A stretch of 64,000 bases of DNA, taken from NCBI RefSeq assembly GCF_026000775.1, contig NZ_AP026830.1:1449056-1513055 (forward strand), in the 5' to 3' direction. The stretch is from Vulcanisaeta souniana JCM 11219. GTDB taxonomy: Archaea > Thermoproteota > Thermoprotei > Thermoproteales > Thermocladiaceae. A program made the position numbers and the translations under genes. Positions 1 to 64,000 of this stretch are shown here, piece by piece (the stretch's first letter is position 1; the number at the start of each line of letters is the position of its first letter). A model generated the notes under the pieces. That model saw only the letters and a program-made list of their open reading frames with translations. It ran no database searches and was not told the origin of the DNA.

Positions 1-81
1 AACAAAACGACCACACCACGTATTAAACCTAACCTCCCAATCAACGGTAAAAGCAATTTTTATAAGCAGACCAATCATTAC

Positions 82-1095
82 ATGACTATGCTATACCTGC
101 TAATAAGTATTTCAGGCAGGGAAGAAAAATTTCTGGACTGTGACTTTGAATTAAAACCACTCACAGTAATCATGGGACCACCTAGAAGCGGTAAATCCAT
201 GTTACTGAGACTAATATTTAACATGGTCTATGCAGCACTGAACAAATTAACAACAACCAACGACTTAGTGGCGATGGCTAGTAACTACTTATCTGGTAAA
301 TTAAGGGATGGCTCAATTATGTTAAGTATAGTCAACATAGCCGAGGATGAATTAGACGAATTCAAGAAGAATCCCGACGTTAGAACTTGGAGGGATAAAG
401 GGATATTCTTAACGTGCTCTAATGTTGAGGAACCTAACTGTAAAGTTGAGTGGGGGTATAATCCATTCCATGACGTAATTCTTATACCAACTGATGTAGA
501 GGCCATATTAAGGTATAGGTTTGTACCAACTATGGCAGAGCCTTACGCGCATCTAAGCCAATATATAAATGATTTAGTGCTAAGAGGAGTAATGCGTAAC
601 GAGAAGATGCTTAAACAACTGCCATTCCTTAGTGAGGCAGTAGAACAATTAAGGGTTGATAAGGGTAGAATTATGATAATTGAGCACGTCGCTGGTGCAA
701 CCATAGACGTTGCGTACTCTTCGAGCTATGTAAACATATTGTTAACACTTGAAGCATTTATGCTTAACGAATACATACATGAAGGTTCACTAGTGCTAAT
801 AGATAATATCGATTCATACCTACATCCAGCAATGGGACAGGACAAATTAGCACTTATGCTCTGGGCCATGGTCAATAATGGCGTAACAGTGGTGCTATCA
901 ACACACGATTTAATATTCCTGGACACACTCAGGCACATAAGGATTAAGGATTATAATGCCAACGTATATAAAGATTGGAGTGAAATGAGTATAGTGGTGC
1001 CTAAGCCCTGGCAGGGTTGCGTTATACAATCGCCTTTAACCAGTGATATTGAAACTTACAACGTTTATAGATTGTACGAAAAAACAGCATTGTGA
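82..1095 (+). CDS. AAA/ABC-type ATPase of unknown function (AAA_15/AAA_21-like)
   Basis: 337-residue ATPase. Walker A is GPPRSGKS near residues 32-39, the Walker B-like segment is VLIDNIDSYLHP near 233-244, and STHD follows near 274-277. The motif YSSSYVNILLTL just before Walker B looks like the degenerate signature of OLD/RecF-like AAA_15/AAA_21 ATPases. A TATA-like TTTTTATAAG at 56-65 supports a leaderless start at ATG 82 or ATG 88. The unknown gene at 1102 follows after 6 nt, so the two probably form an operon, and they run tail-to-tail with cas8a2. It resembles the ATPase at 62593-63648: both start with a beta strand, PLTVI-GPP-SGK and a helix. Such ATPases often pair with a small effector in defence modules, but nothing here proves that. 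Confidence 0.75.
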   Translation: MTMLYLLISISGREEKFLDCDFELKPLTVIMGPPRSGKSMLLRLIFNMVYAALNKLTTTNDLVAMASNYLSGKLRDGSIMLSIVNIAEDELDEFKKNPDVRTWRDKGIFLTCSNVEEPNCKVEWGYNPFHDVILIPTDVEAILRYRFVPTMAEPYAHLSQYINDLVLRGVMRNEKMLKQLPFLSEAVEQLRVDKGRIMIIEHVAGATIDVAYSSSYVNILLTLEAFMLNEYIHEGSLVLIDNIDSYLHPAMGQDKLALMLWAMVNNGVTVVLSTHDLIFLDTLRHIRIKDYNANVYKDWSEMSIVVPKPWQGCVIQSPLTSDIETYNVYRLYEKTAL

Positions 1096-1101
1096 TTATA
1101 T

Positions 1102-1644
1102 ATGAATAATGGATGTATTTCATGCCTAGCACGCATTGGCATAATGATGAAAGAATATAAAACGCTTTACTTAAGGATACCATGCTTATATCTATGTGAT
1201 AAAAATGAGTACTGTCATTTTAAAAGAATACTTAATAATATTCTTAAAACGCTTAATGATAATAAATACTTTTTCTATGATATATCAATAGCATCTGAAC
1301 TATTAAATGGTAAATTATGTGAGTCTGAACATGATCAGGCTGTCGATTGTTTTATGAAGTATAATAATGATGTAATAGCGTTTGAATTTACTAATGGACT
1401 AAATATACAATGTGATGAATTACGTAATAAGTATTGTACCAAAGATGATAAGGCTAAAGTCTTCGTAATCATTGAGGTATCCGCCATTCGAACAATAATA
1501 GGATGCTTAAAAAGTGATAATGTTAAATGTGAATTTTTGCCAGGGATCAATCTAATGGATCTATGCAATGATAATATTATTAATAGTATTATAGATTTAA
1601 TTTCAAAAGGTAATAAATGCATAATAATAACAATTAAGCTATAG
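1102..1644 (+). CDS. AT-rich, cysteine-rich hypothetical protein, partner of the upstream ATPase
   Basis: I do not recognise this 180-residue protein. It has about 13 cysteines, unusual for a hyperthermophile protein, and its codons are much more AT-rich than those of its neighbours (many AAT, TAT, ATA). That suggests recent acquisition. An alpha/beta core ends in strand-like VFVIIEVS and CIIITIKL. A faint likeness to a nuclease or Toprim strand (FVIIEV) is not enough to name a fold. The start may be the ATG pair at 1144-1149 rather than 1102. It follows the ATPase by 6 nt and ends 14 nt before the end of the convergent cas8a2. Confidence 0.6.
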   Translation: MNNGCISCLARIGIMMKEYKTLYLRIPCLYLCDKNEYCHFKRILNNILKTLNDNKYFFYDISIASELLNGKLCESEHDQAVDCFMKYNNDVIAFEFTNGLNIQCDELRNKYCTKDDKAKVFVIIEVSAIRTIIGCLKSDNVKCEFLPGINLMDLCNDNIINSIIDLISKGNKCIIITIKL

Positions 1645-1658
1645 TTTATATTAATTAA

Positions 1659-2729
1659 CTATAATTCCGCCAGTACATCGACTAATTTTTTTATGGCATC
1701 TAGGTGTGCTATGCATGTTTCTTTTTTCTTTAGGAATTCTACAATTTCTCTAGTAATGTTGTATATATTATCTTTTATTGTATTATTGATTATTGCTTCG
1801 CTTAATTCTGCGAGAATGATAGGCCCGTCTTCATTCTTAAGGAAGCAATCATTAAGGATTCTCGGCCATTGCGGTATGTGGTACTTAATGTCTGAGATAG
1901 CTTTCAATAATCCCTCTATATTAATCTGGATATAATTTGGTATTCTCATGAAGTTTCCACTCTTTTCATAGATCCATATTAGTGCATCCATGTTTTCGAA
2001 TGCGTAGAGGGTTTCTCCAAAGGATAATACTATTAATGGTGCTGCGAGGATTGGTATATCTAGGTTAAATTCGTTATACCTATGTTCAAATGCCCTTTGC
2101 ACCAGCACGATATCGATTAAATCAGCCTTAACGGACGGGATTAATGTAACCATTATTGAGCTAATTCTATTGCCCTTATTGACCCTTAGCACAAATGATC
2201 CGTAGGCGAGACCCATGTTAGCCATTAGGAAGCAGGTGGGACATATTGTATATTGTACATTTTCCTTAACTACGTAATCCCTACTGAGGTATTTGCCGTA
2301 AATGGGGCCTAACGGTAGGTATGCCGTTGGATTTACCCTGGATGATCTCCTGCCCTCATTACTGTTTGCTGCATGGTTTATGTCTGTGTAAGTTTTTATT
2401 GATTTGAATGCCGTAATTGATTGGCTTAATGATCTAACCCATGCAGGAAATGCCGGTTCATTAACATTTGATGCCCAAACCTTCCTAAGGAATAAACCAA
2501 TGGCTTCTATTTTTTCAATCGTTGACCTACATTGTCCCTGCAATCTAACGAGTTCTTTCACCGCTTTGTTCTCATCTACATCTTCGTTAACGATGATCCT
2601 AAACCTCTCGCCAATCCTCTCCACGGAACCGCGCCTAGCCCCCGCCCAAACCAAGTACCTAACCATGCCATGCATTATCAACGAATCCGTGACCAGGTTA
2701 TGCCCCGGCGTATAAAGCTCAAGGGGCAT
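1659..2729 (-). CDS. cas8a2: Type I-A Cascade large subunit Cas8a2 (Csa4)
   Basis: 356-residue protein, the size of the Csa4/Cas8a2 family, which is the large subunit of the archaeal I-A interference complex and helps recognise the PAM. The N-terminus PLELYTPGHNLVTDSL and the central CPTCFLMANMGLAYGSF segment match my recollection of the family. It is the last gene of the csa5-cas7-cas5a-cas3'-cas3''-cas8a2 operon and overlaps the end of cas3'' by 11 nt, so it is probably translationally coupled. Identity rests mainly on position in the operon and length; sequence conservation in this family is low. Confidence 0.8.
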   Translation of the reverse strand: MPLELYTPGHNLVTDSLIMHGMVRYLVWAGARRGSVERIGERFRIIVNEDVDENKAVKELVRLQGQCRSTIEKIEAIGLFLRKVWASNVNEPAFPAWVRSLSQSITAFKSIKTYTDINHAANSNEGRRSSRVNPTAYLPLGPIYGKYLSRDYVVKENVQYTICPTCFLMANMGLAYGSFVLRVNKGNRISSIMVTLIPSVKADLIDIVLVQRAFEHRYNEFNLDIPILAAPLIVLSFGETLYAFENMDALIWIYEKSGNFMRIPNYIQINIEGLLKAISDIKYHIPQWPRILNDCFLKNEDGPIILAELSEAIINNTIKDNIYNITREIVEFLKKKETCIAHLDAIKKLVDVLAEL

Positions 2730-3540
2730 TACCCATCACCTTGTTAATAGCGTCCTTAATTTCATTAATATCCACTGGCTCCGCACCTTTAGATACTCTC
2801 TCGACTATCCAATTTCCCTCATCCTTCATATCTCCGCTCCTAAGTACATTGGCAGCGATGGAATCTGCCAGTGTTATTAAATGGAGCACTGACGCCACCC
2901 TGGCTCTACGTATGAGCAGGTCCTCTAAAGGACCCACGCTCGCCCACGCAATCATATCCTTAATTGAATATATTATGTCATCAATTTTAATACCGTCGTT
3001 TAACCAATGGTCTATAAACTCCATAATATCATTCACGAACTCATCATTAATAAGTCCTTTTCTTACTAGGAAGTTCTTTAATAGTTCATTAAACGTTCGC
3101 TTAACGTCACAATTAGGCTTAAGTTTGTCCTTAAATGTATCGAGTATCCTCCTAATGTTACTTATTGTTAAGTACCTCTCACCTAATTCACCTACGTATA
3201 CCCCCATTAGGATATTTTCATGATGAAGAGTCACAGCCAATGAGAGGATCATTTTCACATCCTCAGGCCTTTTCCCGAGAATTTTATACATGGCATAGCC
3301 ACTAAATATTTCGTGCCTAAAGTTCCTGGGACTCATCTCATACGCGTTTGTAAGCTTCCCAAGGTCATGAATAGCCAAGGCCACGGCTATTGGGTCGAAT
3401 TCTAACTTCCCTAATACCCTATCCAATACCTTCTCATAATAAGGCTTAATGACGCTCCAGGCTGCCACAGCCGACTTTATATGATTTTCATACCTCTCTA
3501 CCTTCCCCTCCTTATTATATGAATAGCAGATATTCATCAA
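2719..3540 (-). CDS. cas3'': CRISPR-associated HD nuclease Cas3''
   Basis: 273-residue stand-alone HD nuclease of type I-A. In these systems the Cas3 nuclease and helicase are separate proteins. The HD-domain metal ligands are visible: H20 (YENHIK), H58-D59 (AIHDLGK), H76 (NFRHEIFSG) and H106-H107 (LHHEN). It cuts the single strand exposed by Cascade and unwound by the helicase Cas3'. It sits 4 nt downstream of cas3' and overlaps cas8a2. The start could be the first or second of two adjacent ATG codons. Confidence 0.9.
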   Translation of the reverse strand: MMNICYSYNKEGKVERYENHIKSAVAAWSVIKPYYEKVLDRVLGKLEFDPIAVALAIHDLGKLTNAYEMSPRNFRHEIFSGYAMYKILGKRPEDVKMILSLAVTLHHENILMGVYVGELGERYLTISNIRRILDTFKDKLKPNCDVKRTFNELLKNFLVRKGLINDEFVNDIMEFIDHWLNDGIKIDDIIYSIKDMIAWASVGPLEDLLIRRARVASVLHLITLADSIAANVLRSGDMKDEGNWIVERVSKGAEPVDINEIKDAINKVMGNAP

Positions 3541-3544
3541 ATCA

Positions 3545-5485
3545 TCACCTCTTACGACTCCTTCTACTTCTCTTCTTAGTTGTAACCTGTTGGCTTGGTT
3601 TAATTAACTCAGTATTTAATCCCATATAATGTTGATATATTTCTAAATTACCAGCTTCATCAAGTATTGCTATTAATGGTGGCGGGTTCCATAATAGGCG
3701 ATTTATTTCATTTTCGTTAATATTTTCGAATGCGAAAATATCGATATGCATATTCATTTCCTTAGCTCTATTAATAAGAATAATAGCTAACTCATCCCTT
3801 GCGTTAAATGTTAATAAGTATATGCTCTGAGAGGCAATATTTCCTAAGTTACTTATCAAATTCCGATACCTATTAAGTGGCTCCTCGCGTAATTCAGAGA
3901 TTGATAACTTAAACATGTTCATATGTATAGTGTTCTCGTCGCATAATATTCTTACTTTATTTCCTATCTCATAACGTATGCAGTGACCATTTTTTAATTG
4001 CGTTAAGACTTTATCTGTACTAATATTAGTGTCATAATGTATTAACTTATCAGCATCAAGTATAACGACCTCTACGTAATAAGATGGCCTTATTAAGAAT
4101 TCATATGTTTCCTCATCAGGTGGGTAGGCGAAGAGGTGTAAGTTTTCTAGGTAATCTATTGATTTATAGAAAAGTTCATCACCTTTGCTAGATATTTTCT
4201 CTACTAGGTCTCTTGTGTATACGTTGTCCAGTAAGCCTGATATGGCATTAACATCGCTAAAGTCAATGGTTTTTAGCCTATTAACCTGGCCGTGAGTCAC
4301 ATTAATTACTTCGTCGTTATAAGGTGCTGGGCTTTCAAGTTTTGTAAAAATGGTGACCTCACCTTTTATGCCCCTCCTACCTACCCTGCCTATTCTCTGT
4401 ATTAAGCTATCCATTGGCGATAATTCGGTGTACAGCTTATCAAAGGAGAAGTCAATACCCACCTCAATAGCCTGGGTTCCAACCAGGATAAAGCCAGTAC
4501 TTTTCCCGCTATTACGTAGATTCTCAGCATTGCTTATTTTCCTATATACCTCCTCTCTATCGCCTCTTGTCATTAATGAGTGTATGAGCACAACCTTACC
4601 TTCATCATCCTTATCGCACCTTTCTCTTAACCTAATATACGCATTGTACGCCCTATCCACGGTATTTAATATTACTATTGAGAAGTCGTTACATGATATC
4701 GTATCTATATTCTCAATTAACGATGCATCCACAGTATTAACGGCCACTTGACGTGCGGGTCCCTTAACTGTTATTTCCCTTACGTTATCATCACCACATA
4801 ATTCAATGAATTTCTCCTTAATTGACCCTGGTAATGTCGCGGTGGCGAAAATTACTAACCCGCCAGCCTTAACAATACTACAAATAACCCTGGCAAGCAC
4901 CCTGGGTCCTAGGAACGCCTCATCCTGTATTAAATGCGCCTCATCAAATATCACCAATGAATTCATTATTAACCCAGCGGGTAACGTATACCTACCTGTC
5001 TCAACTCCACGTTCCCTCCAGGCTTGAACTCTCTTAGTCACATAACCATAAACCAGCGTATCAACGGTGGTTAGGGTTATTGGTGCCGTGTATAGGAACG
5101 TCTTATTAATTACCTCTCCATGATCCTCGCCTATCTTCAATGATTTATTGACTAATTTAGCATAGATTTCCAGTCTATCCCTCATTTGCCTAAGCAATGC
5201 GTGCATCGGCTCAACCCAGTAAAGTCTACCTGCAAACCAATCCTTCGTACGCCACTGCATTAGGAATATGGAGGCCAGGATCTCCGTCTTACCGCTACCC
5301 GTTGGCGCCTTAAGAATTACTAGCTTGCCTTTATCGGCATTGTTTAATTCATTATATATGTCCTCAGCTACCTTGGCTTGGTTCCTTAGATACTCCTCAT
5401 TCACAGTACACCCATTCTTACCACGCTTTGCTGCACACCACTCAATTATGAAGTCTCTAATCAATTCTTCAAAGTTGGCATTCAC
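3545..5485 (-). CDS. cas3': CRISPR-associated DExH helicase Cas3'
   Basis: 646-residue superfamily 2 helicase without an HD domain. Walker A APTGSGKT is at 60-67, DEAH at 181-184, motif III is FATATLPG and motif VI is QRIGRVGRRG. The C-terminus ends in a basic KKRSRRSRKR tail. It unwinds target DNA during interference together with Cas3''. Its ATG overlaps the cas5a stop by 4 nt, which indicates translational coupling. Confidence 0.92.
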   Translation of the reverse strand: MNANFEELIRDFIIEWCAAKRGKNGCTVNEEYLRNQAKVAEDIYNELNNADKGKLVILKAPTGSGKTEILASIFLMQWRTKDWFAGRLYWVEPMHALLRQMRDRLEIYAKLVNKSLKIGEDHGEVINKTFLYTAPITLTTVDTLVYGYVTKRVQAWRERGVETGRYTLPAGLIMNSLVIFDEAHLIQDEAFLGPRVLARVICSIVKAGGLVIFATATLPGSIKEKFIELCGDDNVREITVKGPARQVAVNTVDASLIENIDTISCNDFSIVILNTVDRAYNAYIRLRERCDKDDEGKVVLIHSLMTRGDREEVYRKISNAENLRNSGKSTGFILVGTQAIEVGIDFSFDKLYTELSPMDSLIQRIGRVGRRGIKGEVTIFTKLESPAPYNDEVINVTHGQVNRLKTIDFSDVNAISGLLDNVYTRDLVEKISSKGDELFYKSIDYLENLHLFAYPPDEETYEFLIRPSYYVEVVILDADKLIHYDTNISTDKVLTQLKNGHCIRYEIGNKVRILCDENTIHMNMFKLSISELREEPLNRYRNLISNLGNIASQSIYLLTFNARDELAIILINRAKEMNMHIDIFAFENINENEINRLLWNPPPLIAILDEAGNLEIYQHYMGLNTELIKPSQQVTTKKRSRRSRKR

Positions 5486-6234
5486 CAGTCTTCACCACCA
5501 GGAAACACTATACTTGCACCATTAAGCCTGGCGCATAATGTGTCACCGCCATAACTCATCGTTGATGGATAATAAACGTCACCCCTCCTGCCGGATGTGA
5601 CAGGTAGTGCAAACATGGATTCAATACCCACCTCATCAGTGGCCTTAACTACTGTGAACCCACCGCTAATACGGTTTTGGTTGTACTTAACAATTACATT
5701 GATATTCCTATCATTGCATCTTTCCGCATCAGTAACAGTTACTGAAGTCGTGGATGCCCAAGACTCACTATTGCCAAACCTGCCCATTAGCCATAATGCA
5801 CGCTTCAACAAGTCAATGGAATCCTCATCTTTGGGTATTACCAATACGGTTCTTGGGTGTGACAGTGCGAATTCCCTAACCATCGCATCTAAAAACCCCT
5901 TAAATTCCTCAATATTTGTTGGCATTCTATTCTCCTCAAGTACGCCCCTAATTATATGCAGCACTAAACTCCACTTAACTATGGGTAGCTCACCATCTAT
6001 TATCGATGTATCGCGCGCCTTAAGTACGTGGTTCCTCGTAAAATCGAGACATTCCTTAACACGGTCACGCCATACCTGCCCCGATTTACCGCAATAGCCT
6101 AGTACAGAGAATGTATAGGATATGGTGCCTATTAGGGTTGATGGCGGAATTAACGGGTAAGAAACGGCCACCTGGTAGGTTTCGGGTATCCTTATGGAAT
6201 ACATAGGCATTATTTTAACAAGTAGGACCTTCAT
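5482..6234 (-). CDS. cas5a: Type I-A Cascade subunit Cas5a
   Basis: 250-residue Cas5 family protein. The N-terminal beta strand KVLLVKIMPMYSIRIP and the segment YPLIPPSTLIGTISY (a Cas5-type PP-T-L-G element) are typical of archaeal Cas5. It caps the 5' handle of the crRNA in Cascade. It lies between cas7, 9 nt upstream, and cas3', with which it overlaps by 4 nt. Confidence 0.88.
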   Translation of the reverse strand: MKVLLVKIMPMYSIRIPETYQVAVSYPLIPPSTLIGTISYTFSVLGYCGKSGQVWRDRVKECLDFTRNHVLKARDTSIIDGELPIVKWSLVLHIIRGVLEENRMPTNIEEFKGFLDAMVREFALSHPRTVLVIPKDEDSIDLLKRALWLMGRFGNSESWASTTSVTVTDAERCNDRNINVIVKYNQNRISGGFTVVKATDEVGIESMFALPVTSGRRGDVYYPSTMSYGGDTLCARLNGASIVFPGGEDW

Positions 6235-6243
6235 TGAAACCGC

Positions 6244-7287
6244 CTACTTGTGCTCCGTAACCATGTCCTCACCCTCCTTAATAACATCATTGAATAAATC
6301 CTTAAGATTATCGTGAACCTTCACAGACATGTTTTTAGGCACAGTAGAAGATTTGCATTCGCTTATTCCATAGCAATGAACGTGTACCTTGGCTTCATTT
6401 ACGATAGACGCGTAGGTCTCTAATATGGTGATTGATTGCTTAACATAGTCAGGGTAAGCACCATGTACCAGGTTAGGTATTGGTGCGTCGGAAACCACAA
6501 CAAGTAAATCATTCAATTTACTTATAGGCAACGAACGCGCTTGCTTAGAACCACTACCCATCAACATATTAAGGACCGCTAAAATTGATGCCCTGATCCT
6601 CCTCTTCCTCTCTTCATCAACATTCGCATTATTAGGTAAGTTTATAATACTGCCATTACCTTCATATCTAGGTCTCAAAACCCACCCAAGGTCCATGCTC
6701 ATGGCAAAGCCATATAAAGGCCCTGACACGTATTCCTGCTTAAACACCATCATACCTTCACTTTCTCCTTTTGTGACCTGCTTAGGAACAACCCTATTAT
6801 GCTGAACTGCAAACTTGACGACATTTTCAACATTATCGATAGTTAACACAGGTATGGCATGACTAACCTCAATAAGTGAATCCCTCTTAAGTTGCTTATC
6901 AGGTATCAAGAACCCATGTAAGTCATTACAAAGGTCAATTATGGCATCTTGCTCATTATCAGCAGAAGCAGATTTGAGAGAATCAGCATCCATTTTATTT
7001 ACAGTATATTTATATCCTCTTAATCCAACCCCATGCTTGCATAGAATATTTAATAATGAGCCTCCTAACTTCACGTACTCCTGAGCAAGATAAACAGCAT
7101 GCCAATGCTTAAGGGCATTTCCCGTAATTATGGATGCGCCATCATAAACCTTATATGTATTACCATCTGGAACAACTATCTTAGCGGTAGCCACCTGGTT
7201 ATAATTACCAATATTACCTGACCCAGTTAGGGCGGAAACCTCCACCGTAAATCTACCAGTAATCTTAACGTAAGGTGAATAGGCCAT
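6244..7287 (-). CDS. cas7: Type I-A Cascade backbone subunit Cas7 (Csa2)
   Basis: 347-residue Cas7/Csa2 protein that polymerises along the crRNA. The N-terminus AYSPYVKITGRFTVEVSAL is characteristic of the archaeal Csa2 family. I place the start at ATG 7287. A GTG at 7296 overlapping the csa5 stop (GTGA) is also possible and would add three residues. It is the second gene of the interference operon. Confidence 0.9.
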   Translation of the reverse strand: MAYSPYVKITGRFTVEVSALTGSGNIGNYNQVATAKIVVPDGNTYKVYDGASIITGNALKHWHAVYLAQEYVKLGGSLLNILCKHGVGLRGYKYTVNKMDADSLKSASADNEQDAIIDLCNDLHGFLIPDKQLKRDSLIEVSHAIPVLTIDNVENVVKFAVQHNRVVPKQVTKGESEGMMVFKQEYVSGPLYGFAMSMDLGWVLRPRYEGNGSIINLPNNANVDEERKRRIRASILAVLNMLMGSGSKQARSLPISKLNDLLVVVSDAPIPNLVHGAYPDYVKQSITILETYASIVNEAKVHVHCYGISECKSSTVPKNMSVKVHDNLKDLFNDVIKEGEDMVTEHK

Positions 7288-7292
7288 GGTTA

Positions 7293-7721
7293 TCACCCTA
7301 TACTTTTCCTTATACTTTCTTCACACTCTTTAATCTTAACCACGTTATTATCTGGTGCTAATGCATATGCCGCAAAGCGCTTTATTTCAATGTGCATATC
7401 CTTAACATTCTTAAGATAATTATACAATTCATCCTGTATCCTAAACCACCATTGTAATCCATTCATGACGTTAGTTATCACATTCCTACAATCATCCCTA
7501 TTCACCTTATTCTTAAGGTCATTGAGGTCGTTCAAAGTCTTGGTTACTAGCCTGGATATTTTAGATAATGCATCGACTAAGGTCTCGAGCTTAGGGTTGT
7601 TGGCCAGTTCATCAAGAATATCGTATGCTTGTTCACGGTGTATAACGATCCTCACGATATCAGCGGCACTCTTCACATAGTCTCTAGCCTCTTGGGAAAT
7701 CGATTGTTGGTTCATATTCAC
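7293..7721 (-). CDS. csa5: Type I-A Cascade small subunit Csa5
   Basis: 142-residue helical protein in the position of the I-A small subunit Csa5 (Cas11 role), first gene of the interference operon. Family sequence conservation is low, so the call leans on size, helix content and context. The start is GTG 7721 or ATG 7715. Both lie about 25-30 nt from a TATA element at 7742-7751, which favours a leaderless transcript. Confidence 0.78.
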   Translation of the reverse strand: MNMNQQSISQEARDYVKSAADIVRIVIHREQAYDILDELANNPKLETLVDALSKISRLVTKTLNDLNDLKNKVNRDDCRNVITNVMNGLQWWFRIQDELYNYLKNVKDMHIEIKRFAAYALAPDNNVVKIKECEESIRKSIG

Positions 7722-7740
7722 TAGCTGAAGTACCGGGTCA

Positions 7741-7752
7741 GTTTTATATATG
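7741..7752. promoter_or_regulatory. Shared TATA element of divergent csa5 and csa3
   Basis: The A/T block GTTTTATATATG reads as a TATA box on both strands. On the minus strand it lies about 25 nt before GTG 7721 of csa5. On the plus strand it lies about 27-30 nt before ATG 7777 of csa3. The divergent start codons are only 55 nt apart, so one TBP site, or two fully overlapping ones, may serve both genes. Confidence 0.6.
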
Positions 7753-7776
7753 TTTTCCTTAGATGCTTCTCAATTT

Positions 7777-8577
7777 ATGGAGAAGTTGAGTGTTAAGAAG
7801 TGCGTGGTGGTTAGTGTTGGGCTTTATCCAGGTAATGCGAAGCATGCATTGGCTAGGGCCGGGCCTGTGGGTGGTGATGTGGTTTTTCTCGTGAATAGTG
7901 AGCCTAGGACTGTGCCTGAGGAGGTGCTTAGGGGTGGTAGGAGGAGGCAGCCCATGGATACCATGGAGGCTATTCACAGTTTTATCAATGAGTTGGATAG
8001 CGAGATTAATATTGTTGATGTTTGGCTTGACCCGAGGGACGGCCTTGTAACCAGTGTGGCCAAGCTCAGGTCGCTCATTGAGGGTTATGCTCCGTGTAGG
8101 GTCATTATTGGTATGGCTGGTGGATTTAGGTGGCTTAGTACGGCATTGATGTTCCTGGCCCTTGCCCTGGTCTCTGTGGGTCCTTATGTGGGTATTACAG
8201 TGGATAGTGTCTTCGCAATGCTTGAGGAGGAGAGCCCATCAGTTAGGGCCTTGTTTAGGAGCGTTGAGGAGAGGGTTATTCCCTGGCCCGTGATACCCAG
8301 GTTAGCTGACTTAGCGTTCGATGAGTACAGGGTTATTAGGCTAATAGGCCTTGGTAGGCATAGGGCTAAGGACATATTGAACGAGTACAATAAGGACTGT
8401 AAGAAGGTGAGTGGTTGCATGTCCATGGCCAAGATACAGAGAATACTCGTGAAGCTCGTTAGGAAGAGACTGATTAAGTATGAGAAAAGGGGTAAAGCGC
8501 ACCACTATGAATTAACGCCGTTGGGCATGATGCTCGTGGGTATAGTAAAACCCAGCAAGGCAGTTCATGAGACTTAG
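7777..8577 (+). CDS. csa3: CRISPR-associated transcriptional regulator Csa3 (CARF + winged HTH)
   Basis: 266-residue Csa3-like regulator. The N-terminal CARF (Rossmann-like) domain starts with KKCVVVSVGLYPGNAK and continues through CRVIIGMAGGFRWLS. The C-terminal winged-helix part includes KIQRILVKLVRKRLIKYEKRGKAHHYELT. In Sulfolobus, Csa3 proteins bind ring nucleotides and activate or repress cas genes. I choose ATG 7777 rather than ATG 7750 because 7750 lies inside the TATA box. The gene is divergent from csa5 and reads toward the array leader, so it may control both. Confidence 0.85.
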   Translation: MEKLSVKKCVVVSVGLYPGNAKHALARAGPVGGDVVFLVNSEPRTVPEEVLRGGRRRQPMDTMEAIHSFINELDSEINIVDVWLDPRDGLVTSVAKLRSLIEGYAPCRVIIGMAGGFRWLSTALMFLALALVSVGPYVGITVDSVFAMLEEESPSVRALFRSVEERVIPWPVIPRLADLAFDEYRVIRLIGLGRHRAKDILNEYNKDCKKVSGCMSMAKIQRILVKLVRKRLIKYEKRGKAHHYELTPLGMMLVGIVKPSKAVHET

Positions 8578-8869
8578 GTCTAAACACGTAATGCATGGTC
8601 GTTGGAAGATCCATGTTATTTAGAAACTGAACATAACAACCAAATCAAATAATCAAGAAATGGAAAATCATGAATAACATGAAATCAATGTTCATAGGAA
8701 CAGGTACATTAATGAGTAACTGAATGTAAACAAAGGAACAATAACGAAACCACCAAATAAACCATAGGAATAAGAACGCATCATAAATGTTCGTGAGCAT
8801 AAACGTTCCAATAATTAACTTACCCGTATGAAGAAAGATTTATAAACAACCTTATAATTATACGTATCG
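8578..8869 (+). promoter_or_regulatory. CRISPR leader
   Basis: This A/T-rich, gene-free 292-nt stretch lies between csa3 and the first repeat and contains several CAAATAA/AACCA-like runs. The end is assigned as leader because the opposite, last repeat is degenerate and because a promoter points into the array. New spacers are expected to enter at its border with the repeat at 8870. Confidence 0.75.
8833..8846 (+). promoter_or_regulatory. Array promoter (BRE/TATA)
   Basis: GAAAGA (8833-8838, BRE-like) followed by TTTATAAA (8839-8846) forms a good archaeal promoter. The expected start site 24-28 nt downstream falls at about 8867-8870, the first base of repeat 1, so pre-crRNA would begin almost exactly at the array. 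Confidence 0.65.
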
Positions 8870-10926
8870 GATATTCTCTAAAGAGAATAGAAGGTTACCC
8901 CTCATTACCATAGCATCGTAGAACGCTTGCTTAAGATATTCTCTAAAGAGAATAGAAGGCCTCTAGCAATGTACTTATTCCAATTCTTTTTAGCGGACAG
9001 ATATAGTGATATTCTCTAAAGAGAATAGAAGGTGGGATGGTGAACCAAGTTACATAAGGGCATTGAAGGGATTGTATGATATTCTCTAAAGAGAATAGAA
9101 GGAAGACTGCTGGGTAGCAATACGACGTGTATGTGCTGAAGTACGATATTCTCTAAAGAGAATAGAAGGATTGGCGTGGAGGTTAGGAACACGGACATTG
9201 TGCTGCCCAGATATTCTCTAAAGAGAATAGAAGGATAGTTCATTCAACATTTCAATTAATTTGTCGTCACGGTAGTGCGATATTCTCTAAAGAGAATAGA
9301 AGGATAATTCATAAAGCATATCCATCAGCTTATCATCTCCATAACGCGATATTCTCTAAAGAGAATAGAAGGGGGATATGTCGCCCAATGGCGTTAGTTC
9401 ATTGACGTCTCCTCTTGATATTCTCTAAAGAGAATAGAAGGTTAGTCACGGATAATTTCTGCGTCGCGTAACGCAGCGTGATTAATAAGATATTCTCTAA
9501 AGAGAATAGAAGGACCCTATGTACGCCAATTCCTTAAGCGGGATTGTAATCCCAGATATTCTCTAAAGAGAATAGAAGGAATGGTGATGTGACGTATTAC
9601 GTGGATTACACGGGTTCAGATATTCTCTAAAGAGAATAGAAGGTCTTTCCAATCCTAATAACGAGACTCGTTATTTTGTTCATTAAGATATTCTCTAAAG
9701 AGAATAGAAGGGTTGAAGTGATCATTCATGGTGGTTGTGGATTGCTGTGGCTTGATATTCTCTAAAGAGAATAGAAGGTGGTTGAGGACAGTGATGGGGA
9801 GAGAGCCGTGGGGTTCGTATTCAAGATATTCTCTAAAGAGAATAGAAGGTTGCGTTCGCCGTGATTTTTTCTTTAATGGCGTTGAGGTGATATTCTCTAA
9901 AGAGAATAGAAGGTAATAATCATTGCGACTTTACCCTCAAGGTTACCAACCCTGGATATTCTCTAAAGAGAATAGAAGGTAAGTGCGAGTCTGCCTATCC
10001 GTACTTCCACGTTTCCGCGTGATATTCTCTAAAGAGAATAGAAGGTTCTGATCACCACCTTATCAATCCAGTAGGTAATTCTTACGATATTCTCTAAAGA
10101 GAATAGAAGGACACACTACCCAAGAAAGAGCTCTACAGACTCTACGCCAGTCACAGGATATTCTCTAAAGAGAATAGAAGGAACTCCCTGCCCTCAACCA
10201 CGGCGTAGACAAGCAATGCGAAGATATTCTCTAAAGAGAATAGAAGGGAATACGTACGGTGTCACGTAGATGATGTAGACGATGCCATTCCCAGATATTC
10301 TCTAAAGAGAATAGAAGGAAGCCCAAGGTGAAGCATTGATAGGACCGACCTACGAGTCTGATATTCTCTAAAGAGAATAGAAGGTCGCTGAAAACCTTCT
10401 TTGGCTTACCAACCCACTGAGGCATTACCAAGATATTCTCTAAAGAGAATAGAAGGTTCCCTATTCAGCTCACGTTTTCTTTCGTAATTAATGAGATATT
10501 CTCTAAAGAGAATAGAAGGTGTGTTGGAGGTGATTGAGTTGAAGACGCTCTTCAGTGAGCTTGATATTCTCTAAAGAGAATAGAAGGATGAGTGATTGCA
10601 CATTAGCTACTGATACAATACCCTCTTCGATATTCTCTAAAGAGAATAGAAGGAAGATCATTGCCGTCATAACGCTTACTAGGGATAATAAGCATCCAAT
10701 GATATTCTCTAAAGAGAATAGAAGGGTGGGAGTTTGCCCTCTATAATGAATGTTTTGTATTTTGTGATATTCTCTAAAGAGAATAGAAGGATAAATCTCC
10801 GTGAGCAAACCCACATTCACCAGAAACGCAATAAGATATTCTCTAAAGAGAATAGAAGGTCATAATCAACGCGGAGTTCAGCGGATCGGCAGCGGCTCAA
10901 GATATTCTCTAAAGAGAATAGAGAGG
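8870..10926 (+). CRISPR. CRISPR array, 31 repeats and 30 spacers
   Basis: The 25-nt repeat begins GATATTCTCT and ends GAATAGAAGG. It starts at 8870, 8935, 9008, 9078, 9145, 9210, 9279, 9348, 9417, 9489, 9555, 9619, 9687, 9754, 9825, 9889, 9955, 10021, 10086, 10157, 10223, 10294, 10360, 10432, 10495, 10563, 10629, 10701, 10766, 10835 and 10901. Repeats 1-30 read as identical; the last ends GAGAGG instead of GAAGG. Spacers are 38-48 nt. The repeat holds a palindrome (ATTCTC, TAAA loop, GAGAAT), and the predicted 8-nt crRNA handle is ATAGAAGG. Transcription is from the 8870 side. Many spacers keep an open frame that reads like protein. Confidence 0.98.
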
Positions 10927-10936
10927 ATATTTTTAT
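10927..10936 (+). terminator. Possible T-run terminator of the array
   Basis: Directly after the last repeat comes ATATTTTTAT, a short T-run of the kind that ends archaeal transcripts, just before the stop codon of the convergent cas4. Five Ts is a weak signal. Confidence 0.35.
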
Positions 10937-10938
10937 GA

Positions 10939-11514
10939 TTAGGGCGGGCATATATCCTTGAAGTAGCAGGCTTTGCATTTTGCCTTGTTTGTGGTTTTTG
11001 GTGGTGGTTCTTGGTTTTGTATGTGTTTTCTCATGTCCTGTATCGTTCTTTCTGTCCATTTTCTTAGGTTTGGAGTTGGTCTTATTGTTATTGTTGTTTC
11101 TTTTTCTTGGTTTATGATTATTATTTTATCCACGGTAACCTTCATTGTTTCCTCAAGGGCCATTGCATATGCTGTTGCCTGTGCCAGTACGTGGCTATAC
11201 CTTGTATATAGTTTCTTTTTATTCCCTATATTCAATTTTGCCTCTATTATTACTGCCCTGTTTTTATTCACTACCACGGCATCTACCCTGCCCACTATGC
11301 CGAGTTTTGCTGATTTCACGGGCACCTCTAGACTTACCTCTCCCTCTATTCCCTGTTCTCTTATGGACTTTATTACATTCTCCGTATTTGATACCTGCTT
11401 CGCATACTTCATGGACTCGGTTGGTGGTTCCTTCATTATCATTATCTTTAGGTATGCCTGTCTTGGGCAGTAGGTGTATTCCTTTATCATGCTTATTGGT
11501 ATGTAGTCCATCAT
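10939..11514 (-). CDS. cas4: CRISPR adaptation nuclease Cas4
   Basis: 191-residue Cas4 of the RecB-like PD-(D/E)XK family with a 4Fe-4S cluster. Cluster ligands are C16 (YTYCPRQAYLK) and C180, C183 and C189 (CKACYFKDICP). Nuclease residues are D78 (GRVDAVVV) and E91/K93 (IIEAKLN), followed by the Q-x3-Y motif AQATAYAMALE. It trims prespacers and helps select the PAM. It overlaps cas2 by 4 nt and is the last gene of the adaptation operon, ending 12 nt from the last repeat. Confidence 0.93.
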   Translation of the reverse strand: MMDYIPISMIKEYTYCPRQAYLKIMIMKEPPTESMKYAKQVSNTENVIKSIREQGIEGEVSLEVPVKSAKLGIVGRVDAVVVNKNRAVIIEAKLNIGNKKKLYTRYSHVLAQATAYAMALEETMKVTVDKIIIINQEKETTITIRPTPNLRKWTERTIQDMRKHIQNQEPPPKTTNKAKCKACYFKDICPP

Positions 11515-11786
11515 ATCACCGTTGGTTCGCTTGGTATGGCTAGGTTTGCCGTGCCCAATTTTATTGCATTATTCAGGGTTTGCCCATCAATGATCAGTAT
11601 TACCACGGAGTCCTCCCTATCCATGAGTCTTGTTAGTGCTCTGGCGGTGTCTTTAGCTAGGGCGTTGCCGCCCCTTGCTATGTATAGGCTTCTTTGTACC
11701 CTTACGTAGCCCATTGCCTTTAGTTTGTTCATTATCTCGAGTCTCCTCCTATTATTGCTTATGTCGTATGATATCAGTACGTACAT
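11511..11786 (-). CDS. cas2: CRISPR integrase subunit Cas2
   Basis: 91-residue Cas2 with the ferredoxin-like N-terminus MYVLISYDIS, including the conserved D8, and the RVQRSLYIARG segment. It forms the central dimer of the Cas1-Cas2 integrase. It starts immediately after the cas1 stop and overlaps cas4 by 4 nt. Confidence 0.94.
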   Translation of the reverse strand: MYVLISYDISNNRRRLEIMNKLKAMGYVRVQRSLYIARGGNALAKDTARALTRLMDREDSVVILIIDGQTLNNAIKLGTANLAIPSEPTVI

Positions 11787-12782
11787 TTAGAACACCCAAG
11801 TGAAGCACTCGTAATCCTTCACATTACCATCCCTAATCATTGAGGCTAGGTACCAAGCCTCGTGTTTCATTATCTCGGTTAGTGATGATTTTCTACTTGT
11901 TCGTGGATTTATGTAGTCCCTGTTTAGGTTATTGAGTATTAACCTGGCCACCGCCTTCCTTGAGTCGTAGTCCAGGAAGCCGTTAATTATACTTAGTTTT
12001 ATATTGTCTGCATCGATTATTAATGCCTTATCCACGGCTACTGGCCTAAATACCTCAACGGTGTCGAAGACCAGTGATGGCTTCCCGCTCTTTATTGTGT
12101 GGAGCACGCCTAGGTATGGGTCCAATCCAGCCATTATTAGGTATCTTTCCATGGTTGAGTAGAGTATTCCGTAGCCGTAGTTTAGGGCTAGGTTCACTGG
12201 GTCAGTACCCTCTGGGTCTCTGCCGTGGAACCCCAATTGGCTTGGCAATAGTGACGCCACTACGTCCCAGTACTTATTGGCTGCCTGTGCCTCGATGCCC
12301 TCAATAACCTCTGGGTTTAGCTTACTGGTTTCCATGGATATCAGTTGCGTTGTCATTGATGATATTGAGTAGGCAATGTCATTTAGCGCTGGTTCCCTAC
12401 GGCTCTTGGCGAAGTACCTGACAAGCCTTGCCTGGTTCTCAATCTTACATGCAATTAGTCTGCGGGCTAACTCAAGTCTCAATTCATGGTTTAGGAATAA
12501 CTCGTATTGCTTAACCCTAGTCATTACGGTCTTGTTAATAACCGGCGGTAGCATTGTTACCACGGGGTCTCCAAATGAGTTTAGGAGGACTAGGTTTATG
12601 CCCTTCATGGCCAGGATCCCAATTGCCTTTGTTGTTATTGAGGCCCTTGATGTTGCGATTATTACCTCCTCCGTGTTTGGCGGCAGCACCTGCTTGTTTC
12701 CGTCTTTGCCTATTATTATCACTGAACCCTTCCTGACGATTATCCTCGTCCCTGGGTCTGTTATGTATACTTCGTTAACCAT
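11787..12782 (-). CDS. cas1: CRISPR integrase Cas1
   Basis: 331-residue Cas1. Catalytic residues appear as E164 (EAQAANKYW), H228 (DPYLGVLH) and D240 (SLVFDTVEVFRP), with the family motif NLALNYGYGILYS between. I chose ATG 12782, which gives MVNEVYITDPGTRIIVRKG, the usual first strand of Cas1. An earlier in-frame ATG at 12869 would add 29 unlikely residues that overlap csa1. The chosen start overlaps the csa1 stop by 8 nt. Confidence 0.95.
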   Translation of the reverse strand: MVNEVYITDPGTRIIVRKGSVIIIGKDGNKQVLPPNTEEVIIATSRASITTKAIGILAMKGINLVLLNSFGDPVVTMLPPVINKTVMTRVKQYELFLNHELRLELARRLIACKIENQARLVRYFAKSRREPALNDIAYSISSMTTQLISMETSKLNPEVIEGIEAQAANKYWDVVASLLPSQLGFHGRDPEGTDPVNLALNYGYGILYSTMERYLIMAGLDPYLGVLHTIKSGKPSLVFDTVEVFRPVAVDKALIIDADNIKLSIINGFLDYDSRKAVARLILNNLNRDYINPRTSRKSSLTEIMKHEAWYLASMIRDGNVKDYECFTWVF

Positions 12783-13578
12783 GGCAGACACCATAGAATG
12801 GGCAGGTCTTCGGGCAAGAACTTGCTGGTCCTGGGTCATCTCCATGCTCAATGATTCTAGCCACATCATCCCTCATGTCTAGGAAGGCCCTCCTCAATGT
12901 GTCGTCTATCTTAACTACCCTCCAGGTGAATCTTAGTTTGCCGTTAATACTTATGTGGAGTACTATGCCGATGTCCACTGGGTGGCCGATCCAGGCCTCT
13001 ATGGCTAGTGCATATGCCGTAACCGCTATATCCTTCCTGCTAATTAATTCCTCCGTTGGTGATGAGGTCACTAACTCCATTGGTATGAATCCTACGAGTA
13101 TGTCTGGCTTAACGACGTCGGAGAGGCCAATTGGGGCGCCTGGTATTGATGGTTCAACGCTGGTTGGTATTCCTTCATCGCGGGCATTGAGTGCCAAGGT
13201 AATTGCCTTGGTGTAGATTTCATAGAGCTGCGTCTTGTACTTATTACCTAGTTCACCGTAGTCATTTAGGATATTCTCAAACCTACTGTCTAGTTGAGAG
13301 AGCGGTATTGATTCCCTAAATGGGGCTAGGAAGATCTCGTGAATTAATCTACCGAGCCTTAGGATCTCCGTGTCTTCCATGGGTATTTTAGCAACACGCC
13401 TTAGGTACGCGTCGCGTTTTGTTGGGCATGGTGATGAGACCTCGGACACCGTTGGCCTAACCGAGTGCCTCGGCGCAACTGGGTCCCTAAACCAGCCTCT
13501 TAATTCGGCGTATGATCCGCCCTCCATTATTGTCCTAATATAGTCCCAAACCCACCTGGGTAGCACCATATGCTTCAT
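12775..13578 (-). CDS. csa1: Csa1, Cas4-like Fe-S protein of type I-A adaptation
   Basis: 267-residue Csa1 (Cas4-related). Likely Fe-S cysteines are in SSPCPTKRDAYLRR near residue 50 and in the C-terminal CPKTCPFYGVC. The nuclease-like core has SDVVKPDIL and then PMELVTS. The lysine of the usual E-x-K motif appears replaced, so activity may be lost or differently placed. It is the first gene of csa1-cas1-cas2-cas4. A weak TATA-like GAATAAAAC lies 15-25 nt upstream on the minus strand. The start could be ATG 13578 or ATG 13569. Confidence 0.85.
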   Translation of the reverse strand: MKHMVLPRWVWDYIRTIMEGGSYAELRGWFRDPVAPRHSVRPTVSEVSSPCPTKRDAYLRRVAKIPMEDTEILRLGRLIHEIFLAPFRESIPLSQLDSRFENILNDYGELGNKYKTQLYEIYTKAITLALNARDEGIPTSVEPSIPGAPIGLSDVVKPDILVGFIPMELVTSSPTEELISRKDIAVTAYALAIEAWIGHPVDIGIVLHISINGKLRFTWRVVKIDDTLRRAFLDMRDDVARIIEHGDDPGPASSCPKTCPFYGVCHG

Positions 13579-13670
13579 GCCTATTTGCGTGTTTTATTCT
13601 TGTCTATGGGTTGTTTCTTAATTAATTGAGAAGTTAAATTAAACTAGGATGTTTATGGTGTTCCTTGTCA

Positions 13671-13690
13671 TGTCTACAGTATTGTAGACA
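13671..13690. promoter_or_regulatory. Palindromic operator upstream of vapBC
   Basis: Perfect inverted repeat TGTCTACA, GTAT spacer, TGTAGACA. It ends 5 nt before a TATA-like GTTTATAA (13696-13703), placed about 30 nt before the antitoxin start. Antitoxins of VapB type repress their own promoter through such sites, so this is the probable VapBC operator. Confidence 0.65.
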
Positions 13691-13728
13691 GATGAGTTTA
13701 TAAGTATGTATATTGGTTAGTAAGATGA

Positions 13729-13968
13729 TTGGTGATTTACTTGACAACTACGGTAATCAGCGTCAGGGTTAGGGAGGAGGTTAAGAGATTGCTTGAGGAG
13801 GGTGGTATTGATGTTAATGAGGAGGTTAGGAGGTTCCTTGAGGACCTTGCGTTGAAGGTTAAGATTAGGAGGTATGTCTCCATGTGGGATGAGCTGTTGG
13901 AAAATATTAAACCGAGTGAGGAGGGGTTTTCAGTGGGCTCTGTGAGGGAGGATCGTGAGGGTCATTGA
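13729..13968 (+). CDS. vapB: VapB-type antitoxin (ribbon-helix-helix-like)
   Basis: 79-residue protein. The N-terminal TTTVISVRVREEVKRLLEEG followed by a helix (VNEEVRRFLEDL) looks like a ribbon-helix-helix DNA-binding fold, and the acidic tail would wrap the toxin. The start is TTG 13729, GTG 13732 or TTG 13741; a TATA box at 13696-13703 favours the first two as leaderless starts. It overlaps vapC by 14 nt. Confidence 0.75.
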   Translation: MVIYLTTTVISVRVREEVKRLLEEGGIDVNEEVRRFLEDLALKVKIRRYVSMWDELLENIKPSEEGFSVGSVREDREGH

Positions 13969-14347
13969 CTCATCAGCCCTTATAAAGTACTTCACCCGCG
14001 AGACCGGTTGGGAAAGGGTTAGGGATTTAATGTTGGATGGCGTGATGACGGTTGATTTAGCCATTAAAGAGGTAGCGAATGCACTGTGGAGGAAGATTAT
14101 CAGGGGCGAGGTGGACTATAATATCGTACTTACCATCATGAGGACCTTACTTGAGGAGGCCATACCAATAATTGATCAAAGAAAGTACGTAATAAGGGCC
14201 CTTGAACTTGCCGTGAAGTACAGGATCACTGTGTACGATGCAATATTCATAGTACTAGCCCTGGAGCAAAATATGGAACTTATAACCAGTGATGATGCCC
14301 AAGCTGATGTGGCTGGGAAAGTCGGTGTTAGGGTAATCCTAGTTTAA
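13955..14347 (+). CDS. vapC: VapC toxin, PIN-domain ribonuclease
   Basis: 130-residue PIN-domain protein. Acidic active-site residues are visible at D5 (VIDSSALIKYF), E39 (AIKEVANALW), D95 (VYDAIFIVLA) and D113/D114 (ITSDDAQA). VapC proteins cut tRNA or rRNA when VapB is lost. It starts with GTG inside the end of vapB, so toxin synthesis is coupled to antitoxin synthesis. Confidence 0.88.
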   Translation: MRVIDSSALIKYFTRETGWERVRDLMLDGVMTVDLAIKEVANALWRKIIRGEVDYNIVLTIMRTLLEEAIPIIDQRKYVIRALELAVKYRITVYDAIFIVLALEQNMELITSDDAQADVAGKVGVRVILV

Positions 14348-14397
14348 TGCGTTATTTCATGCATAGACCCAATAATGTGCTTGGTAAGGGATATAAA

Positions 14398-14432
14398 ACT
14401 GGTGTTCCACCAGTTACTGGTATGTCACCAGT
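14398..14432. promoter_or_regulatory. Tandem inverted repeats at the start of the ATPase gene
   Basis: Two adjacent inverted repeats of the same motif: ACTGGTG-TTC-CACCAGT (14398-14414) and ACTGGT-ATGTC-ACCAGT (14416-14432), centred 18 nt apart. They sit just after a TATA-like GATATAAAA (14390-14398) and cover the expected transcription start and the ATG at 14422. This looks like a repressor operator. Confidence 0.6.
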
Positions 14433-15423
14433 TTCCTGCGGATTCTTTGACACTAGGCCTAAGGTTAGTAGGGATTTTGTATTTGGTAGGGATGATGTGA
14501 TTAATGAGGTTGAACGCTTATTGAATAGCGGCTTTTGGCCTGTCATTCTTGGTCCTAGGAGGGTTGGTAAGACTACGGTTATGAGGGTTGTGATTAATGA
14601 ACTCGGTGGTATCTATATTGATGTATCAACAATAATGGGGCTTAAGGGCCTTGGACTTAGGCTCATTGATGAGGTTAAGAGACTGAACATTAGGGTTAAG
14701 CTTAACCTAGCCATGCTTCAGTTAGATATTGAGAGAAGGCCCATGGTAATTATTGAGGGCTTGATCAGGGAGTTGGGCGATGTTGTTATTGGTATTGACG
14801 AGGTTCAGAACATAATTAGTCCGAAGCTTCCCTCTCTTCTCTCCGTGGCTTATAACGAGTCCAGGGTTAGGTTTATCTTTAGCGGTTCTCTCGTTGGTAC
14901 CACACGCCTAATAATGAAGAGCCCCGAGTCCCTGGGCAGACCATTGATTAGATTTGAGCTTAGGCCCTTCACCAGGGAACAGTCCATTGAATTCCTGAGA
15001 ATTAGCTCGAGGAACTGTGGCATTAATATTAGTGACATCGAGATTGAGAATGCAGTAAATGAATTTGACGGCATTGTTGGTTGGTTAACGTACTACGGAA
15101 GTCTCAGGTCGAGTGGTAAGAGCCATCCAGAGGCCATGGAGGCCCTGAGGAGCATTGCCAGGGAGGTTATTAAGGATGAACTCAGTAAGTTGGGCAGGTA
15201 TGAGTTAGTTACTTACAGGGCGTTGGCCACGTTGAGTAGGGCCAGGTGGATTGAGATTAAGAGACTTGCTGAATCCCTAATTGGGCATTCAATAGATGAT
15301 AAGACCTTCACCACGGGCCTAAAGGCCCTGGTTAACATGTACATGGTTAGGGAAGTTGAGCGAGGTATTTACGAGGTTATTGATGGATACATGGCCAGGC
15401 TAGTCCGTGAATACGGTGTTTAA
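14422..15423 (+). CDS. Archaeal AAA+ ATPase (Arch_ATPase family)
   Basis: 333-residue ATPase with Walker A LGPRRVGKTT, Walker B VVIGIDEVQNI and the FSGS sensor (RFIFSGSLVG), followed by a winged-helix-like C-terminus. It belongs to the expanded archaeal ATPase family found near mobile or defence genes; the substrate is unknown. I place the start at ATG 14422 because the family usually begins near FFDTRPKVSRDFVFGRDD and a TATA box lies 25-30 nt upstream. An earlier ATG at 14347 overlapping the vapC stop (TAATG) would add 25 residues encoded by the inverted repeats. Confidence 0.82.
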   Translation: MSPVSCGFFDTRPKVSRDFVFGRDDVINEVERLLNSGFWPVILGPRRVGKTTVMRVVINELGGIYIDVSTIMGLKGLGLRLIDEVKRLNIRVKLNLAMLQLDIERRPMVIIEGLIRELGDVVIGIDEVQNIISPKLPSLLSVAYNESRVRFIFSGSLVGTTRLIMKSPESLGRPLIRFELRPFTREQSIEFLRISSRNCGINISDIEIENAVNEFDGIVGWLTYYGSLRSSGKSHPEAMEALRSIAREVIKDELSKLGRYELVTYRALATLSRARWIEIKRLAESLIGHSIDDKTFTTGLKALVNMYMVREVERGIYEVIDGYMARLVREYGV

Positions 15424-15429
15424 AAGGCC

Positions 15430-15636
15430 TTAATTAATTCCAGGGGCCTTGGCCTTGATTACATGCGCTATCGCACTCGTTACCCAGGCAATCACTAACC
15501 CAACACCAACACCCCTGAGGTATGGGTTCCCAGTAACATAGGATATTGAGAGAAATACTATACTCAGGACTAACTCGAACACAGTCAATACAATGTCCAA
15601 GCGCCTCAGTAACCTGATCCTCCACCCAGGCCACAT
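15430..15636 (-). CDS. Small membrane protein of unknown function
   Basis: 68-residue protein, from an ATG at 15636, with two hydrophobic helices (VLTVFELVLSIVFLSISYV and VGVGLVIAWVTSAIAHVI) and a basic N-terminus (RIRLLRRLD). A TATA-like GTTTTATATTTA on the minus strand lies 28-40 nt upstream. It is convergent with the ATPase gene, 6 nt away. I do not recognise the family. Confidence 0.55.
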   Translation of the reverse strand: MWPGWRIRLLRRLDIVLTVFELVLSIVFLSISYVTGNPYLRGVGVGLVIAWVTSAIAHVIKAKAPGIN

Positions 15637-15715
15637 GGTACTTCGCCGCAACTATGCCTTATCATTAAATATAAAACATACCTTGTGATCATTATTAATG
15701 GTTATTGCCCCATAA

Positions 15716-16261
15716 TCACTGTACCGGCTTGATCTCCTTATCTAACTCCCTGGTTAAATCATTGAGTACCTGGTCCCTATTAACCTTGGTTAACGTAATG
15801 ACCCTAAACCCGTACTTGCTCACGAAGGATGCCACGGGCCTATTGGTCCTGTAGGCCATGTATATTGTGCCGAGGATGTGAACGTTATTTACAGTCTCCT
15901 CAAGGGTCCTCAGGAAGCCGTTGTGTATTAGTTCCATCTTACCGATCTCATCAATAACCAGTAGTGAACCTGGGCTTGCTGCCCTGATTGCCGGTATCCC
16001 GACTTCATCCATGGCCTTTAAATTGACGTTGTACCTACCGACCGTTGGTCCGCCGGCAAATAGGCTAACGTGCGCTAACCAAGTCTCCTTGCCGCTGTTA
16101 ATGTCGATTATCTTGAAGCCAATCCTTGAACCGCCCTCCCTGACCTCCGTGGTTATGAAGCCATAAATTCCAATGCCCATTGACCTTGCGTGATCAGCCA
16201 ACCTCTTGATCAGTGTTGTCTTGCCCACGCCTGGTTGTCCCGTGATTAATATCCTTAGCAT
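15716..16261 (-). CDS. Nucleoside-triphosphatase, THEP1 family
   Basis: 181-residue P-loop NTPase. Walker A is ITGQPGVGKTTLIKR at the N-terminus, the family motif YGFITTEVREGGSRIGF follows, and Walker B is LLVIDEIGKMEL. Length and motifs match archaeal THEP1 (DUF265) enzymes that hydrolyse NTPs to NDPs; the physiological role is unclear. It is divergent from the PhoU-like gene with only 49 nt between them. Confidence 0.9.
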   Translation of the reverse strand: MLRILITGQPGVGKTTLIKRLADHARSMGIGIYGFITTEVREGGSRIGFKIIDINSGKETWLAHVSLFAGGPTVGRYNVNLKAMDEVGIPAIRAASPGSLLVIDEIGKMELIHNGFLRTLEETVNNVHILGTIYMAYRTNRPVASFVSKYGFRVITLTKVNRDQVLNDLTRELDKEIKPVQ

Positions 16262-16310
16262 TGTATCCTTATTATTGATAAGATTAATTAAGGGTTAGTG
16301 TCTTATACGT

Positions 16311-17324
16311 GTGGTTGAGGAGGAGGTTAGGAAGGTTGTGGCTTCGGGTAGGTCTTCAATAGCCATTACAATACCCAAGAAGTGGGTCTCTGCACTGGGC
16401 ATTGGTGCTGGTTCCCACGTTCTTCTTAGGTTCATGGGTGATCACGTGGCTGTGATACCCCTGGGACGCACTGTCCGTGGTTCCGGCGCCAACAACGTCA
16501 TTGAGGTTGATAGGGATAACCCTGACTACGTGCTTAGGAAGTTGATTACACAGTACCTTAAGGGCATTGATGAGGTTAGGGTTAAGTTCGGTGGTTATGC
16601 TGATGTTAAGGACGAAATTAAGGAATTGGTTAGGGAGAGGATTTCCGGGGCTGAGGTTATTGAGGAGAGTAGTGACCACCTTGTCCTTAGGTTCGTAACA
16701 CCAATACCCGAGATACCGATTAAGAGATTGATAAATAGGATGATGCTTACCGTACTTGGCATGCTTAGGGACTCCCTGGACATACTACGGGGATCAGGTA
16801 TAGAAACTGAGGATATAATTAATAGGGATAATGAGGTTGACAGGCTGTACCTACTCATTGAGAGGTTGGTTATGATGGGCATCACCGATCAGTCGATCCT
16901 TTCGAAGCTAGGGGCCGGTAGTTCCAGGGAGCTCGTTAACACGTTGATGGTTTCCAAGTCCATAGAGAGGGCTGGTGACCACGCCTGGAGGATCGCGCAA
17001 ATAATAGGTGAGGCGCATCAAATGTGCTGCAAACTTAGTGAGCTACACATCTCAAATAGTGTGGTTGAACTTGGCCTGAATTCCACTGATATCCTTAGGG
17101 AGGCCGTGATAGCCTTCATAAATGGCGATGTCAATGATGCCATGGAGGTCCTGGATAGGAGGGTTAACATGAGGGGTAAGAGTATTGAGGTTATTAAGTC
17201 GATTTATGGCAGCGGCCTTCATGTAGACGTGGGTGGTAGGTTGATGATGATTGTGGAGAGCATCAGGAGGATTTCCGAGTATAGTTATGACGTTGCTGAG
17301 ATAACCCTTGACACGTATGGGTAA
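16311..17324 (+). CDS. PhoU-like phosphate uptake regulator with AbrB-type N-terminus
   Basis: 337-residue protein. The first 50 residues (RSSIAITIPKKWVSALGIGAG) form a swapped-hairpin AbrB-like DNA-binding domain. Two PhoU helical repeats follow, with DNEVDRLYLLIERLVMM, and ERAGDHAWRIAQII in the first. Archaeal AbrB-PhoU fusions are annotated as phosphate regulators, here inferred. The start is GTG. A methyltransferase gene follows after 5 nt. Confidence 0.82.
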   Translation: MVEEEVRKVVASGRSSIAITIPKKWVSALGIGAGSHVLLRFMGDHVAVIPLGRTVRGSGANNVIEVDRDNPDYVLRKLITQYLKGIDEVRVKFGGYADVKDEIKELVRERISGAEVIEESSDHLVLRFVTPIPEIPIKRLINRMMLTVLGMLRDSLDILRGSGIETEDIINRDNEVDRLYLLIERLVMMGITDQSILSKLGAGSSRELVNTLMVSKSIERAGDHAWRIAQIIGEAHQMCCKLSELHISNSVVELGLNSTDILREAVIAFINGDVNDAMEVLDRRVNMRGKSIEVIKSIYGSGLHVDVGGRLMMIVESIRRISEYSYDVAEITLDTYG

Positions 17325-17329
17325 TAACC

Positions 17330-17983
17330 ATGTCATCAATACCAATATTCAATAGGTATGCCAGGGACTACGATAATTGGTACATGAAGCACGCGAACAC
17401 GGCCGAGTCCGAGGTTAGGGCAGTCTCAATGCTAGTGCCTGGCGGTCTCGGTATTGAAATCGGTGTCGGCAGTGGGTTCTTTGCAGGTAGGGTTGGTATA
17501 CCAATTGGTCTAGAGCCCGCCATGGCAATGGCCGAGTTAGCTAGGGATAGAGGTGTTGATGTTTTTGTTGGTGTTGGCGAGTCCATGCCGCTCAGGGATT
17601 CGTCATTCGACTACGCAGTCATTGTGGTAACCATATGCTTTCTCGATAACCCGAGGAAGACCCTCGCGGAGGTTTACAGGATTCTTAAGCCCAGTGGTAG
17701 GTTGATTACCTGCATTGTGCCGAGGAATAGCGAGCACGGTAGGTACTACATGGAGTTGGGCAGGAGGGGTCACAGATTCTACACCGTGGCTCATTTCTAT
17801 ACGATTCATGAACTTAAGGAGGTACTGGGGTCCCTAGGTTTTTCCGTAAATGATAGGGCCATTGCAGTGCTATCCAGAGGCGTTGGTGATTATTTCGAGG
17901 AACCCAGGTCAGTTGGGTTGACTGAGGCTGAGAACTATGGGTTTGCATGCATTGAGGCCGTGCATGGGATCACTGAGGCTTAG
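17330..17983 (+). CDS. SAM-dependent class I methyltransferase
   Basis: 217-residue Rossmann methyltransferase (Methyltransf_11 type). Motif I is GLGIEIGVGSGFFAGR near residues 38-53, an acidic residue ends the next strand (IPIGLEPA), and motif IV is SSFDYAVIVVTICFLDNP. The substrate is unknown. It probably forms an operon with the PhoU-like gene and overlaps the convergent sufD tail by 14 nt. Confidence 0.85.
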   Translation: MSSIPIFNRYARDYDNWYMKHANTAESEVRAVSMLVPGGLGIEIGVGSGFFAGRVGIPIGLEPAMAMAELARDRGVDVFVGVGESMPLRDSSFDYAVIVVTICFLDNPRKTLAEVYRILKPSGRLITCIVPRNSEHGRYYMELGRRGHRFYTVAHFYTIHELKEVLGSLGFSVNDRAIAVLSRGVGDYFEEPRSVGLTEAENYGFACIEAVHGITEA

Positions 17984-19169
17984 CCAGTATTCTGCTCATT
18001 ATTAGTGATCTTAGGGTCTCTGCATCCGCTGAATACTCGGTGGGTAGGGACTCTATGAATTGGGAGATCATTTCATGAATTATTAAGTCCGTAACCTCAT
18101 CCCTACCTATTCCCCTGAGCCTGAGGTAGTTTACCTGGTCCTCGTCTGGTGAGGCATCGGCTGCGCTGTGCCTTGCGCCGTTCACGTCGCCCGTGTCCAC
18201 CATGATTATGGGTACTGAGGCCGCGTAGGCGCCCTCATTCATTATGAATACCTTACCCTCAACACTGGTGTCGCTCCACTTGGCGCTATCCGTGATCCTG
18301 CCCAACGCCCTATGTATTACGAAGGACTTATCCCTGGCTATTCCTAGAACCCTTGAGTAACTTGTTCCTTTTTCGCCGGTGTGCATTATATTCACTTGGT
18401 AATCAATCCTTGATTTACCATAACCAACCTCAAGACCCAAGTGATTGATGCTGGAGTTCCTGCCCTGTAGTACGTAGTCCTCCCTATGGTGGTTCATGGC
18501 GCCACCGATTAGGAGGGTTCTTGCGGTTATCTCGGCGTCGTTACCCATAATAACCTTGATTAATGCATAGGATGGTACCTGCTCATGCATTCCCACAGTA
18601 AGTATGTTAAGTCTTGAGCCCTCGCCTAGGTAAATCTCCGCAGTCGTTGATGGGCAACCACCAGCTCCAAGCATGAATAGGCTTAGTGACGCCTTGATGT
18701 TGTCGTTCACAAGTATGGTATAGTGGGTAGGCAGCAGTACGGGGCTCTTCGTTGCCGCGGCAATCCCTATCTTGAGCGGCTTGTCCAGGTCATTATCGAT
18801 CTCAATGTATGCACCACCAACTAGGTTGGCTGCGTGCCTAGCCAATGCTTTGGACTCCGAAATGTCAATGGACTTAAGGATTAGTTTGCCTAACTCGTTA
18901 TTGAGTTCTTCGAGAGATATTACGTTGATGCCTCCTGGGGTGTTTATAGTGCTTACGATACCATTCATCGACACTACATTTAATTCAGTGGGTAGGTTAA
19001 TTGTGGGTGAGTCAGCAATCACACCTGGACTTGGTTCAATACATCTCTCAAAGGCGTTCCAGTCAGTGTAGTATTTGACTGATGGTGAGTCCCTGATTTG
19101 CTGATAGGGTATTTTCTGCGCTAGCTCCCTTGCCCTGTCCCTTAATTCACTGAACCACTTAATGCTCAT
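17970..19169 (-). CDS. sufD: Fe-S cluster assembly protein SufD
   Basis: 399-residue SufD. Beta-helix SufBD core features include EVGYGKSRIDYQVNIMHTGE and GARHSAADASPDEDQVNYLRLRGI (shown here in pieces of the native order). It acts with SufB and SufC as scaffold for cluster assembly. I start at ATG 19169 (MSIKWFSELRDRA). An upstream in-frame start at 19238 would run back into sufB. A TATA-like ATTTAAATA at 19191-19199 could give sufD its own leaderless promoter. Confidence 0.87.
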   Translation of the reverse strand: MSIKWFSELRDRARELAQKIPYQQIRDSPSVKYYTDWNAFERCIEPSPGVIADSPTINLPTELNVVSMNGIVSTINTPGGINVISLEELNNELGKLILKSIDISESKALARHAANLVGGAYIEIDNDLDKPLKIGIAAATKSPVLLPTHYTILVNDNIKASLSLFMLGAGGCPSTTAEIYLGEGSRLNILTVGMHEQVPSYALIKVIMGNDAEITARTLLIGGAMNHHREDYVLQGRNSSINHLGLEVGYGKSRIDYQVNIMHTGEKGTSYSRVLGIARDKSFVIHRALGRITDSAKWSDTSVEGKVFIMNEGAYAASVPIIMVDTGDVNGARHSAADASPDEDQVNYLRLRGIGRDEVTDLIIHEMISQFIESLPTEYSADAETLRSLIMSRILAKPQ

Positions 19170-19200
19170 TAAAATCACCAAACCGGACTGGGTATTTAAA

Positions 19201-20643
19201 TCATCCAACCTTAGATAACTTGCCAAACTCAAGCTCAATAATCCTGTTAAGCGTCATTGCATACTCAGTGGGTAGGCGCACCGTAATGTCCTGTATGAAG
19301 CCAAGCACAACAAGGCTCCTGGCAGTCCCCTCGTCAAAACCACGACTGCGTAAGTAGAACAACTTATCCTCGCTTAACCTGCCTGTGTATGCCTCGTGTG
19401 TTACCGTGGCCGTATCCTCAAAGACCTGGTCGTGGGGTATTGTGTACGCTCTAGACTTGTCGTCGAGGATTAATGAGTCGCAGGATACCGTGGACCTGGC
19501 ATACTTAGCTCCCTCCCTAACATAGACAAGCCCCCTATACGCTACTGTACCCCCGTTTATGCTCACGCTCTTATTGACTATCTTGCTTGACGTCCTTGGT
19601 GCGTCATGGTATGCCTTAGCCCCATTTTCCTTCCAGAATGGGCCGTTGGCTATGGTCACACCTATTATGCTTGTCTTCGCACCCTCACCCTTAAGCACTG
19701 TGCTTGGGTACGTATAGCTAACCTTACTACCAAGGCTACCCTCAACCCACTCAACGGTTGAGTTCTCCATGGCCACAGCCCTCTTATTATTAAAGTTAAT
19801 TATGTTCCTGCTCCAGTTCTGTATTGTGTTGATCCTTAGGTGGGCGTTTCTTGCCGCGTAACCCTCCACCATACCATCGTGGAAGCTGAAGCCCTTATAC
19901 ACAGGGGCTGCGCAACCCTCAAGCCACTCAACGCTCGCGCCCTCATCAGCGACTATTAATGAATGCTCAAACTGACCCTCCCCAGAACTACCTATTAGAA
20001 AGAAGGACTCTATTGGCATGTCAAGCTTGACGCCTGGCGGTACGTAGACGAATGTGCCACCACTCCACAAGGCAATGTGTAGAGCGGAGAACTTATGCTC
20101 GCCCGGTGGGAATACCCTGGCGAAGTATTGCTTTACTAGGTCTGGGTACTTCTTAACTGCCTCATCCATTGTAGTCACCACGGCGCCCTTCTCCTCGAGA
20201 TACTTCTTTACGTGAAGGTAAACAACCTCTGAGTCAAATTGGCCGAGTAATCCAGCCAATACCTTGGCCTCGAGTTCGGGCATACCCAGGGCCTCGTAAT
20301 ATTTCCTAATCTCCTTCGGCACATCATCCCATGACTTAGCCTTCTCCACATTGGGTTTTGCGTATAGGACTAGGGACTCCAGATCAATCTCCTCCTTAAT
20401 AGGTAACCACCTCGGTTCTGGTAATTTTTCGAACATTTCCAGGGCCCTAAGCCTAAGCCTCCTCATCCAATCAGGCTCACCCTTAATTCGACTAATTTCC
20501 TCAATCATGTCCTTCGTTATCCTGCCCTTAATGACGGCCTCCCAGGGCAATCTCTCCATTTCTGGTCCAAGTAGTTCTTCGACGGAGCTTTTCTCAATAA
20601 CGGACTTCAAAGACTCTGTTGATTCACCAACCATCAGTGTCAC
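19201..20643 (-). CDS. sufB: Fe-S cluster assembly protein SufB (copy 1)
   Basis: 480-residue SufB. Conserved elements include VEWLEGCAAPVY (the core cysteine), VSCDSLILDDKSRAYTIPH (second conserved cysteine) and THEAYTGRLSEDKLFYLRSRG near the C-terminus, which contains the His-Glu pair. It forms the SufBCD scaffold. A GTG start at 20643 or ATG at 20634 lies about 25-30 nt from TATA-like TTTTTAAAATACC. It is followed by sufD after 31 nt and preceded by a second sufB. Confidence 0.92.
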   Translation of the reverse strand: MTLMVGESTESLKSVIEKSSVEELLGPEMERLPWEAVIKGRITKDMIEEISRIKGEPDWMRRLRLRALEMFEKLPEPRWLPIKEEIDLESLVLYAKPNVEKAKSWDDVPKEIRKYYEALGMPELEAKVLAGLLGQFDSEVVYLHVKKYLEEKGAVVTTMDEAVKKYPDLVKQYFARVFPPGEHKFSALHIALWSGGTFVYVPPGVKLDMPIESFFLIGSSGEGQFEHSLIVADEGASVEWLEGCAAPVYKGFSFHDGMVEGYAARNAHLRINTIQNWSRNIINFNNKRAVAMENSTVEWVEGSLGSKVSYTYPSTVLKGEGAKTSIIGVTIANGPFWKENGAKAYHDAPRTSSKIVNKSVSINGGTVAYRGLVYVREGAKYARSTVSCDSLILDDKSRAYTIPHDQVFEDTATVTHEAYTGRLSEDKLFYLRSRGFDEGTARSLVVLGFIQDITVRLPTEYAMTLNRIIELEFGKLSKVG

Positions 20644-20707
20644 CGAGTGTCTGCACTATGGGTATTTTAAAAACCGGATCCAGGAATTAATTTACAATGA
20701 ACTGCAT

Positions 20708-22129
20708 TTAACCAACACCACCGAGTTTCGAAAGCTCCAGCTCAATGGCCCTATTAAATATTGACATGTACTCCACAGGTAGGTTAATCATCACGTCATG
20801 GAAATAACCAAGGACCATTAAACTACGTGACTCCTCCTCACTTAACCCACGACTACGCAGGTAGAACAACTTATCCTCGCTTAACCTGCCTGTGTATGCC
20901 TCGTGTGTTACCGTGGCCGTATCCTCAAAGACCTGCTCATGGGGTATCGTGTAAGCCCGGGACCTATCATCTAGTATTAGTGATTCGCAACTGACTGAGG
21001 ACTTTGAATGCCTCGCTCCTTCCCTAACGTAAACAAGCCCCCTATAAACCGAGGTACCACCGTTAAGGCTAACGCCCTTACTAACAACCTTACTGTACGT
21101 GTGTGGAGCACTATGGAATACCTTGGCGCCCTCCTCCTTCCACGTCGGCCCATTGGCAAGGGCGACACTCGTTATCGTAGTCCTTGCATTGATGCCCTTA
21201 AGAATACTCATTGGGTACACGATCGTCACCTTACCGCCCAGGGAACCGCTCACCCAGTCAACACTGGCGCTTTCCTCTACAATGGCCCTATTATTGCCGA
21301 AGTAAATAACGTCTTTACTCCAGTTCTTCAAGTCCACGAACCTAACCCTGGCGCCCCTGTGTACGTATGCCTCGGTCACGCCATCATGAAGGCTAAGCCC
21401 AGTGAACATTGGAGCGGCGCAGGCAACAATGAATTCGGCGCTGGCATTCTCACCAACAACAATGAGAGAGTGCTCAAACTGACCAACACCAGCGCTACTT
21501 ATCAATATGACTAGCTCCAATGGGGTCTTAATATGAACGCCCGGCGGTACATAAACAAACACGCCACCGCCCCAAAGCGCTATGTTAAGTGACGCGAACT
21601 TATACTCAGGTGGGAATACCCTGGCGAAGTATTGCTTTACTAGGTCTGGGTACTTCTTAACGGCCTCATCCATGCTCATGGCAATGATGCCCGCCTTTTC
21701 TAGGTCCCTCCTAACATTCTCATAAACTACGCCTCCATCAACCTGCCCAATAACCCCAGACAAAACCTTGGCCTCGAGTTCAGGTATCTTGAGGGACTCG
21801 TAGTACTCCCTCAGCTCCCTGGGTAATTCATCCCATGACCTAGCCCTTTCAACATTCGGTTTTGCGTAGAGCACTAGGGACTCAAGGTCTATGTTTCCCT
21901 CTAGCGGAAGCCAATTGGGCCAGGGTTGTTTCTCGAACATTTCCAGGGCCCTAAGCCTAAGCCTCCTCATCCAATCAGGCTCACCCTTAATCCTACTGAT
22001 CTCCTCCACGACGTCCCTGGTGATCCTGCCCCGGAGTTCAACGTTCCACTTAATTGGTTTAGCGTGACCCAGTATGTTTGAGATCTCCTCGGTCCTTGAG
22101 ATCTCGAGTTTAACTCCGTTCCTGCTCAT
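20708..22129 (-). CDS. sufB: Fe-S cluster assembly protein SufB (copy 2)
   Basis: 473-residue paralogue of the adjacent SufB, alike along its whole length (shared GRITRDVVEEISRIKGEPDW and identical SEDKLFYLRSRG). It keeps the conserved cysteines (VACAAPMF, VSCESLIL) and the HEAYTGRL motif, so it looks active rather than decayed. SufB copies usually pair with SufD; a tandem B-B-D arrangement is uncommon. It is divergent from sufC, with 115 nt between start codons. Confidence 0.9.
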   Translation of the reverse strand: MSRNGVKLEISRTEEISNILGHAKPIKWNVELRGRITRDVVEEISRIKGEPDWMRRLRLRALEMFEKQPWPNWLPLEGNIDLESLVLYAKPNVERARSWDELPRELREYYESLKIPELEAKVLSGVIGQVDGGVVYENVRRDLEKAGIIAMSMDEAVKKYPDLVKQYFARVFPPEYKFASLNIALWGGGVFVYVPPGVHIKTPLELVILISSAGVGQFEHSLIVVGENASAEFIVACAAPMFTGLSLHDGVTEAYVHRGARVRFVDLKNWSKDVIYFGNNRAIVEESASVDWVSGSLGGKVTIVYPMSILKGINARTTITSVALANGPTWKEEGAKVFHSAPHTYSKVVSKGVSLNGGTSVYRGLVYVREGARHSKSSVSCESLILDDRSRAYTIPHEQVFEDTATVTHEAYTGRLSEDKLFYLRSRGLSEEESRSLMVLGYFHDVMINLPVEYMSIFNRAIELELSKLGGVG

Positions 22130-22244
22130 GATTATTCTCTTAAATATTCTGTTTTTACATTGTTATTAAGCTTTCTCATGGTTGGGTTACATAGACACTG
22201 CCGAAAAGTTTTTAATCAGTGTCACAGAAGCTACGTGACCAATA

Positions 22245-23015
22245 ATGACAAGACTTGAGGTAATTAACCTAAGTGTTGAGGTTGATGGTAAGAGGATACT
22301 AAACAATGTTAACCTAACCGTTGAGTCAGGGGAGGTTGTGGCCATAATGGGGCCAAACGGTAGTGGTAAAACAACACTGTTTCTAACAATAGCCGGTCAT
22401 CCAAGGTACAACGTGGTTAATGGCGATATTAGGCTTGATGGCGAATCAATACTGAAATTATACCCAGAGGAGAGGGTTCAGAGGGGTGTTTTGCTTGCTC
22501 TTCAGAGTCCAACGCCTGTACCGGAGGTTAGGTTATCGACCTTAATAACGGCCATGCTCAATAAAAGGGCTGGTAAGCACATTACGGATCCACCATCACC
22601 GCAGGCCATTGCTGAGATGACTAAGTTAACAACTGAGCTCGGCCTAAAACCCGAGCACCTATCGAGGGGTGTACACGCTGGGTTCAGTGGTGGTGAGTCC
22701 AAGAGGGCCGAGATGCTTCAGCTCCTAATGTACAAGCCCAAGGTGGCCATGCTTGATGAGCCAGACTCGGGGCTTGACGTAGATGGCATAGCCATAATAG
22801 GCAGGTCAATTGCGAAGCTAGCCCAGGGAGGAACAGCAATACTTGTCACTACGCACCACGCGGAAATACTGCACTACGTTAAACCCACGAGGGTTGTGGT
22901 AATGGCAAGGGGCTCAATCGTGCATGTAGGTGGCGAGGATGTCGTTAAGGCCATTGAGTCCATGGGTTATGAGAGGTTTCTCAAGGACATCGCTAACATG
23001 AACATGACGAAGTAA
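22245..23015 (+). CDS. sufC: Fe-S cluster assembly ATPase SufC
   Basis: 256-residue ABC-type ATPase. Walker A is GPNGSGKTTL, the SufC-type signature FSGGESKRAEML, Walker B VAMLDEPDSGLDVD and the H-loop TTHHAEIL. It powers the SufBD scaffold. A TATA-like AAAGTTTTTAATC at 22204-22216 precedes the ATG by about 28 nt. Divergent from the sufB2-sufB-sufD genes. Confidence 0.95.
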   Translation: MTRLEVINLSVEVDGKRILNNVNLTVESGEVVAIMGPNGSGKTTLFLTIAGHPRYNVVNGDIRLDGESILKLYPEERVQRGVLLALQSPTPVPEVRLSTLITAMLNKRAGKHITDPPSPQAIAEMTKLTTELGLKPEHLSRGVHAGFSGGESKRAEMLQLLMYKPKVAMLDEPDSGLDVDGIAIIGRSIAKLAQGGTAILVTTHHAEILHYVKPTRVVVMARGSIVHVGGEDVVKAIESMGYERFLKDIANMNMTK

Positions 23016-23046
23016 TTTATTTAACTAAGGTTCCTATAATTAACTA

Positions 23047-24369
23047 ATGAGTACCAAGGTTAATACATTAATTAAGGCTAGGGCCTACGTAAGGGGCGCA
23101 GTCAGGCTAACCTACATAGGCATAACCGGCAGTGAGCTGTCCTATGTCGGCAATGAACCAATTGAGGCGGAAAACAAGATTGAATTACCCAATCAATACC
23201 TGGTCCTTCCAGGCTTAGTGGATATTCACGTACACTTCAGGGACTTCGACCTTTCCTACAAGGAGGACGCGGTTAGTGGTACCCAGGCTGCGTTAGCTGG
23301 TGGTTATGTGGCTGTCGGTGACATGCCGAATACGAAGCCGGCGATAAAGACCGTAGAACTACTAAGAAGGAAGATAGAGGAGTTCAGCAGGAAAACAAGC
23401 CTACATATTAGGCATTACTTTGGCGCACCGCAGGACCCATCCCTACTGAGGGATGCACTAAGCAATGGCGCGCATGCCGTGGGTGAGGTACTTCCCGAGG
23501 AAGTCGCTGAGTACGGTGGTGACCAGTACCTGGAGCTCCTCTTCAGGGAGGCAGCTAGGGTTGGCATGCCCATTATAATGCATTGCGAGGATCCACTGAT
23601 CATAGGTCAGTACAGTGGGCCCAGGGACTTTGAGCACCACAATGTTATTAGGAATCCAAGGGCCGAGCTATCATGCATACACAACGTGATAAGGCTGGTT
23701 TATAGGTACGGCACGAAGGCCCACATAACCCACCTAACACTACCCCAGTCGATCGGTATAATTAAATCCTCTGGGCTAGATATTACTTTTGACGTAACCC
23801 CGCACCACATGTTCCTCAGCCAAGAGGAGTGCCTGGCGAGGACTGAGAAGCCGGCCTATTGTAAGGTAAACCCGCCACTAAGGGATGAGACGACAAGAAG
23901 GGAGCTATTGACCATGTTAATTAGGGGTGAGGTACAGATGGTAGCCAGCGATCATGCGCCACACGCCAATTGGGAGAAGGATAAGCCATACGATGAGGCG
24001 CCGCCGGGTATCGTAGGCCTTGAAACCACTGCCCCACTACTACTAACGCTTTGGCGTAGGGGCTTTGCAGACCTTGGTACGATAATGAGAGCAATCCAGG
24101 AAAGACCAGCCAGGTTCCTTGGTTTAAACATAGGGATTAGGCAGGGGTCCTGCGCCGATTTAACAATAGTGAATACAAAGGCTAGACACAGGATCGAACC
24201 TGAGAAATTCAAAACCAAGGCAAGGTTCTCTCCATTTAAGGGATTTGAGGTTGACATCGCCGTAGCCGCCACAATACTCCACGGAAAGTTAATGCACTTA
24301 AGTGAGGAGTTTATTGATAGCGGCACAACCAAGGCTATTGAGTCCTCTCTCGGGACCCCTGGGCCTTAG
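23047..24369 (+). CDS. pyrC: Dihydroorotase
   Basis: 440-residue amidohydrolase of the class I dihydroorotase type, which closes carbamoyl aspartate to dihydroorotate in pyrimidine synthesis. Metal-site motifs are GLVDIHVHFRD, IIMHCEDP, THLTLPQS and VASDHAPHANWE. It follows sufC after 31 nt but has its own TATA-like TTTATTTAAC at 23017-23026. Confidence 0.88.
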   Translation: MSTKVNTLIKARAYVRGAVRLTYIGITGSELSYVGNEPIEAENKIELPNQYLVLPGLVDIHVHFRDFDLSYKEDAVSGTQAALAGGYVAVGDMPNTKPAIKTVELLRRKIEEFSRKTSLHIRHYFGAPQDPSLLRDALSNGAHAVGEVLPEEVAEYGGDQYLELLFREAARVGMPIIMHCEDPLIIGQYSGPRDFEHHNVIRNPRAELSCIHNVIRLVYRYGTKAHITHLTLPQSIGIIKSSGLDITFDVTPHHMFLSQEECLARTEKPAYCKVNPPLRDETTRRELLTMLIRGEVQMVASDHAPHANWEKDKPYDEAPPGIVGLETTAPLLLTLWRRGFADLGTIMRAIQERPARFLGLNIGIRQGSCADLTIVNTKARHRIEPEKFKTKARFSPFKGFEVDIAVAATILHGKLMHLSEEFIDSGTTKAIESSLGTPGP

Positions 24370-24392
24370 TCTTGGTCATGAAGTTAATGATT

Positions 24393-25412
24393 TTAGAGAA
24401 TCCCTAGGGTTTTCATTGTCTCTATTGTTAATATCGTTATCCCGGCTGCACCACGGACCAGGTTATCGCCAATAACCACAAGTCTCAGCACGTTATCCCT
24501 TATTGTTACCCTGCCAACGCTCACAGCCATTGGATCCAAGTCCCTGGCTGGCTGTGGTGCATCAACCCTGTCAAGCACCTTTATTGGCTCCCTGGGTGCT
24601 GTTGGTAACTCCTTTTCCTGAGGCAGTGACTTAAACCTCCTCAGTCTTTCAATAACCTGGTTAGCATCTGCATTCCTATTAAGTATGGCATGTATCACTG
24701 CGGTGTGCCCGTACTTGACGGGCACCCTGGTTGCCGTTACATAGATGGGTTTACCCCACGGATCGTAGTGATCAACGAGTTGCTTACCGAGCATCTTATT
24801 TATCTCAATATCGATCTTTTCCTCCTCGCCCTTTATAAACGGTATTACATTACCATCTATTGCCAGGTAAGACAAGCCCAGGTAACCAGCTCCAGAGACT
24901 GACTGCAGCGTTACTATGTGCAACGTGCCTATGAGGTCCTGGATTGGCTTCAGGGGCATTGATATTATGGCTGCCGTGCAGTTCGGGTTCTTCACCATCC
25001 AGTTGCCCTTAAGGTCCCTAAGTATGTTTAGATGCTCCCAATTAACCTCGGGATTTATCAGAGGTATCCTTGGGTTCATTCTCTCGGGGGATGCATTAGA
25101 AACCACGTTTAAACCAGCATTCGCCAACTTGCTCTCCGTGGGCCAGGCCACATCGTTCGGCAATGCCGAGAGCACCACATCAGCTGCCTTGTGGTCGGCC
25201 GGGTCAGTCGACACTAACGCCATGTCTTTAACGTACTCAGGTATATCACCGGGTATGAACCAATGAACTACATCGCCGTACTTACGCCCTACCTTGCCTG
25301 GCGATGCTGATAGGCCAACGATCTCAATGAATGGGTGATTAGCCAGTAACTTAATCATCCATTGCCCCACGAGTCCCGTGGCCCCCAGTATTGATACTCT
25401 CACGCGATCCAT
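24393..25412 (-). CDS. asd: Aspartate-semialdehyde dehydrogenase
   Basis: 339-residue enzyme that reduces aspartyl phosphate to aspartate semialdehyde for lysine, threonine and methionine. The nucleotide-binding motif is ILGATGLVGQW, the active-site cysteine is in KNPNCTAA, and the substrate site lies around SVSGAGYLG. I use ATG 25412, which overlaps the lysC end by 13 nt; ATG 25424 is also possible. It is cotranscribed with lysC. Confidence 0.93.
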   Translation of the reverse strand: MDRVRVSILGATGLVGQWMIKLLANHPFIEIVGLSASPGKVGRKYGDVVHWFIPGDIPEYVKDMALVSTDPADHKAADVVLSALPNDVAWPTESKLANAGLNVVSNASPERMNPRIPLINPEVNWEHLNILRDLKGNWMVKNPNCTAAIISMPLKPIQDLIGTLHIVTLQSVSGAGYLGLSYLAIDGNVIPFIKGEEEKIDIEINKMLGKQLVDHYDPWGKPIYVTATRVPVKYGHTAVIHAILNRNADANQVIERLRRFKSLPQEKELPTAPREPIKVLDRVDAPQPARDLDPMAVSVGRVTIRDNVLRLVVIGDNLVRGAAGITILTIETMKTLGIL

Positions 25413-26503
25413 ACCCTCACCCATCTGTGTACATCCCTAGCCAGTGCTATTGCATCATCCCAATCGTTTACCAGGGTGGATATTGCGTGGTTATGTTCGT
25501 TCCTGACCTCATTGATTTCGTATGAGGAAACGATTTTCGTGACTTCGCTCCTTAAGCGTTCATTCAGTGAGAGATTGCAGCCAACCACAGACACTCTGAA
25601 CCCGTCTCTGCCGGTCTCACTGACCGTGACCAGCTTTGGCGCAGTGATGCAATTGTTAATTACGTAAGTGCCGCTTTCATGCCATGGATCCGTTATGAAC
25701 GTAACAACCCTACTATTCATAAGTGGCTCGAAGGTTCTGGGGTGAAACTTCTTGGCGCCAAGCATCGAAGCCACGTTAGCCTCACCATAACTAATTTCTT
25801 TAATTAATACGGGGTCATTTATTATCCTAGGGTCACCACTTAATAATCCACCACTATCTGTGTAGAAGGTTAGGCGTGACGCTCCCAGGTAATTGGCGAG
25901 TAATGAAGCCGTGTAGTCACTACCACCCCTGCCCAATGATGTGTACCGACCATCCTCTGTAACGCCAAGGAAGCCAGGCACTATGGCTACATCATATGCA
26001 CTAAGCAACTTCCTAAACCTGTTAACAACATACCTGCTGCTTAACTCGTGATTCACCAGTGCGGAGCCCCAGGAATCATTGGTCATAATACCAGGTTCAT
26101 AGACAGCCCTTGCATTTAATTCAAGTAAATCCCTGAGCACGTTCTCAACGAGAAGTACTGACAGTAATTCTCCATGGATCACCACGTAATCCCTAATCCA
26201 TGGGTCCTCCAGGTTTATGAATCTGCGTAACTCCTCGCGTGTTAACTCAAGGAAGGACGCCAATTTATTGAGCCCAAGGTTTAGTGCCTCGTTGACATAC
26301 ATTAATATTGCATCATCAAGTGCCTTTGGGTCATGATTGTCAGAGGCCCTTATTAGAAGGTCTGTTACTCCTTTCATGGCCGAGACAACTATTATTAATT
26401 TGCCACCGTACGGGCGTTCTCTCTCTACGACGTGGTTCATAACGTTCAGGACATTACCATTAGTTAATAACGAACCACCCACCTTTGACACCCGTACGTC
26501 CAA
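25400..26503 (-). CDS. lysC: Aspartate kinase
   Basis: 367-residue aspartokinase that phosphorylates aspartate. The kinase motif KVGGSLL is at the N-terminus, and GRGGSDYTASLLANYLGA and the FYTDSGGLLSGDPR region follow. A short ACT-like tail is present. The start appears to be TTG 26503, with GTG 26491 as an alternative. A TATA box CTATATAGA lies at 26540-26548. The asd gene overlaps its end. Confidence 0.9.
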   Translation of the reverse strand: MDVRVSKVGGSLLTNGNVLNVMNHVVERERPYGGKLIIVVSAMKGVTDLLIRASDNHDPKALDDAILMYVNEALNLGLNKLASFLELTREELRRFINLEDPWIRDYVVIHGELLSVLLVENVLRDLLELNARAVYEPGIMTNDSWGSALVNHELSSRYVVNRFRKLLSAYDVAIVPGFLGVTEDGRYTSLGRGGSDYTASLLANYLGASRLTFYTDSGGLLSGDPRIINDPVLIKEISYGEANVASMLGAKKFHPRTFEPLMNSRVVTFITDPWHESGTYVINNCITAPKLVTVSETGRDGFRVSVVGCNLSLNERLRSEVTKIVSSYEINEVRNEHNHAISTLVNDWDDAIALARDVHRWVRVWIA

Positions 26504-26673
26504 GTCTAATACAGGGTTTCCATTTCCATCGGGTCACCTCTATATAGGCACGAACATAACACATATTTAAAATTTACTGTCTCGGGTATAGTATATACCT
26601 ACGATCATGATATAAATAGCAATAATAAGGTACTAAACTGTAAAATAATGAATTAATGCTTTACATCTATAAT

Positions 26674-28230
26674 TTACCTACTACCTTTATAATGATTAAT
26701 CATCAATATATAATTAAGGCCATCAAGCAATGCCGCGACACTCGCAGCGATGATGCTGGTGGAGACGCCAACAGTCCTCCACCTGGTCTTTCCATCACTA
26801 AACTCCATGAGGACCCTAACCACGCTCTCCGTATTCTTAACCTCACCAGGGAGTATAACCCTATAGTCAGTAAGAATAACGCCATTGAGTTCAGGGAATA
26901 ACCTAGATGCAACGCTCCTTAATGCCCTGTCGATTGCATGTACAGGGCCAACACCCTCGGCAACACCTAACTCACCATTGACCTTGACCATAGCCACGTG
27001 CATATCATCATCACTTACAACCTTCCAATAATCAATCCTTAACTCATCCCTGAACACCCCAATTTCCCTAAGTACAATGAGTACAGCAGACGCCGGCGCC
27101 AGGTCAAAGCTATAACCCTCATTTTCAAGTTCCTTAATTCTCTCAAGGGCGTGCCTTAGCCTCGGGTCGTCCTTAGTAACATTAAAGCCCAGGTCCCTAA
27201 GGTACATGAGTATGTTTGATGAGCCAGCTAACTCTGAAACCACGAACCTTCTGCTATTGCCAACCAACTCAGGGTCTACATGCTCATATGCCCTGGTCAC
27301 CTTGGACACGCCATCAGCATGGAGACCCGCCTTGTGGGAGAAGGCGTAATCACCGACGTATGGTTGGTACGGGTTTGGACTTAGACCTGCAGCTTCATAT
27401 ACAAACCTGGACACGGCTCTTAGCTTCTTAAGGTCATCAAGGCTCCTAAGCGCCTTGAGGCCAAGTTTAAGCACTAGGTTTGGTATTACCTGGATTAAGT
27501 CGGCATTTCCTGTCCTTTCCCCAAGCCCATTGATGGTTCCCTGAACATGGCGAGCACCAGCCAATACACCCATCACGGTGTTGGCCACGGCGCAACCGGA
27601 GTCATTATGCATGTGTACACCTACCATGGTCTTCATTTCCTTCACGACTTTGGTCGTTATTTCATAAATCTCATGAGGGAGCATGGCACCATTAGTGTCC
27701 GCCAATACGACTGCACTAGCCCCAGCCTCCTCCGCGGTCCTGGCGATCCTAAGCGTATAGTCCGGATCCTCCTTAAATCCCTGGTAGAAGTGCTCGGCGT
27801 CAAATATAACGGTCAAACCGTGATCCCTGAGGTAACGAATACTATCATATATCATGTCCAGGTTATCCTCTGGACTAACCTTAAGGACCTCCCTAACGTG
27901 GAGTATCCAGGACTTACCAACCAAGACTGCAACGCCAACATCCGAGTCAAGTATGGCGTTTAGATTAACGTCATCCTTCGCATTAACGCCCTTTCTCTTG
28001 GTCATTCCGAAGGCAGCCAGTTTGGCATTACTCAATGGGTGATTCTTCATTTCCCTGAAAAACTCGGCATCCTTGGGATTGCTACCAGGCCACCCACCCT
28101 CTATATAATTAATGCCTAAATCATCGAGCATTAGGGCGATCCTAACCTTGTCATTAAGTGTGAACGATATACCAGTCATTTGAGCCCCGTCCCTAAGCGT
28201 CGTATCCAGAACCTCAACTCTCGTGGATTT
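26674..28230 (-). CDS. cimA: Citramalate synthase (CimA/LeuA family) with no usual start codon
   Basis: HMGL-like/DRE-TIM enzyme joining pyruvate and acetyl-CoA to make citramalate for isoleucine. The catalytic stretch EVLDTTLRDGAQ lies upstream of the first ATG (28179); the open frame continues back to an AAA at 28230 and then a TAG, with no ATG, GTG or TTG. Further motifs are VGVHMHNDSGCAVANT, GTINGLGERTGNADL and a full C-terminal LeuA dimer domain. A TATA box CTTATATATA at 28269-28278 would give a leaderless ATG at 28246, but that ATG is in another frame (MVGGVEIHES, then stop). A one-base difference near 28231-28235 would join it to the enzyme frame. The assignment as CimA rather than isopropylmalate synthase is by overall likeness. 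Confidence 0.8.
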   Translation of the reverse strand, partial: KSTRVEVLDTTLRDGAQMTGISFTLNDKVRIALMLDDLGINYIEGGWPGSNPKDAEFFREMKNHPLSNAKLAAFGMTKRKGVNAKDDVNLNAILDSDVGVAVLVGKSWILHVREVLKVSPEDNLDMIYDSIRYLRDHGLTVIFDAEHFYQGFKEDPDYTLRIARTAEEAGASAVVLADTNGAMLPHEIYEITTKVVKEMKTMVGVHMHNDSGCAVANTVMGVLAGARHVQGTINGLGERTGNADLIQVIPNLVLKLGLKALRSLDDLKKLRAVSRFVYEAAGLSPNPYQPYVGDYAFSHKAGLHADGVSKVTRAYEHVDPELVGNSRRFVVSELAGSSNILMYLRDLGFNVTKDDPRLRHALERIKELENEGYSFDLAPASAVLIVLREIGVFRDELRIDYWKVVSDDDMHVAMVKVNGELGVAEGVGPVHAIDRALRSVASRLFPELNGVILTDYRVILPGEVKNTESVVRVLMEFSDGKTRWRTVGVSTSIIAASVAALLDGLNYILMINHYKGSR

Positions 28231-28236
28231 CTACAC

Positions 28237-28254
28237 CACCTACCATACTAGGTG
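28237..28254. promoter_or_regulatory. Inverted repeat centred on the expected cimA transcript start
   Basis: CACCTA and TAGGTG arms with a 6-nt spacer that holds the ATG at 28246. It lies 25-30 nt after the TATA box, where an operator or an RNA hairpin at the 5' end would act. Confidence 0.45.
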
Positions 28255-28396
28255 CAGATTATATCAAGTATATATAAGCATTACCTCACAACAATAATAT
28301 ATTAAGGATCGTGCTAATTAATATAGAAGTTAAGGAAAAACGATAAAAGGAGAGCAGGAAGCCATGGTATTACCCAGGCGTGATGAAGCTAGGGCC

Positions 28397-28618
28397 CTAA
28401 AGTCCTGGTGGTTTCTGAGCCTCAGTACCTAATATAGGCACTACATTCACTATCCAAAGCATACGTGACGCAATAATTTCCTGATCCCTGCATGTATAGA
28501 TCACGTAATTATTAGTCTTTGTAATGACCATGATCCCCATGCACACTGGCAATGATGTCCCACCTTGGTAGTCGGGTACTATCCATAGTGCAAGTGATTC
28601 ATCGGTAAATGAGTTCAT
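28397..28618 (-). CDS. Short hypothetical, possibly the broken tail of the upstream secreted protein
   Basis: 73 residues from the ATG at 28618 with no recognised domain. The same frame is open upstream to a TAA at 28661-28663 and continues the frame of the gene at 28676-28996, which ends at another TAA (28676-28678). The two pieces may therefore be one gene split by two stop codons. Confidence 0.35.
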   Translation of the reverse strand: MNSFTDESLALWIVPDYQGGTSLPVCMGIMVITKTNNYVIYTCRDQEIIASRMLWIVNVVPILGTEAQKPPGL

Positions 28619-28675
28619 GCAAGGGCTGTACTTAACTCCTGAATTGTAGAGCTCATTGGGTTAATCGTTGTTTCG

Positions 28676-28996
28676 TTAATAACAATAGGGTTTCACTAAG
28701 TCCCATTCTATCATCATCGCGTTGTTGCTGGGTAATGAGGCAACTTGACCCGGGGTTATTCGCTTTAGCTGTGATGGATTAGCGACAATATTAATGATCT
28801 CCTCGATAATTTTTCCTCTATCAACTATATAGATGGTTGGGTTGTTGGGTAGTTTGGTTGAGGTGCAACCTGCAGTTTTGTATTTCGGGTAATTATTATC
28901 GTTATTAATTGGCGGGCCTATCCTGGGGATTAACAGTAACGTAACTATTACCACCGAGATTATTAATGATGCGATGACTGCGCTTATCATTTGCAT
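28676..28996 (-). CDS. Hypothetical secreted or membrane-anchored protein
   Basis: 106-residue protein with an N-terminal hydrophobic helix (MISAVIASLIISVVIVTLLL) and then a short extracellular part with NNDNNYPKYKTAGC. The helix looks like a signal anchor. I do not recognise the family. It lies between cimA and the divergent leuD. See the same-frame fragment downstream. Confidence 0.5.
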   Translation of the reverse strand: MQMISAVIASLIISVVIVTLLLIPRIGPPINNDNNYPKYKTAGCTSTKLPNNPTIYIVDRGKIIEEIINIVANPSQLKRITPGQVASLPSNNAMMIEWDLVKPYCY

Positions 28997-29096
28997 TACT
29001 ACAATTACTACTGCGTTATTTTATTTTCTGTCCATCTTAATGGTGTTCTAATTATAGATGTTCGAGGGATATAAAGCTTAAATAGTCCCGTTAAAC

Positions 29097-29624
29097 ATGG
29101 GTACTGTGCAGACTAGGGAGTTTGTTGTTGAGGGTCCCGTGATCAAGGTTGGTGATAACATAGATACTGATGTGATAATACCTGCCAGGTACCTCGTTTA
29201 CACAGACCCGTCAATGCTTGCTAAGCATGCAATGGAGCCATTGATACCGAACTTCCTCGAGAAGGCAAGCAAGGGTGTAATACTCGTTGCAGGTAGGGGT
29301 TTTGGGATGGGTTCAAGCCGTGAACAGGCAGCCATGGCCCTCAAGGCGGCTGGTGTTAAGGCAGTATTGGCCGAGTCCTTTGCGAGAATATTCTATAGAA
29401 ACGCAATCAATAATGGTTTGCCGGTACTCGTAGTACCCGGCGTGAGTAAGGAGGTTAATGAGGGTGATTTTGTGAGGATTAACGTAAGTACTGGCGAGGT
29501 CTTGGTCAATAATGGCCAGAAGGTGTTGAGGGCAAGACCAATAACTGGCATGGCCCTTGAGATATTAATTAGCGGCGGATTACTCGAGTATGTTAAGTCA
29601 CGTGAGACCCTAAATCAAGGGTGA
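29097..29624 (+). CDS. leuD: 3-isopropylmalate/citramalate isomerase, small subunit
   Basis: 175-residue LeuD. Family motifs are [15 protein letters not shown] and [15 protein letters not shown], and the C-terminal half carries [17 protein letters not shown]. With LeuC it isomerises isopropylmalate and probably citramalate. A TATA-like GCTTAAATAG lies at 29076-29085. The partner leuC is 1.1 kb away on the other strand. Confidence 0.93.
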
Positions 29625-29741
29625 TTCATTTAGTGATTTAATTATTTCAATTTAAAGTAAAATACCGAAAAACTTTTAGTAAACTCTCTGATAAAGAAAT
29701 TAGTGAGATGCTTATTAATTTCCTTAGGAAATAACTAATTG

Positions 29742-30557
29742 ATGGGCGGTAGTGGCTCTATCGACATCCAGGACATATGGCACGAAATACTTGATTGGAT
29801 TAAGGAGAGAAATATCGACAGAATACACATAACCCTCAGCAGGGGAAAAACCGTTAAGTATGATGCTTGGTCCTACGAGAAGAGGGAACTAACGTTCAAT
29901 GGCAGGAGGAATAAATCGAAGTTTGAGGGTGAGGCACATGTAAGTATAAAGGCACCTACTAAGTACATGAGAAAATTAAGTGATGTGATTATGGGATTCA
30001 TACGTAGCGAAGGACATAGGTATAGGTTCATTAGTTTCAGCGCGCCGCAAACCGTCATTAAGCGTTATGCACCGTCACTAAGCACATGCAGGTGCTCACT
30101 TGAGGATGCGTTGATCAAGGTTAAGGAGATTATTAACAGTTCAAGGGCTGATGCGATGGTTCTGTTCCTGAGTACGGCTGAGTACCTTGGAGGTGCCGTA
30201 GATGCTAACCACCACATATTTACCGACGGTAATATCTTGATAGAGGATGTCATGATCTTCGGTGGTGTTGAGGCCCATCACGATGTTTCCTACTCAATTA
30301 ATGTAAGAAACTCCACCTGGTCGATAGTTTTTGATGAACCCTTTGAGACAAATGACGCAGTTGAGCAGGAAATCTACATATACGCACCTGAGGATTTCTG
30401 GGACCTGATAATCACTAACATTAAGAGCGCATTGGGTAATAGGAAAATGGATATTGTTAATGAGGATGAGGAACAAGACGAGTATGAGGACGAAATAGAT
30501 GACTGGGATGAGGAGGGAGAGGCTGATGAAGGTGGTTTCAACCTCAGTCCTAATTAG
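29742..30557 (+). CDS. Hypothetical protein with acidic C-terminal tail
   Basis: 271-residue protein that I do not recognise. It is mixed alpha/beta with no membrane helix. It holds a histidine pair (VDANHHIF, VEAHHDVSY), a CRC pair (TCRCSL) and a strongly acidic tail of about 35 residues (EDEEQDEYEDEIDDWDEEGE) before FNLSPN. ATG 29742 directly follows a TTG in the same frame. It stands alone between leuD and the convergent leuC. Confidence 0.6.
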   Translation: MGGSGSIDIQDIWHEILDWIKERNIDRIHITLSRGKTVKYDAWSYEKRELTFNGRRNKSKFEGEAHVSIKAPTKYMRKLSDVIMGFIRSEGHRYRFISFSAPQTVIKRYAPSLSTCRCSLEDALIKVKEIINSSRADAMVLFLSTAEYLGGAVDANHHIFTDGNILIEDVMIFGGVEAHHDVSYSINVRNSTWSIVFDEPFETNDAVEQEIYIYAPEDFWDLIITNIKSALGNRKMDIVNEDEEQDEYEDEIDDWDEEGEADEGGFNLSPN

Positions 30558-30739
30558 TTTATCAATAACCTAACTTAATAATCCTTAAGTTTCAAAAGCC
30601 CATGTCAGTAAATATCATTTCCTTCGTTCCTCACCCTACCGCAATTGCCAATCACCAGATCATGATCAGAACCATTAATAAAGAAAATACTCATCTACGC
30701 AGATATTTATTTGAACCAAATTAATTGGTCAGTCCCAGT

Positions 30740-31990
30740 TTACGTGAGGTACTTCCTGGGATCCGTGAACTTACCATTCAACGCTGTTGCGGCGGCTACG
30801 GCAGCGTTGGCCAGATAAACCCTGCCCTCTGATGACCCCATTCTGCCCCTGAAATTCCTACTGCCTGTAGATATAGCCACCTCCCCGGGTCCAACAAGTC
30901 CGAAGTGACCGCCTAGGCATGGACCGCAGGTGCCGTAGGTCACGACACAGCCTGCCCTTACCAAAGTGTCTATGTAACCCAGCTCTGACGCCTTTATGTA
31001 GATCTCGCGCGATGCTGGTATTGCAACGCACCTACTTCTCACCCTGCCATTCCTTAGTATCTTAGCCGCAACCTCAATATCACTGAGCCTACCGTTTGTG
31101 CATGAACCTATGAACACGTAATCCACATCCAAACCCTCAACCTCACTTATCGACTTAACATTATCGACACTGTGCGGTGCAGCCACGAGTGGCTCGAGCT
31201 TATTCAATTCCACGTCATAACCATCGACATACCTAGCATCTGGGTCTGGCGTTACTGGCTTGATCTCGACACCCCTCTTCTCCTTAATGTGCCTTACAGT
31301 CTCGCTGTCAGGTACGAACATGGCTGCGTCAAGGCCGAGCTCTATGCCCATGTTAGACACGGTGGCCCTATAATCCATTGGGAATGCCCCTGGATCTTCA
31401 ACAAAGAACTCGGCGGACTTACCATTGAGTCCCTCAGCCTTAAACACACCAAGTAGGTGGAGTACAACGTCCTTACCATAAATCCCCGGACCTGGTTTAC
31501 CGAGCACCCTAATCCTAAAGGGCTCTGGAGCTACCATCCAAGTCTTCCCTGTTATGACTATGGCAGCAACGTCGCTGGCCCCAAGTCCCTGGGCGAAGGC
31601 GCCAACAGCACCAACAGTTGTTGTGTGGCTATCAGCAGCCATAACCACTTGCCCCGGTAATGCGTATTGATCAAGTAGTAATTGGTGCAGGATCCCATCA
31701 CCAACGTCATGGAAGAACTTGACACTGGCTGTTTTCGCGAATTTCCTAAGCCCAACCTGTATTTCGGCGGCTCTCTCCGTTGGTGGTGGCGCCAGGTGGT
31801 CGAAGGCCAGGACGAATTTATTAACATCCCAAATCCTAACTTTCCCCATTTTCTCCATGACCTCAACTACGTGGTAACCAGTTAAGTCATGAAATGCTGC
31901 CAAGTCAACGTTGATCTCAACCACGTCGCCAGGGCTTACTGATTGTCCCGATGCCCTATTGAGTATTTTCTCAGTTAGTGTTAGGCCCAT
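30740..31990 (-). CDS. leuC: 3-isopropylmalate/citramalate isomerase, large subunit
   Basis: 416-residue aconitase-type dehydratase, the archaeal short LeuC form. The 4Fe-4S ligands are in [12 protein letters not shown] and [11 protein letters not shown], and the substrate motif [14 protein letters not shown] is present. It pairs with LeuD. A TATA-like CATATAAATA on the minus strand (32011-32020) lies about 25 nt upstream of the ATG. Confidence 0.94.
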
Positions 31991-32338
31991 TGGTTTTCTT
32001 CAATATATAGTATTTATATGGTTTACCTCATAATACAGAGGTTATGAATAATCACCAGGAGCGGTGGGTACATACCGTAATTAAAAGCAGGGGTTTAACT
32101 AAGCACATTAGTGTTGGTAATTGATTGGGAAAATAGTGAATGGTAATTAAGACCATTATGTGTGAGCACGGCAAGTAGTTGATTGCTATTTCCATTTTGC
32201 GGACCTAGGTATACAGTCTATACGCCAGGTTTGATTCAGAAAGTTAGTACCATTAATGAACCTAGGCGTGAAATCTTATCCTTAACTTGTTCATAATTTG
32301 TGGTAAAATTTATATAAGCCATAACATTTACCGATGAT
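31991..32338. other. Gene-free region between leuC and the 4-hydroxybutyryl-CoA dehydratase gene
   Basis: The 348-nt region holds the minus-strand leuC promoter at its left end and AAAATTTATATAAG (32302-32315) about 25 nt before the dehydratase ATG at its right end. A 26-codon ORF at 32044 has no support. I see no RNA gene or repeat. Confidence 0.5.
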
Positions 32339-33841
32339 ATGGGCCTTAGGACTGGCGAGCAGTATGTGGAGGGCATAAGGAATAGGAAGTATGTGAAGGT
32401 GTACGTCATGGGCAAGCCAGTGAATGATGCGATGGCAAGCCCCTTTTTAAAGCCGTCAGTATTGGCCTTTAAGGCTACCTTCGATGCGGCCTTCCAGGAA
32501 GATACCAAGAAGTTAGCGAGGGCGTACAGCCCGTACATCAATGAGGAGGTCAACCGCTTTAACCATATACACCAGGGCCCAGAGGACTTGGTGGCCAAGG
32601 TAAAGCTACTTAGGAGATTGAGCCATAAGGTCGGTGCGTGCTTCCAGAGATGTGTTGGTTGGGATGCGCTAAATACCTTATACATAATTACTAGTAAGAT
32701 AGCCGAGAGGGAGGGCAAGGGGGTGTATCGAGATAGGTTCATTAATTATTTGAAATACGTTCAAAAGAATGACCTGGCACTAGCCGGCGCAATGACTGAT
32801 GTGAAGGGAGTGAGAACCCTTAGGCCTAGTGAGCAACCGAACCCCGACGCATATGTTAGGGTTGTTGAGGAGAGGGATGACGGTATTGTGGTCAGAGGTG
32901 CTAAGGCTAACATAACCGGCGTGGCCGTCGTCGATGAGGTTATTGTCATGCCCACCAGGGCCATGACGGAAAAGGACACCAGGTACGCAATATCCTTCGC
33001 AATACCTCTGGACACGCCTGGGGTTACCGTGGTTGTCGGCCGTCAATTGAACGATGCAAGGAGGTTGGAGGGTGGTGAAATTGATGGCTTACCATACATG
33101 TTTAATCATGAGGGTCTAGTGATATTTAATGACGTGTTCGTGCCGTGGGATAGGGTCTTCCTTTACCTTGATTGGGCCTGGGCTGGCGCACTCGTTGAGG
33201 TGTTTTCGGCATACCACAGACAGGGCTATGCCGGGTGTAAGTCAGGACTTGGTGATGTGATAATAGGGACCACCTATGATTTGGCGAGACAGTTGGGGAT
33301 TCAGGATAGGCCTCACGTGCAGAGTAAACTCACTGAGATGGTGTTCCTAAACGAGACCATGTACTCAGCGGGTCTGACAGCCAGTTGGGAGGGCATTAAA
33401 CTACTTAGCGATGGTGGTTGGTGGGTAAACCCAATGTACGCAAACGTGACCAAACACCTAGTGACTAGGTTTCCCTATGAAATAGCCAGGCTGGCTCACG
33501 ATATTGCCGGTGGATTACTGGGTACAGCACCAAGCGAATTCGACCTCAAGAACCCAGAGTTAAGGCCATTGATAGAGAAGTACCTGCAGGGTGTACCTGA
33601 GTTTACGGCTGAGGACAGGCTCAGGATGCTTAGATTGCTCGAGAACGTAAGCATAAGTGCTGGTTACTTAATAGAGTCAATCCACGGCGCAGGCTCACCT
33701 GAGGCCCAGAGGATATCCATGGCAAGGCTGTATGACTTCCAGCTTGCGGAAAACATAGCCAAGAACCTGGCTAGGATAAGGGTGAACATAAGATTGCCTG
33801 AGAAGGTCGAACCACATAGAAGATCTGATGTGGAAGGGTGA
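32339..33841 (+). CDS. abfD: 4-hydroxybutyryl-CoA dehydratase
   Basis: 500-residue FAD/4Fe-4S enzyme converting 4-hydroxybutyryl-CoA to crotonyl-CoA. Cluster ligands C101 and C105 (CFQRC) and H293 and C300 (HRQGYAGC) match the spacing of the Clostridium enzyme (C99, C103, H292, C299). These separate it from flavin monooxygenases of the same family (4-hydroxyphenylacetate 3-hydroxylase). In crenarchaea this is the key enzyme of the 4-hydroxybutyrate part of carbon fixation. A strong TATA box is at 32306-32313. It is convergent with the POR operon. Confidence 0.92.
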
Positions 33842-33893
33842 CCGCATTTACCCACAGGTCAAGTTCACTGTAGAAGCATTATTTTAGATGCGG

Positions 33894-34868
33894 TTAGGCA
33901 TATGGCGTGGGTACCCCAGAACCCATTGACAAGCGCCACAGGTAATTAAGGAAATCATCAATATCCTTCTCAAGACCCTTAATCTCCTCATCAGTCACGT
34001 GGGACCACCTGGACTGCGCCTTAACGAATTCTCTCAATGACTTACGCAATCTCTTATCCATGTACATATCACTTGGTGGGTTTATGATTAACCTATCACG
34101 GTCCCACTCGTATAGTGGGAAGTAACCTGTCTCTGTGGCTAGTCTGGCTATCTCGATCATCTTCTCATCAGAGAATCCCCAACCTGGTGGGCATGGTGCC
34201 AGTACGTGTATGAATGCCGGGCCCTCATTTAAATACGACAACGCCTTCCTCACCTTATTCACTAGATCAATTGGAAAGGCTACATTCGCCGTGGCTGCGT
34301 ATGGTATATGGTGAGCCATCACTATGCTCATTATATCCTTCTTCTTCTCAATCTTACCCCTAATCACCGTACCCGCAGGCATGGTGGTGGTCCTCGCGAA
34401 CTTCGGTGTTCCTCCGCTTCTCTGTATTCCTGTGTTCATGTAGGCCTCATTATCATAAAGCACATAGAGCACGCCATGACCACGCTCAAGCATACCACTG
34501 AGAGCCTGCAAACCAATATCATAAGTACCACCATCACCGGCAATAACCAAAACCTTAGTGTTCCTTTTCAGTGATCCATTTTTGTTCAGTGACTTTATGG
34601 CGGCCTCTATGCCGGAGGCCACGGCACCTGCATTCTCAAAGGCCACGTGTATGTACGGAACACCCCAGGCGGTGTATGGGTATATGGTCGTCGTAACCTC
34701 AAGACATCCTGTTGGGTTAACGACTATTACATCAGGGCCGGCGGCCTTAAGTACTAACCTAGCCGTTAGTAGTGCTCCGCAGGCAGGACACGCAGTATGC
34801 CCTGGTGCCAGATACTCTTCCCTGGTTATGTCAAAGAAGGATTTAGCTAGTTTAACCTTCATTGCCAT
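33894..34868 (-). CDS. porB: Pyruvate/2-oxoacid:ferredoxin oxidoreductase, beta subunit
   Basis: 324-residue thiamine-diphosphate subunit. The cysteines in GHTACPACGAL and a later conserved cysteine serve a 4Fe-4S cluster, and VIAGDGGTYDIGLQAL is the ThDP/Mg site. It overlaps porA by 17 nt (or 11 nt from the third-codon ATG). With the other three subunits it interconverts pyruvate with acetyl-CoA and CO2 using ferredoxin. Confidence 0.9.
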   Translation of the reverse strand: MAMKVKLAKSFFDITREEYLAPGHTACPACGALLTARLVLKAAGPDVIVVNPTGCLEVTTTIYPYTAWGVPYIHVAFENAGAVASGIEAAIKSLNKNGSLKRNTKVLVIAGDGGTYDIGLQALSGMLERGHGVLYVLYDNEAYMNTGIQRSGGTPKFARTTTMPAGTVIRGKIEKKKDIMSIVMAHHIPYAATANVAFPIDLVNKVRKALSYLNEGPAFIHVLAPCPPGWGFSDEKMIEIARLATETGYFPLYEWDRDRLIINPPSDMYMDKRLRKSLREFVKAQSRWSHVTDEEIKGLEKDIDDFLNYLWRLSMGSGVPTPYA

Positions 34869-36087
34869 ACTCCCTCACACCCATGTACATGGTACTCTTC
34901 GTTAGATCCCAAGGCTGTGAATCGTTTATTATCTTGATTAGTTTAGCGACGTCCCTTGAGTACACAGTCCTTTGTCCAAGTCCATGAACCACAGAAACCA
35001 CTGGAGTGCTAAGCCCCCTTGAATGCAATGCCGTAGCCACTTCCATGGCTACAGGTCCTTCGATTGCTGCCCCAGGGCTTACTGCCCTGTCTATAACCGC
35101 CACGGTCTTCATATCGCTGATCATTTCGATTAACTCATCAGTTGGGAATGGTCTGAATAATCTTAACCTAAGGGCGCCTGCCTTAATGCCTCTTTTCCTG
35201 GCTTCATTCACAGCCCTCTTGACGTTGCCCCATATACCGCCATAGGCTATGACGGCATAATCCGCATCATCAAGCATATATCCCTCGACTAGCCTGTAAT
35301 TTCTACTGAAGGTCCTATTGAAGGCATCATGAACCTCCCTAATCACACCCATCGAGTTATGCATTGCTTCAATTAATTGGTACTTAATCTCATAATACCA
35401 CTCTGGAACCGCCATTGCGCCCATGGTTATCGGCTTACTACTATCCAGTATGGGTCTATTCAGCCTCTTTGGTGCGAATCCCCTGATCGTATCCGCGTCA
35501 TATAGTTCCACTGGTTCTGTGGTGTGGCTCATTAGGAATCCGTCGTATGAGACCATGACTGGTAGTAGGACTCTGTTGTCCTCTGCGATCCTGTATGCCA
35601 TGATTATTGAATCATAAACCTCCTGGGCACTGGAGGCAATCATAATAACCCAACCAGAATCCCTAGTTGCAGCGAAGTCTTGGTAATCACCATGAATACT
35701 TATTGGCGCCGAGACCGCCCTGGTGGCTAATCCCATGACTATTGGAAGCCTAAGACCAGAGGCAATATAAAGTAACTCAAACATGTACAGGAGTCCCTGG
35801 CTTGATGTTGCTGTGAACACCCTTGCTCCTGCAGCTGAGGCGCCTATGAGCGCAGATAAGGCACTATGTTCGGACTCCACCGGTATGTACTCAGCACTTA
35901 ATTCGCCATTGGCTATGAACTCAGCCATCTTTTCAACTGCAGGTGTTTGTGGCGTTATTGGGTAGGCGGCCACTACGTCTACCTCTGCATCTTTAGCCGC
36001 ATAGGCAGCGGCGTAATTAGAGGTTATGGCAACTCTATCCCTAATGATTTCTCTCCCTATCCTTGATTTGATCACTGTTAGACTCAC
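34852..36087 (-). CDS. porA: Pyruvate/2-oxoacid:ferredoxin oxidoreductase, alpha subunit
   Basis: 411-residue alpha subunit. The N-terminal pyrimidine-binding motif YPITPQTPAVEKMAEFI and the SEHSALSALIGASAAGARVFTA... region (shown in part) are typical; the C-terminal part includes DRAVSPGAAIEGP. It overlaps the delta subunit by 4 nt. Substrate range, pyruvate against other 2-oxoacids, cannot be settled from sequence alone. Confidence 0.9.
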   Translation of the reverse strand: MSLTVIKSRIGREIIRDRVAITSNYAAAYAAKDAEVDVVAAYPITPQTPAVEKMAEFIANGELSAEYIPVESEHSALSALIGASAAGARVFTATSSQGLLYMFELLYIASGLRLPIVMGLATRAVSAPISIHGDYQDFAATRDSGWVIMIASSAQEVYDSIIMAYRIAEDNRVLLPVMVSYDGFLMSHTTEPVELYDADTIRGFAPKRLNRPILDSSKPITMGAMAVPEWYYEIKYQLIEAMHNSMGVIREVHDAFNRTFSRNYRLVEGYMLDDADYAVIAYGGIWGNVKRAVNEARKRGIKAGALRLRLFRPFPTDELIEMISDMKTVAVIDRAVSPGAAIEGPVAMEVATALHSRGLSTPVVSVVHGLGQRTVYSRDVAKLIKIINDSQPWDLTKSTMYMGVREYGNEG

Positions 36088-36434
36088 TCCTCACCACCCT
36101 CTGGCACCATCTTTATTGCCTTGACTGGGCATTCATGGGCGCATATTCCGCAGCCCTTGCAGTGATCATAATCAATCTCATAAGTCAAGTCATACCTCTT
36201 ACCGGCCTTCGTTGCATAGGGCTTCTTCAATTCAAGTATTGCCGGTTCAGGGCAGTACATCCAGCACGTCCTGCACCTAATACACGCATCCTGGTCAATA
36301 ACGGGTCTCTCAGTCCTCCAAGAACCAGTGGTGTTCTTAATGGTGCTCATGGGTTCTACCACATAACTGCCGATCGGATGGAGTTCCCTCCATCCTAATA
36401 ACCTGGTGTTCTTTAGCGATTCATTGTTGTTCAT
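36084..36434 (-). CDS. porD: Pyruvate/2-oxoacid:ferredoxin oxidoreductase, delta (ferredoxin) subunit
   Basis: 116-residue two-cluster ferredoxin subunit with CIRCRTCWMYCPEP and CKGCGICAHECPVKA, each a CxxCxxCxxxCP motif. It carries electrons between the catalytic subunits and ferredoxin. Overlaps both porG and porA by 4 nt. Confidence 0.92.
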   Translation of the reverse strand: MNNNESLKNTRLLGWRELHPIGSYVVEPMSTIKNTTGSWRTERPVIDQDACIRCRTCWMYCPEPAILELKKPYATKAGKRYDLTYEIDYDHCKGCGICAHECPVKAIKMVPEGGEE

Positions 36435-36991
36435 TTGATCACCCTTGACTCATTGTATGCTATCCTGATTAATTCCGCATTTAGTTTCCCTAGTTTACTG
36501 CCGAAGAATTTTGATGCGGCGTAGGCAACATCCTCGACAGTTAATATATCGAATACTCTCAATAGTGCGCCAAGCATTGCCGTATTCACTATGGCCTTGT
36601 CCAGGTACTTCGTTGATAGGTCATATGCGTTTATGTAAATAATGCCACCCTTAAAGATTCTTAGGTATGGTTCAACTGTTTCATAGCGTCTTGCATTAAT
36701 GATAATGTAGTCCCGAGTCCTCCTGATTATTTCGGGATTGACCCTAAGTAGGTCGGGGCCAAAGACAATAGACATGTTGGGTTCCTCTATTGGTTCTCTC
36801 GCCTCAACAGGTTCAGTGGATACAACTAAGTATGATCGAACCGGCGCTCCCCTTCTTTCTGGACCAAACTCTGGGTATGCCAGGGCATATAACCCCTTAC
36901 TAACTGCCGCAAGGGCTGTTATCTGCGCAGCCGTCACGGCGCCTTGTCCTCCTCTGCCGAAGAATATTATTTCATACGTTTCACTTTCCAT
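36431..36991 (-). CDS. porG: Pyruvate/2-oxoacid:ferredoxin oxidoreductase, gamma subunit
   Basis: 186-residue gamma subunit, first gene of the porGDAB operon. FFGRGGQGAVTAAQITALAA and YPEFGPERRGAPVRSY are the family motifs. A TATA-like TTTATAACT on the minus strand at 37016-37024 lies about 30 nt before the ATG. Confidence 0.92.
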   Translation of the reverse strand: MESETYEIIFFGRGGQGAVTAAQITALAAVSKGLYALAYPEFGPERRGAPVRSYLVVSTEPVEAREPIEEPNMSIVFGPDLLRVNPEIIRRTRDYIIINARRYETVEPYLRIFKGGIIYINAYDLSTKYLDKAIVNTAMLGALLRVFDILTVEDVAYAASKFFGSKLGKLNAELIRIAYNESRVIK

Positions 36992-37275
36992 ATATTGTTT
37001 TTTGCCTACTTACCCTTAGTTATAAACAATTTTATGGATTTTTAGGGATTTATAATAACAGAATTCGTTTAGTGCGGGTATGGCATACGTTTATTGAGAA
37101 AAGTCAAATATACCGCCAAGAGCACTAATTATTAGTACCAAGGTCTGCCTGGATCTCTTCTGGCCCCAAAGGGCGAGACTTTAAGCGCGTCATTGGTAAT
37201 ATTCATCTCAGTATTGCATGGCGATTAAGAATCGATAATTCATGGTATTTACAAGGATTAATGGGCAAAGATACA

Positions 37276-37593
37276 TTACTTCCTTCTTCCAATGTTGGGT
37301 TCATGCATTATCTTTAACCTAATGAACTTAATGACATTAGGTATCTTAATTTCATTTGGGCAGCTTTCCTGGCACAGACCGCAACCGGTACATAGCCATA
37401 TGACTTTACGTAACCAGTCATCCACTATACCTAGGTTAGCCATTTTCATAACGAGCCTTGTGTTTAAACCATATTCGCTCATGGGGCATACGGTAGTACA
37501 CGTACCGCATTGATAACACAGTGATGCGGTTTGTTCGAACTTCATTAATTCCTCCCTAAGGCCGAAGTTAACGGTTACTGGCATGTTCATCAC
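37276..37593 (-). CDS. hdrC: HdrC-like 2x[4Fe-4S] protein
   Basis: 105-residue heterodisulfide reductase C-like protein. Cluster motifs CYQCGTCTTVCPMS and CTGCGLCQESCPNE each give four cysteines. It overlaps the upstream hdrA-like gene by 4 nt, so the two products should form a complex. No hdrB gene follows. Confidence 0.88.
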   Translation of the reverse strand: MMNMPVTVNFGLREELMKFEQTASLCYQCGTCTTVCPMSEYGLNTRLVMKMANLGIVDDWLRKVIWLCTGCGLCQESCPNEIKIPNVIKFIRLKIMHEPNIGRRK

Positions 37594-40500
37594 CTTAATT
37601 GCTTGATTCTTTGTTTTGTCATTTCAATCTCCTCCTTAGTCACTGTCTTAACGACCTTCTCGGCCTCTCTCATAGTCTCCACTAGGTCAACCACATCAGG
37701 CGCTCCAAACAGTCTCATTTGGAATCTTTCTTCTTTCATGCCTATGTTCTTCAGTCTCTTTTTCCAGTTTTCGAATCTCTTGACCGTGTTGTAATTGGCC
37801 GTTATGTAGTGGCAGTCACCAAGCCTACAACCAGTCACAAAGACCCCAGCAGCACCAAGCTCAAAGGCATGCTTAACATGCCTCCAAGCCAACCTAGAAC
37901 TGCACTGAAGCCTAATTATCCTCGCGTATGGTGGGTACTGCATCTTAAATATACCGGCATTATCGGCAGCCCAGTAGGAGCAGTAGGCACAGGTGAACAT
38001 GACAACCTTCCTCTCAGGCTCCTCAGCCAAGGCAGCATCAATCTGAGCCATGATAGCATCATCACTGAGTAAGTCCATATCCAGTGCGCCGTATGGGCAC
38101 TCACCAACGCATGAACCACAACCCTGGCAAGCGGCTGGGTCTATCGTAACGGGCTTACCAGGCTCGCCCTTGATGGCACCGTACGGACAGGCCTTAACAC
38201 ATAGTAAGCAACCAACGCATTTACCCGGGTCTACCCTTGGCACCGAGACCTCCTTAATTATGTAGTCCCTGGACAATAGTGTCAATGCCCTGGCGGCTGC
38301 CGCGTAGCCCTCCAGGACTGCCTCACCGAAGCTCCTATTTGCCCTAACCGCACCTGCTATGAATATGCCCGGTGTCATCGTATCCACCGGGCCAAGCTTC
38401 GGATGAGCCTCCATCAAGAAACCCTCCTGATCCCTAGAAAGTCTCAAAACCTTGGAAATTTCATCAGAGTTGGGTTTCATGGGTATGTTTAGTATTACGG
38501 TATCTATGGGTATTGAGACATCGTTGCCAAGCTCCACATCCCTCACTGCCGCAGTGTCGTTATTTAGAATCACGTGCTTCCTAACTTCGCCATCCCTGGG
38601 AATCCTTAATATAGCGACATTGGCCTTCCTGGCCTCCCTGTATAAATCCTCATACTGGGTACCCACAGTCATTAAATCCCTAACGACAACATACACGTTA
38701 CTTCCCAGCCTTCTTAGTAATAATGCCATGTTTAGCATGATGGCTTGGCAATATGGTTTGTTACAAAGGTCTAGGAACAGCACGTTACTTCCAAACTTCC
38801 TGGTTCCCTGGATCAATTCATGGATTGTCATAACCCTCGGGTCACCATTGAAACCATAGTCAGAGGCATCAATGGGTTTAGCACCCGTAGCCACTATTAT
38901 AGCTCCGGCATCAATTTCCTGCCCATTCGATAAGGTGACATGGAAATTGCCTGTAAATCCCGTGATCTCCTTAACGGTAGTCCCGTAGTAAACCCTAACC
39001 CTGGGATTACTAAGGATATTCAATAGTCTATTCATAATACCACTAATTCTATTGCCCTCAGGAAGGTACTTAGTCAGGAGTTCATTGTTGTAATTGCCAC
39101 CGCATCTATCACTAATCTCCACTATTATTGTCTCCACACCTGCGTTGGCCAAGGTATTTGCAGCAGCTAGACCTGCTGGTCCACAGCCAATGATCAACGC
39201 CCTCTTAACAACACTGTGTTTCTCAGGTCTGAACGGTTTCATAAGTGGAGCCTTGGCCACCGCCATCTTTATCATGTCCTTTGCCTTCTCGGTGGCTGCC
39301 CTCCTATCGCTGTGGACCCATGTGTCCAGGTTCCTAATATTCGTCATCTCCACGAGGTAAGGATTAAGACCAGCCCTCCTCGCAGCATCCTGGAAAAACC
39401 TAAGATGAGTCGCTGGAGAACAGGCAGCCACTACTACCCTGCTCAGGTTATTTCTCTTAATGGATTCCGTAATTTTATCAAGACCAGCCTTTGAACATGC
39501 AAAGGGTACATCCTCAACATGCACCACGTTGGGTAGCCCCCTGGAGACTCTCACGAGCTCATTAATATCGGCAATACCAGCTATGTTGCTGCCGCAATGG
39601 CAAATAAACACGCCAGTCCTTGTTTCCTTGGGCTCTATTGTTTCCCTGAACTCTTCGCCCTCTGTAACGGCTTTACCCATTAAGTTTACTGCCTGGGCGG
39701 CCGCGGCAAGCCCCATAAGCACCGACTCCGTTATGTCTGTCGGTCCAGAGGCGCTCCCGGCCACGAATATACCTGGTATATTCGTCTCAACGGGGTTCGC
39801 GGGGTTCACCCTTATAAAGCCGTACCTATCCAACTCAAGACCAAGCGTATTGGCCAGTTTATATAATTCCCTCGGTGGCTTTATTGCTGGTGCCAGGATA
39901 ACCATGTCGTAATCCTCGATCTTGACCTCCTTGCTCCGCGTATCCTCATACTTAACCTTTATTGATCCATTGCCATTGCTCATTATTAGTGGCCTACCGT
40001 GCATGATCTTGATGCCTGCTTCGACGGCCCTTTGGTACAGGTTTTCGAAGCCCTTACCATATGTCCTCACATCATTCATGTAGAGCACCGCCACATCCTC
40101 TATGCCGTGATTCTTGGCATAGATTGCTTGCTTTAGTGTATACTCGCAACAAACCTTGGAGCAGTATGGGTTCGCCTTACTTGTTCTTGAGCCAATGCAG
40201 GACAGTAAAAGGACTTTCCTTGGGTGTCCATGATTACCTAACTTAACTACCTCGCCCATGGAAGGGCCTGTAGCGTTAACCAGTCTCTCGAACTCCATCG
40301 CCGTGAGTACATCAGGGTGTTTTCCATAGCCATACTTAGTCAATACCTCGCCACCCTCTAGTTCGTATCCCGTAGCCACTATGACCGCAGCCACTTCCCT
40401 CTCGATTATCCTGGGCATCATGGTGAATAGTATGGTCCTAGGCTCACAGACACTAACGCATCTATTGCAGGCTATGTTCTCAGGGGGCTTGTTTAGGCAT

Positions 40501-41285
40501 AGGTCTGGGTCTATGGCGTAGATGCCGGGCTCCGCCTGTGGGAATGGTAGGTATATGGCCTTCCTAAGGCCAATGCCGGCATTATACTCACTAGGTACAG
40601 TGACAGGGCAGACTTCCTCGCACTTACCGCATTTTGTGCATTCATCAGTAACGTACCTAGGCTTAACAAGTATCCTAGCCCTATACCGACCAGGTTCCCC
40701 CCTTAATTCCATTAACTCCGCCGTGGTGAGGACCTCAATATTCTTATTAGCAGATACATCGCTCATCAATGGTCCTTCTATGCATATGCTGCAGTCCAGT
40801 GTTGGGAATGTCTTGTCGAGCATTGCCATCTTGCCGCCAATGGCAGGGGACTTCTCAACAAGCGTAACCCTATAACCCATGTTAGCCAGGGCAAGAGCAG
40901 CCTCAATACCAGCAATACCACCACCCAGGATGAGGACCCTATTACTAGTACTAGCGCTGGTTGTTGTCGTTGGTGTAGGGTTACCAGCCTTGGTAATGTA
41001 GTCCTTCACTGTTAGTTCCTCCTCATGCTCAACGTAAATAGCATTGGTGGGGCAAACCTTCTCACATATGCTGCATGCGATGCAATCAATTTCCCTACCT
41101 GGCTTTATTCTAACATAGTGATAACCCTTTGCATTAACTTCCTCCTTAGTTAACTCCAGGATACCCACTGGACACCTCCTAACGCATAACTCATCGCCAA
41201 TGCACATCTCTGGGGTAATCTTCAACTTACCCAATGGTCTCTTTACACGGTCCAGACCCAACGCTCTATAAACCACGACTAACAT
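37590..41285 (-). CDS. hdrA: HdrA-HdrA-MvhD fusion, FAD/Fe-S oxidoreductase
   Basis: 1231 residues from ATG 41285 (an earlier ATG at 41357 is less likely). Order: an N-terminal two-cluster ferredoxin part (CIGDELCVRRCPVG, CIACSICEKVCP); a first FAD domain (LILGGGIAGIEAA) with an internal Fe-S insert (CTKCGKCEEVCPV, CNRCVSVCEP); a second HdrA-type N-domain (GVFICHCGSNIAGI) and FAD domain (LIIGCGPAGLAAA) without the insert; a ferredoxin domain (CVGCLLCVKACP, CQGCGSCVGECP); and a C-terminal MvhD-like 2Fe-2S domain (FTCAYCSYWAAD, GCRLGDCHY). Electron-bifurcating activity is an inference. No hydrogenase or HdrB is nearby. Confidence 0.88.
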   Translation of the reverse strand: MLVVVYRALGLDRVKRPLGKLKITPEMCIGDELCVRRCPVGILELTKEEVNAKGYHYVRIKPGREIDCIACSICEKVCPTNAIYVEHEEELTVKDYITKAGNPTPTTTTSASTSNRVLILGGGIAGIEAALALANMGYRVTLVEKSPAIGGKMAMLDKTFPTLDCSICIEGPLMSDVSANKNIEVLTTAELMELRGEPGRYRARILVKPRYVTDECTKCGKCEEVCPVTVPSEYNAGIGLRKAIYLPFPQAEPGIYAIDPDLCLNKPPENIACNRCVSVCEPRTILFTMMPRIIEREVAAVIVATGYELEGGEVLTKYGYGKHPDVLTAMEFERLVNATGPSMGEVVKLGNHGHPRKVLLLSCIGSRTSKANPYCSKVCCEYTLKQAIYAKNHGIEDVAVLYMNDVRTYGKGFENLYQRAVEAGIKIMHGRPLIMSNGNGSIKVKYEDTRSKEVKIEDYDMVILAPAIKPPRELYKLANTLGLELDRYGFIRVNPANPVETNIPGIFVAGSASGPTDITESVLMGLAAAAQAVNLMGKAVTEGEEFRETIEPKETRTGVFICHCGSNIAGIADINELVRVSRGLPNVVHVEDVPFACSKAGLDKITESIKRNNLSRVVVAACSPATHLRFFQDAARRAGLNPYLVEMTNIRNLDTWVHSDRRAATEKAKDMIKMAVAKAPLMKPFRPEKHSVVKRALIIGCGPAGLAAANTLANAGVETIIVEISDRCGGNYNNELLTKYLPEGNRISGIMNRLLNILSNPRVRVYYGTTVKEITGFTGNFHVTLSNGQEIDAGAIIVATGAKPIDASDYGFNGDPRVMTIHELIQGTRKFGSNVLFLDLCNKPYCQAIMLNMALLLRRLGSNVYVVVRDLMTVGTQYEDLYREARKANVAILRIPRDGEVRKHVILNNDTAAVRDVELGNDVSIPIDTVILNIPMKPNSDEISKVLRLSRDQEGFLMEAHPKLGPVDTMTPGIFIAGAVRANRSFGEAVLEGYAAAARALTLLSRDYIIKEVSVPRVDPGKCVGCLLCVKACPYGAIKGEPGKPVTIDPAACQGCGSCVGECPYGALDMDLLSDDAIMAQIDAALAEEPERKVVMFTCAYCSYWAADNAGIFKMQYPPYARIIRLQCSSRLAWRHVKHAFELGAAGVFVTGCRLGDCHYITANYNTVKRFENWKKRLKNIGMKEERFQMRLFGAPDVVDLVETMREAEKVVKTVTKEEIEMTKQRIKQLR

Positions 41286-41500
41286 AATACCACTTATCTT
41301 AAAAATTTTGTCTAAGTCAATAGCATAAAAGTAATAAGTCAGTAAATTAATCTTCAAATTATTAAATACTATTCATTATAAATAATAGTTATCTATAATG
41401 ATAATATTTAATAAAAGACCATTGGTTATAGCAATCACAAGAGCAATGTTGAGACCTAAGGTTTAGTTTTAAGGGAATAACGGGAAGTAAATTTATTCCG

Positions 41501-42484
41501 TCACTTACCCCTCATTAGCTTCCTCAATTCATCGCCAACGCGCTCCACCTGGCTATTTTGCACCTGCTCCAAAAGTCTCCTTAGTTTCTGTGCGCCTCCC
41601 TGGTACTCATTAACCCACTCCTTGGCGAACTCGCCGTTTCTGACTCTCTCGGCGGCTTCCTTCATTCTTCTCTTAACATCCTCATTGATTACGTAGGGGC
41701 CAACCGTCAATCCACCATACCTGGCAGTCTCACTGACGCCGAGTAGCATTCCCGTAAGTCCTCTTTCCCATATTAAGTCCATTATTAACTTAGCCTCGTT
41801 AATTGCCTCGAAGTAGGCCACCTCGGGTTGGTAACCGAGTTCAACCATAACCTCAAAGCCATACCTTAACAACTGTAGCAAACCACCGACAAGTACGTTC
41901 TGTTCACCAATTAGGTCAGTCTCTGTCTCCTCAGCAAACGTGGTCTCTATGACTCCGGTTCTAGTGAATCCATTGGCCTTTGCAAGGGCTAGGGCAGTCT
42001 TAAGGGCATTGCCAGTGAAGTTCTGGTGAACGGCAACAAGTGCTGGTACCCCCCAACCTCTTACGTATTCATCCCTAACGGCCTTTCCAGGGGCTTTGGG
42101 TGCTATTAATACGACGTCAACGTTGTTTGGCGGCTTTATTAATCCAAACCTGACGTTGAAGCCGTGGGCGAAGACCACGGTGGTGCCACGCTTAAGGTTC
42201 GGCGCAATCTCCTCCATCCAAACACTCGGTTGCACCATGTCAGGCAGTAACACGGCTATCACGTCAGCCTTCTTAACGGCTTCACCAACTGGGTAGACCT
42301 CGAAGCCCTCCTGTCTAGCGAGCTCAAGGCTCTTACCAGGTCTAACGCCAACAATTACCTTAATACCACTGTCCCTTGTGTTGAGTGCCCATGATCTACC
42401 CTGAATGCCGTAGCCAAGTACGGCAACCACCTTACCACTGAGTACTGATAGGTCTGCGTCCCTATCTTTATATATTTTAGCCAT
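41501..42484 (-). CDS. ilvC: Ketol-acid reductoisomerase
   Basis: 327-residue class I enzyme for valine and isoleucine. The dinucleotide motif is VLGYGIQGRSWALN; the catalytic domain includes FAEETETDLIGEQNVLVGG. It is the third gene of ilvB-ilvN-ilvC and overlaps ilvN by 8 nt. Confidence 0.94.
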   Translation of the reverse strand: MAKIYKDRDADLSVLSGKVVAVLGYGIQGRSWALNTRDSGIKVIVGVRPGKSLELARQEGFEVYPVGEAVKKADVIAVLLPDMVQPSVWMEEIAPNLKRGTTVVFAHGFNVRFGLIKPPNNVDVVLIAPKAPGKAVRDEYVRGWGVPALVAVHQNFTGNALKTALALAKANGFTRTGVIETTFAEETETDLIGEQNVLVGGLLQLLRYGFEVMVELGYQPEVAYFEAINEAKLIMDLIWERGLTGMLLGVSETARYGGLTVGPYVINEDVKRRMKEAAERVRNGEFAKEWVNEYQGGAQKLRRLLEQVQNSQVERVGDELRKLMRGK

Positions 42485-42764
42485 TACTAACCACCATTTT
42501 ATTCATGTGTACTTCTTCCGGCATATATTTAACATTTACTACGTCGTAAAGCTTATCAAGCTTATTACAAACCCACCTAACCTCATCCTCCTCACCCCTA
42601 GCCCTAATTGAAACCTTAATCACGGAATCGCTCATGTCAATGACGACATGCCTAATGGTTACCTTACCTCTCCTAATTACGTTCATAGCCCTAACCACAG
42701 CATCAAACTGATTAATCTCATTACTCATTATAATCTCTATTGAAAAGTCACTCTCCATAGCCAT
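42477..42764 (-). CDS. ilvN: Acetolactate synthase, small regulatory subunit
   Basis: 95-residue ACT-domain protein placed between ilvB and ilvC. It is shorter than bacterial IlvN (about 160 residues) and holds only the ACT part. Start chosen at ATG 42764 (MAMESDFSIEI), overlapping the ilvB end; an earlier in-frame start at 42785 is possible. It probably mediates feedback inhibition by a branched-chain amino acid. Confidence 0.8.
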   Translation of the reverse strand: MAMESDFSIEIIMSNEINQFDAVVRAMNVIRRGKVTIRHVVIDMSDSVIKVSIRARGEEDEVRWVCNKLDKLYDVVNVKYMPEEVHMNKMVVSNG

Positions 42765-44484
42765 CACCCGGGTACCTAAGGTCAACCTTAAAGCCCTCGG
42801 GGAATATTACCTCCTCGAGCCACTTGCCCGATGGTACGAAGGGTAGCACAAAGTCTTTCTCCCTGTCAATAGTTACATCAACAATCAATGCTTCATTATC
42901 CCTAACAGCCCTGGTTACGGCGCTTCTCAACTCCTCATAATCACCCGGCCTTACACCCTCTATTCCATAGGCCTCGGCTATCTTCATGAAGTCCGGGTTG
43001 ACGTTAAAGTCCACGGCAATTATCCTCCTGTTATACAGCATTACTTGCCAGTGCCTAACAAGCATTAGTGTTGAGTTATCAAATATCGTCACTATTATTG
43101 GTATGTTATATTCACGGATAAGGGCTAGGTTCTGCATGGTCATTTGGAATGACCCATCACCATCAATGTCCAGGACAGGTACATCTGGCCTTGCGATTTT
43201 TGCGCCGAGAGCGGCTGGTATTCCGAAGCCCATGGTGCCAAGACCCGCGCTGGTTATGAATGTGCCTGGTACATACACGTCCCAATGAAGTTCGCTCCAC
43301 ATTTGGTGGCTACCGACGCCTGTGGCCGTTATTGAGTTCGGCGGCATCACCTCCCTAAGGACCTTGAGTACCTTCCATGGAACAAAGCCATTGGTATCAA
43401 CCTTACTCCTATATTTCTCATAACTCTCCTTAATGCCCCTTAACCACTTAATGAATGTATCATGTCTCCTCTCTAGGGCCTTGGGCATGAGCTTGATCAT
43501 CATGGATAGCACGGTCTTTGCATCACCTACAATGCCAACCTCCGGTTTTACGTTCTTACCAACCTCACTCCTATCGATATCTATGTGAATTATCTTCTTG
43601 CCCTTCCTAAATTCACTGAAGTTACCAACAGTTCTGTCACTAAACCTAGTGCCAACGGCTAGTACCACGTCGGCATTTATTATGGCTGCATCCGCCTCAA
43701 GTCTGCCATGCATTCCCGAGGGACCCATGACCAGTGGGTGATTACCCGGTACGCAATTCTTACCTGGTAATGTGGTGACTATGGGCATTCCAATTAACTC
43801 GGCTATTGCCAAGACCTCATTGGTGGCTTCGCTCCAGCAGACGCCACCGCCAACCAGCATTACTGGTCTCTCGGCGGTTAGGAGAAGCTTCAGTGCGTAG
43901 GTTATTAATGATGGGTCTGGTTCCAGAAGCGCCTTCTTGAATACGCGTATGTTCATCTTGGTATCACCTGGGTCTATGTCGGTTAACTGCGTGTCCCTGG
44001 GTAGGTCTATGAGCACGGGGCCTGGCCTACCATCTATCGATATTTCATAGGCAGCCCTATACACGGGAACCATATCCTCAGGTTTCCTTATCATGAACGT
44101 GTGCTTGGTCACGGGCATTGAGGAACCGACAATGTCAGTCTCTTGGAACGCATCCCTACCGAAGAATGTTGTTGGTACTTGCCCTGTAATTGCAATTAAT
44201 GGTGATGAGTCCATCATGGCATTGGCAAGCCCCGTCAGTAAATTAGTGGCGCCTGGACCTGATGTAACGACAACAGTCATAGGCCTCTTCATTACCCTGC
44301 CATAGGCATCAGCGGCATGTATTGCGCCTTGCTCGTGCCTAAACATGTAGACCTTAATATCGGAGTTGTACAATGCATCGAAGAATGGCATTATCTGCCC
44401 ACCAATTATCCCAAAAACCTCCCTCACGCCTATGTTCTCCATTTCCCTAACTAGTAAATCAACTGCCCGAGTCATCCGCACCAC
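42748..44484 (-). CDS. ilvB: Acetolactate synthase, large catalytic subunit
   Basis: 578-residue ThDP enzyme that condenses two pyruvates, or pyruvate and 2-oxobutyrate. The N-terminus EVFGIIGGQIMPFFDAL, the glutamate in FRHEQGAIHAADAYGR and the ThDP motif DIDGDGSFQMT...NLALIREY are present. The start could be 44484 or ATG 44475. First gene of the ilvBNC operon. Confidence 0.93.
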   Translation of the reverse strand: MVRMTRAVDLLVREMENIGVREVFGIIGGQIMPFFDALYNSDIKVYMFRHEQGAIHAADAYGRVMKRPMTVVVTSGPGATNLLTGLANAMMDSSPLIAITGQVPTTFFGRDAFQETDIVGSSMPVTKHTFMIRKPEDMVPVYRAAYEISIDGRPGPVLIDLPRDTQLTDIDPGDTKMNIRVFKKALLEPDPSLITYALKLLLTAERPVMLVGGGVCWSEATNEVLAIAELIGMPIVTTLPGKNCVPGNHPLVMGPSGMHGRLEADAAIINADVVLAVGTRFSDRTVGNFSEFRKGKKIIHIDIDRSEVGKNVKPEVGIVGDAKTVLSMMIKLMPKALERRHDTFIKWLRGIKESYEKYRSKVDTNGFVPWKVLKVLREVMPPNSITATGVGSHQMWSELHWDVYVPGTFITSAGLGTMGFGIPAALGAKIARPDVPVLDIDGDGSFQMTMQNLALIREYNIPIIVTIFDNSTLMLVRHWQVMLYNRRIIAVDFNVNPDFMKIAEAYGIEGVRPGDYEELRSAVTRAVRDNEALIVDVTIDREKDFVLPFVPSGKWLEEVIFPEGFKVDLRYPGDGYGE

Positions 44485-44726
44485 CCATTATTACCGTGTA
44501 TGTATCCGCGCCGTGCATTACGAACCATGGGTTTGAGTGGGAGTGCCTCTTTCCATTTATACGTAAAGAATAAAGCACCTCATCATACATAAGTCAATTT
44601 ATAAAATATTTAAGTTTTTCTCCCATGTAATTAGTGTAATGTGATTCAGAATTCCCTTATGATTAATCTATATCCTAGGGAAACACTTAAATAGGGCATC
44701 CGTTCAGCTAAATAATGGTGGATTAG

Positions 44727-45884
44727 ATTGCTCAGGGAAATGTAACTAGGTACTGGCCGGAAAACAGGCATGTAAGGTTATTAGACACTACCCTGAGGGA
44801 TGGCGAGCAAACGCCGGGGGTTGCCCTTAAACCTGAGGATAAGCTAACCATTGCCCTAAAACTGGAGGAATTAGGAGTAGACTCAATAGAGGCTGGCTTT
44901 CCAATAGTTAGCGATGGTGAGTTTAAGGCTGTTAGGTCCATAGCCAGGGAAGTCAATAATTCCGAGGTCATTGCACTATCCAGGACCAGGAGAGAGGATA
45001 TTGATAAGGCAATCGATGCTGATGTTAAGGCGGTACACATATTCATAGCAACGTCAGACCTACACATGAAGTATAAATTGAAAATGGATAGGGAGGAGGT
45101 GGTTAAGGCCGCCGTTGATGCCGTGAGCTACGCAAAGTCCCATGGATTAACCGTGGAGTTCAGCGCAGAGGATGCAACAAGGAGTGATCCTAACTTTCTG
45201 GCCAGGGTTTTCCAGGAGGTTGTTAATGCAGGCGCTTATAGACTTGATATTGCGGATACTGTTGGGATCATGTGGCCCAGTAAAATGGCTTCCCTGGTCA
45301 AGTTCATTAGAGAGAAGGTTAAGGGGGACTACTTACTAAGTGTTCATTGCCATGATGATTTTGGAATGGCGGTTGCCAACAGCGTGGCTGCCATAGAGGC
45401 AGGTGCGGATCAGGCGCACGGTACAATAAATGGCGTTGGGGAAAGAGCTGGTAACGCCGCCCTTGAGGAGATAGCGGCTGCCGTTAAATTCCTACTAAAT
45501 TATAATATTAGGGTAAGGTTTGAGAAGATTAAGGAAGTCTCTGACCTAGTATCGAGGTTGTTTAGGATACCAGTACCACCAAATAAGGCGATCGTTGGCA
45601 CCAACGCCTTCTCCCATGAATCGGGTATTCATGTTCATGGTGTTCTCTCGAACCCATTGACCTATGAACCAATAAGCCCAGAGAATGTGGGTATGAACAG
45701 GAGGATCGTTATTGGGAAACACAGCGGTAAACACTCAGTGGTATACATACTGAGGTCCATGGGTATTGAACCAAGTGATGAAATCGTAAACATGATACTA
45801 AGGAAGATCAAGGAAATGGGCGATAGGGGACTTAGGGTATCTGAGGAGGATATTAGGCGTATCATAATGGAGACGCTGGGCTAA
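44727..45884 (+). CDS. leuA: 2-isopropylmalate/citramalate/homocitrate synthase family, no usual start codon
   Basis: About 385 residues of DRE-TIM enzyme. The catalytic RLLDTTLRDGEQTPG, HCHDDFGMAVANS and GTINGVGERAGNA motifs are intact. The first in-frame ATG, GTG or TTG is ATG 45066, 113 codons downstream of the open-frame start, so it cannot be the true start. Upstream in frame are ATG GTG GAT TAG and then ATT at 44727. A TATA-like CTTAAATAG at 44687-44695 would place a leaderless start at ATG 44715, giving only MVD before the amber codon. Initiation at ATT, UAG read-through or a sequence error would each restore the protein. It lacks the C-terminal LeuA dimer (feedback) domain, so which 2-oxoacid it uses is open. 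Confidence 0.78.
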   Translation: MAQGNVTRYWPENRHVRLLDTTLRDGEQTPGVALKPEDKLTIALKLEELGVDSIEAGFPIVSDGEFKAVRSIAREVNNSEVIALSRTRREDIDKAIDADVKAVHIFIATSDLHMKYKLKMDREEVVKAAVDAVSYAKSHGLTVEFSAEDATRSDPNFLARVFQEVVNAGAYRLDIADTVGIMWPSKMASLVKFIREKVKGDYLLSVHCHDDFGMAVANSVAAIEAGADQAHGTINGVGERAGNAALEEIAAAVKFLLNYNIRVRFEKIKEVSDLVSRLFRIPVPPNKAIVGTNAFSHESGIHVHGVLSNPLTYEPISPENVGMNRRIVIGKHSGKHSVVYILRSMGIEPSDEIVNMILRKIKEMGDRGLRVSEEDIRRIIMETLG

Positions 45885-45918
45885 GCCACGCCAGTGAGTT
45901 TACACAGTGCCTTTAAAA

Positions 45919-46266
45919 TCATGATCTTAGGTACTTATCCTCACCCCTCAACCAATCATCCCTGATTGGTGAATATACATCTACAATGAGCGAGTCCTCG
46001 AGGGCCTCAACACCATGCACGGCATTCGGCGGTATATACACAACATCGCCAGATCCAGCTATGTAGGTCTCATTATTCACTACAAATCTCAACTTGCCGC
46101 TGATCACTATGGAAACCTGCTCATGAGTATGGGAATGGGCATTAACTACAGAGCCCTTCAACAACTTGAATTGGGCTATTGTTAACCTTGATCCGTGCAT
46201 GTGTTTCCTATAAATCAACTCTCCAAGTTTCTCCCAATTCACATCCTCATATTTAAACAGGGTCAT
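45919..46266 (-). CDS. Cupin-domain protein
   Basis: 115-residue single-domain cupin. The metal-binding motif 1 is AHSHTHEQVSIVISGKL and motif 2 is GDVVYIPPNAVHGVEA. The substrate is unknown. It lies between the leuA-like gene and leuB but on the opposite strand. Confidence 0.85.
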   Translation of the reverse strand: MTLFKYEDVNWEKLGELIYRKHMHGSRLTIAQFKLLKGSVVNAHSHTHEQVSIVISGKLRFVVNNETYIAGSGDVVYIPPNAVHGVEALEDSLIVDVYSPIRDDWLRGEDKYLRS

Positions 46267-46357
46267 TGAGTAATGATAGTTCGGCGAGTATTTAAGGTTT
46301 AATTAGTAATATCTATAGGCCGGCAATGCATAAAAATATGCTATGTAATTAACCCCG

Positions 46358-47374
46358 ATGAGGATATCAGTTATTGAGGGCGATGGTGTTGGCCCTGAGG
46401 TAACTAAGTCCGCACTGGAGGTCCTTAAGGTGGCGGCGTCCAAATTTGGCTTAAGTGTTGATATAAAGTATGTTGAGGCTGGGGACAATGCCGTTAGGAA
46501 ATATGGCGAGGCATTACCGAGCAGGTATTGGCAGGTCATGGAGGGTTCTGACGCAATACTCAAGGGGCCTGTTGGTGAGAGCGCAGGTGAAGTTGTGGTT
46601 AAGCTGAGGAGGGGATTTGACCTGTACGCAAACATTAGGCCATCAAGGAATTACCCAGGAGTTAAGGCTGTAAGGGACGGTGTGGACCTGGTCATTGTGC
46701 GTGAGAATACGGAGGATGTTTACATAAGGGCTGAGTACATGCTCAATAACGACACGGCAATAGCCCTTAGGGTAATAACCAGGAAGGCCAGTGAGAGGAT
46801 TGCCAGGGTGGCCCTGAGTATGGCTAAGACCAGGCGTAAAAAGGTCACCATTGTTCACAAGGCCAATGTATTAACGGTCTCTGATGGTCTTTTCAAGAAC
46901 GTGGCCAGGGAGGTTGCGGCCAGGGATTACCCTGACGTAACCATTAATGATATGTACATAGACTCCGCTGTAATGGACCTGGTAAGGAGACCCCAGGACT
47001 TCGACGTAATAGTCACGACAAACCTATACGGAGACATACTGAGTGACCTGGCTGCGTACATCACAGGTAGCATAGGTCTTGCGCCGTCAGCAAACATAGG
47101 TGATAGCAAGGCTCTTTTTGAACCAATACATGGAGCCGCCTTCGACATAGCGGGCAAGGGTATAGCGAATCCAACCGCAATGATACTCAGCGTGGCATGG
47201 ATGCTTAGGTGGTATGGAGAGAGGATTGGCGATGCGGGGTATGTTAGGGCTGGGCAGGTCATTGAGGATGCAGTAATTAATGCACTAAGTCTTGGGATTC
47301 ATACCCCAGACCTCGGTGGTGATTATACCACGGAATCCTTTACCGCCGAGGTCATTAAGCGATTAGCCCAGTGA
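46358..47374 (+). CDS. leuB: 3-isopropylmalate dehydrogenase
   Basis: 338-residue beta-decarboxylating dehydrogenase. It has the substrate-site segment LYANIRPSRNYPG, VRENTEDVYIRAE and the NAD motif FEPIHGAAFDIAGKGIANP. Archaeal enzymes of this branch may also oxidise 3-methylmalate in the citramalate route. Homoisocitrate or isocitrate as substrate is less likely given the leu/ilv context. A TATA-like CATAAAAATATG at 46328-46339 lies about 25 nt before the ATG. Confidence 0.87.
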   Translation: MRISVIEGDGVGPEVTKSALEVLKVAASKFGLSVDIKYVEAGDNAVRKYGEALPSRYWQVMEGSDAILKGPVGESAGEVVVKLRRGFDLYANIRPSRNYPGVKAVRDGVDLVIVRENTEDVYIRAEYMLNNDTAIALRVITRKASERIARVALSMAKTRRKKVTIVHKANVLTVSDGLFKNVAREVAARDYPDVTINDMYIDSAVMDLVRRPQDFDVIVTTNLYGDILSDLAAYITGSIGLAPSANIGDSKALFEPIHGAAFDIAGKGIANPTAMILSVAWMLRWYGERIGDAGYVRAGQVIEDAVINALSLGIHTPDLGGDYTTESFTAEVIKRLAQ

Positions 47375-47605
47375 TATGGTTAGTAACCGGGCCATAAACT
47401 CCATCTTGGTTTTAACGTATTACCACTATGCGTGTCATTATTTGATTTACATTATTGCATGCCAGCTTAAAATGATAATGCAATTATTGATAATTAATTA
47501 TTGACTGATTAAATATTTGTCTTAATATTAAGTATTTTATTTATTATCTACCCATGTAATATAAAGCTTAAATATATTTTACACTAAACTAATTATTGCG
47601 CGGCT
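47375..47605. other. AT-rich gene-free region before the glutamate synthase genes
   Basis: 231 nt, very AT-rich in the right half, with many TTAAT/ATTAAT runs. The TATA-like GCTTAAATATATT at 47568-47580 suits the ATG at 47606. I see no ORF or RNA gene in it. Confidence 0.4.
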
Positions 47606-49579
47606 ATGTCTATATTCGTTAAGTATCCGGCGGACTGTGGAATATTTGGAGTAATTAGGCGCAGCGGTGCCGATAGGGTTAGTGGTAACCTCGTGGTTAG
47701 GGCCATGGAAACCATAAGATTCAGAGGTGCGGGGTTGGGTTCAGGCTTTGCCTTGCTTAATAACGAGTCCATGGGCCTTAGGGTTGGGGTCTTCGTTAAG
47801 GAGGGATTTATGAAAGAGGCCATGGACACCATGGAGTCCCTATTGAAGGGGCAGGGTATTGATACGGTTGATTTTAGGGTTAGGGGTAGGCTTGGTCCGG
47901 TGAATGATCTTGAGGTTAGGATTTTTGATCACGGTGGGCTTGGTCCGGGTATTAATGATATTATTAATAAATTAAATGACTTACTTTGGGAGGGCAAGTC
48001 AGGTAGGATCTATTATTGGGGTGAGCACATTAATGTGTTCAAGGGAGTTGGTTATCCAAGTGATATAGCCTCGGTGTATAACGTTGAGAGGCACTACGCG
48101 GACCTATGGATAGCGCATACAAGGTTCCCCACTAACTCGCCTGGCTACTTGCCCTACTGGTCCCATCCATTCTCTGTGGGTGACATTGCAGTGGTCCATA
48201 ATGGGGAGCTCAGTAGTTATGGTAGTCACGTAAACGCGTTACTGTATGGTCAGGGCCTTAGCTCATTCGTGGGTACTGACAGCGAAGTGGCAGCATACAT
48301 AATGTATTACTTGGTACGTAATTATGGTTTGAACATTGAGGATGCAGTAAAGATGTTGATCGGTCAACCGCTTAAGTATGTGGATGACGTCCGCACCAGA
48401 TCATTAATTAGGCGGTTTAGGTGGGCTGTGCTTGATGGGCCCTTTGCAATGATCATGGGTTTATACCACAATGATGACCTTTACCTTGTTGCAATGACTG
48501 ATAGGTTTAAGCTTAGGCCAATAGTGATTGGTATGGATGAGGATAATTACTACGTGGCCAGTGAGGAGATCGCTATTAGGGCCGTATCGCCCGATGCCAG
48601 GGTCTGGACCCTTGAACCTGGTGGTTACTTCATTGTATCGTTAAAACGTGGGGTTGTTTCATGGGGTAGGGCTAGGGATGATATTGACTTGTTCTTTGCG
48701 CGTAGGGATTTTCCGAAGTATGTTGGTAGGGATGCAATAAACGCTGAGGGCCTTGGTTATAAGGAATTGAATGAAGAAATACTAAGGAGGATCCTAAGCG
48801 GCGAGAGGGTTGTCAGGGTAATAAACGTCAATGGCCAGAGATACATAGGTGTAAACCTACCGAGGCATGGTATAAGGGACGCTAGGGTGGAGATATACGG
48901 TACACCAGGTAATTCCCTGGCGAATCTAAACAATGGTGTTGAATTCGTGATTTATGGGAATGCTCAAGATGATGTTGCTGATACTATGCATGATGGTAAG
49001 ATCGTAATACATGGAGATGCCAGGGATGTACTTGGGCAGGCACTACAGGGAGGTGAAGTCTTTGTTAGGGGTAATGCGGGTAATAGGGTCGGTATTCAAA
49101 TGCGTGAGTACCGTAGCAAAAGACCGTATCTAATAATCGGCGGTAAGGTTGATGACTACCTAGGTGAATACATGGCCGGCGGAGTCATCATGGTGCTTGG
49201 CATTGATGCACTGAGCAAGTGCAATGTGCAATTGGTGGGTAAGCATGTGGGTAACGGCATGGTTGGTGGGCGAATATACATAAGGAGTAAGGTGCTTGAG
49301 AACAGGGTTGGATTAACAGTACCGCATGTGGAGCTCAGGGACTTCCTTGAGGCAGCCACAGATGAGGGATTAGGGCAGGATGAAGCCAATAGACTACTGG
49401 ACATAATGATGCACTCGGAGCACGTTAGGAAGAATAGGATTGAGTATAGGGAACTTACGGAAGATGAAATCAGGGAATTAGGGCTTGTGCTTCATAAATT
49501 TGCAGTGGAATTTAATATTGATGAAACTACAATAAATAATTTGCTCAATTATAAGTATTCAATCATAACTGCTGATTGA
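47606..49579 (+). CDS. Glutamate synthase-like protein, glutamine amidotransferase + GXGXG domains
   Basis: 657 residues. The class II amidotransferase part begins ADCGIFGVIRR, so Cys11 should become the N-terminal nucleophile after removal of ten residues; ARFPT-type IAHTRFPTNSPG and VVHNGELSSYG follow. The C-terminal half is a GltB C-terminal GXGXG beta-helix with repeats (VIYGNAQDDV, VIHGDARDVLGQ, FVRGNAGNRVG). It supplies ammonia or structure to the FMN subunit encoded 72 nt downstream. Confidence 0.86.
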   Translation: MSIFVKYPADCGIFGVIRRSGADRVSGNLVVRAMETIRFRGAGLGSGFALLNNESMGLRVGVFVKEGFMKEAMDTMESLLKGQGIDTVDFRVRGRLGPVNDLEVRIFDHGGLGPGINDIINKLNDLLWEGKSGRIYYWGEHINVFKGVGYPSDIASVYNVERHYADLWIAHTRFPTNSPGYLPYWSHPFSVGDIAVVHNGELSSYGSHVNALLYGQGLSSFVGTDSEVAAYIMYYLVRNYGLNIEDAVKMLIGQPLKYVDDVRTRSLIRRFRWAVLDGPFAMIMGLYHNDDLYLVAMTDRFKLRPIVIGMDEDNYYVASEEIAIRAVSPDARVWTLEPGGYFIVSLKRGVVSWGRARDDIDLFFARRDFPKYVGRDAINAEGLGYKELNEEILRRILSGERVVRVINVNGQRYIGVNLPRHGIRDARVEIYGTPGNSLANLNNGVEFVIYGNAQDDVADTMHDGKIVIHGDARDVLGQALQGGEVFVRGNAGNRVGIQMREYRSKRPYLIIGGKVDDYLGEYMAGGVIMVLGIDALSKCNVQLVGKHVGNGMVGGRIYIRSKVLENRVGLTVPHVELRDFLEAATDEGLGQDEANRLLDIMMHSEHVRKNRIEYRELTEDEIRELGLVLHKFAVEFNIDETTINNLLNYKYSIITAD

Positions 49580-49651
49580 AATTAGTTAAATATGATCAAT
49601 ATATTATCAGGAATAATAATGCTTATAAATATAGCCCGGTCAATTATCTAA

Positions 49652-51895
49652 ATGAAGTATATAATCAACACAATGCCAAGGCGCGTGATAAGGGACTTCA
49701 TTAGCTCAACAAATAAGGACCCAACGAGGGACTTCTGGTATAGTGATATAATTAATGAGATTAGGGAGATGGCGAAGTCTGGCAGGCCGATAAGGATATT
49801 CAGAGTGGGCGTCAGGAGGTATAGGATTCTCGATAACCTGGGTCTTGGGCATGATGAGGTTAAGTTAACGGGACGTGAAAAAGGACGTGCGAGCTTAACG
49901 TCATTCATAGGCAACATAGAGGTTTCGGCACCCATATACCTGGCCGACATGTCCTTCGGGGCCCTGGCGGGCACTCCCAATATAGTTGAGGCTGAATTAG
50001 CTGATGAATTAATGCTAATAAGCGGCACCGGGGAGGGTGGGCTGCATCCTGAGGTGGCTAGGCACAGGAGAATATTCGTGCAGTGGGCCTCGGCTAGGTT
50101 CGGCGTGGACATAAGCACGTTAATGGCCGGAATGGGTGTAGTGATAAAGATTGGGCAGGGTGCTAAACCAGGCATTGGCGGTCACCTGCCCAGTTCCAAG
50201 GTTACCCAAGTAATATCCTCGGTCAGGAGGATACCGGTTGGTGTTGACGCATTATCACCGGCGCCACATCACGATATATACTCAATAGAAGACCTTAAGC
50301 AGAGAATCGATGCACTTAAGGAGGCCACTGGTAAGCCCATTTTCGTTAAGGTCGCGGCAACGAATTACGTACCATACATAGTCACCGGAATAGTTAGGAT
50401 GGGTGTTGATGGCGTCATAATTGATGGGCATGGCGCTGGCACGGGAGCCACGCCACTCGTGGTTAGGGACAACATAGGCATACCGATTGAATTAGCCATC
50501 GCATCTGCAGACAGGATGCTCAGAGATGAGGGCCTCAGAGACAGGGTTACATTAATAGCGGCGGGCAGGATATCGTCTGCAGACGACGCTGCGAAGTTAA
50601 TGGCCCTCGGGGCAGACGCTGTTTCCCTGGGCACCGCCCTACTAATATCCATGGGGTGCGCCATGGCTAGGACTTGCCACAGAGGTAATTGCCCCGCTGG
50701 GATCACGAGTAAGATAACCGAGGACTCCGTAATAGTTGATCACGACTTCGCCCTGAGATCCGCAAGAAACTACCTAATGGCCTTCATGGAGGAATTAAGG
50801 CTGATACTGGATTACCTAGGCATTGATGACGTCAGAAGGTTAGTAGGTAGGAGGGATTTACTAAGAGGTTTTTGTCTTGATGAGGTCATAGCCAAGATAC
50901 TTGGAGTTAAGGATGAGAGTTGCAGTGGAGATCATGGTGGGCCCGTTGACGGAGGTAGCGTTTGGACGCCTGATTACTCGATATACGCAACGCAATTGGT
51001 GAGGACGGGTGACGTAGTCATAGTTAGTATGGGCAGTACTGGGCCACCCGAGGTTGAGCCTCCGAAGAGACTGATTGATTGGTTGAGGTTTGATGGTGCG
51101 CAAGTCACGAAACCAGCCATAGACCCATATAGGGAGGACATAGATACATCGGCCACGCTGGCTAGGGGTAAACTGTGGTTATCCATGCCCGTGATTATTA
51201 AGCCGCCAAGGACCTGGGGTAAGGAACTCATTGGAATATCAAAGTTCATTGCCAGAGCCAACTCAACAATGATAGATCTAAGTGATGCTGATATTATCGA
51301 TAGTAAGCATTTAATGAGGGTCATGTGGAATAATCGTGTTACTGGGCTCGGAGCCTTAGTAACTACGTATTCACGCCTACCAGAGCCTGTTATTGACGTT
51401 CCCACCTACATAAGGATCACCAACGTTGAGCACATTAACGACGCCCTAAACACCCTGGTAAGTAATAATGACCGGATCAATGGTTTAATAATCGATATTA
51501 ATGAGAGCGACTACCCAGAGATGTACCTTGTAAAGCTTGACATTGAGCTCAGGAAGAGAGGCATTAGGGAATTCACGGACTTAATAATTCATATGCCGAG
51601 CATTAGGAGTAGTGGCGATATCATTAAGTTAGTGGCCCTTGGTGCCGACGCCGTTATCGTAAGTGGACTCGTGGAGAGGGCACTGCATGGTTACACCAGC
51701 ATTGAGGACTTCAGGCTTAGACTAATGAGACTACTAGTCGGTATTAAGAGGGAGATAGCGCAATTACTTGGTGCGGCTGGTATATACTCACTACAGTCCA
51801 TAGTGGGCAACAGGGAGTTACTCAGGTCATTAAGTGGTAGGGTTAGGGACGTGTTCATGGTTAAGGTGGCCGGTGAGGACGTGCTCTATAGGTAA
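49652..51895 (+). CDS. Glutamate synthase FMN/Fe-S subunit with a second, degenerate module
   Basis: 747 residues. Residues 90-410 form the FMN-binding synthase barrel with ISGTGEGGLH, IIDGHGAGTGATP and the 3Fe-4S cysteines C336, C342, C347 (CAMARTCHRGNCPAG). Residues 470-747 look like a second, partial copy: DGAQVTKPAIDPYRE is typical of the start of such synthases, SSGDIIKLVALGADAV parallels SADDAAKLMALGADAV, and LGAAGIYSLQSIVGNRELLR parallels YLGIDDVRRLVGRRDLLR. The second copy lacks the Fe-S cysteines and the glycine-rich FMN loop. A TATA-like GCTTATAAATAT at 49621-49632 lies before the ATG. Confidence 0.86.
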   Translation: MKYIINTMPRRVIRDFISSTNKDPTRDFWYSDIINEIREMAKSGRPIRIFRVGVRRYRILDNLGLGHDEVKLTGREKGRASLTSFIGNIEVSAPIYLADMSFGALAGTPNIVEAELADELMLISGTGEGGLHPEVARHRRIFVQWASARFGVDISTLMAGMGVVIKIGQGAKPGIGGHLPSSKVTQVISSVRRIPVGVDALSPAPHHDIYSIEDLKQRIDALKEATGKPIFVKVAATNYVPYIVTGIVRMGVDGVIIDGHGAGTGATPLVVRDNIGIPIELAIASADRMLRDEGLRDRVTLIAAGRISSADDAAKLMALGADAVSLGTALLISMGCAMARTCHRGNCPAGITSKITEDSVIVDHDFALRSARNYLMAFMEELRLILDYLGIDDVRRLVGRRDLLRGFCLDEVIAKILGVKDESCSGDHGGPVDGGSVWTPDYSIYATQLVRTGDVVIVSMGSTGPPEVEPPKRLIDWLRFDGAQVTKPAIDPYREDIDTSATLARGKLWLSMPVIIKPPRTWGKELIGISKFIARANSTMIDLSDADIIDSKHLMRVMWNNRVTGLGALVTTYSRLPEPVIDVPTYIRITNVEHINDALNTLVSNNDRINGLIIDINESDYPEMYLVKLDIELRKRGIREFTDLIIHMPSIRSSGDIIKLVALGADAVIVSGLVERALHGYTSIEDFRLRLMRLLVGIKREIAQLLGAAGIYSLQSIVGNRELLRSLSGRVRDVFMVKVAGEDVLYR

Positions 51896-51929
51896 TTGGC
51901 AATTGCAAATATAATTAGTAATTCACGTC

Positions 51930-52937
51930 ATGGTAATATTTATAAAGAATACTGGCATATTATCTCGTGAATCACCAGGAATTTCAGAAGTAATAACAAG
52001 GGTTGAGAAAGACCTAGGTGAATTAAAGGAGTTGCTCACTAGGTACAGAACCTCAATAAGCATAATTGACCTAATGCCCATGATTCACGAACCGTCACTA
52101 ACCAAGTTCATTAGTGAGTTCCTAATGAACAATAACAAGGTGGCATATCTGGGGCCTGAGGGTAGTTACTCTCACGAAGTGGCTCTCCAATTATTCAGCA
52201 AGAATGCGGACCTCACGCCTCTCAAGTCCATAGGTGATATTGTTAAGTGTGTTTACCAGGGTGATTGCGGCTTTGGCGTAATACCAATAGAGAACAACCA
52301 AGCTGGTGTGGTGGGCGAATCAATGGATTCCCTAGTTAAGTGGGGTGTCTACGTTAACCACGCCGTAGAGTACAAGGTGTCACTATGTCTTGTGGTTAAT
52401 GAGGGGACAAATATAAATGATATTAACGAGGTTTACTCGCATCCTCATGCGATTAATGAGGCGTTGAACTTTATATCAAGGCTAAACGCATCAATAAACT
52501 ACACGCAATCAACATCTGAAGCCCTAAGATTAATCAAAGGTTATAGGCATAAGGCCGCTATAGCCTCTAGGATTGGTGCAGAGATACATGGTCTAAGGCC
52601 ATTGATATGCGGTATTGAAGATAACCCTAACTACACGAGGTTCCTAGTAATATCAAGGCACATGGGTAGGATTGGGGACAGAACAATGGCGATATTCTCA
52701 GTACCAAACAAACCAGGTTCACTATTCAACGCCCTCAAGCCCTTTGCGGATCTCGGCATAAATCTATCCATGATTTACTCAAGACCTAACAGGGCAAGTC
52801 CCTGGGGCTATGACTTTCTACTGGAAACCGAGTGTCAATTAACCAATGAAGCATGCCGGAGAGCATTCGATGAGTTGAGTGACATGGCGGTTTACGTGAA
52901 ATTACTCGGTAGTTATTCAATAATGAGGATTTACTAG
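51930..52937 (+). CDS. pheA: Prephenate dehydratase
   Basis: 335 residues. The catalytic domain runs from VAYLGPEGSYSHEVA, with GVIPIENNQAGVVGES and the NYTRFLVI motif containing the conserved Thr-Arg-Phe. An ACT domain (FSVPNKPGSLFNALKPFADL) gives phenylalanine feedback. The N-terminal 68 residues are helical and about the size of a chorismate mutase but I cannot confirm its active-site residues. It makes phenylpyruvate in phenylalanine synthesis. Confidence 0.88.
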   Translation: MVIFIKNTGILSRESPGISEVITRVEKDLGELKELLTRYRTSISIIDLMPMIHEPSLTKFISEFLMNNNKVAYLGPEGSYSHEVALQLFSKNADLTPLKSIGDIVKCVYQGDCGFGVIPIENNQAGVVGESMDSLVKWGVYVNHAVEYKVSLCLVVNEGTNINDINEVYSHPHAINEALNFISRLNASINYTQSTSEALRLIKGYRHKAAIASRIGAEIHGLRPLICGIEDNPNYTRFLVISRHMGRIGDRTMAIFSVPNKPGSLFNALKPFADLGINLSMIYSRPNRASPWGYDFLLETECQLTNEACRRAFDELSDMAVYVKLLGSYSIMRIY

Positions 52938-53018
52938 TTAACGAATTCTATATATTTAGTTGACGAAATTATATAAAATAAGTATAATTTATTAAGGCCC
53001 TTGCGGTATATAAGGGCT

Positions 53019-54554
53019 ATGGATCCATTGCCAAGAACCATGTGCACTCAACACCCAGACAATGCCCAAATACCCAATTGGTCCAGGGACGGCGTTATCC
53101 AAGGCGATGATGAAATCCATGAGGCATACCTAGCCTACAGTCTATATGGTTGCCACGAGGTCATGTGGGACTTCGAGGGTAAGGATGTGGATATATACGT
53201 GGTCAGAAAACTACTAACCAGGTACCCGGAGTACTTTAGGAATCGTGTCATTGGTAGGGACGTATACCTGACCCTCAGATTGCCAAATCCCTGGGCTGAG
53301 ACGGCGGAAAAGAAGGTTTTTTCTCAGGCCCTTGAGTTAATACCAACGGCTTACGACGTGGCCAGGGAATTCTACGGAGATGATGGCATCAAGGGTGTGT
53401 TCCAAGTGATCCTACCATTAACCTCCAGGGCAGAGGAGTTGGTATTCACGTATAGGTATTACGAGAGGGTTGTGGCTGGTAAGGCGTTCCTGGAGTTGGT
53501 ACCCGGTATGAAGGTCATGGACGTCCTGGGCAGCGTCAAGCCGAATACAATAGACGTAATACCGCTAATTGAGGACCTAAACTCCATGCTGGGTATTGGC
53601 AAGATAATAATAAACTATTGGAGATTCATTAGACCAAGCAGCATAAGGGTCTTCATAGCCAGGTCAGATCCAGCAATGAACTACGGCTTAATACCCGCGG
53701 TTCTCGCGGCGAAGATCGCCCTTAACAAGGCACTGACTTTAGGCAGAGAGTTGGGAATTGAGGTATACTCAATAATCGGCGTTGGGTCCACGCCGTTCAG
53801 GGGGCACCTAACGCCACTCAACGTGGATAACGTAATTAAGGAATACCCATGTATCATCACATTCACAATACAATCAGCCTACAGATACGACTATCCAGAG
53901 GACGTAGCAATAAGGGGAATCACTGATCTGAATAATAGAAGACCTAATGAGGAGTGCAGGATCAATGATCAGGAAGCCCTAATACGCGTGATCAAGAAGT
54001 TCATGGCTAAATACCAGGGGGAAATCGAGGGGCTTGCCAACATAATAAACAGGATTTCCAGGTATATACCACCAAGAAGAGCCAGGAAACTCCACATAGG
54101 CCTATTTGGCTACAACAGAGGATTCAAGGGAGTCATATTACCAAGGGCAATAACCTTCGTGGCATCACTATACTCCCTAGGAATACCGCCGGAGATTCTC
54201 GGTTTCTCTGCCATGGAAGAACTGAGCGATAGGGAGTACAACGCATTAAGAGATACCTATGTAAACCTAGTACATGACTTAAGCATTGCGGCTGGTTACG
54301 TGTGTCACGAATGCCTGGACGCTCTCATGAAGTTGGATGGTGAATTCGGAATAGAAAGTAGCACAATCAACGCAATAAAGAAAGACATAGAAACCCTAGA
54401 GGAAATAGGAATAAAAACAGGACCTAACAACTACGAAACTAAAAAACACGAACTACTGGCGCAACTGCTCATAAACTCAATAATAGAGGGCAAGGAAAAC
54501 GATGCCGCAAAATACGCAATGGAAATGGCACAAATAAGGCATGCAATAGGTTAA
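53019..54554 (+). CDS. ppcA: Archaeal-type phosphoenolpyruvate carboxylase
   Basis: 511-residue PpcA. It starts MDPLPRTMCTQHPDNA, typical of this family, so I use ATG 53019 instead of the TTG at 53001. Further features are YGCHEVMWDFEGKDVD and GIGKIIINYWRFIRP. It fixes bicarbonate onto PEP to make oxaloacetate and is the second carboxylating enzyme of the dicarboxylate/4-hydroxybutyrate cycle. Confidence 0.92.
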   Translation: MDPLPRTMCTQHPDNAQIPNWSRDGVIQGDDEIHEAYLAYSLYGCHEVMWDFEGKDVDIYVVRKLLTRYPEYFRNRVIGRDVYLTLRLPNPWAETAEKKVFSQALELIPTAYDVAREFYGDDGIKGVFQVILPLTSRAEELVFTYRYYERVVAGKAFLELVPGMKVMDVLGSVKPNTIDVIPLIEDLNSMLGIGKIIINYWRFIRPSSIRVFIARSDPAMNYGLIPAVLAAKIALNKALTLGRELGIEVYSIIGVGSTPFRGHLTPLNVDNVIKEYPCIITFTIQSAYRYDYPEDVAIRGITDLNNRRPNEECRINDQEALIRVIKKFMAKYQGEIEGLANIINRISRYIPPRRARKLHIGLFGYNRGFKGVILPRAITFVASLYSLGIPPEILGFSAMEELSDREYNALRDTYVNLVHDLSIAAGYVCHECLDALMKLDGEFGIESSTINAIKKDIETLEEIGIKTGPNNYETKKHELLAQLLINSIIEGKENDAAKYAMEMAQIRHAIG

Positions 54555-54659
54555 ATCATAGTGAAATTAAGGTTAGCACCATTAACGCAGCAATAATGGG
54601 TACGATCGATCCAGACATAGGTAGAAACCGTAAGCCGCCTCATTACGGGAAATAAATTA

Positions 54660-55712
54660 TTATTGTTGTGGTAATAATGGTATTGTCACATTACCGCTGC
54701 TCGTAGTTAAAACGACATATCCATATGGTAATTGAGCAACGTTGACTGGTAGGTGGTAATTTGGCGTGCACAGTATCATAAGGTATACTAACGTTGTTGT
54801 CCAGCCTTTGCCGGGTGTGAACGCGTTTATGGGTTCAGATACGTAGGACGTGGACTCCGTAGATAGAGGAATATCTACACCACTGGATGCGTTTATTGTT
54901 ACTGTCGGTAATAATGTACACGAGGCCAATAAAGTATTGTTAGGTGAATAAATGGAGTAACTGCCGATAGTCATGGCACTTAACGATGGATTAATAAAGT
55001 AAAGATTAATCAATGAAGAGTTTAAGGCATACTCCGCAAAGCCAAATCTATCCAATAAATTTGTTTGTTGGATACCCGTAATTGTAATATTAAAGACTAT
55101 GCCGGTTAACCCATAATTAATTAAACTCGAATTGATCACAGCAATGAGGATGTTTTCACCCAAAAGCTCATCCGCAGATTTAACGGTCCCAACCCAACCA
55201 AGTGAGTAACCAAAACCATATGATTGTGGATTAAGGAACGCAACTAGCACCGGTACTTGAATTGTTACATTCGGCGGAATCAACACACTGAAGGGTACGG
55301 AGATAAAAAGCGATGAGTATACCCCCGCCACTGTTACATTAACCGGACGCTGATTTGGATTAGTTATATTCAGCCATATGGCGAGTCCATCACCTAGTGA
55401 GGAGTACGTATAAATTACAGGCTCAATGGGTGGTTTATATCGCCCAATGACACTAACCAGACTTGTATAATTCAATAGTAATTGATTATACCTGCTTTGT
55501 AAAGCCGAGTATTGGTTTTCGAGCGAACTATACTGCGATTGCAGATTATCATATTGATCCTGCAACATTGTGTATCTAGACATTATTTGATCATACATTA
55601 ACTTTAATGTTGCAAGTCTCGAGCCATAAATACTTAATTGAATGCCCAAATAGGTGCTAACAATAATCAAAACAATAAGCGCCGCTATTAAGTACAAATA
55701 AGGACGAGACAT
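54660..55712 (-). CDS. Membrane-anchored coiled-coil surface protein
   Basis: 350 residues from ATG 55712. One N-terminal helix (LYLIAALIVLIIVSTYLGIQ) acts as a signal anchor. Residues 35-80 form a coiled coil of a seven-residue repeat (LQDQYDN, LQSQYSS, LENQYSA, LQSRYNQ). The rest is a beta-rich extracellular region with many N-x-S/T sites (LNITN, VNVTVAG, INASSG), probably glycosylated. An earlier start at 55898 would run through the tRNA gene and is rejected. Function unknown. Confidence 0.7.
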   Translation of the reverse strand: MSRPYLYLIAALIVLIIVSTYLGIQLSIYGSRLATLKLMYDQIMSRYTMLQDQYDNLQSQYSSLENQYSALQSRYNQLLLNYTSLVSVIGRYKPPIEPVIYTYSSLGDGLAIWLNITNPNQRPVNVTVAGVYSSLFISVPFSVLIPPNVTIQVPVLVAFLNPQSYGFGYSLGWVGTVKSADELLGENILIAVINSSLINYGLTGIVFNITITGIQQTNLLDRFGFAEYALNSSLINLYFINPSLSAMTIGSYSIYSPNNTLLASCTLLPTVTINASSGVDIPLSTESTSYVSEPINAFTPGKGWTTTLVYLMILCTPNYHLPVNVAQLPYGYVVLTTSSGNVTIPLLPQQ

Positions 55713-55808
55713 ACATAGTAATAAACCAAAGTGCGTCTTAAAAGAATTACTCAAAAATACAGTATCACAGAAACACATAAAAACCAAAAACAACGCATCA
55801 TCAGTAAG

Positions 55809-55929
55809 GGGGCCGTAGTCTAGCCTGGCTAGGATGCCGGCCTGGGGCACAAGCCCCGTCCAGAGCGCCGGTGAACCCGGTCGTGTGCTCAAGCGCACGG
55901 GGTAAGTTCAAATCCCGGCGGCCCCACCA
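55809..55929 (+). tRNA. tRNA-Pro (anticodon GGG) with two introns, CCA encoded
   Basis: Acceptor stem GGGGCCG pairs with CGGCCCC; the discriminator A is at 55926 and CCA at 55927-55929. Anticodon stem CCGGC (55837-55841) pairs with GCCGG (55867-55871); anticodon GGG is at 55844-55846. Intron 1 is 55848-55865 (18 nt) at the usual 37/38 site. Intron 2 is 55881-55905 (25 nt) in the T stem between positions 52 and 53. Its removal gives CCGGG-TTCAAAT-CCCGG. Both fit a 3-nt bulge, 4-bp helix, 3-nt bulge structure (CTGG/CCAG and ACCC/GGGT). It overlaps no gene once the coiled-coil protein starts at 55712. Confidence 0.93.
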
Positions 55930-55993
55930 ATAGGTCATTGGTCTTCGTTTTGTTTTTGTTTTGGTCCATGGGTCTTGGGCAGGGTTTGGCAGG

Positions 55994-56116
55994 TTAAGCC
56001 TGGCCATCGCCTTTGCTGTCTTTTTCACTCCCTTGATATTTGCCCTCGCTCATTGCCTCCTCATATATCCCTCTCAATATCTCGCAGACCTTGGCTAAGA
56101 GTTCTGGGTGTCTCAT
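55994..56116 (-). CDS. Small ORF, possible 40-residue protein
   Basis: 40 codons from ATG 56116, encoding a short helix (ELLAKVCEILRGIYEEAM) and a polar tail ending in KDSKGDGQA. It starts 14 nt after the stop of the gene at 56131, so the two could share an mRNA. I do not recognise it, and such a short ORF could be chance. Confidence 0.35.
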   Translation of the reverse strand: MRHPELLAKVCEILRGIYEEAMSEGKYQGSEKDSKGDGQA

Positions 56117-56130
56117 GATTTCATCATGAT

Positions 56131-56334
56131 TTATATAGATCTCGAACCCATCATCGTGCCCCTCAACTCGGCGTTGTAGCCTGCACTCCTGAGCTTCTCC
56201 TGAACTGCCTTGGCATCCTCAAGCCTACTGTGCTCAATCCTAAGCTCCACATAGCCATTATTATTCATGTATACATTAATCCACGCATCATCAATGACCT
56301 CAATTGATGACCTACCCCTTGCCTTAATCCTCAT
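56131..56334 (-). CDS. Small hypothetical alpha/beta protein
   Basis: 67 residues from ATG 56334 (an ATG at 56349 would add five). It shows beta strands (SSIEVIDDAWINVYM, GYVELRIEHS) and one helix (LEDAKAVQEKLRSAGY), a small ferredoxin-like layout like that of Pcc1-type proteins, but no family motif. It follows the membrane protein at 56357, so the two genes are probably cotranscribed. Confidence 0.55.
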   Translation of the reverse strand: MRIKARGRSSIEVIDDAWINVYMNNNGYVELRIEHSRLEDAKAVQEKLRSAGYNAELRGTMMGSRSI

Positions 56335-56356
56335 GCTAGTCAATGCCAACGGTCGC

Positions 56357-56848
56357 TTAAATCCATACTGCGCAGTCTATTTTGGCAATTACGTAAATCT
56401 CCATGAGTGAAAGGATCGTTAATAGGGTTAGGTTGATCCATGTAATTATGCCATAGGATAATGCCAGATCCAGCGAGTTGATCAGTGAATATATCATTGA
56501 GGATAATGAGGTAATGGCTATTATGAGTAGGGCAATGACATAAAGCCGCGCTCTAATCCATAACTCCCTACTCTCCCTATTCACATCAAGCGCTGCCCTG
56601 TGGGCCCACACCGCATCCCTAATCCTCGTGAGGTATAGTTCCTTAATCCCGCTGAGCATCCTATATAGCACCATTAATGTTGTCGTGAGGATTACCATCA
56701 CCACCATCATTAATGATATGTAAACCAGGATATAATGTATCAGTAATGAGACAGTTACATCAATAATTATTATGGAGGTAACCTGCACGGATAACACCAA
56801 GCCTATTGACCTAATGATCTCACCAAGTTGTTTCCCAAACCTGTTCAT
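56357..56848 (-). CDS. Hypothetical membrane protein with about four helices
   Basis: 163 residues. Two hydrophobic helices at the N-terminus (TSIIIIDVTVSLLIHYIL, ISLMMVVMVILTTTLMVL), a charged middle loop (RIRDAVWAHRAALDVNRES) and two helices at the end (LYVIALLIIAITSLSSMIY, WINLTLLTILSLMEIYVIA). No known family recognised. First gene of a small minus-strand operon. Confidence 0.6.
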   Translation of the reverse strand: MNRFGKQLGEIIRSIGLVLSVQVTSIIIIDVTVSLLIHYILVYISLMMVVMVILTTTLMVLYRMLSGIKELYLTRIRDAVWAHRAALDVNRESRELWIRARLYVIALLIIAITSLSSMIYSLINSLDLALSYGIITWINLTLLTILSLMEIYVIAKIDCAVWI

Positions 56849-56984
56849 TGATAATCCAGGTCGTTTTTAACGAGGTCCATTATTTGACAATTATTACACA
56901 TTCCAGGGTAAAGACTGACCCCAAACTAATGAACCCGAGTTTTGTCTTGACAAAAGGTATTTTTACCCGGTACTGGTATGAATT

Positions 56985-57238
56985 TTGCGTTCGGTAGGGA
57001 AATCACGGATCCCGTTGTTCTATGATAGGGAGGAGGAACTGAACGCATTGACCAACGCCTTTAAAACTAGCAACCAATAACCGTAATCGGGTATAGGAGA
57101 CTTGGTAAATCCTCGCTCCTCAACGTAGCCCTTAAACTCGTTAGTGATGAATTTATAACGGTAAAACCATCCCTAGAGGGTATTAGAACCATTAGACAAT
57201 TCATAGACCTATACGCAATGGACCCCTTCCTGTCTTGA
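56985..57238 (+). pseudogene. Frameshifted N-terminal remnant of an archaeal ATPase
   Basis: From a TTG at 56985 the frame gives VGKSRIPLFYDREEELNALT. At 57074-57080 the reading shifts by one base (frame 1 runs into TAA at 57078), and the other frame gives PITVIGYRRLGKSSLLNVA, a Walker A like that of the ATPase at 14422. It then stops at TGA 57236-57238, after about 85 codons where the family has over 300. The rest of the gene is gone or decayed in 57239-57510. Confidence 0.75.
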
Positions 57239-57510
57239 GGGGTGGGAGTTCCCTCGCGATGGTTCATTGGTTCCCTCATCTATTCGTGACTGCATCCGTC
57301 GTCTGGGGTAATTGTGAGGTTTGGGATTGTTATTGAATTCTATTCACCCTTAATCTTGGGTGTGCTTGACGTACCCTAGGGTTAACGGCAATGACTGGCA
57401 TCCCATTACTCCATTGGGTAATTGCCTTAATTCATGTCTATACACTGGGCGCATGATGCTTGGCAACCACTATAATAGGATAATCCTCATTTAAAACTAG
57501 GTCAGTAGGG
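57239..57510. other. Gene-poor stretch after the broken ATPase
   Basis: 272 nt without a convincing ORF on either strand. Short coding-like pieces (for example VIVRFGIVIEFYSPLILGVL around 57307-57365) may be decayed remains of the ATPase gene. Confidence 0.35.
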
Positions 57511-58800
57511 TTATGCGGATTCATCAAGTTTTCTTAACTCAATCCCGGTATTGTCACGGGTTATTGCAACGCCTATTATTGCGATTATGAAGCCTACTAT
57601 GAGCATCACTGAGTAACCGATTATGAGGCCGAGTCTAAGCCAGAAGGGTGCTGTGAGTAAGGCTGCCGTGGCCCCTATGGAGGCCATGTTCCAGATGAAC
57701 CCAATCGCTGAGCCCCTATAACGCGTTGGGAATAACTCGGCTAGGTATGCCAGCATCACGCCGCCAGTACCAATGACGCTGGATAGTATGCCTGCAGAAA
57801 CCACGAGTAGTGCAAAGGAGATCCTTAGGACGGCAGCGAGTGGGTAGGCAAGTATAATACCTAGCAGTGAATAGTATAGGAATGCATATTTCCTCTTTGT
57901 CACATCACTAAGTACGCCGCCCACTATCGTTATGATACCGCCAATAAGTGATGCATAGGTAAGTCCCCAGAACACAGTGGATAGGGGCATCCTGAGAAAG
58001 GTCTCTAGATAAGTTGGTAGGAAGCCAAGTGTTGCATAGGCGACCCAGAAGATGCCGGCAAGTAGGAGTAGGGCTATTAACGCGTCGCGATAGCCTCTCC
58101 TGAAGAACTCGATCACTGGCGCCCTGGAGACCTTACCAGCGTTCCTTAACTCCCTGTATATGCTTGGTTCATCAACGGCTAACCTGAGCAAAATACCAAT
58201 CACGGCTACGGCAAGACCAACCAGGAATGCATATCTCCATCCATAGGCCACGAAAGTCTTTGTGCCGAAGTAATCCCTGAGGGAAGCAAAGGTGAATGCG
58301 GCGAGGGCGTAGCCCCAGTAGTACCCACTTTCAATTACTCCAGAGACTAGGCCCCTATACCTTGGTGATGAGCTTTCAATGGCCACCAAGTGCGAGCCAC
58401 TGACTTCACCACCTACGAATATGCCCACCAAGAGCCTCAGTAACACGAAGAGTGCGGTGGCCATTAAGCCGATCTGTTGATAAGTAGGTAGCGCCCCCGT
58501 GAGGGCCGAGGATACGCCAAGGCCAAGTAGTGTTATCATCATTGTGAGCCTCCTGCCAACTCTATCGGCTACATGCCCAAATATGATGCCACCGAGGGGT
58601 CTAGCAAGTAGTGTCAGTGAATATGAGGCGAAGACGAAGAGGAGCCTGGCAGTTAAGTTTGTTGGTGGGAAGAAGTATGTGCCGAGGACTGAGGCTATGA
58701 ATAGGACTAGGGTTAAGTCGAAGACGTCAACCATCCAACCAAGCATGCCACCAATCATGGCCCTGGCATTTATTCCCTCAGTAGTTACCTGCCCAACCAC
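57511..58800 (-). CDS. Major facilitator superfamily transporter
   Basis: 429 residues with about 12 hydrophobic helices. It carries the MFS motif between helices 2 and 3 (GHVADRVGRRLTMM) and a second such element (GVLSDVTKRKYAFL) in the other half, plus the loop R-YRG and RYRGSAIGF of the metabolite:H+ symporter branch. The substrate cannot be told. It stands alone between the ATPase remnant and alaX. Confidence 0.88.
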   Translation of the reverse strand: MVGQVTTEGINARAMIGGMLGWMVDVFDLTLVLFIASVLGTYFFPPTNLTARLLFVFASYSLTLLARPLGGIIFGHVADRVGRRLTMMITLLGLGVSSALTGALPTYQQIGLMATALFVLLRLLVGIFVGGEVSGSHLVAIESSSPRYRGLVSGVIESGYYWGYALAAFTFASLRDYFGTKTFVAYGWRYAFLVGLAVAVIGILLRLAVDEPSIYRELRNAGKVSRAPVIEFFRRGYRDALIALLLLAGIFWVAYATLGFLPTYLETFLRMPLSTVFWGLTYASLIGGIITIVGGVLSDVTKRKYAFLYYSLLGIILAYPLAAVLRISFALLVVSAGILSSVIGTGGVMLAYLAELFPTRYRGSAIGFIWNMASIGATAALLTAPFWLRLGLIIGYSVMLIVGFIIAIIGVAITRDNTGIELRKLDESA

Positions 58801-58883
58801 GTTTTTTATTGATCAAGGCATTATATAAGTATTACCGTAAATGAAATAGGTTATTTAGATGAGAAGCGTTAATATTGAGAAAT

Positions 58884-58957
58884 ACCCACTAAACGTGGGT
58901 CGAATGAAATAGCCATTAAGGAGTACCGGCTCGTTAGGTTAGAGACTCATGAGTCTC
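58884..58957. other. Two inverted repeats between the transporter and alaX genes
   Basis: ACCCAC-TAAAC-GTGGGT (58884-58900) and the perfect 16-nt palindrome GAGACTCATGAGTCTC (58942-58957) lie in the 226-nt gap between the MFS start and the alaX end. They could be operator sites or part of a decayed gene; a short frame here (KEYRLVRLETHES...) is open but has no start. No terminator is evident. Confidence 0.45.
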
Positions 58958-59026
58958 AATTCCTCATAGAGAAAGAGATGAAGTATAAGTTACGGTTAAG
59001 TTTAATTATTAAGGCCCGAGGGCGTT

Positions 59027-59758
59027 TTAGGGCTTCACCGTATAATAAACCCTCTTCTTATCCTTACCCCTACTCTCGGACTTAAGGAACACTATCTCAC
59101 CGATCTCTCTCGTGTTAGCCACGTGCGGTCCGCCATCAGCCTGCACGTCAATACCCTCAATCTCCACAATCCTCCACTCCTCCCCAGGCGGTGGTTCCCT
59201 CTCGGCAAGCTTCACGATGCCAGGTATCTTCAAAGCCTCCTCCCTCTTCAGGAAGTATACCTTCACAGGAATACCTCTCTTGACAACCTCATTGGCCTCC
59301 GTGATTAAGTCCTGGAATGCCTTCCTAAGGGCATCACTGCTCAGGGCTAGATTGTAGTCATCCCTTGCGTACTCAGGCGTTATTTCACCACCAGTGACCA
59401 ACGCATTATACTTCCTATAGGCCAATGCAGCTATTATGTGAGTTGCCGTGTGAAGTCTCATTAATCTATACCTCCTCTCCCAATCAATTACTCCATGAAC
59501 AGTATCACCAACCTTGAACCTCGGTTCTCTATCAAGTAAATGTACGGCATCCTCACCCTCCTTAACAACCTCCTTAACCACATACTCCTCGCCCTGCCAA
59601 GTCAGCTTGCCAGTGTCGTTGGACACACCGCCACTCCTTGGATGAAACATTGTTTGATCAAGCCAAACCCTATTACCATTGATCCTAACAACCACTGCAT
59701 CAAATTCCCTCCTATAGGAATCCCACCAATAGAGGAATTTCGTTGGCATGGATTTCAA
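59027..59758 (-). CDS. alaX: Alanyl-tRNA editing protein AlaX
   Basis: 243-residue AlaX-M-type editing protein that removes serine or glycine from mischarged tRNA-Ala. The N-terminal glycine-rich motif FHPRSGGVSNDTG and the zinc motif HTATH (near residue 115) match. The second metal motif reads QADGGPHV, where the AlaRS editing domain has a Cys in CGGTH. That Asp is also seen in some archaeal AlaX proteins by my recollection. Confidence 0.85.
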   Translation of the reverse strand: MKSMPTKFLYWWDSYRREFDAVVVRINGNRVWLDQTMFHPRSGGVSNDTGKLTWQGEEYVVKEVVKEGEDAVHLLDREPRFKVGDTVHGVIDWERRYRLMRLHTATHIIAALAYRKYNALVTGGEITPEYARDDYNLALSSDALRKAFQDLITEANEVVKRGIPVKVYFLKREEALKIPGIVKLAEREPPPGEEWRIVEIEGIDVQADGGPHVANTREIGEIVFLKSESRGKDKKRVYYTVKP

Positions 59759-59785
59759 GGAAGAGCCGGAAATTAATATATTGCG

Positions 59786-61033
59786 CTATGCCGGTATTCC
59801 AAAGAATCTCTTTATTGTGTAAAGCATGACATCATGCGTCTTGACCAAGTCATCCACTGTAACATACTCATTATAGGCATGGGCCAAGGCAAGCTCACCA
59901 GGTCCATAAACAACCGTCGGAATGCCCCTAGCCCTCAGGTACCTACCGTCAGTGGCCCCCGTCACTATTATCGGCTTAGGCGTCGAACCAAGCGTCTTCT
60001 CAATACCCTCATGAATAAGCCTGACAATGGTATCGCTGGGGCTCGTGTAATTAGGCTCACTGGTGTCCAGAACTTCAACATCGGCTGCACCGCATAACCC
60101 GCTCCTTAGGTGGTTAATTACCTGGTTCGGCGAAACACCAGGCGGGATCCTCATGTCAAGTTCTAGCTCTGCGTAGTCAGGTACCATGTTTATCTTCGAG
60201 CCACCCCTAATAACGCCCGGGTTGAAGGACACTGTGCCAACAACTCCCTCAAAGTCACTAAGCGTTAGGTTAAGTCCTGAAGCCCTCGCAGCCTCAAGGT
60301 AAACCTCGGCTGAATTCCTAATAGCGTTCACTAACTCACTGGGCAATTTAATGCCCTTGTTAAACTCATTAATTAACTCCTCAGCCCTGGTAATTGCCCT
60401 GGTTAACTTCATGATTGCGTTCTCACCAAGCACGGGTAAACTACCGTGGGCAGGCCTACCCCTAGTAACAATTTTGACCTGACAAAGACCCTTCTCACCA
60501 ATGTAATACCTGGAGCTGCCGGAGGGCTCGGCAACCACCGCGGCATCACCGATAAGCGCATCTTCCCTAACCAATGCCTCAACACCTGGGTGACCACCAG
60601 TTTCCTCATCCGCCGTTGCCGAGAATATTAATGTACCTGAGCCCTGCCTCTCTATCAATGGGGCTAATTCTGCGAATACCATCATTATCACTGCCAAGCC
60701 GCCCTTCATGTCCGTGGCACCCCTACCATAGACCCTACCCTCAACGATCTTCCCCGAGAACGGTGGGTAAACCCACCTGGACTCATCGCCGGGAGGAACG
60801 ACATCCATGTGACCGTTAAGTATGAGCACGGGCCTACCCCTACCAACCCTGGCAATCACGTTGGGCTTGTCCTTAGCATACTCCTTGGTTTCACTCGTAA
60901 ACCCACGCTCGCTTAACCAATCCCTTATGAAACTGGCTACATTAATTGTGTAACCAGGAGGATTGACACTGGGTAACTGAATTAGCCTGGACACTAAACT
61001 CGGGATTTCGTTCTTTAGTTCTGCATTGCTCAT
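59786..61033 (-). CDS. M20-family peptidase/deacylase (ArgE/DapE type)
   Basis: 415-residue zinc amidohydrolase. Metal motifs are LNGHMDVVPPGD, GRGATDMKGGLAV and ADEETGGHPG, and the C-terminal ALAHAYNEYV carries the last histidine. It resembles acetylornithine deacetylase or succinyl-diaminopimelate desuccinylase. The true substrate is unknown. No arginine or lysine genes adjoin it. Confidence 0.85.
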   Translation of the reverse strand: MSNAELKNEIPSLVSRLIQLPSVNPPGYTINVASFIRDWLSERGFTSETKEYAKDKPNVIARVGRGRPVLILNGHMDVVPPGDESRWVYPPFSGKIVEGRVYGRGATDMKGGLAVIMMVFAELAPLIERQGSGTLIFSATADEETGGHPGVEALVREDALIGDAAVVAEPSGSSRYYIGEKGLCQVKIVTRGRPAHGSLPVLGENAIMKLTRAITRAEELINEFNKGIKLPSELVNAIRNSAEVYLEAARASGLNLTLSDFEGVVGTVSFNPGVIRGGSKINMVPDYAELELDMRIPPGVSPNQVINHLRSGLCGAADVEVLDTSEPNYTSPSDTIVRLIHEGIEKTLGSTPKPIIVTGATDGRYLRARGIPTVVYGPGELALAHAYNEYVTVDDLVKTHDVMLYTIKRFFGIPA

Positions 61034-61048
61034 TAATTACCCGTGTAA

Positions 61049-62089
61049 TTAATGCTTAATTTGTATTACCCTCGATAGTGCATTAAGAAATAAGTCATTA
61101 ATGTCCCTACTTCTAATACTGACTCTGAAAAATCCCCTTGTTAATGGCGGTACGTTTGACAAGTCCCTAATGAGGAAATTAAGCTTCAGAAGTTCTTCAC
61201 CTAGCCAGGGCTGATGCCTAATTACGAGGTAATGCGTTACGGAGTCATAGTAATTAATACCTAATTCGTTCAATACCTTAGTGAGTCTTGCCTTCTCGTT
61301 CTCTATATAACTAATAGTTGATTCCCTAAACCCGTTGGCCTGTTTCATATACTTTGAAACCGCATATTCAGCAATCGAATTCACAGGCCAGGTAGGCACT
61401 AAATGCTCAATATCGGCCTTGGTATAAATGGCACCAACCCTAAGTCCAGGTATTGCCAGGAACTTCGTGTACGACTTAACAACAAAAACATTGTCATAAC
61501 TCAGGGAATCTCTAATTAACGACTCCCTGTTCCTTACGAAATCCATAAATGACTCATCAACGATTAAGATACCACCACATCTCCTTAACTCTTCAACTAA
61601 CATGAGCAGATAATCGCGCTTAACTAAATATCCCATCGGCGAGTTCGGATTTGACAAAATAAGCAAGGCGTTAGGTCCCAATCTATTAAGTAAGGTATCC
61701 AATATCCCATCGTGGCCCCAGTATTCGACAAGCTCGATCCTGGCATTAACTAATTGGCTCAGCCTCAGGTAATCACTGTAGTTCGGTATGGGTATTATAA
61801 TGTGCCCAGGCCTTAACCACATGATTAGTACCTGCAGAGCCTCCGTGGCGCCATTAAACACGTAAGTGACTCCATAATTAACTCCCTCGTACTCAGCCAA
61901 GGCCATCCTTAATTCATCACCAAGCTCTGTTGGATAATGCGCATAATGCTCCTCATCAACTCCCCTCCTAATTAGCTCAATTAATTCCCTAGGAGCACCC
62001 AGTGGGTTCATATTCGAGCTCATGTCTATTAAGCCATACCTCCATCCATACCCACCATGCCCTCTTGTTCCGCCTCCTACGCTGTTCAT
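61049..62089 (-). CDS. PLP-dependent aminotransferase, CobD/HisC-like
   Basis: 346-residue fold-type I enzyme. The PLP lysine is in VKSYTKFLAIPGLRVG, an SxTKxxxIPGLR motif shared by threonine-phosphate decarboxylase (CobD) and histidinol-phosphate aminotransferase. The N-terminus GGTRGHGGYGWRYGLIDMSS and NMNPLG look more like CobD. Other parts are NPNSPMGYL and the aspartate in LIVDESFMDF. With no cobalamin or histidine genes near, function stays open. It precedes the M20 gene by 15 nt in the same direction. Confidence 0.78.
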   Translation of the reverse strand: MNSVGGGTRGHGGYGWRYGLIDMSSNMNPLGAPRELIELIRRGVDEEHYAHYPTELGDELRMALAEYEGVNYGVTYVFNGATEALQVLIMWLRPGHIIIPIPNYSDYLRLSQLVNARIELVEYWGHDGILDTLLNRLGPNALLILSNPNSPMGYLVKRDYLLMLVEELRRCGGILIVDESFMDFVRNRESLIRDSLSYDNVFVVKSYTKFLAIPGLRVGAIYTKADIEHLVPTWPVNSIAEYAVSKYMKQANGFRESTISYIENEKARLTKVLNELGINYYDSVTHYLVIRHQPWLGEELLKLNFLIRDLSNVPPLTRGFFRVSIRSRDINDLFLNALSRVIQIKH

Positions 62090-62149
62090 ACGCCATGGAG
62101 TTAAGGCATAAGTTAAATAAATCCCTACTATTATTGAATCCGATAATTA

Positions 62150-62596
62150 ATGCATTACGAGCATGCACATGGGCATTTTGGACCACCGCCACAGTGGTTC
62201 ATAAAGAGGAGAGGACTGAAATACCTGGTGCTTTACCTACTCAATAATAAGGGTCCAATGACTGGTGCTCAGATTATTGATGAGATTGAGAGGTTATCAA
62301 TGGGTTTCTGGAGACCAAGCCCTGGCTCTGTCTACCCAGCCCTTGATGAGCTTGAGAAAGAGGGTTTAATTAAGGTGGCTAAGGTGGAAGGTACGAAGAA
62401 GTACTATGAAATAACCGAAAGCGGTAAGGCTTTCATTGGTTTACCAAATGTCGATAAAACCAGTGCTGCAATTAACGACTTCATATCGCTGGCTAAGTAC
62501 ATAATTGATAATTGGGACACAATTAGTGAAGGTGACAAGGGTAGAATTAGGGAGGTCATTAAAGACCTCATTAAGGCAGCTAATATTCAGTGCTAG
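62150..62596 (+). CDS. PadR-family transcriptional regulator
   Basis: 148-residue winged-helix protein. The PadR motif GSVYPALDELEKEGLIKVAKVEGTKKYY is present (in part here) after KYLVLYLLNNKGPMTGAQII, with a C-terminal helix for dimerisation. The N-terminus HYEHAHGHFGPPP is histidine-rich and could bind a metal. It is divergent from the aminotransferase gene 60 nt away and overlaps the end of the ATPase gene by 4 nt. Confidence 0.85.
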   Translation: MHYEHAHGHFGPPPQWFIKRRGLKYLVLYLLNNKGPMTGAQIIDEIERLSMGFWRPSPGSVYPALDELEKEGLIKVAKVEGTKKYYEITESGKAFIGLPNVDKTSAAINDFISLAKYIIDNWDTISEGDKGRIREVIKDLIKAANIQC

Positions 62597-63648
62597 GCCA
62601 CGTTGTAGAGGACCACGTGGGGCATCTTCATCTCATCAATAAACCACTTGTTCCTAACCTCCATGATTAATTGTCTACCATCTATGTAATTACCCAGGAA
62701 CTTAGTGATTGCTTGGCCAAGACCCTCACTTAGGCAATAGTCTGCGTTTTCAAAGAGGATCACTGAAGGCCTTCTGGCCACCATTAATTGGGTGATTAAT
62801 GCTAACATGGTTTTCATATGGCAGGGTAACTCGTCACCAATATGCACAAGGCCCCTTTTATCGACGTAAGACAGCACCAACTCACCACCATACCAACCAG
62901 CCCTGAAGTTCCTAAATCCAAGTTCACTAAGTACCTTCCTAAGGAACCTAATGTCAGGGTCTCTCCTGGGGTCAGTGAACAACTGTGATAAAACCTCAAC
63001 CAAGTTATCACCATGCTCGCCAATGAAGTCCATATACCTCTCGTCGGTTCCTCGACTACGTCCCCTAAAATCTATGTAAGGGCCGATCCTATAAACACCC
63101 AGACCAATTATGAAGTCCCTGAGGATCTTAATCACAGAAAGCGTCGCCTCAAAGTCCTCAGAAGCACTACCAACTAGTTGAAGGGCTTGCTCCTTGGGGG
63201 TTAACCCATCTGGGTTTAGTAGGATTGACGTGTCAGCAACATCGACATCCATGGGATACTTAACCCTACTTAGGCTATTCCTGTACTCAGTGACTATGAT
63301 CTCCTTATTATCAATCTTGATCGCCTGCACGTAACCGCCCTCATCAACACCAATACTAATCGTAACCGAATCCCCTGGGTAACCCACCTCCTCTAACTTC
63401 CGCTTGACCCATTCGTCAAGCGTAATCGTCATATCAATCCTGGCATCACCAACCCTAGTAAAGCCATCAAGGTTCACCCTGTCCCTAACGCCCTTGAATA
63501 CTCGCCATAGTAGCTCAATTATCATTGTCTTACCGGAGCCTGGGGGTCCTGTGATCACGGTCAGTGGCCCTAGGTCGAATCCAATATTTACTCCGTAGAA
63601 ACCCTTAATACTAAGCCTTGCAATAAGCACAAAGGGCCATAGCAACAT
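62593..63648 (-). CDS. AAA-type ATPase, paralogue of the 82-1095 ATPase
   Basis: 351-residue ATPase with Walker A VITGPPGSGKTMIIELL and a Walker B-like VILFENADYCLSEG. The signature region ELPCHMKTMLALITQL is degenerate. Shape and motif order match the ATPase at the other end of the window. A GTG at 63630 fits better with the TATA-like CTTAATAAAT (63650-63659) than the ATG at 63648. No partner gene accompanies it; its 3' end overlaps padR tail-to-tail by 4 nt. Confidence 0.7.
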   Translation of the reverse strand: MLLWPFVLIARLSIKGFYGVNIGFDLGPLTVITGPPGSGKTMIIELLWRVFKGVRDRVNLDGFTRVGDARIDMTITLDEWVKRKLEEVGYPGDSVTISIGVDEGGYVQAIKIDNKEIIVTEYRNSLSRVKYPMDVDVADTSILLNPDGLTPKEQALQLVGSASEDFEATLSVIKILRDFIIGLGVYRIGPYIDFRGRSRGTDERYMDFIGEHGDNLVEVLSQLFTDPRRDPDIRFLRKVLSELGFRNFRAGWYGGELVLSYVDKRGLVHIGDELPCHMKTMLALITQLMVARRPSVILFENADYCLSEGLGQAITKFLGNYIDGRQLIMEVRNKWFIDEMKMPHVVLYNVA

Positions 63649-63786
63649 TATTTATTAAGGTTAGGTCTCATGTTTAACATGCCTTGGAGTGTTTTTATTG
63701 CTGTATATATATATTATATTTTATTATGATAAAGTATATATATTTAATTGATAAAGCTTTAAAGCAGTACCCAAAGCCATAATAAC

Positions 63787-64000
63787 GTGAACCTAGACCT
63801 AGCCCCGGATCCTCTGCTTGTGGTTCCAGGACCGTCCCAGATACCACCTAGGGTTATGAAGGCGTTAATGAGGGTTGTGGATCATAGATCTCCACACTTC
63901 CATAGGCTATATAGGGATGTAGTTGAGGGGCTTAAGTATGTATTTCGCACCAATGGTGATGTTTATCCAATAACAGCCAGCGGGACTGGCGCAGTCGAGA
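63787..64000 (+). CDS. Class V aminotransferase, N-terminal part (cut by window edge)
   Basis: Open frame from GTG 63787 to the window end, 71 codons. PDPLLVVPGPSQIPPRVMKA, DHRSPHFHRLYRDVVEGLKY and PITASGTGAVE are typical of the serine/alanine-glyoxylate aminotransferase family (PLP, fold type I). The long AT-rich stretch 63700-63760 in front has several TATA-like runs. Substrate unknown from this part. Confidence 0.82.
   Translation, partial: MNLDLAPDPLLVVPGPSQIPPRVMKALMRVVDHRSPHFHRLYRDVVEGLKYVFRTNGDVYPITASGTGAVE

Follow-up and report, generated by a model that had tools for sequence, protein, structure and literature searches.

Two neighbouring spacers of a type I-A CRISPR array in Vulcanisaeta souniana JCM 11219 are homologous. 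They lie in identical register on the same strand and differ in a way that reflects constraint at the protein level. It is likely that spacer 7, and then spacer 6, were acquired in separate uptakes from the same position of two diverged, homologous gene copies carried by mobile elements. The pair is an ordinary, well-supported CRISPR record; it is expected in kind, and by itself it indicates no new mechanism.

The window (the whole stretch of DNA analysed, 64,000 nucleotides) is part of the 2,432,148-bp single-contig genome of this hot-spring archaeon. The array is flanked by a complete I-A interference operon upstream and by cas4, cas1, and csa1 downstream, as follows:

1659..7721, minus strand: type I-A interference operon (PADLOC, E 8e-27 to 5e-79 over its genes)
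1659-2729, minus strand: cas8a (PADLOC)
2719-3540, minus strand: cas3'' HD (PADLOC)
3545-5485, minus strand: cas3' helicase (PADLOC)
5482-6234, minus strand: cas5a (PADLOC)
6244-7296, minus strand: cas7/csa2 (PADLOC)
7293-7721, minus strand: cas11a/csa5 (PADLOC)
7750..8577, plus strand: CARF-domain protein of the Csa3/CasR kind (PADLOC CARF3 E 1.9e-72, CasR E 2.5e-12), a probable regulator
8578..8869, plus strand: probable leader at its putative position, AT-rich and non-coding, with a TATA-like TTTATAAA near 8848
8870..10926, plus strand: CRISPR array of 30 identical 25-nt repeats (GATATTCTCTAAAGAGAATAGAAGG) and 30 spacers of 38-48 nt
9235..9278, plus strand: spacer 6, 44 nt, reverse complement encoding HYRDDKLIEMLNEL
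9304..9347, plus strand: spacer 7, 44 nt, reverse complement encoding RYGDDKLMDMLYEL
10901-10926: degenerate terminal repeat at the 3' end of the array
10939..11514, minus strand: cas4, adaptation (Pfam Cas_Cas4, E 4.7e-15)
11787..12869, minus strand: cas1, spacer integrase (Pfam Cas_Cas1, E 6.3e-63; PADLOC Cas1)
12775..13578, minus strand: csa1, second Cas4-family nuclease (Pfam Csa1, E 1.8e-58)

Direct repeats of 24-25 nt between unique spacers, together with the nearby Cas8a, Csa5, Cas7/Csa2, Cas5a, Cas3', and Cas3'' identified by PADLOC, assign the array to type I-A; of the adaptation set cas1, cas4, csa1, and cas2, the first three were identified beside it by Pfam. With an AT-rich stretch preceding repeat 1 and a degenerate repeat closing the array on its 3' side, the leader would lie at the 5' end. 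By this polarity, spacer 1 would be the newest and spacer 30 the oldest; spacer 7 would be the older and spacer 6 the newer of the pair. Two further loci lie close to the cas genes. By the adaptation genes (13955-15423), a gene for a PIN-domain protein is directly followed by one for an archaeal AAA ATPase. An ATPase bordering the cas operon (82-1095) is akin to those of several candidate defence systems, with NsnB as the best PADLOC match (E 1.3e-14).

The coordinates, 44-nt lengths, peptides, and zero offset given for the pair in a first-pass annotation were all exact. The DNA likeness, put there at about 60-65%, was measured as 28/44 (63.6%) at offset 0. Shuffled sequences gave 12.0 identical bases (s.d. 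2.9), none of 200,000 shuffles reached 28, and the binomial P for a single comparison is 1e-7 to 6e-7. For a wider background, four relatives within the genus contributed 143 spacers, from seven arrays whose repeat is identical or almost identical to this one; together with the present array, this makes 173 spacers and 14,878 spacer pairs. Spacers 6 and 7 are the second-best pair in about 650,000 whole-length comparisons at all offsets and on both strands. On DNA identity alone, about 0.1-0.4 chance matches this good are expected over the whole 173-spacer search, and this line of evidence is not overwhelming by itself. The equal length of the two spacers is a mild coincidence, 44 nt being found in 4 of the 30 spacers of the array.

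The homology is settled by the coding evidence, which goes beyond DNA identity. The 16 differences fall on codon positions 1, 2, and 3 in the numbers 5, 1, and 10, with an excess at third positions (P = 0.0025) and a deficit at second positions (P = 0.003); spacer positions 11, 17, 20, 23, 26, 29, 32, 35, 38, and 41 differ in a three-base rhythm. On the sequence evidence, this is the pattern left by coding sequences that diverge under protein-level selection. On the minus strand the two peptides share 9 of 14 residues in the same frame, as had been claimed; with 16 mismatches placed randomly, at least 9 identical residues in any stop-free frame occur with P = 0.0024. The differences had been described as mostly synonymous or conservative. 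By a Nei-Gojobori-type count, 10 of the 16 are synonymous, the 7.2 synonymous sites are saturated, and pN/pS is about 0.12; three of the five residue changes (H/R, R/G, I/M, E/D, and N/Y) are conservative. The peptides score 45 in BLOSUM62, while every other pair but one reaches at most 35 over 535,608 frame comparisons. The full-length likeness at zero offset and the codon-periodic differences identify a single site, and the codon periodicity and the protein score bear out that part of the first-pass interpretation in which the two spacers share a site, a strand, and a phase in homologous coding sequence.

Only two of the 14,878 pairs stand clearly above the background at the protein level: spacers 6 and 7, and a pair from two other species with a score of 74; all remaining pairs score at most 35. 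The second pair consists of spacer 6 of a minus-strand array in genome G015 (L060) and spacer 2 of an array in genome G020 (L064). They are identical at 36/44 bases end to end in opposite orientation. In one frame they encode [KR]MVPVLPGNEIHDG, the peptides being alike at 13/14 residues, and six of the eight differences are at third positions. As read from its codons, this pair is a second homologous coding target site.

The uptake of spacers 6 and 7 probably proceeded as follows. The local type I-A adaptation machinery (Cas1, Cas4, and Csa1) would have taken up spacer 7 and later spacer 6, each from one position in two homologous, diverged copies of one protein-coding gene. A conserved PAM and conserved flanks may have fixed the spacer ends, and the sources may have been related elements met at different times. 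The target is probably a protein-coding gene of a virus or plasmid. The I-A systems of Sulfolobales measure their spacers with an imprecise ruler that starts from the PAM end (PMC4390879), so identical 5' ends would be expected if the PAM was conserved; the I-A PAM of Thermoproteus tenax is CCN (PMC4390879). On the coding strand, the two 44-nt sequences finish with CTAT or TTAT, and a CCN PAM would appear there as NGG in the three bases that follow. The spacers are antisense to the strand that encodes the peptides, and thus the crRNAs could pair with the target mRNA. A bias of 60% to such an antisense orientation has been reported for I-A spacers (PMC8482600). Counting against separate uptakes, re-picking of an exact site is rare a priori; for Sulfolobus, I-A uptake has been reported as essentially random, with thousands of protospacers to choose from (PMC4390879). 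The neighbouring positions of the two spacers, which a random pair in the array would occupy with a chance of 29/435 (6.7%), weakly support events linked in time.

Both spacers might instead come from one element in which the gene has a paralogue or a domain is repeated, in one infection or in two by that element. This origin seems rather unlikely, although it predicts an identical homology signature and the same adjacency would suit events that followed closely on each other. It also counts for this origin that gene families are often found in crenarchaeal mobile elements. However, a single element would need two copies that are about 64% identical at the site and that each kept the PAM.

Primed uptake had also been proposed as the route. 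In this case, the crRNA of spacer 7 would have partly recognised a diverged relative, from which spacer 6 was then acquired. The spacers differ at only one of their first eight positions, which makes weak recognition conceivable, and spacer 6 would have been added directly after spacer 7. Against this, 16 of 44 positions are mismatched. Priming normally samples other positions, and its protospacers lie away from the priming site, whereas spacer 6 sits on the putative priming site itself; moreover, a review found no evidence for priming in the I-A systems of Sulfolobales (PMC4390879). Priming is thus possible but disfavoured, and we consider it improbable here.

Tandem duplication of a repeat-spacer unit, followed by drift of one copy, is very improbable. 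Such duplications are known within archaeal CRISPR loci (PMC4390879), and the two units are neighbouring and of equal length. However, drift would ignore the codon positions, contrary to the third- and second-position biases (P = 0.0025 and 0.003), and the spacer would carry 16 changes while the repeats on either side stayed unchanged. The repeats around spacers 6 and 7 are all identical, which indicates no drift in the array. Chance likeness of unrelated spacers can be practically dismissed: the 0.1-0.4 DNA matches expected among 173 spacers at all offsets do not account for the neighbouring position, the zero offset, the codon periodicity, or a protein score far over the background.

Separate uptakes from diverged homologues can be compared with known systems. 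In hot-spring Synechococcus mats, variants of a viral lysozyme/lysin occur at a spacer site (Heidelberg et al. 2009, PMC2612747). As here, one protein site is targeted by CRISPR, with nucleotide identity down to about 70% and peptides 75-100% identical; there the variants came from viral reads compared with a single spacer, whereas here two diverged versions adjoin in one array. The I-A adaptation systems of Sulfolobales and T. tenax (PMC4390879; PMC5815122) carry the same genes as those identified here, their spacer ends are PAM-anchored, and Cas4 trims prespacers at the PAM. Their uptake has been reported as nearly random with few repeated sites; in contrast, one site would have been used twice here, from diverged copies. 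In Legionella type I-C (PMC5071653), one protospacer was acquired twice independently, as proposed here, but the experiment was on priming and the source a single plasmid sequence, not diverged homologues in one natural array.

The two spacers define the conserved peptide [HR]Y[RG]DDKL[IM][ED]ML[NY]EL, whose gene, under separate uptake, was met by the host lineage at least twice in diverged form. The suggestion that it provides a 14-residue probe is valid, but no relative was retrieved from IMG/VR, the GTDB genomes, the phage records, or the 81 whole genomes from the class. In IMG/VR, four degenerate codon patterns, each less strict than the last, matched 0, 2, 29, and 96 stretches; the ones inspected were either unrelated phage proteins or matches by chance. 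In GTDB, a pattern matched two Bacteroidota sequences of one protein family, and their upstream sequence was different. When 45 genomes from the order and 81 from the class were scanned with a profile of the two peptides, only the array itself rose above noise. An apparent alanyl-tRNA synthetase match (HYRTTDDKLIEMKN in L096) required a two-residue insertion (E 0.08 per genome) and was rejected. Blastn searches of the phage records with each spacer, and with the complete spacer set, gave short matches only (E at least 0.02). A SIRV match to spacer 6 had an E of 3 and lay on the wrong strand for the annotated gene. X-padded peptides found nothing by tblastn (spacer 6 only) or in PHROGs (both), two methods that are weak at 14 residues, and direct scans of TTSV1 and PSV stayed at shuffle level. 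For no spacer of the array was a protospacer found in the phage records or in 25 genomes of the family; a conserved PAM, a viral or plasmid source, and repeat infection are accordingly inferences here. Patterns from spacers 3 and 17, and the peptide of the G015/G020 pair, matched no IMG/VR contig, and thus no PAM could be derived from them. Once viruses or plasmids of this host have been sequenced from hot springs, the element could be recognised by the peptide, and the flanks could be used to test for reuse of I-A acquisition sites.

Tentatively, conserved flanks might set both ends of some I-A protospacers and make them acquisition hot spots, although we regard this as doubtful. In that case, Cas4 could define one end and Csa1 the other; the cuts in diverged relatives would fall at exactly matching positions, and the spacers would agree in length and register. 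The G015/G020 pair, whose spacers span one site over their full length in opposite orientation, would be another example.

Twenty further G020 spacers were added later. Spacer 11 of L064 (G020:C2) and spacer 10 of L204 (G020:C7) overlap in an identical 31-nt stretch on opposite strands, and so derive from one element or from two that are almost identical; the top protein score among other pairs with the added spacers is 39. Repeat sampling of one element region therefore occurs elsewhere in the genus. Among the compared genus arrays, spacers 6 and 7 are the only neighbouring, same-strand spacers that reuse one exact site. In a relative's array (L063, around 6104-6156), an 81.8% match (E 1e-3) to the Vibrio phages helene 12B3 and eugene 12A10 spans a repeat and the start of a spacer, and is probably due to chance.
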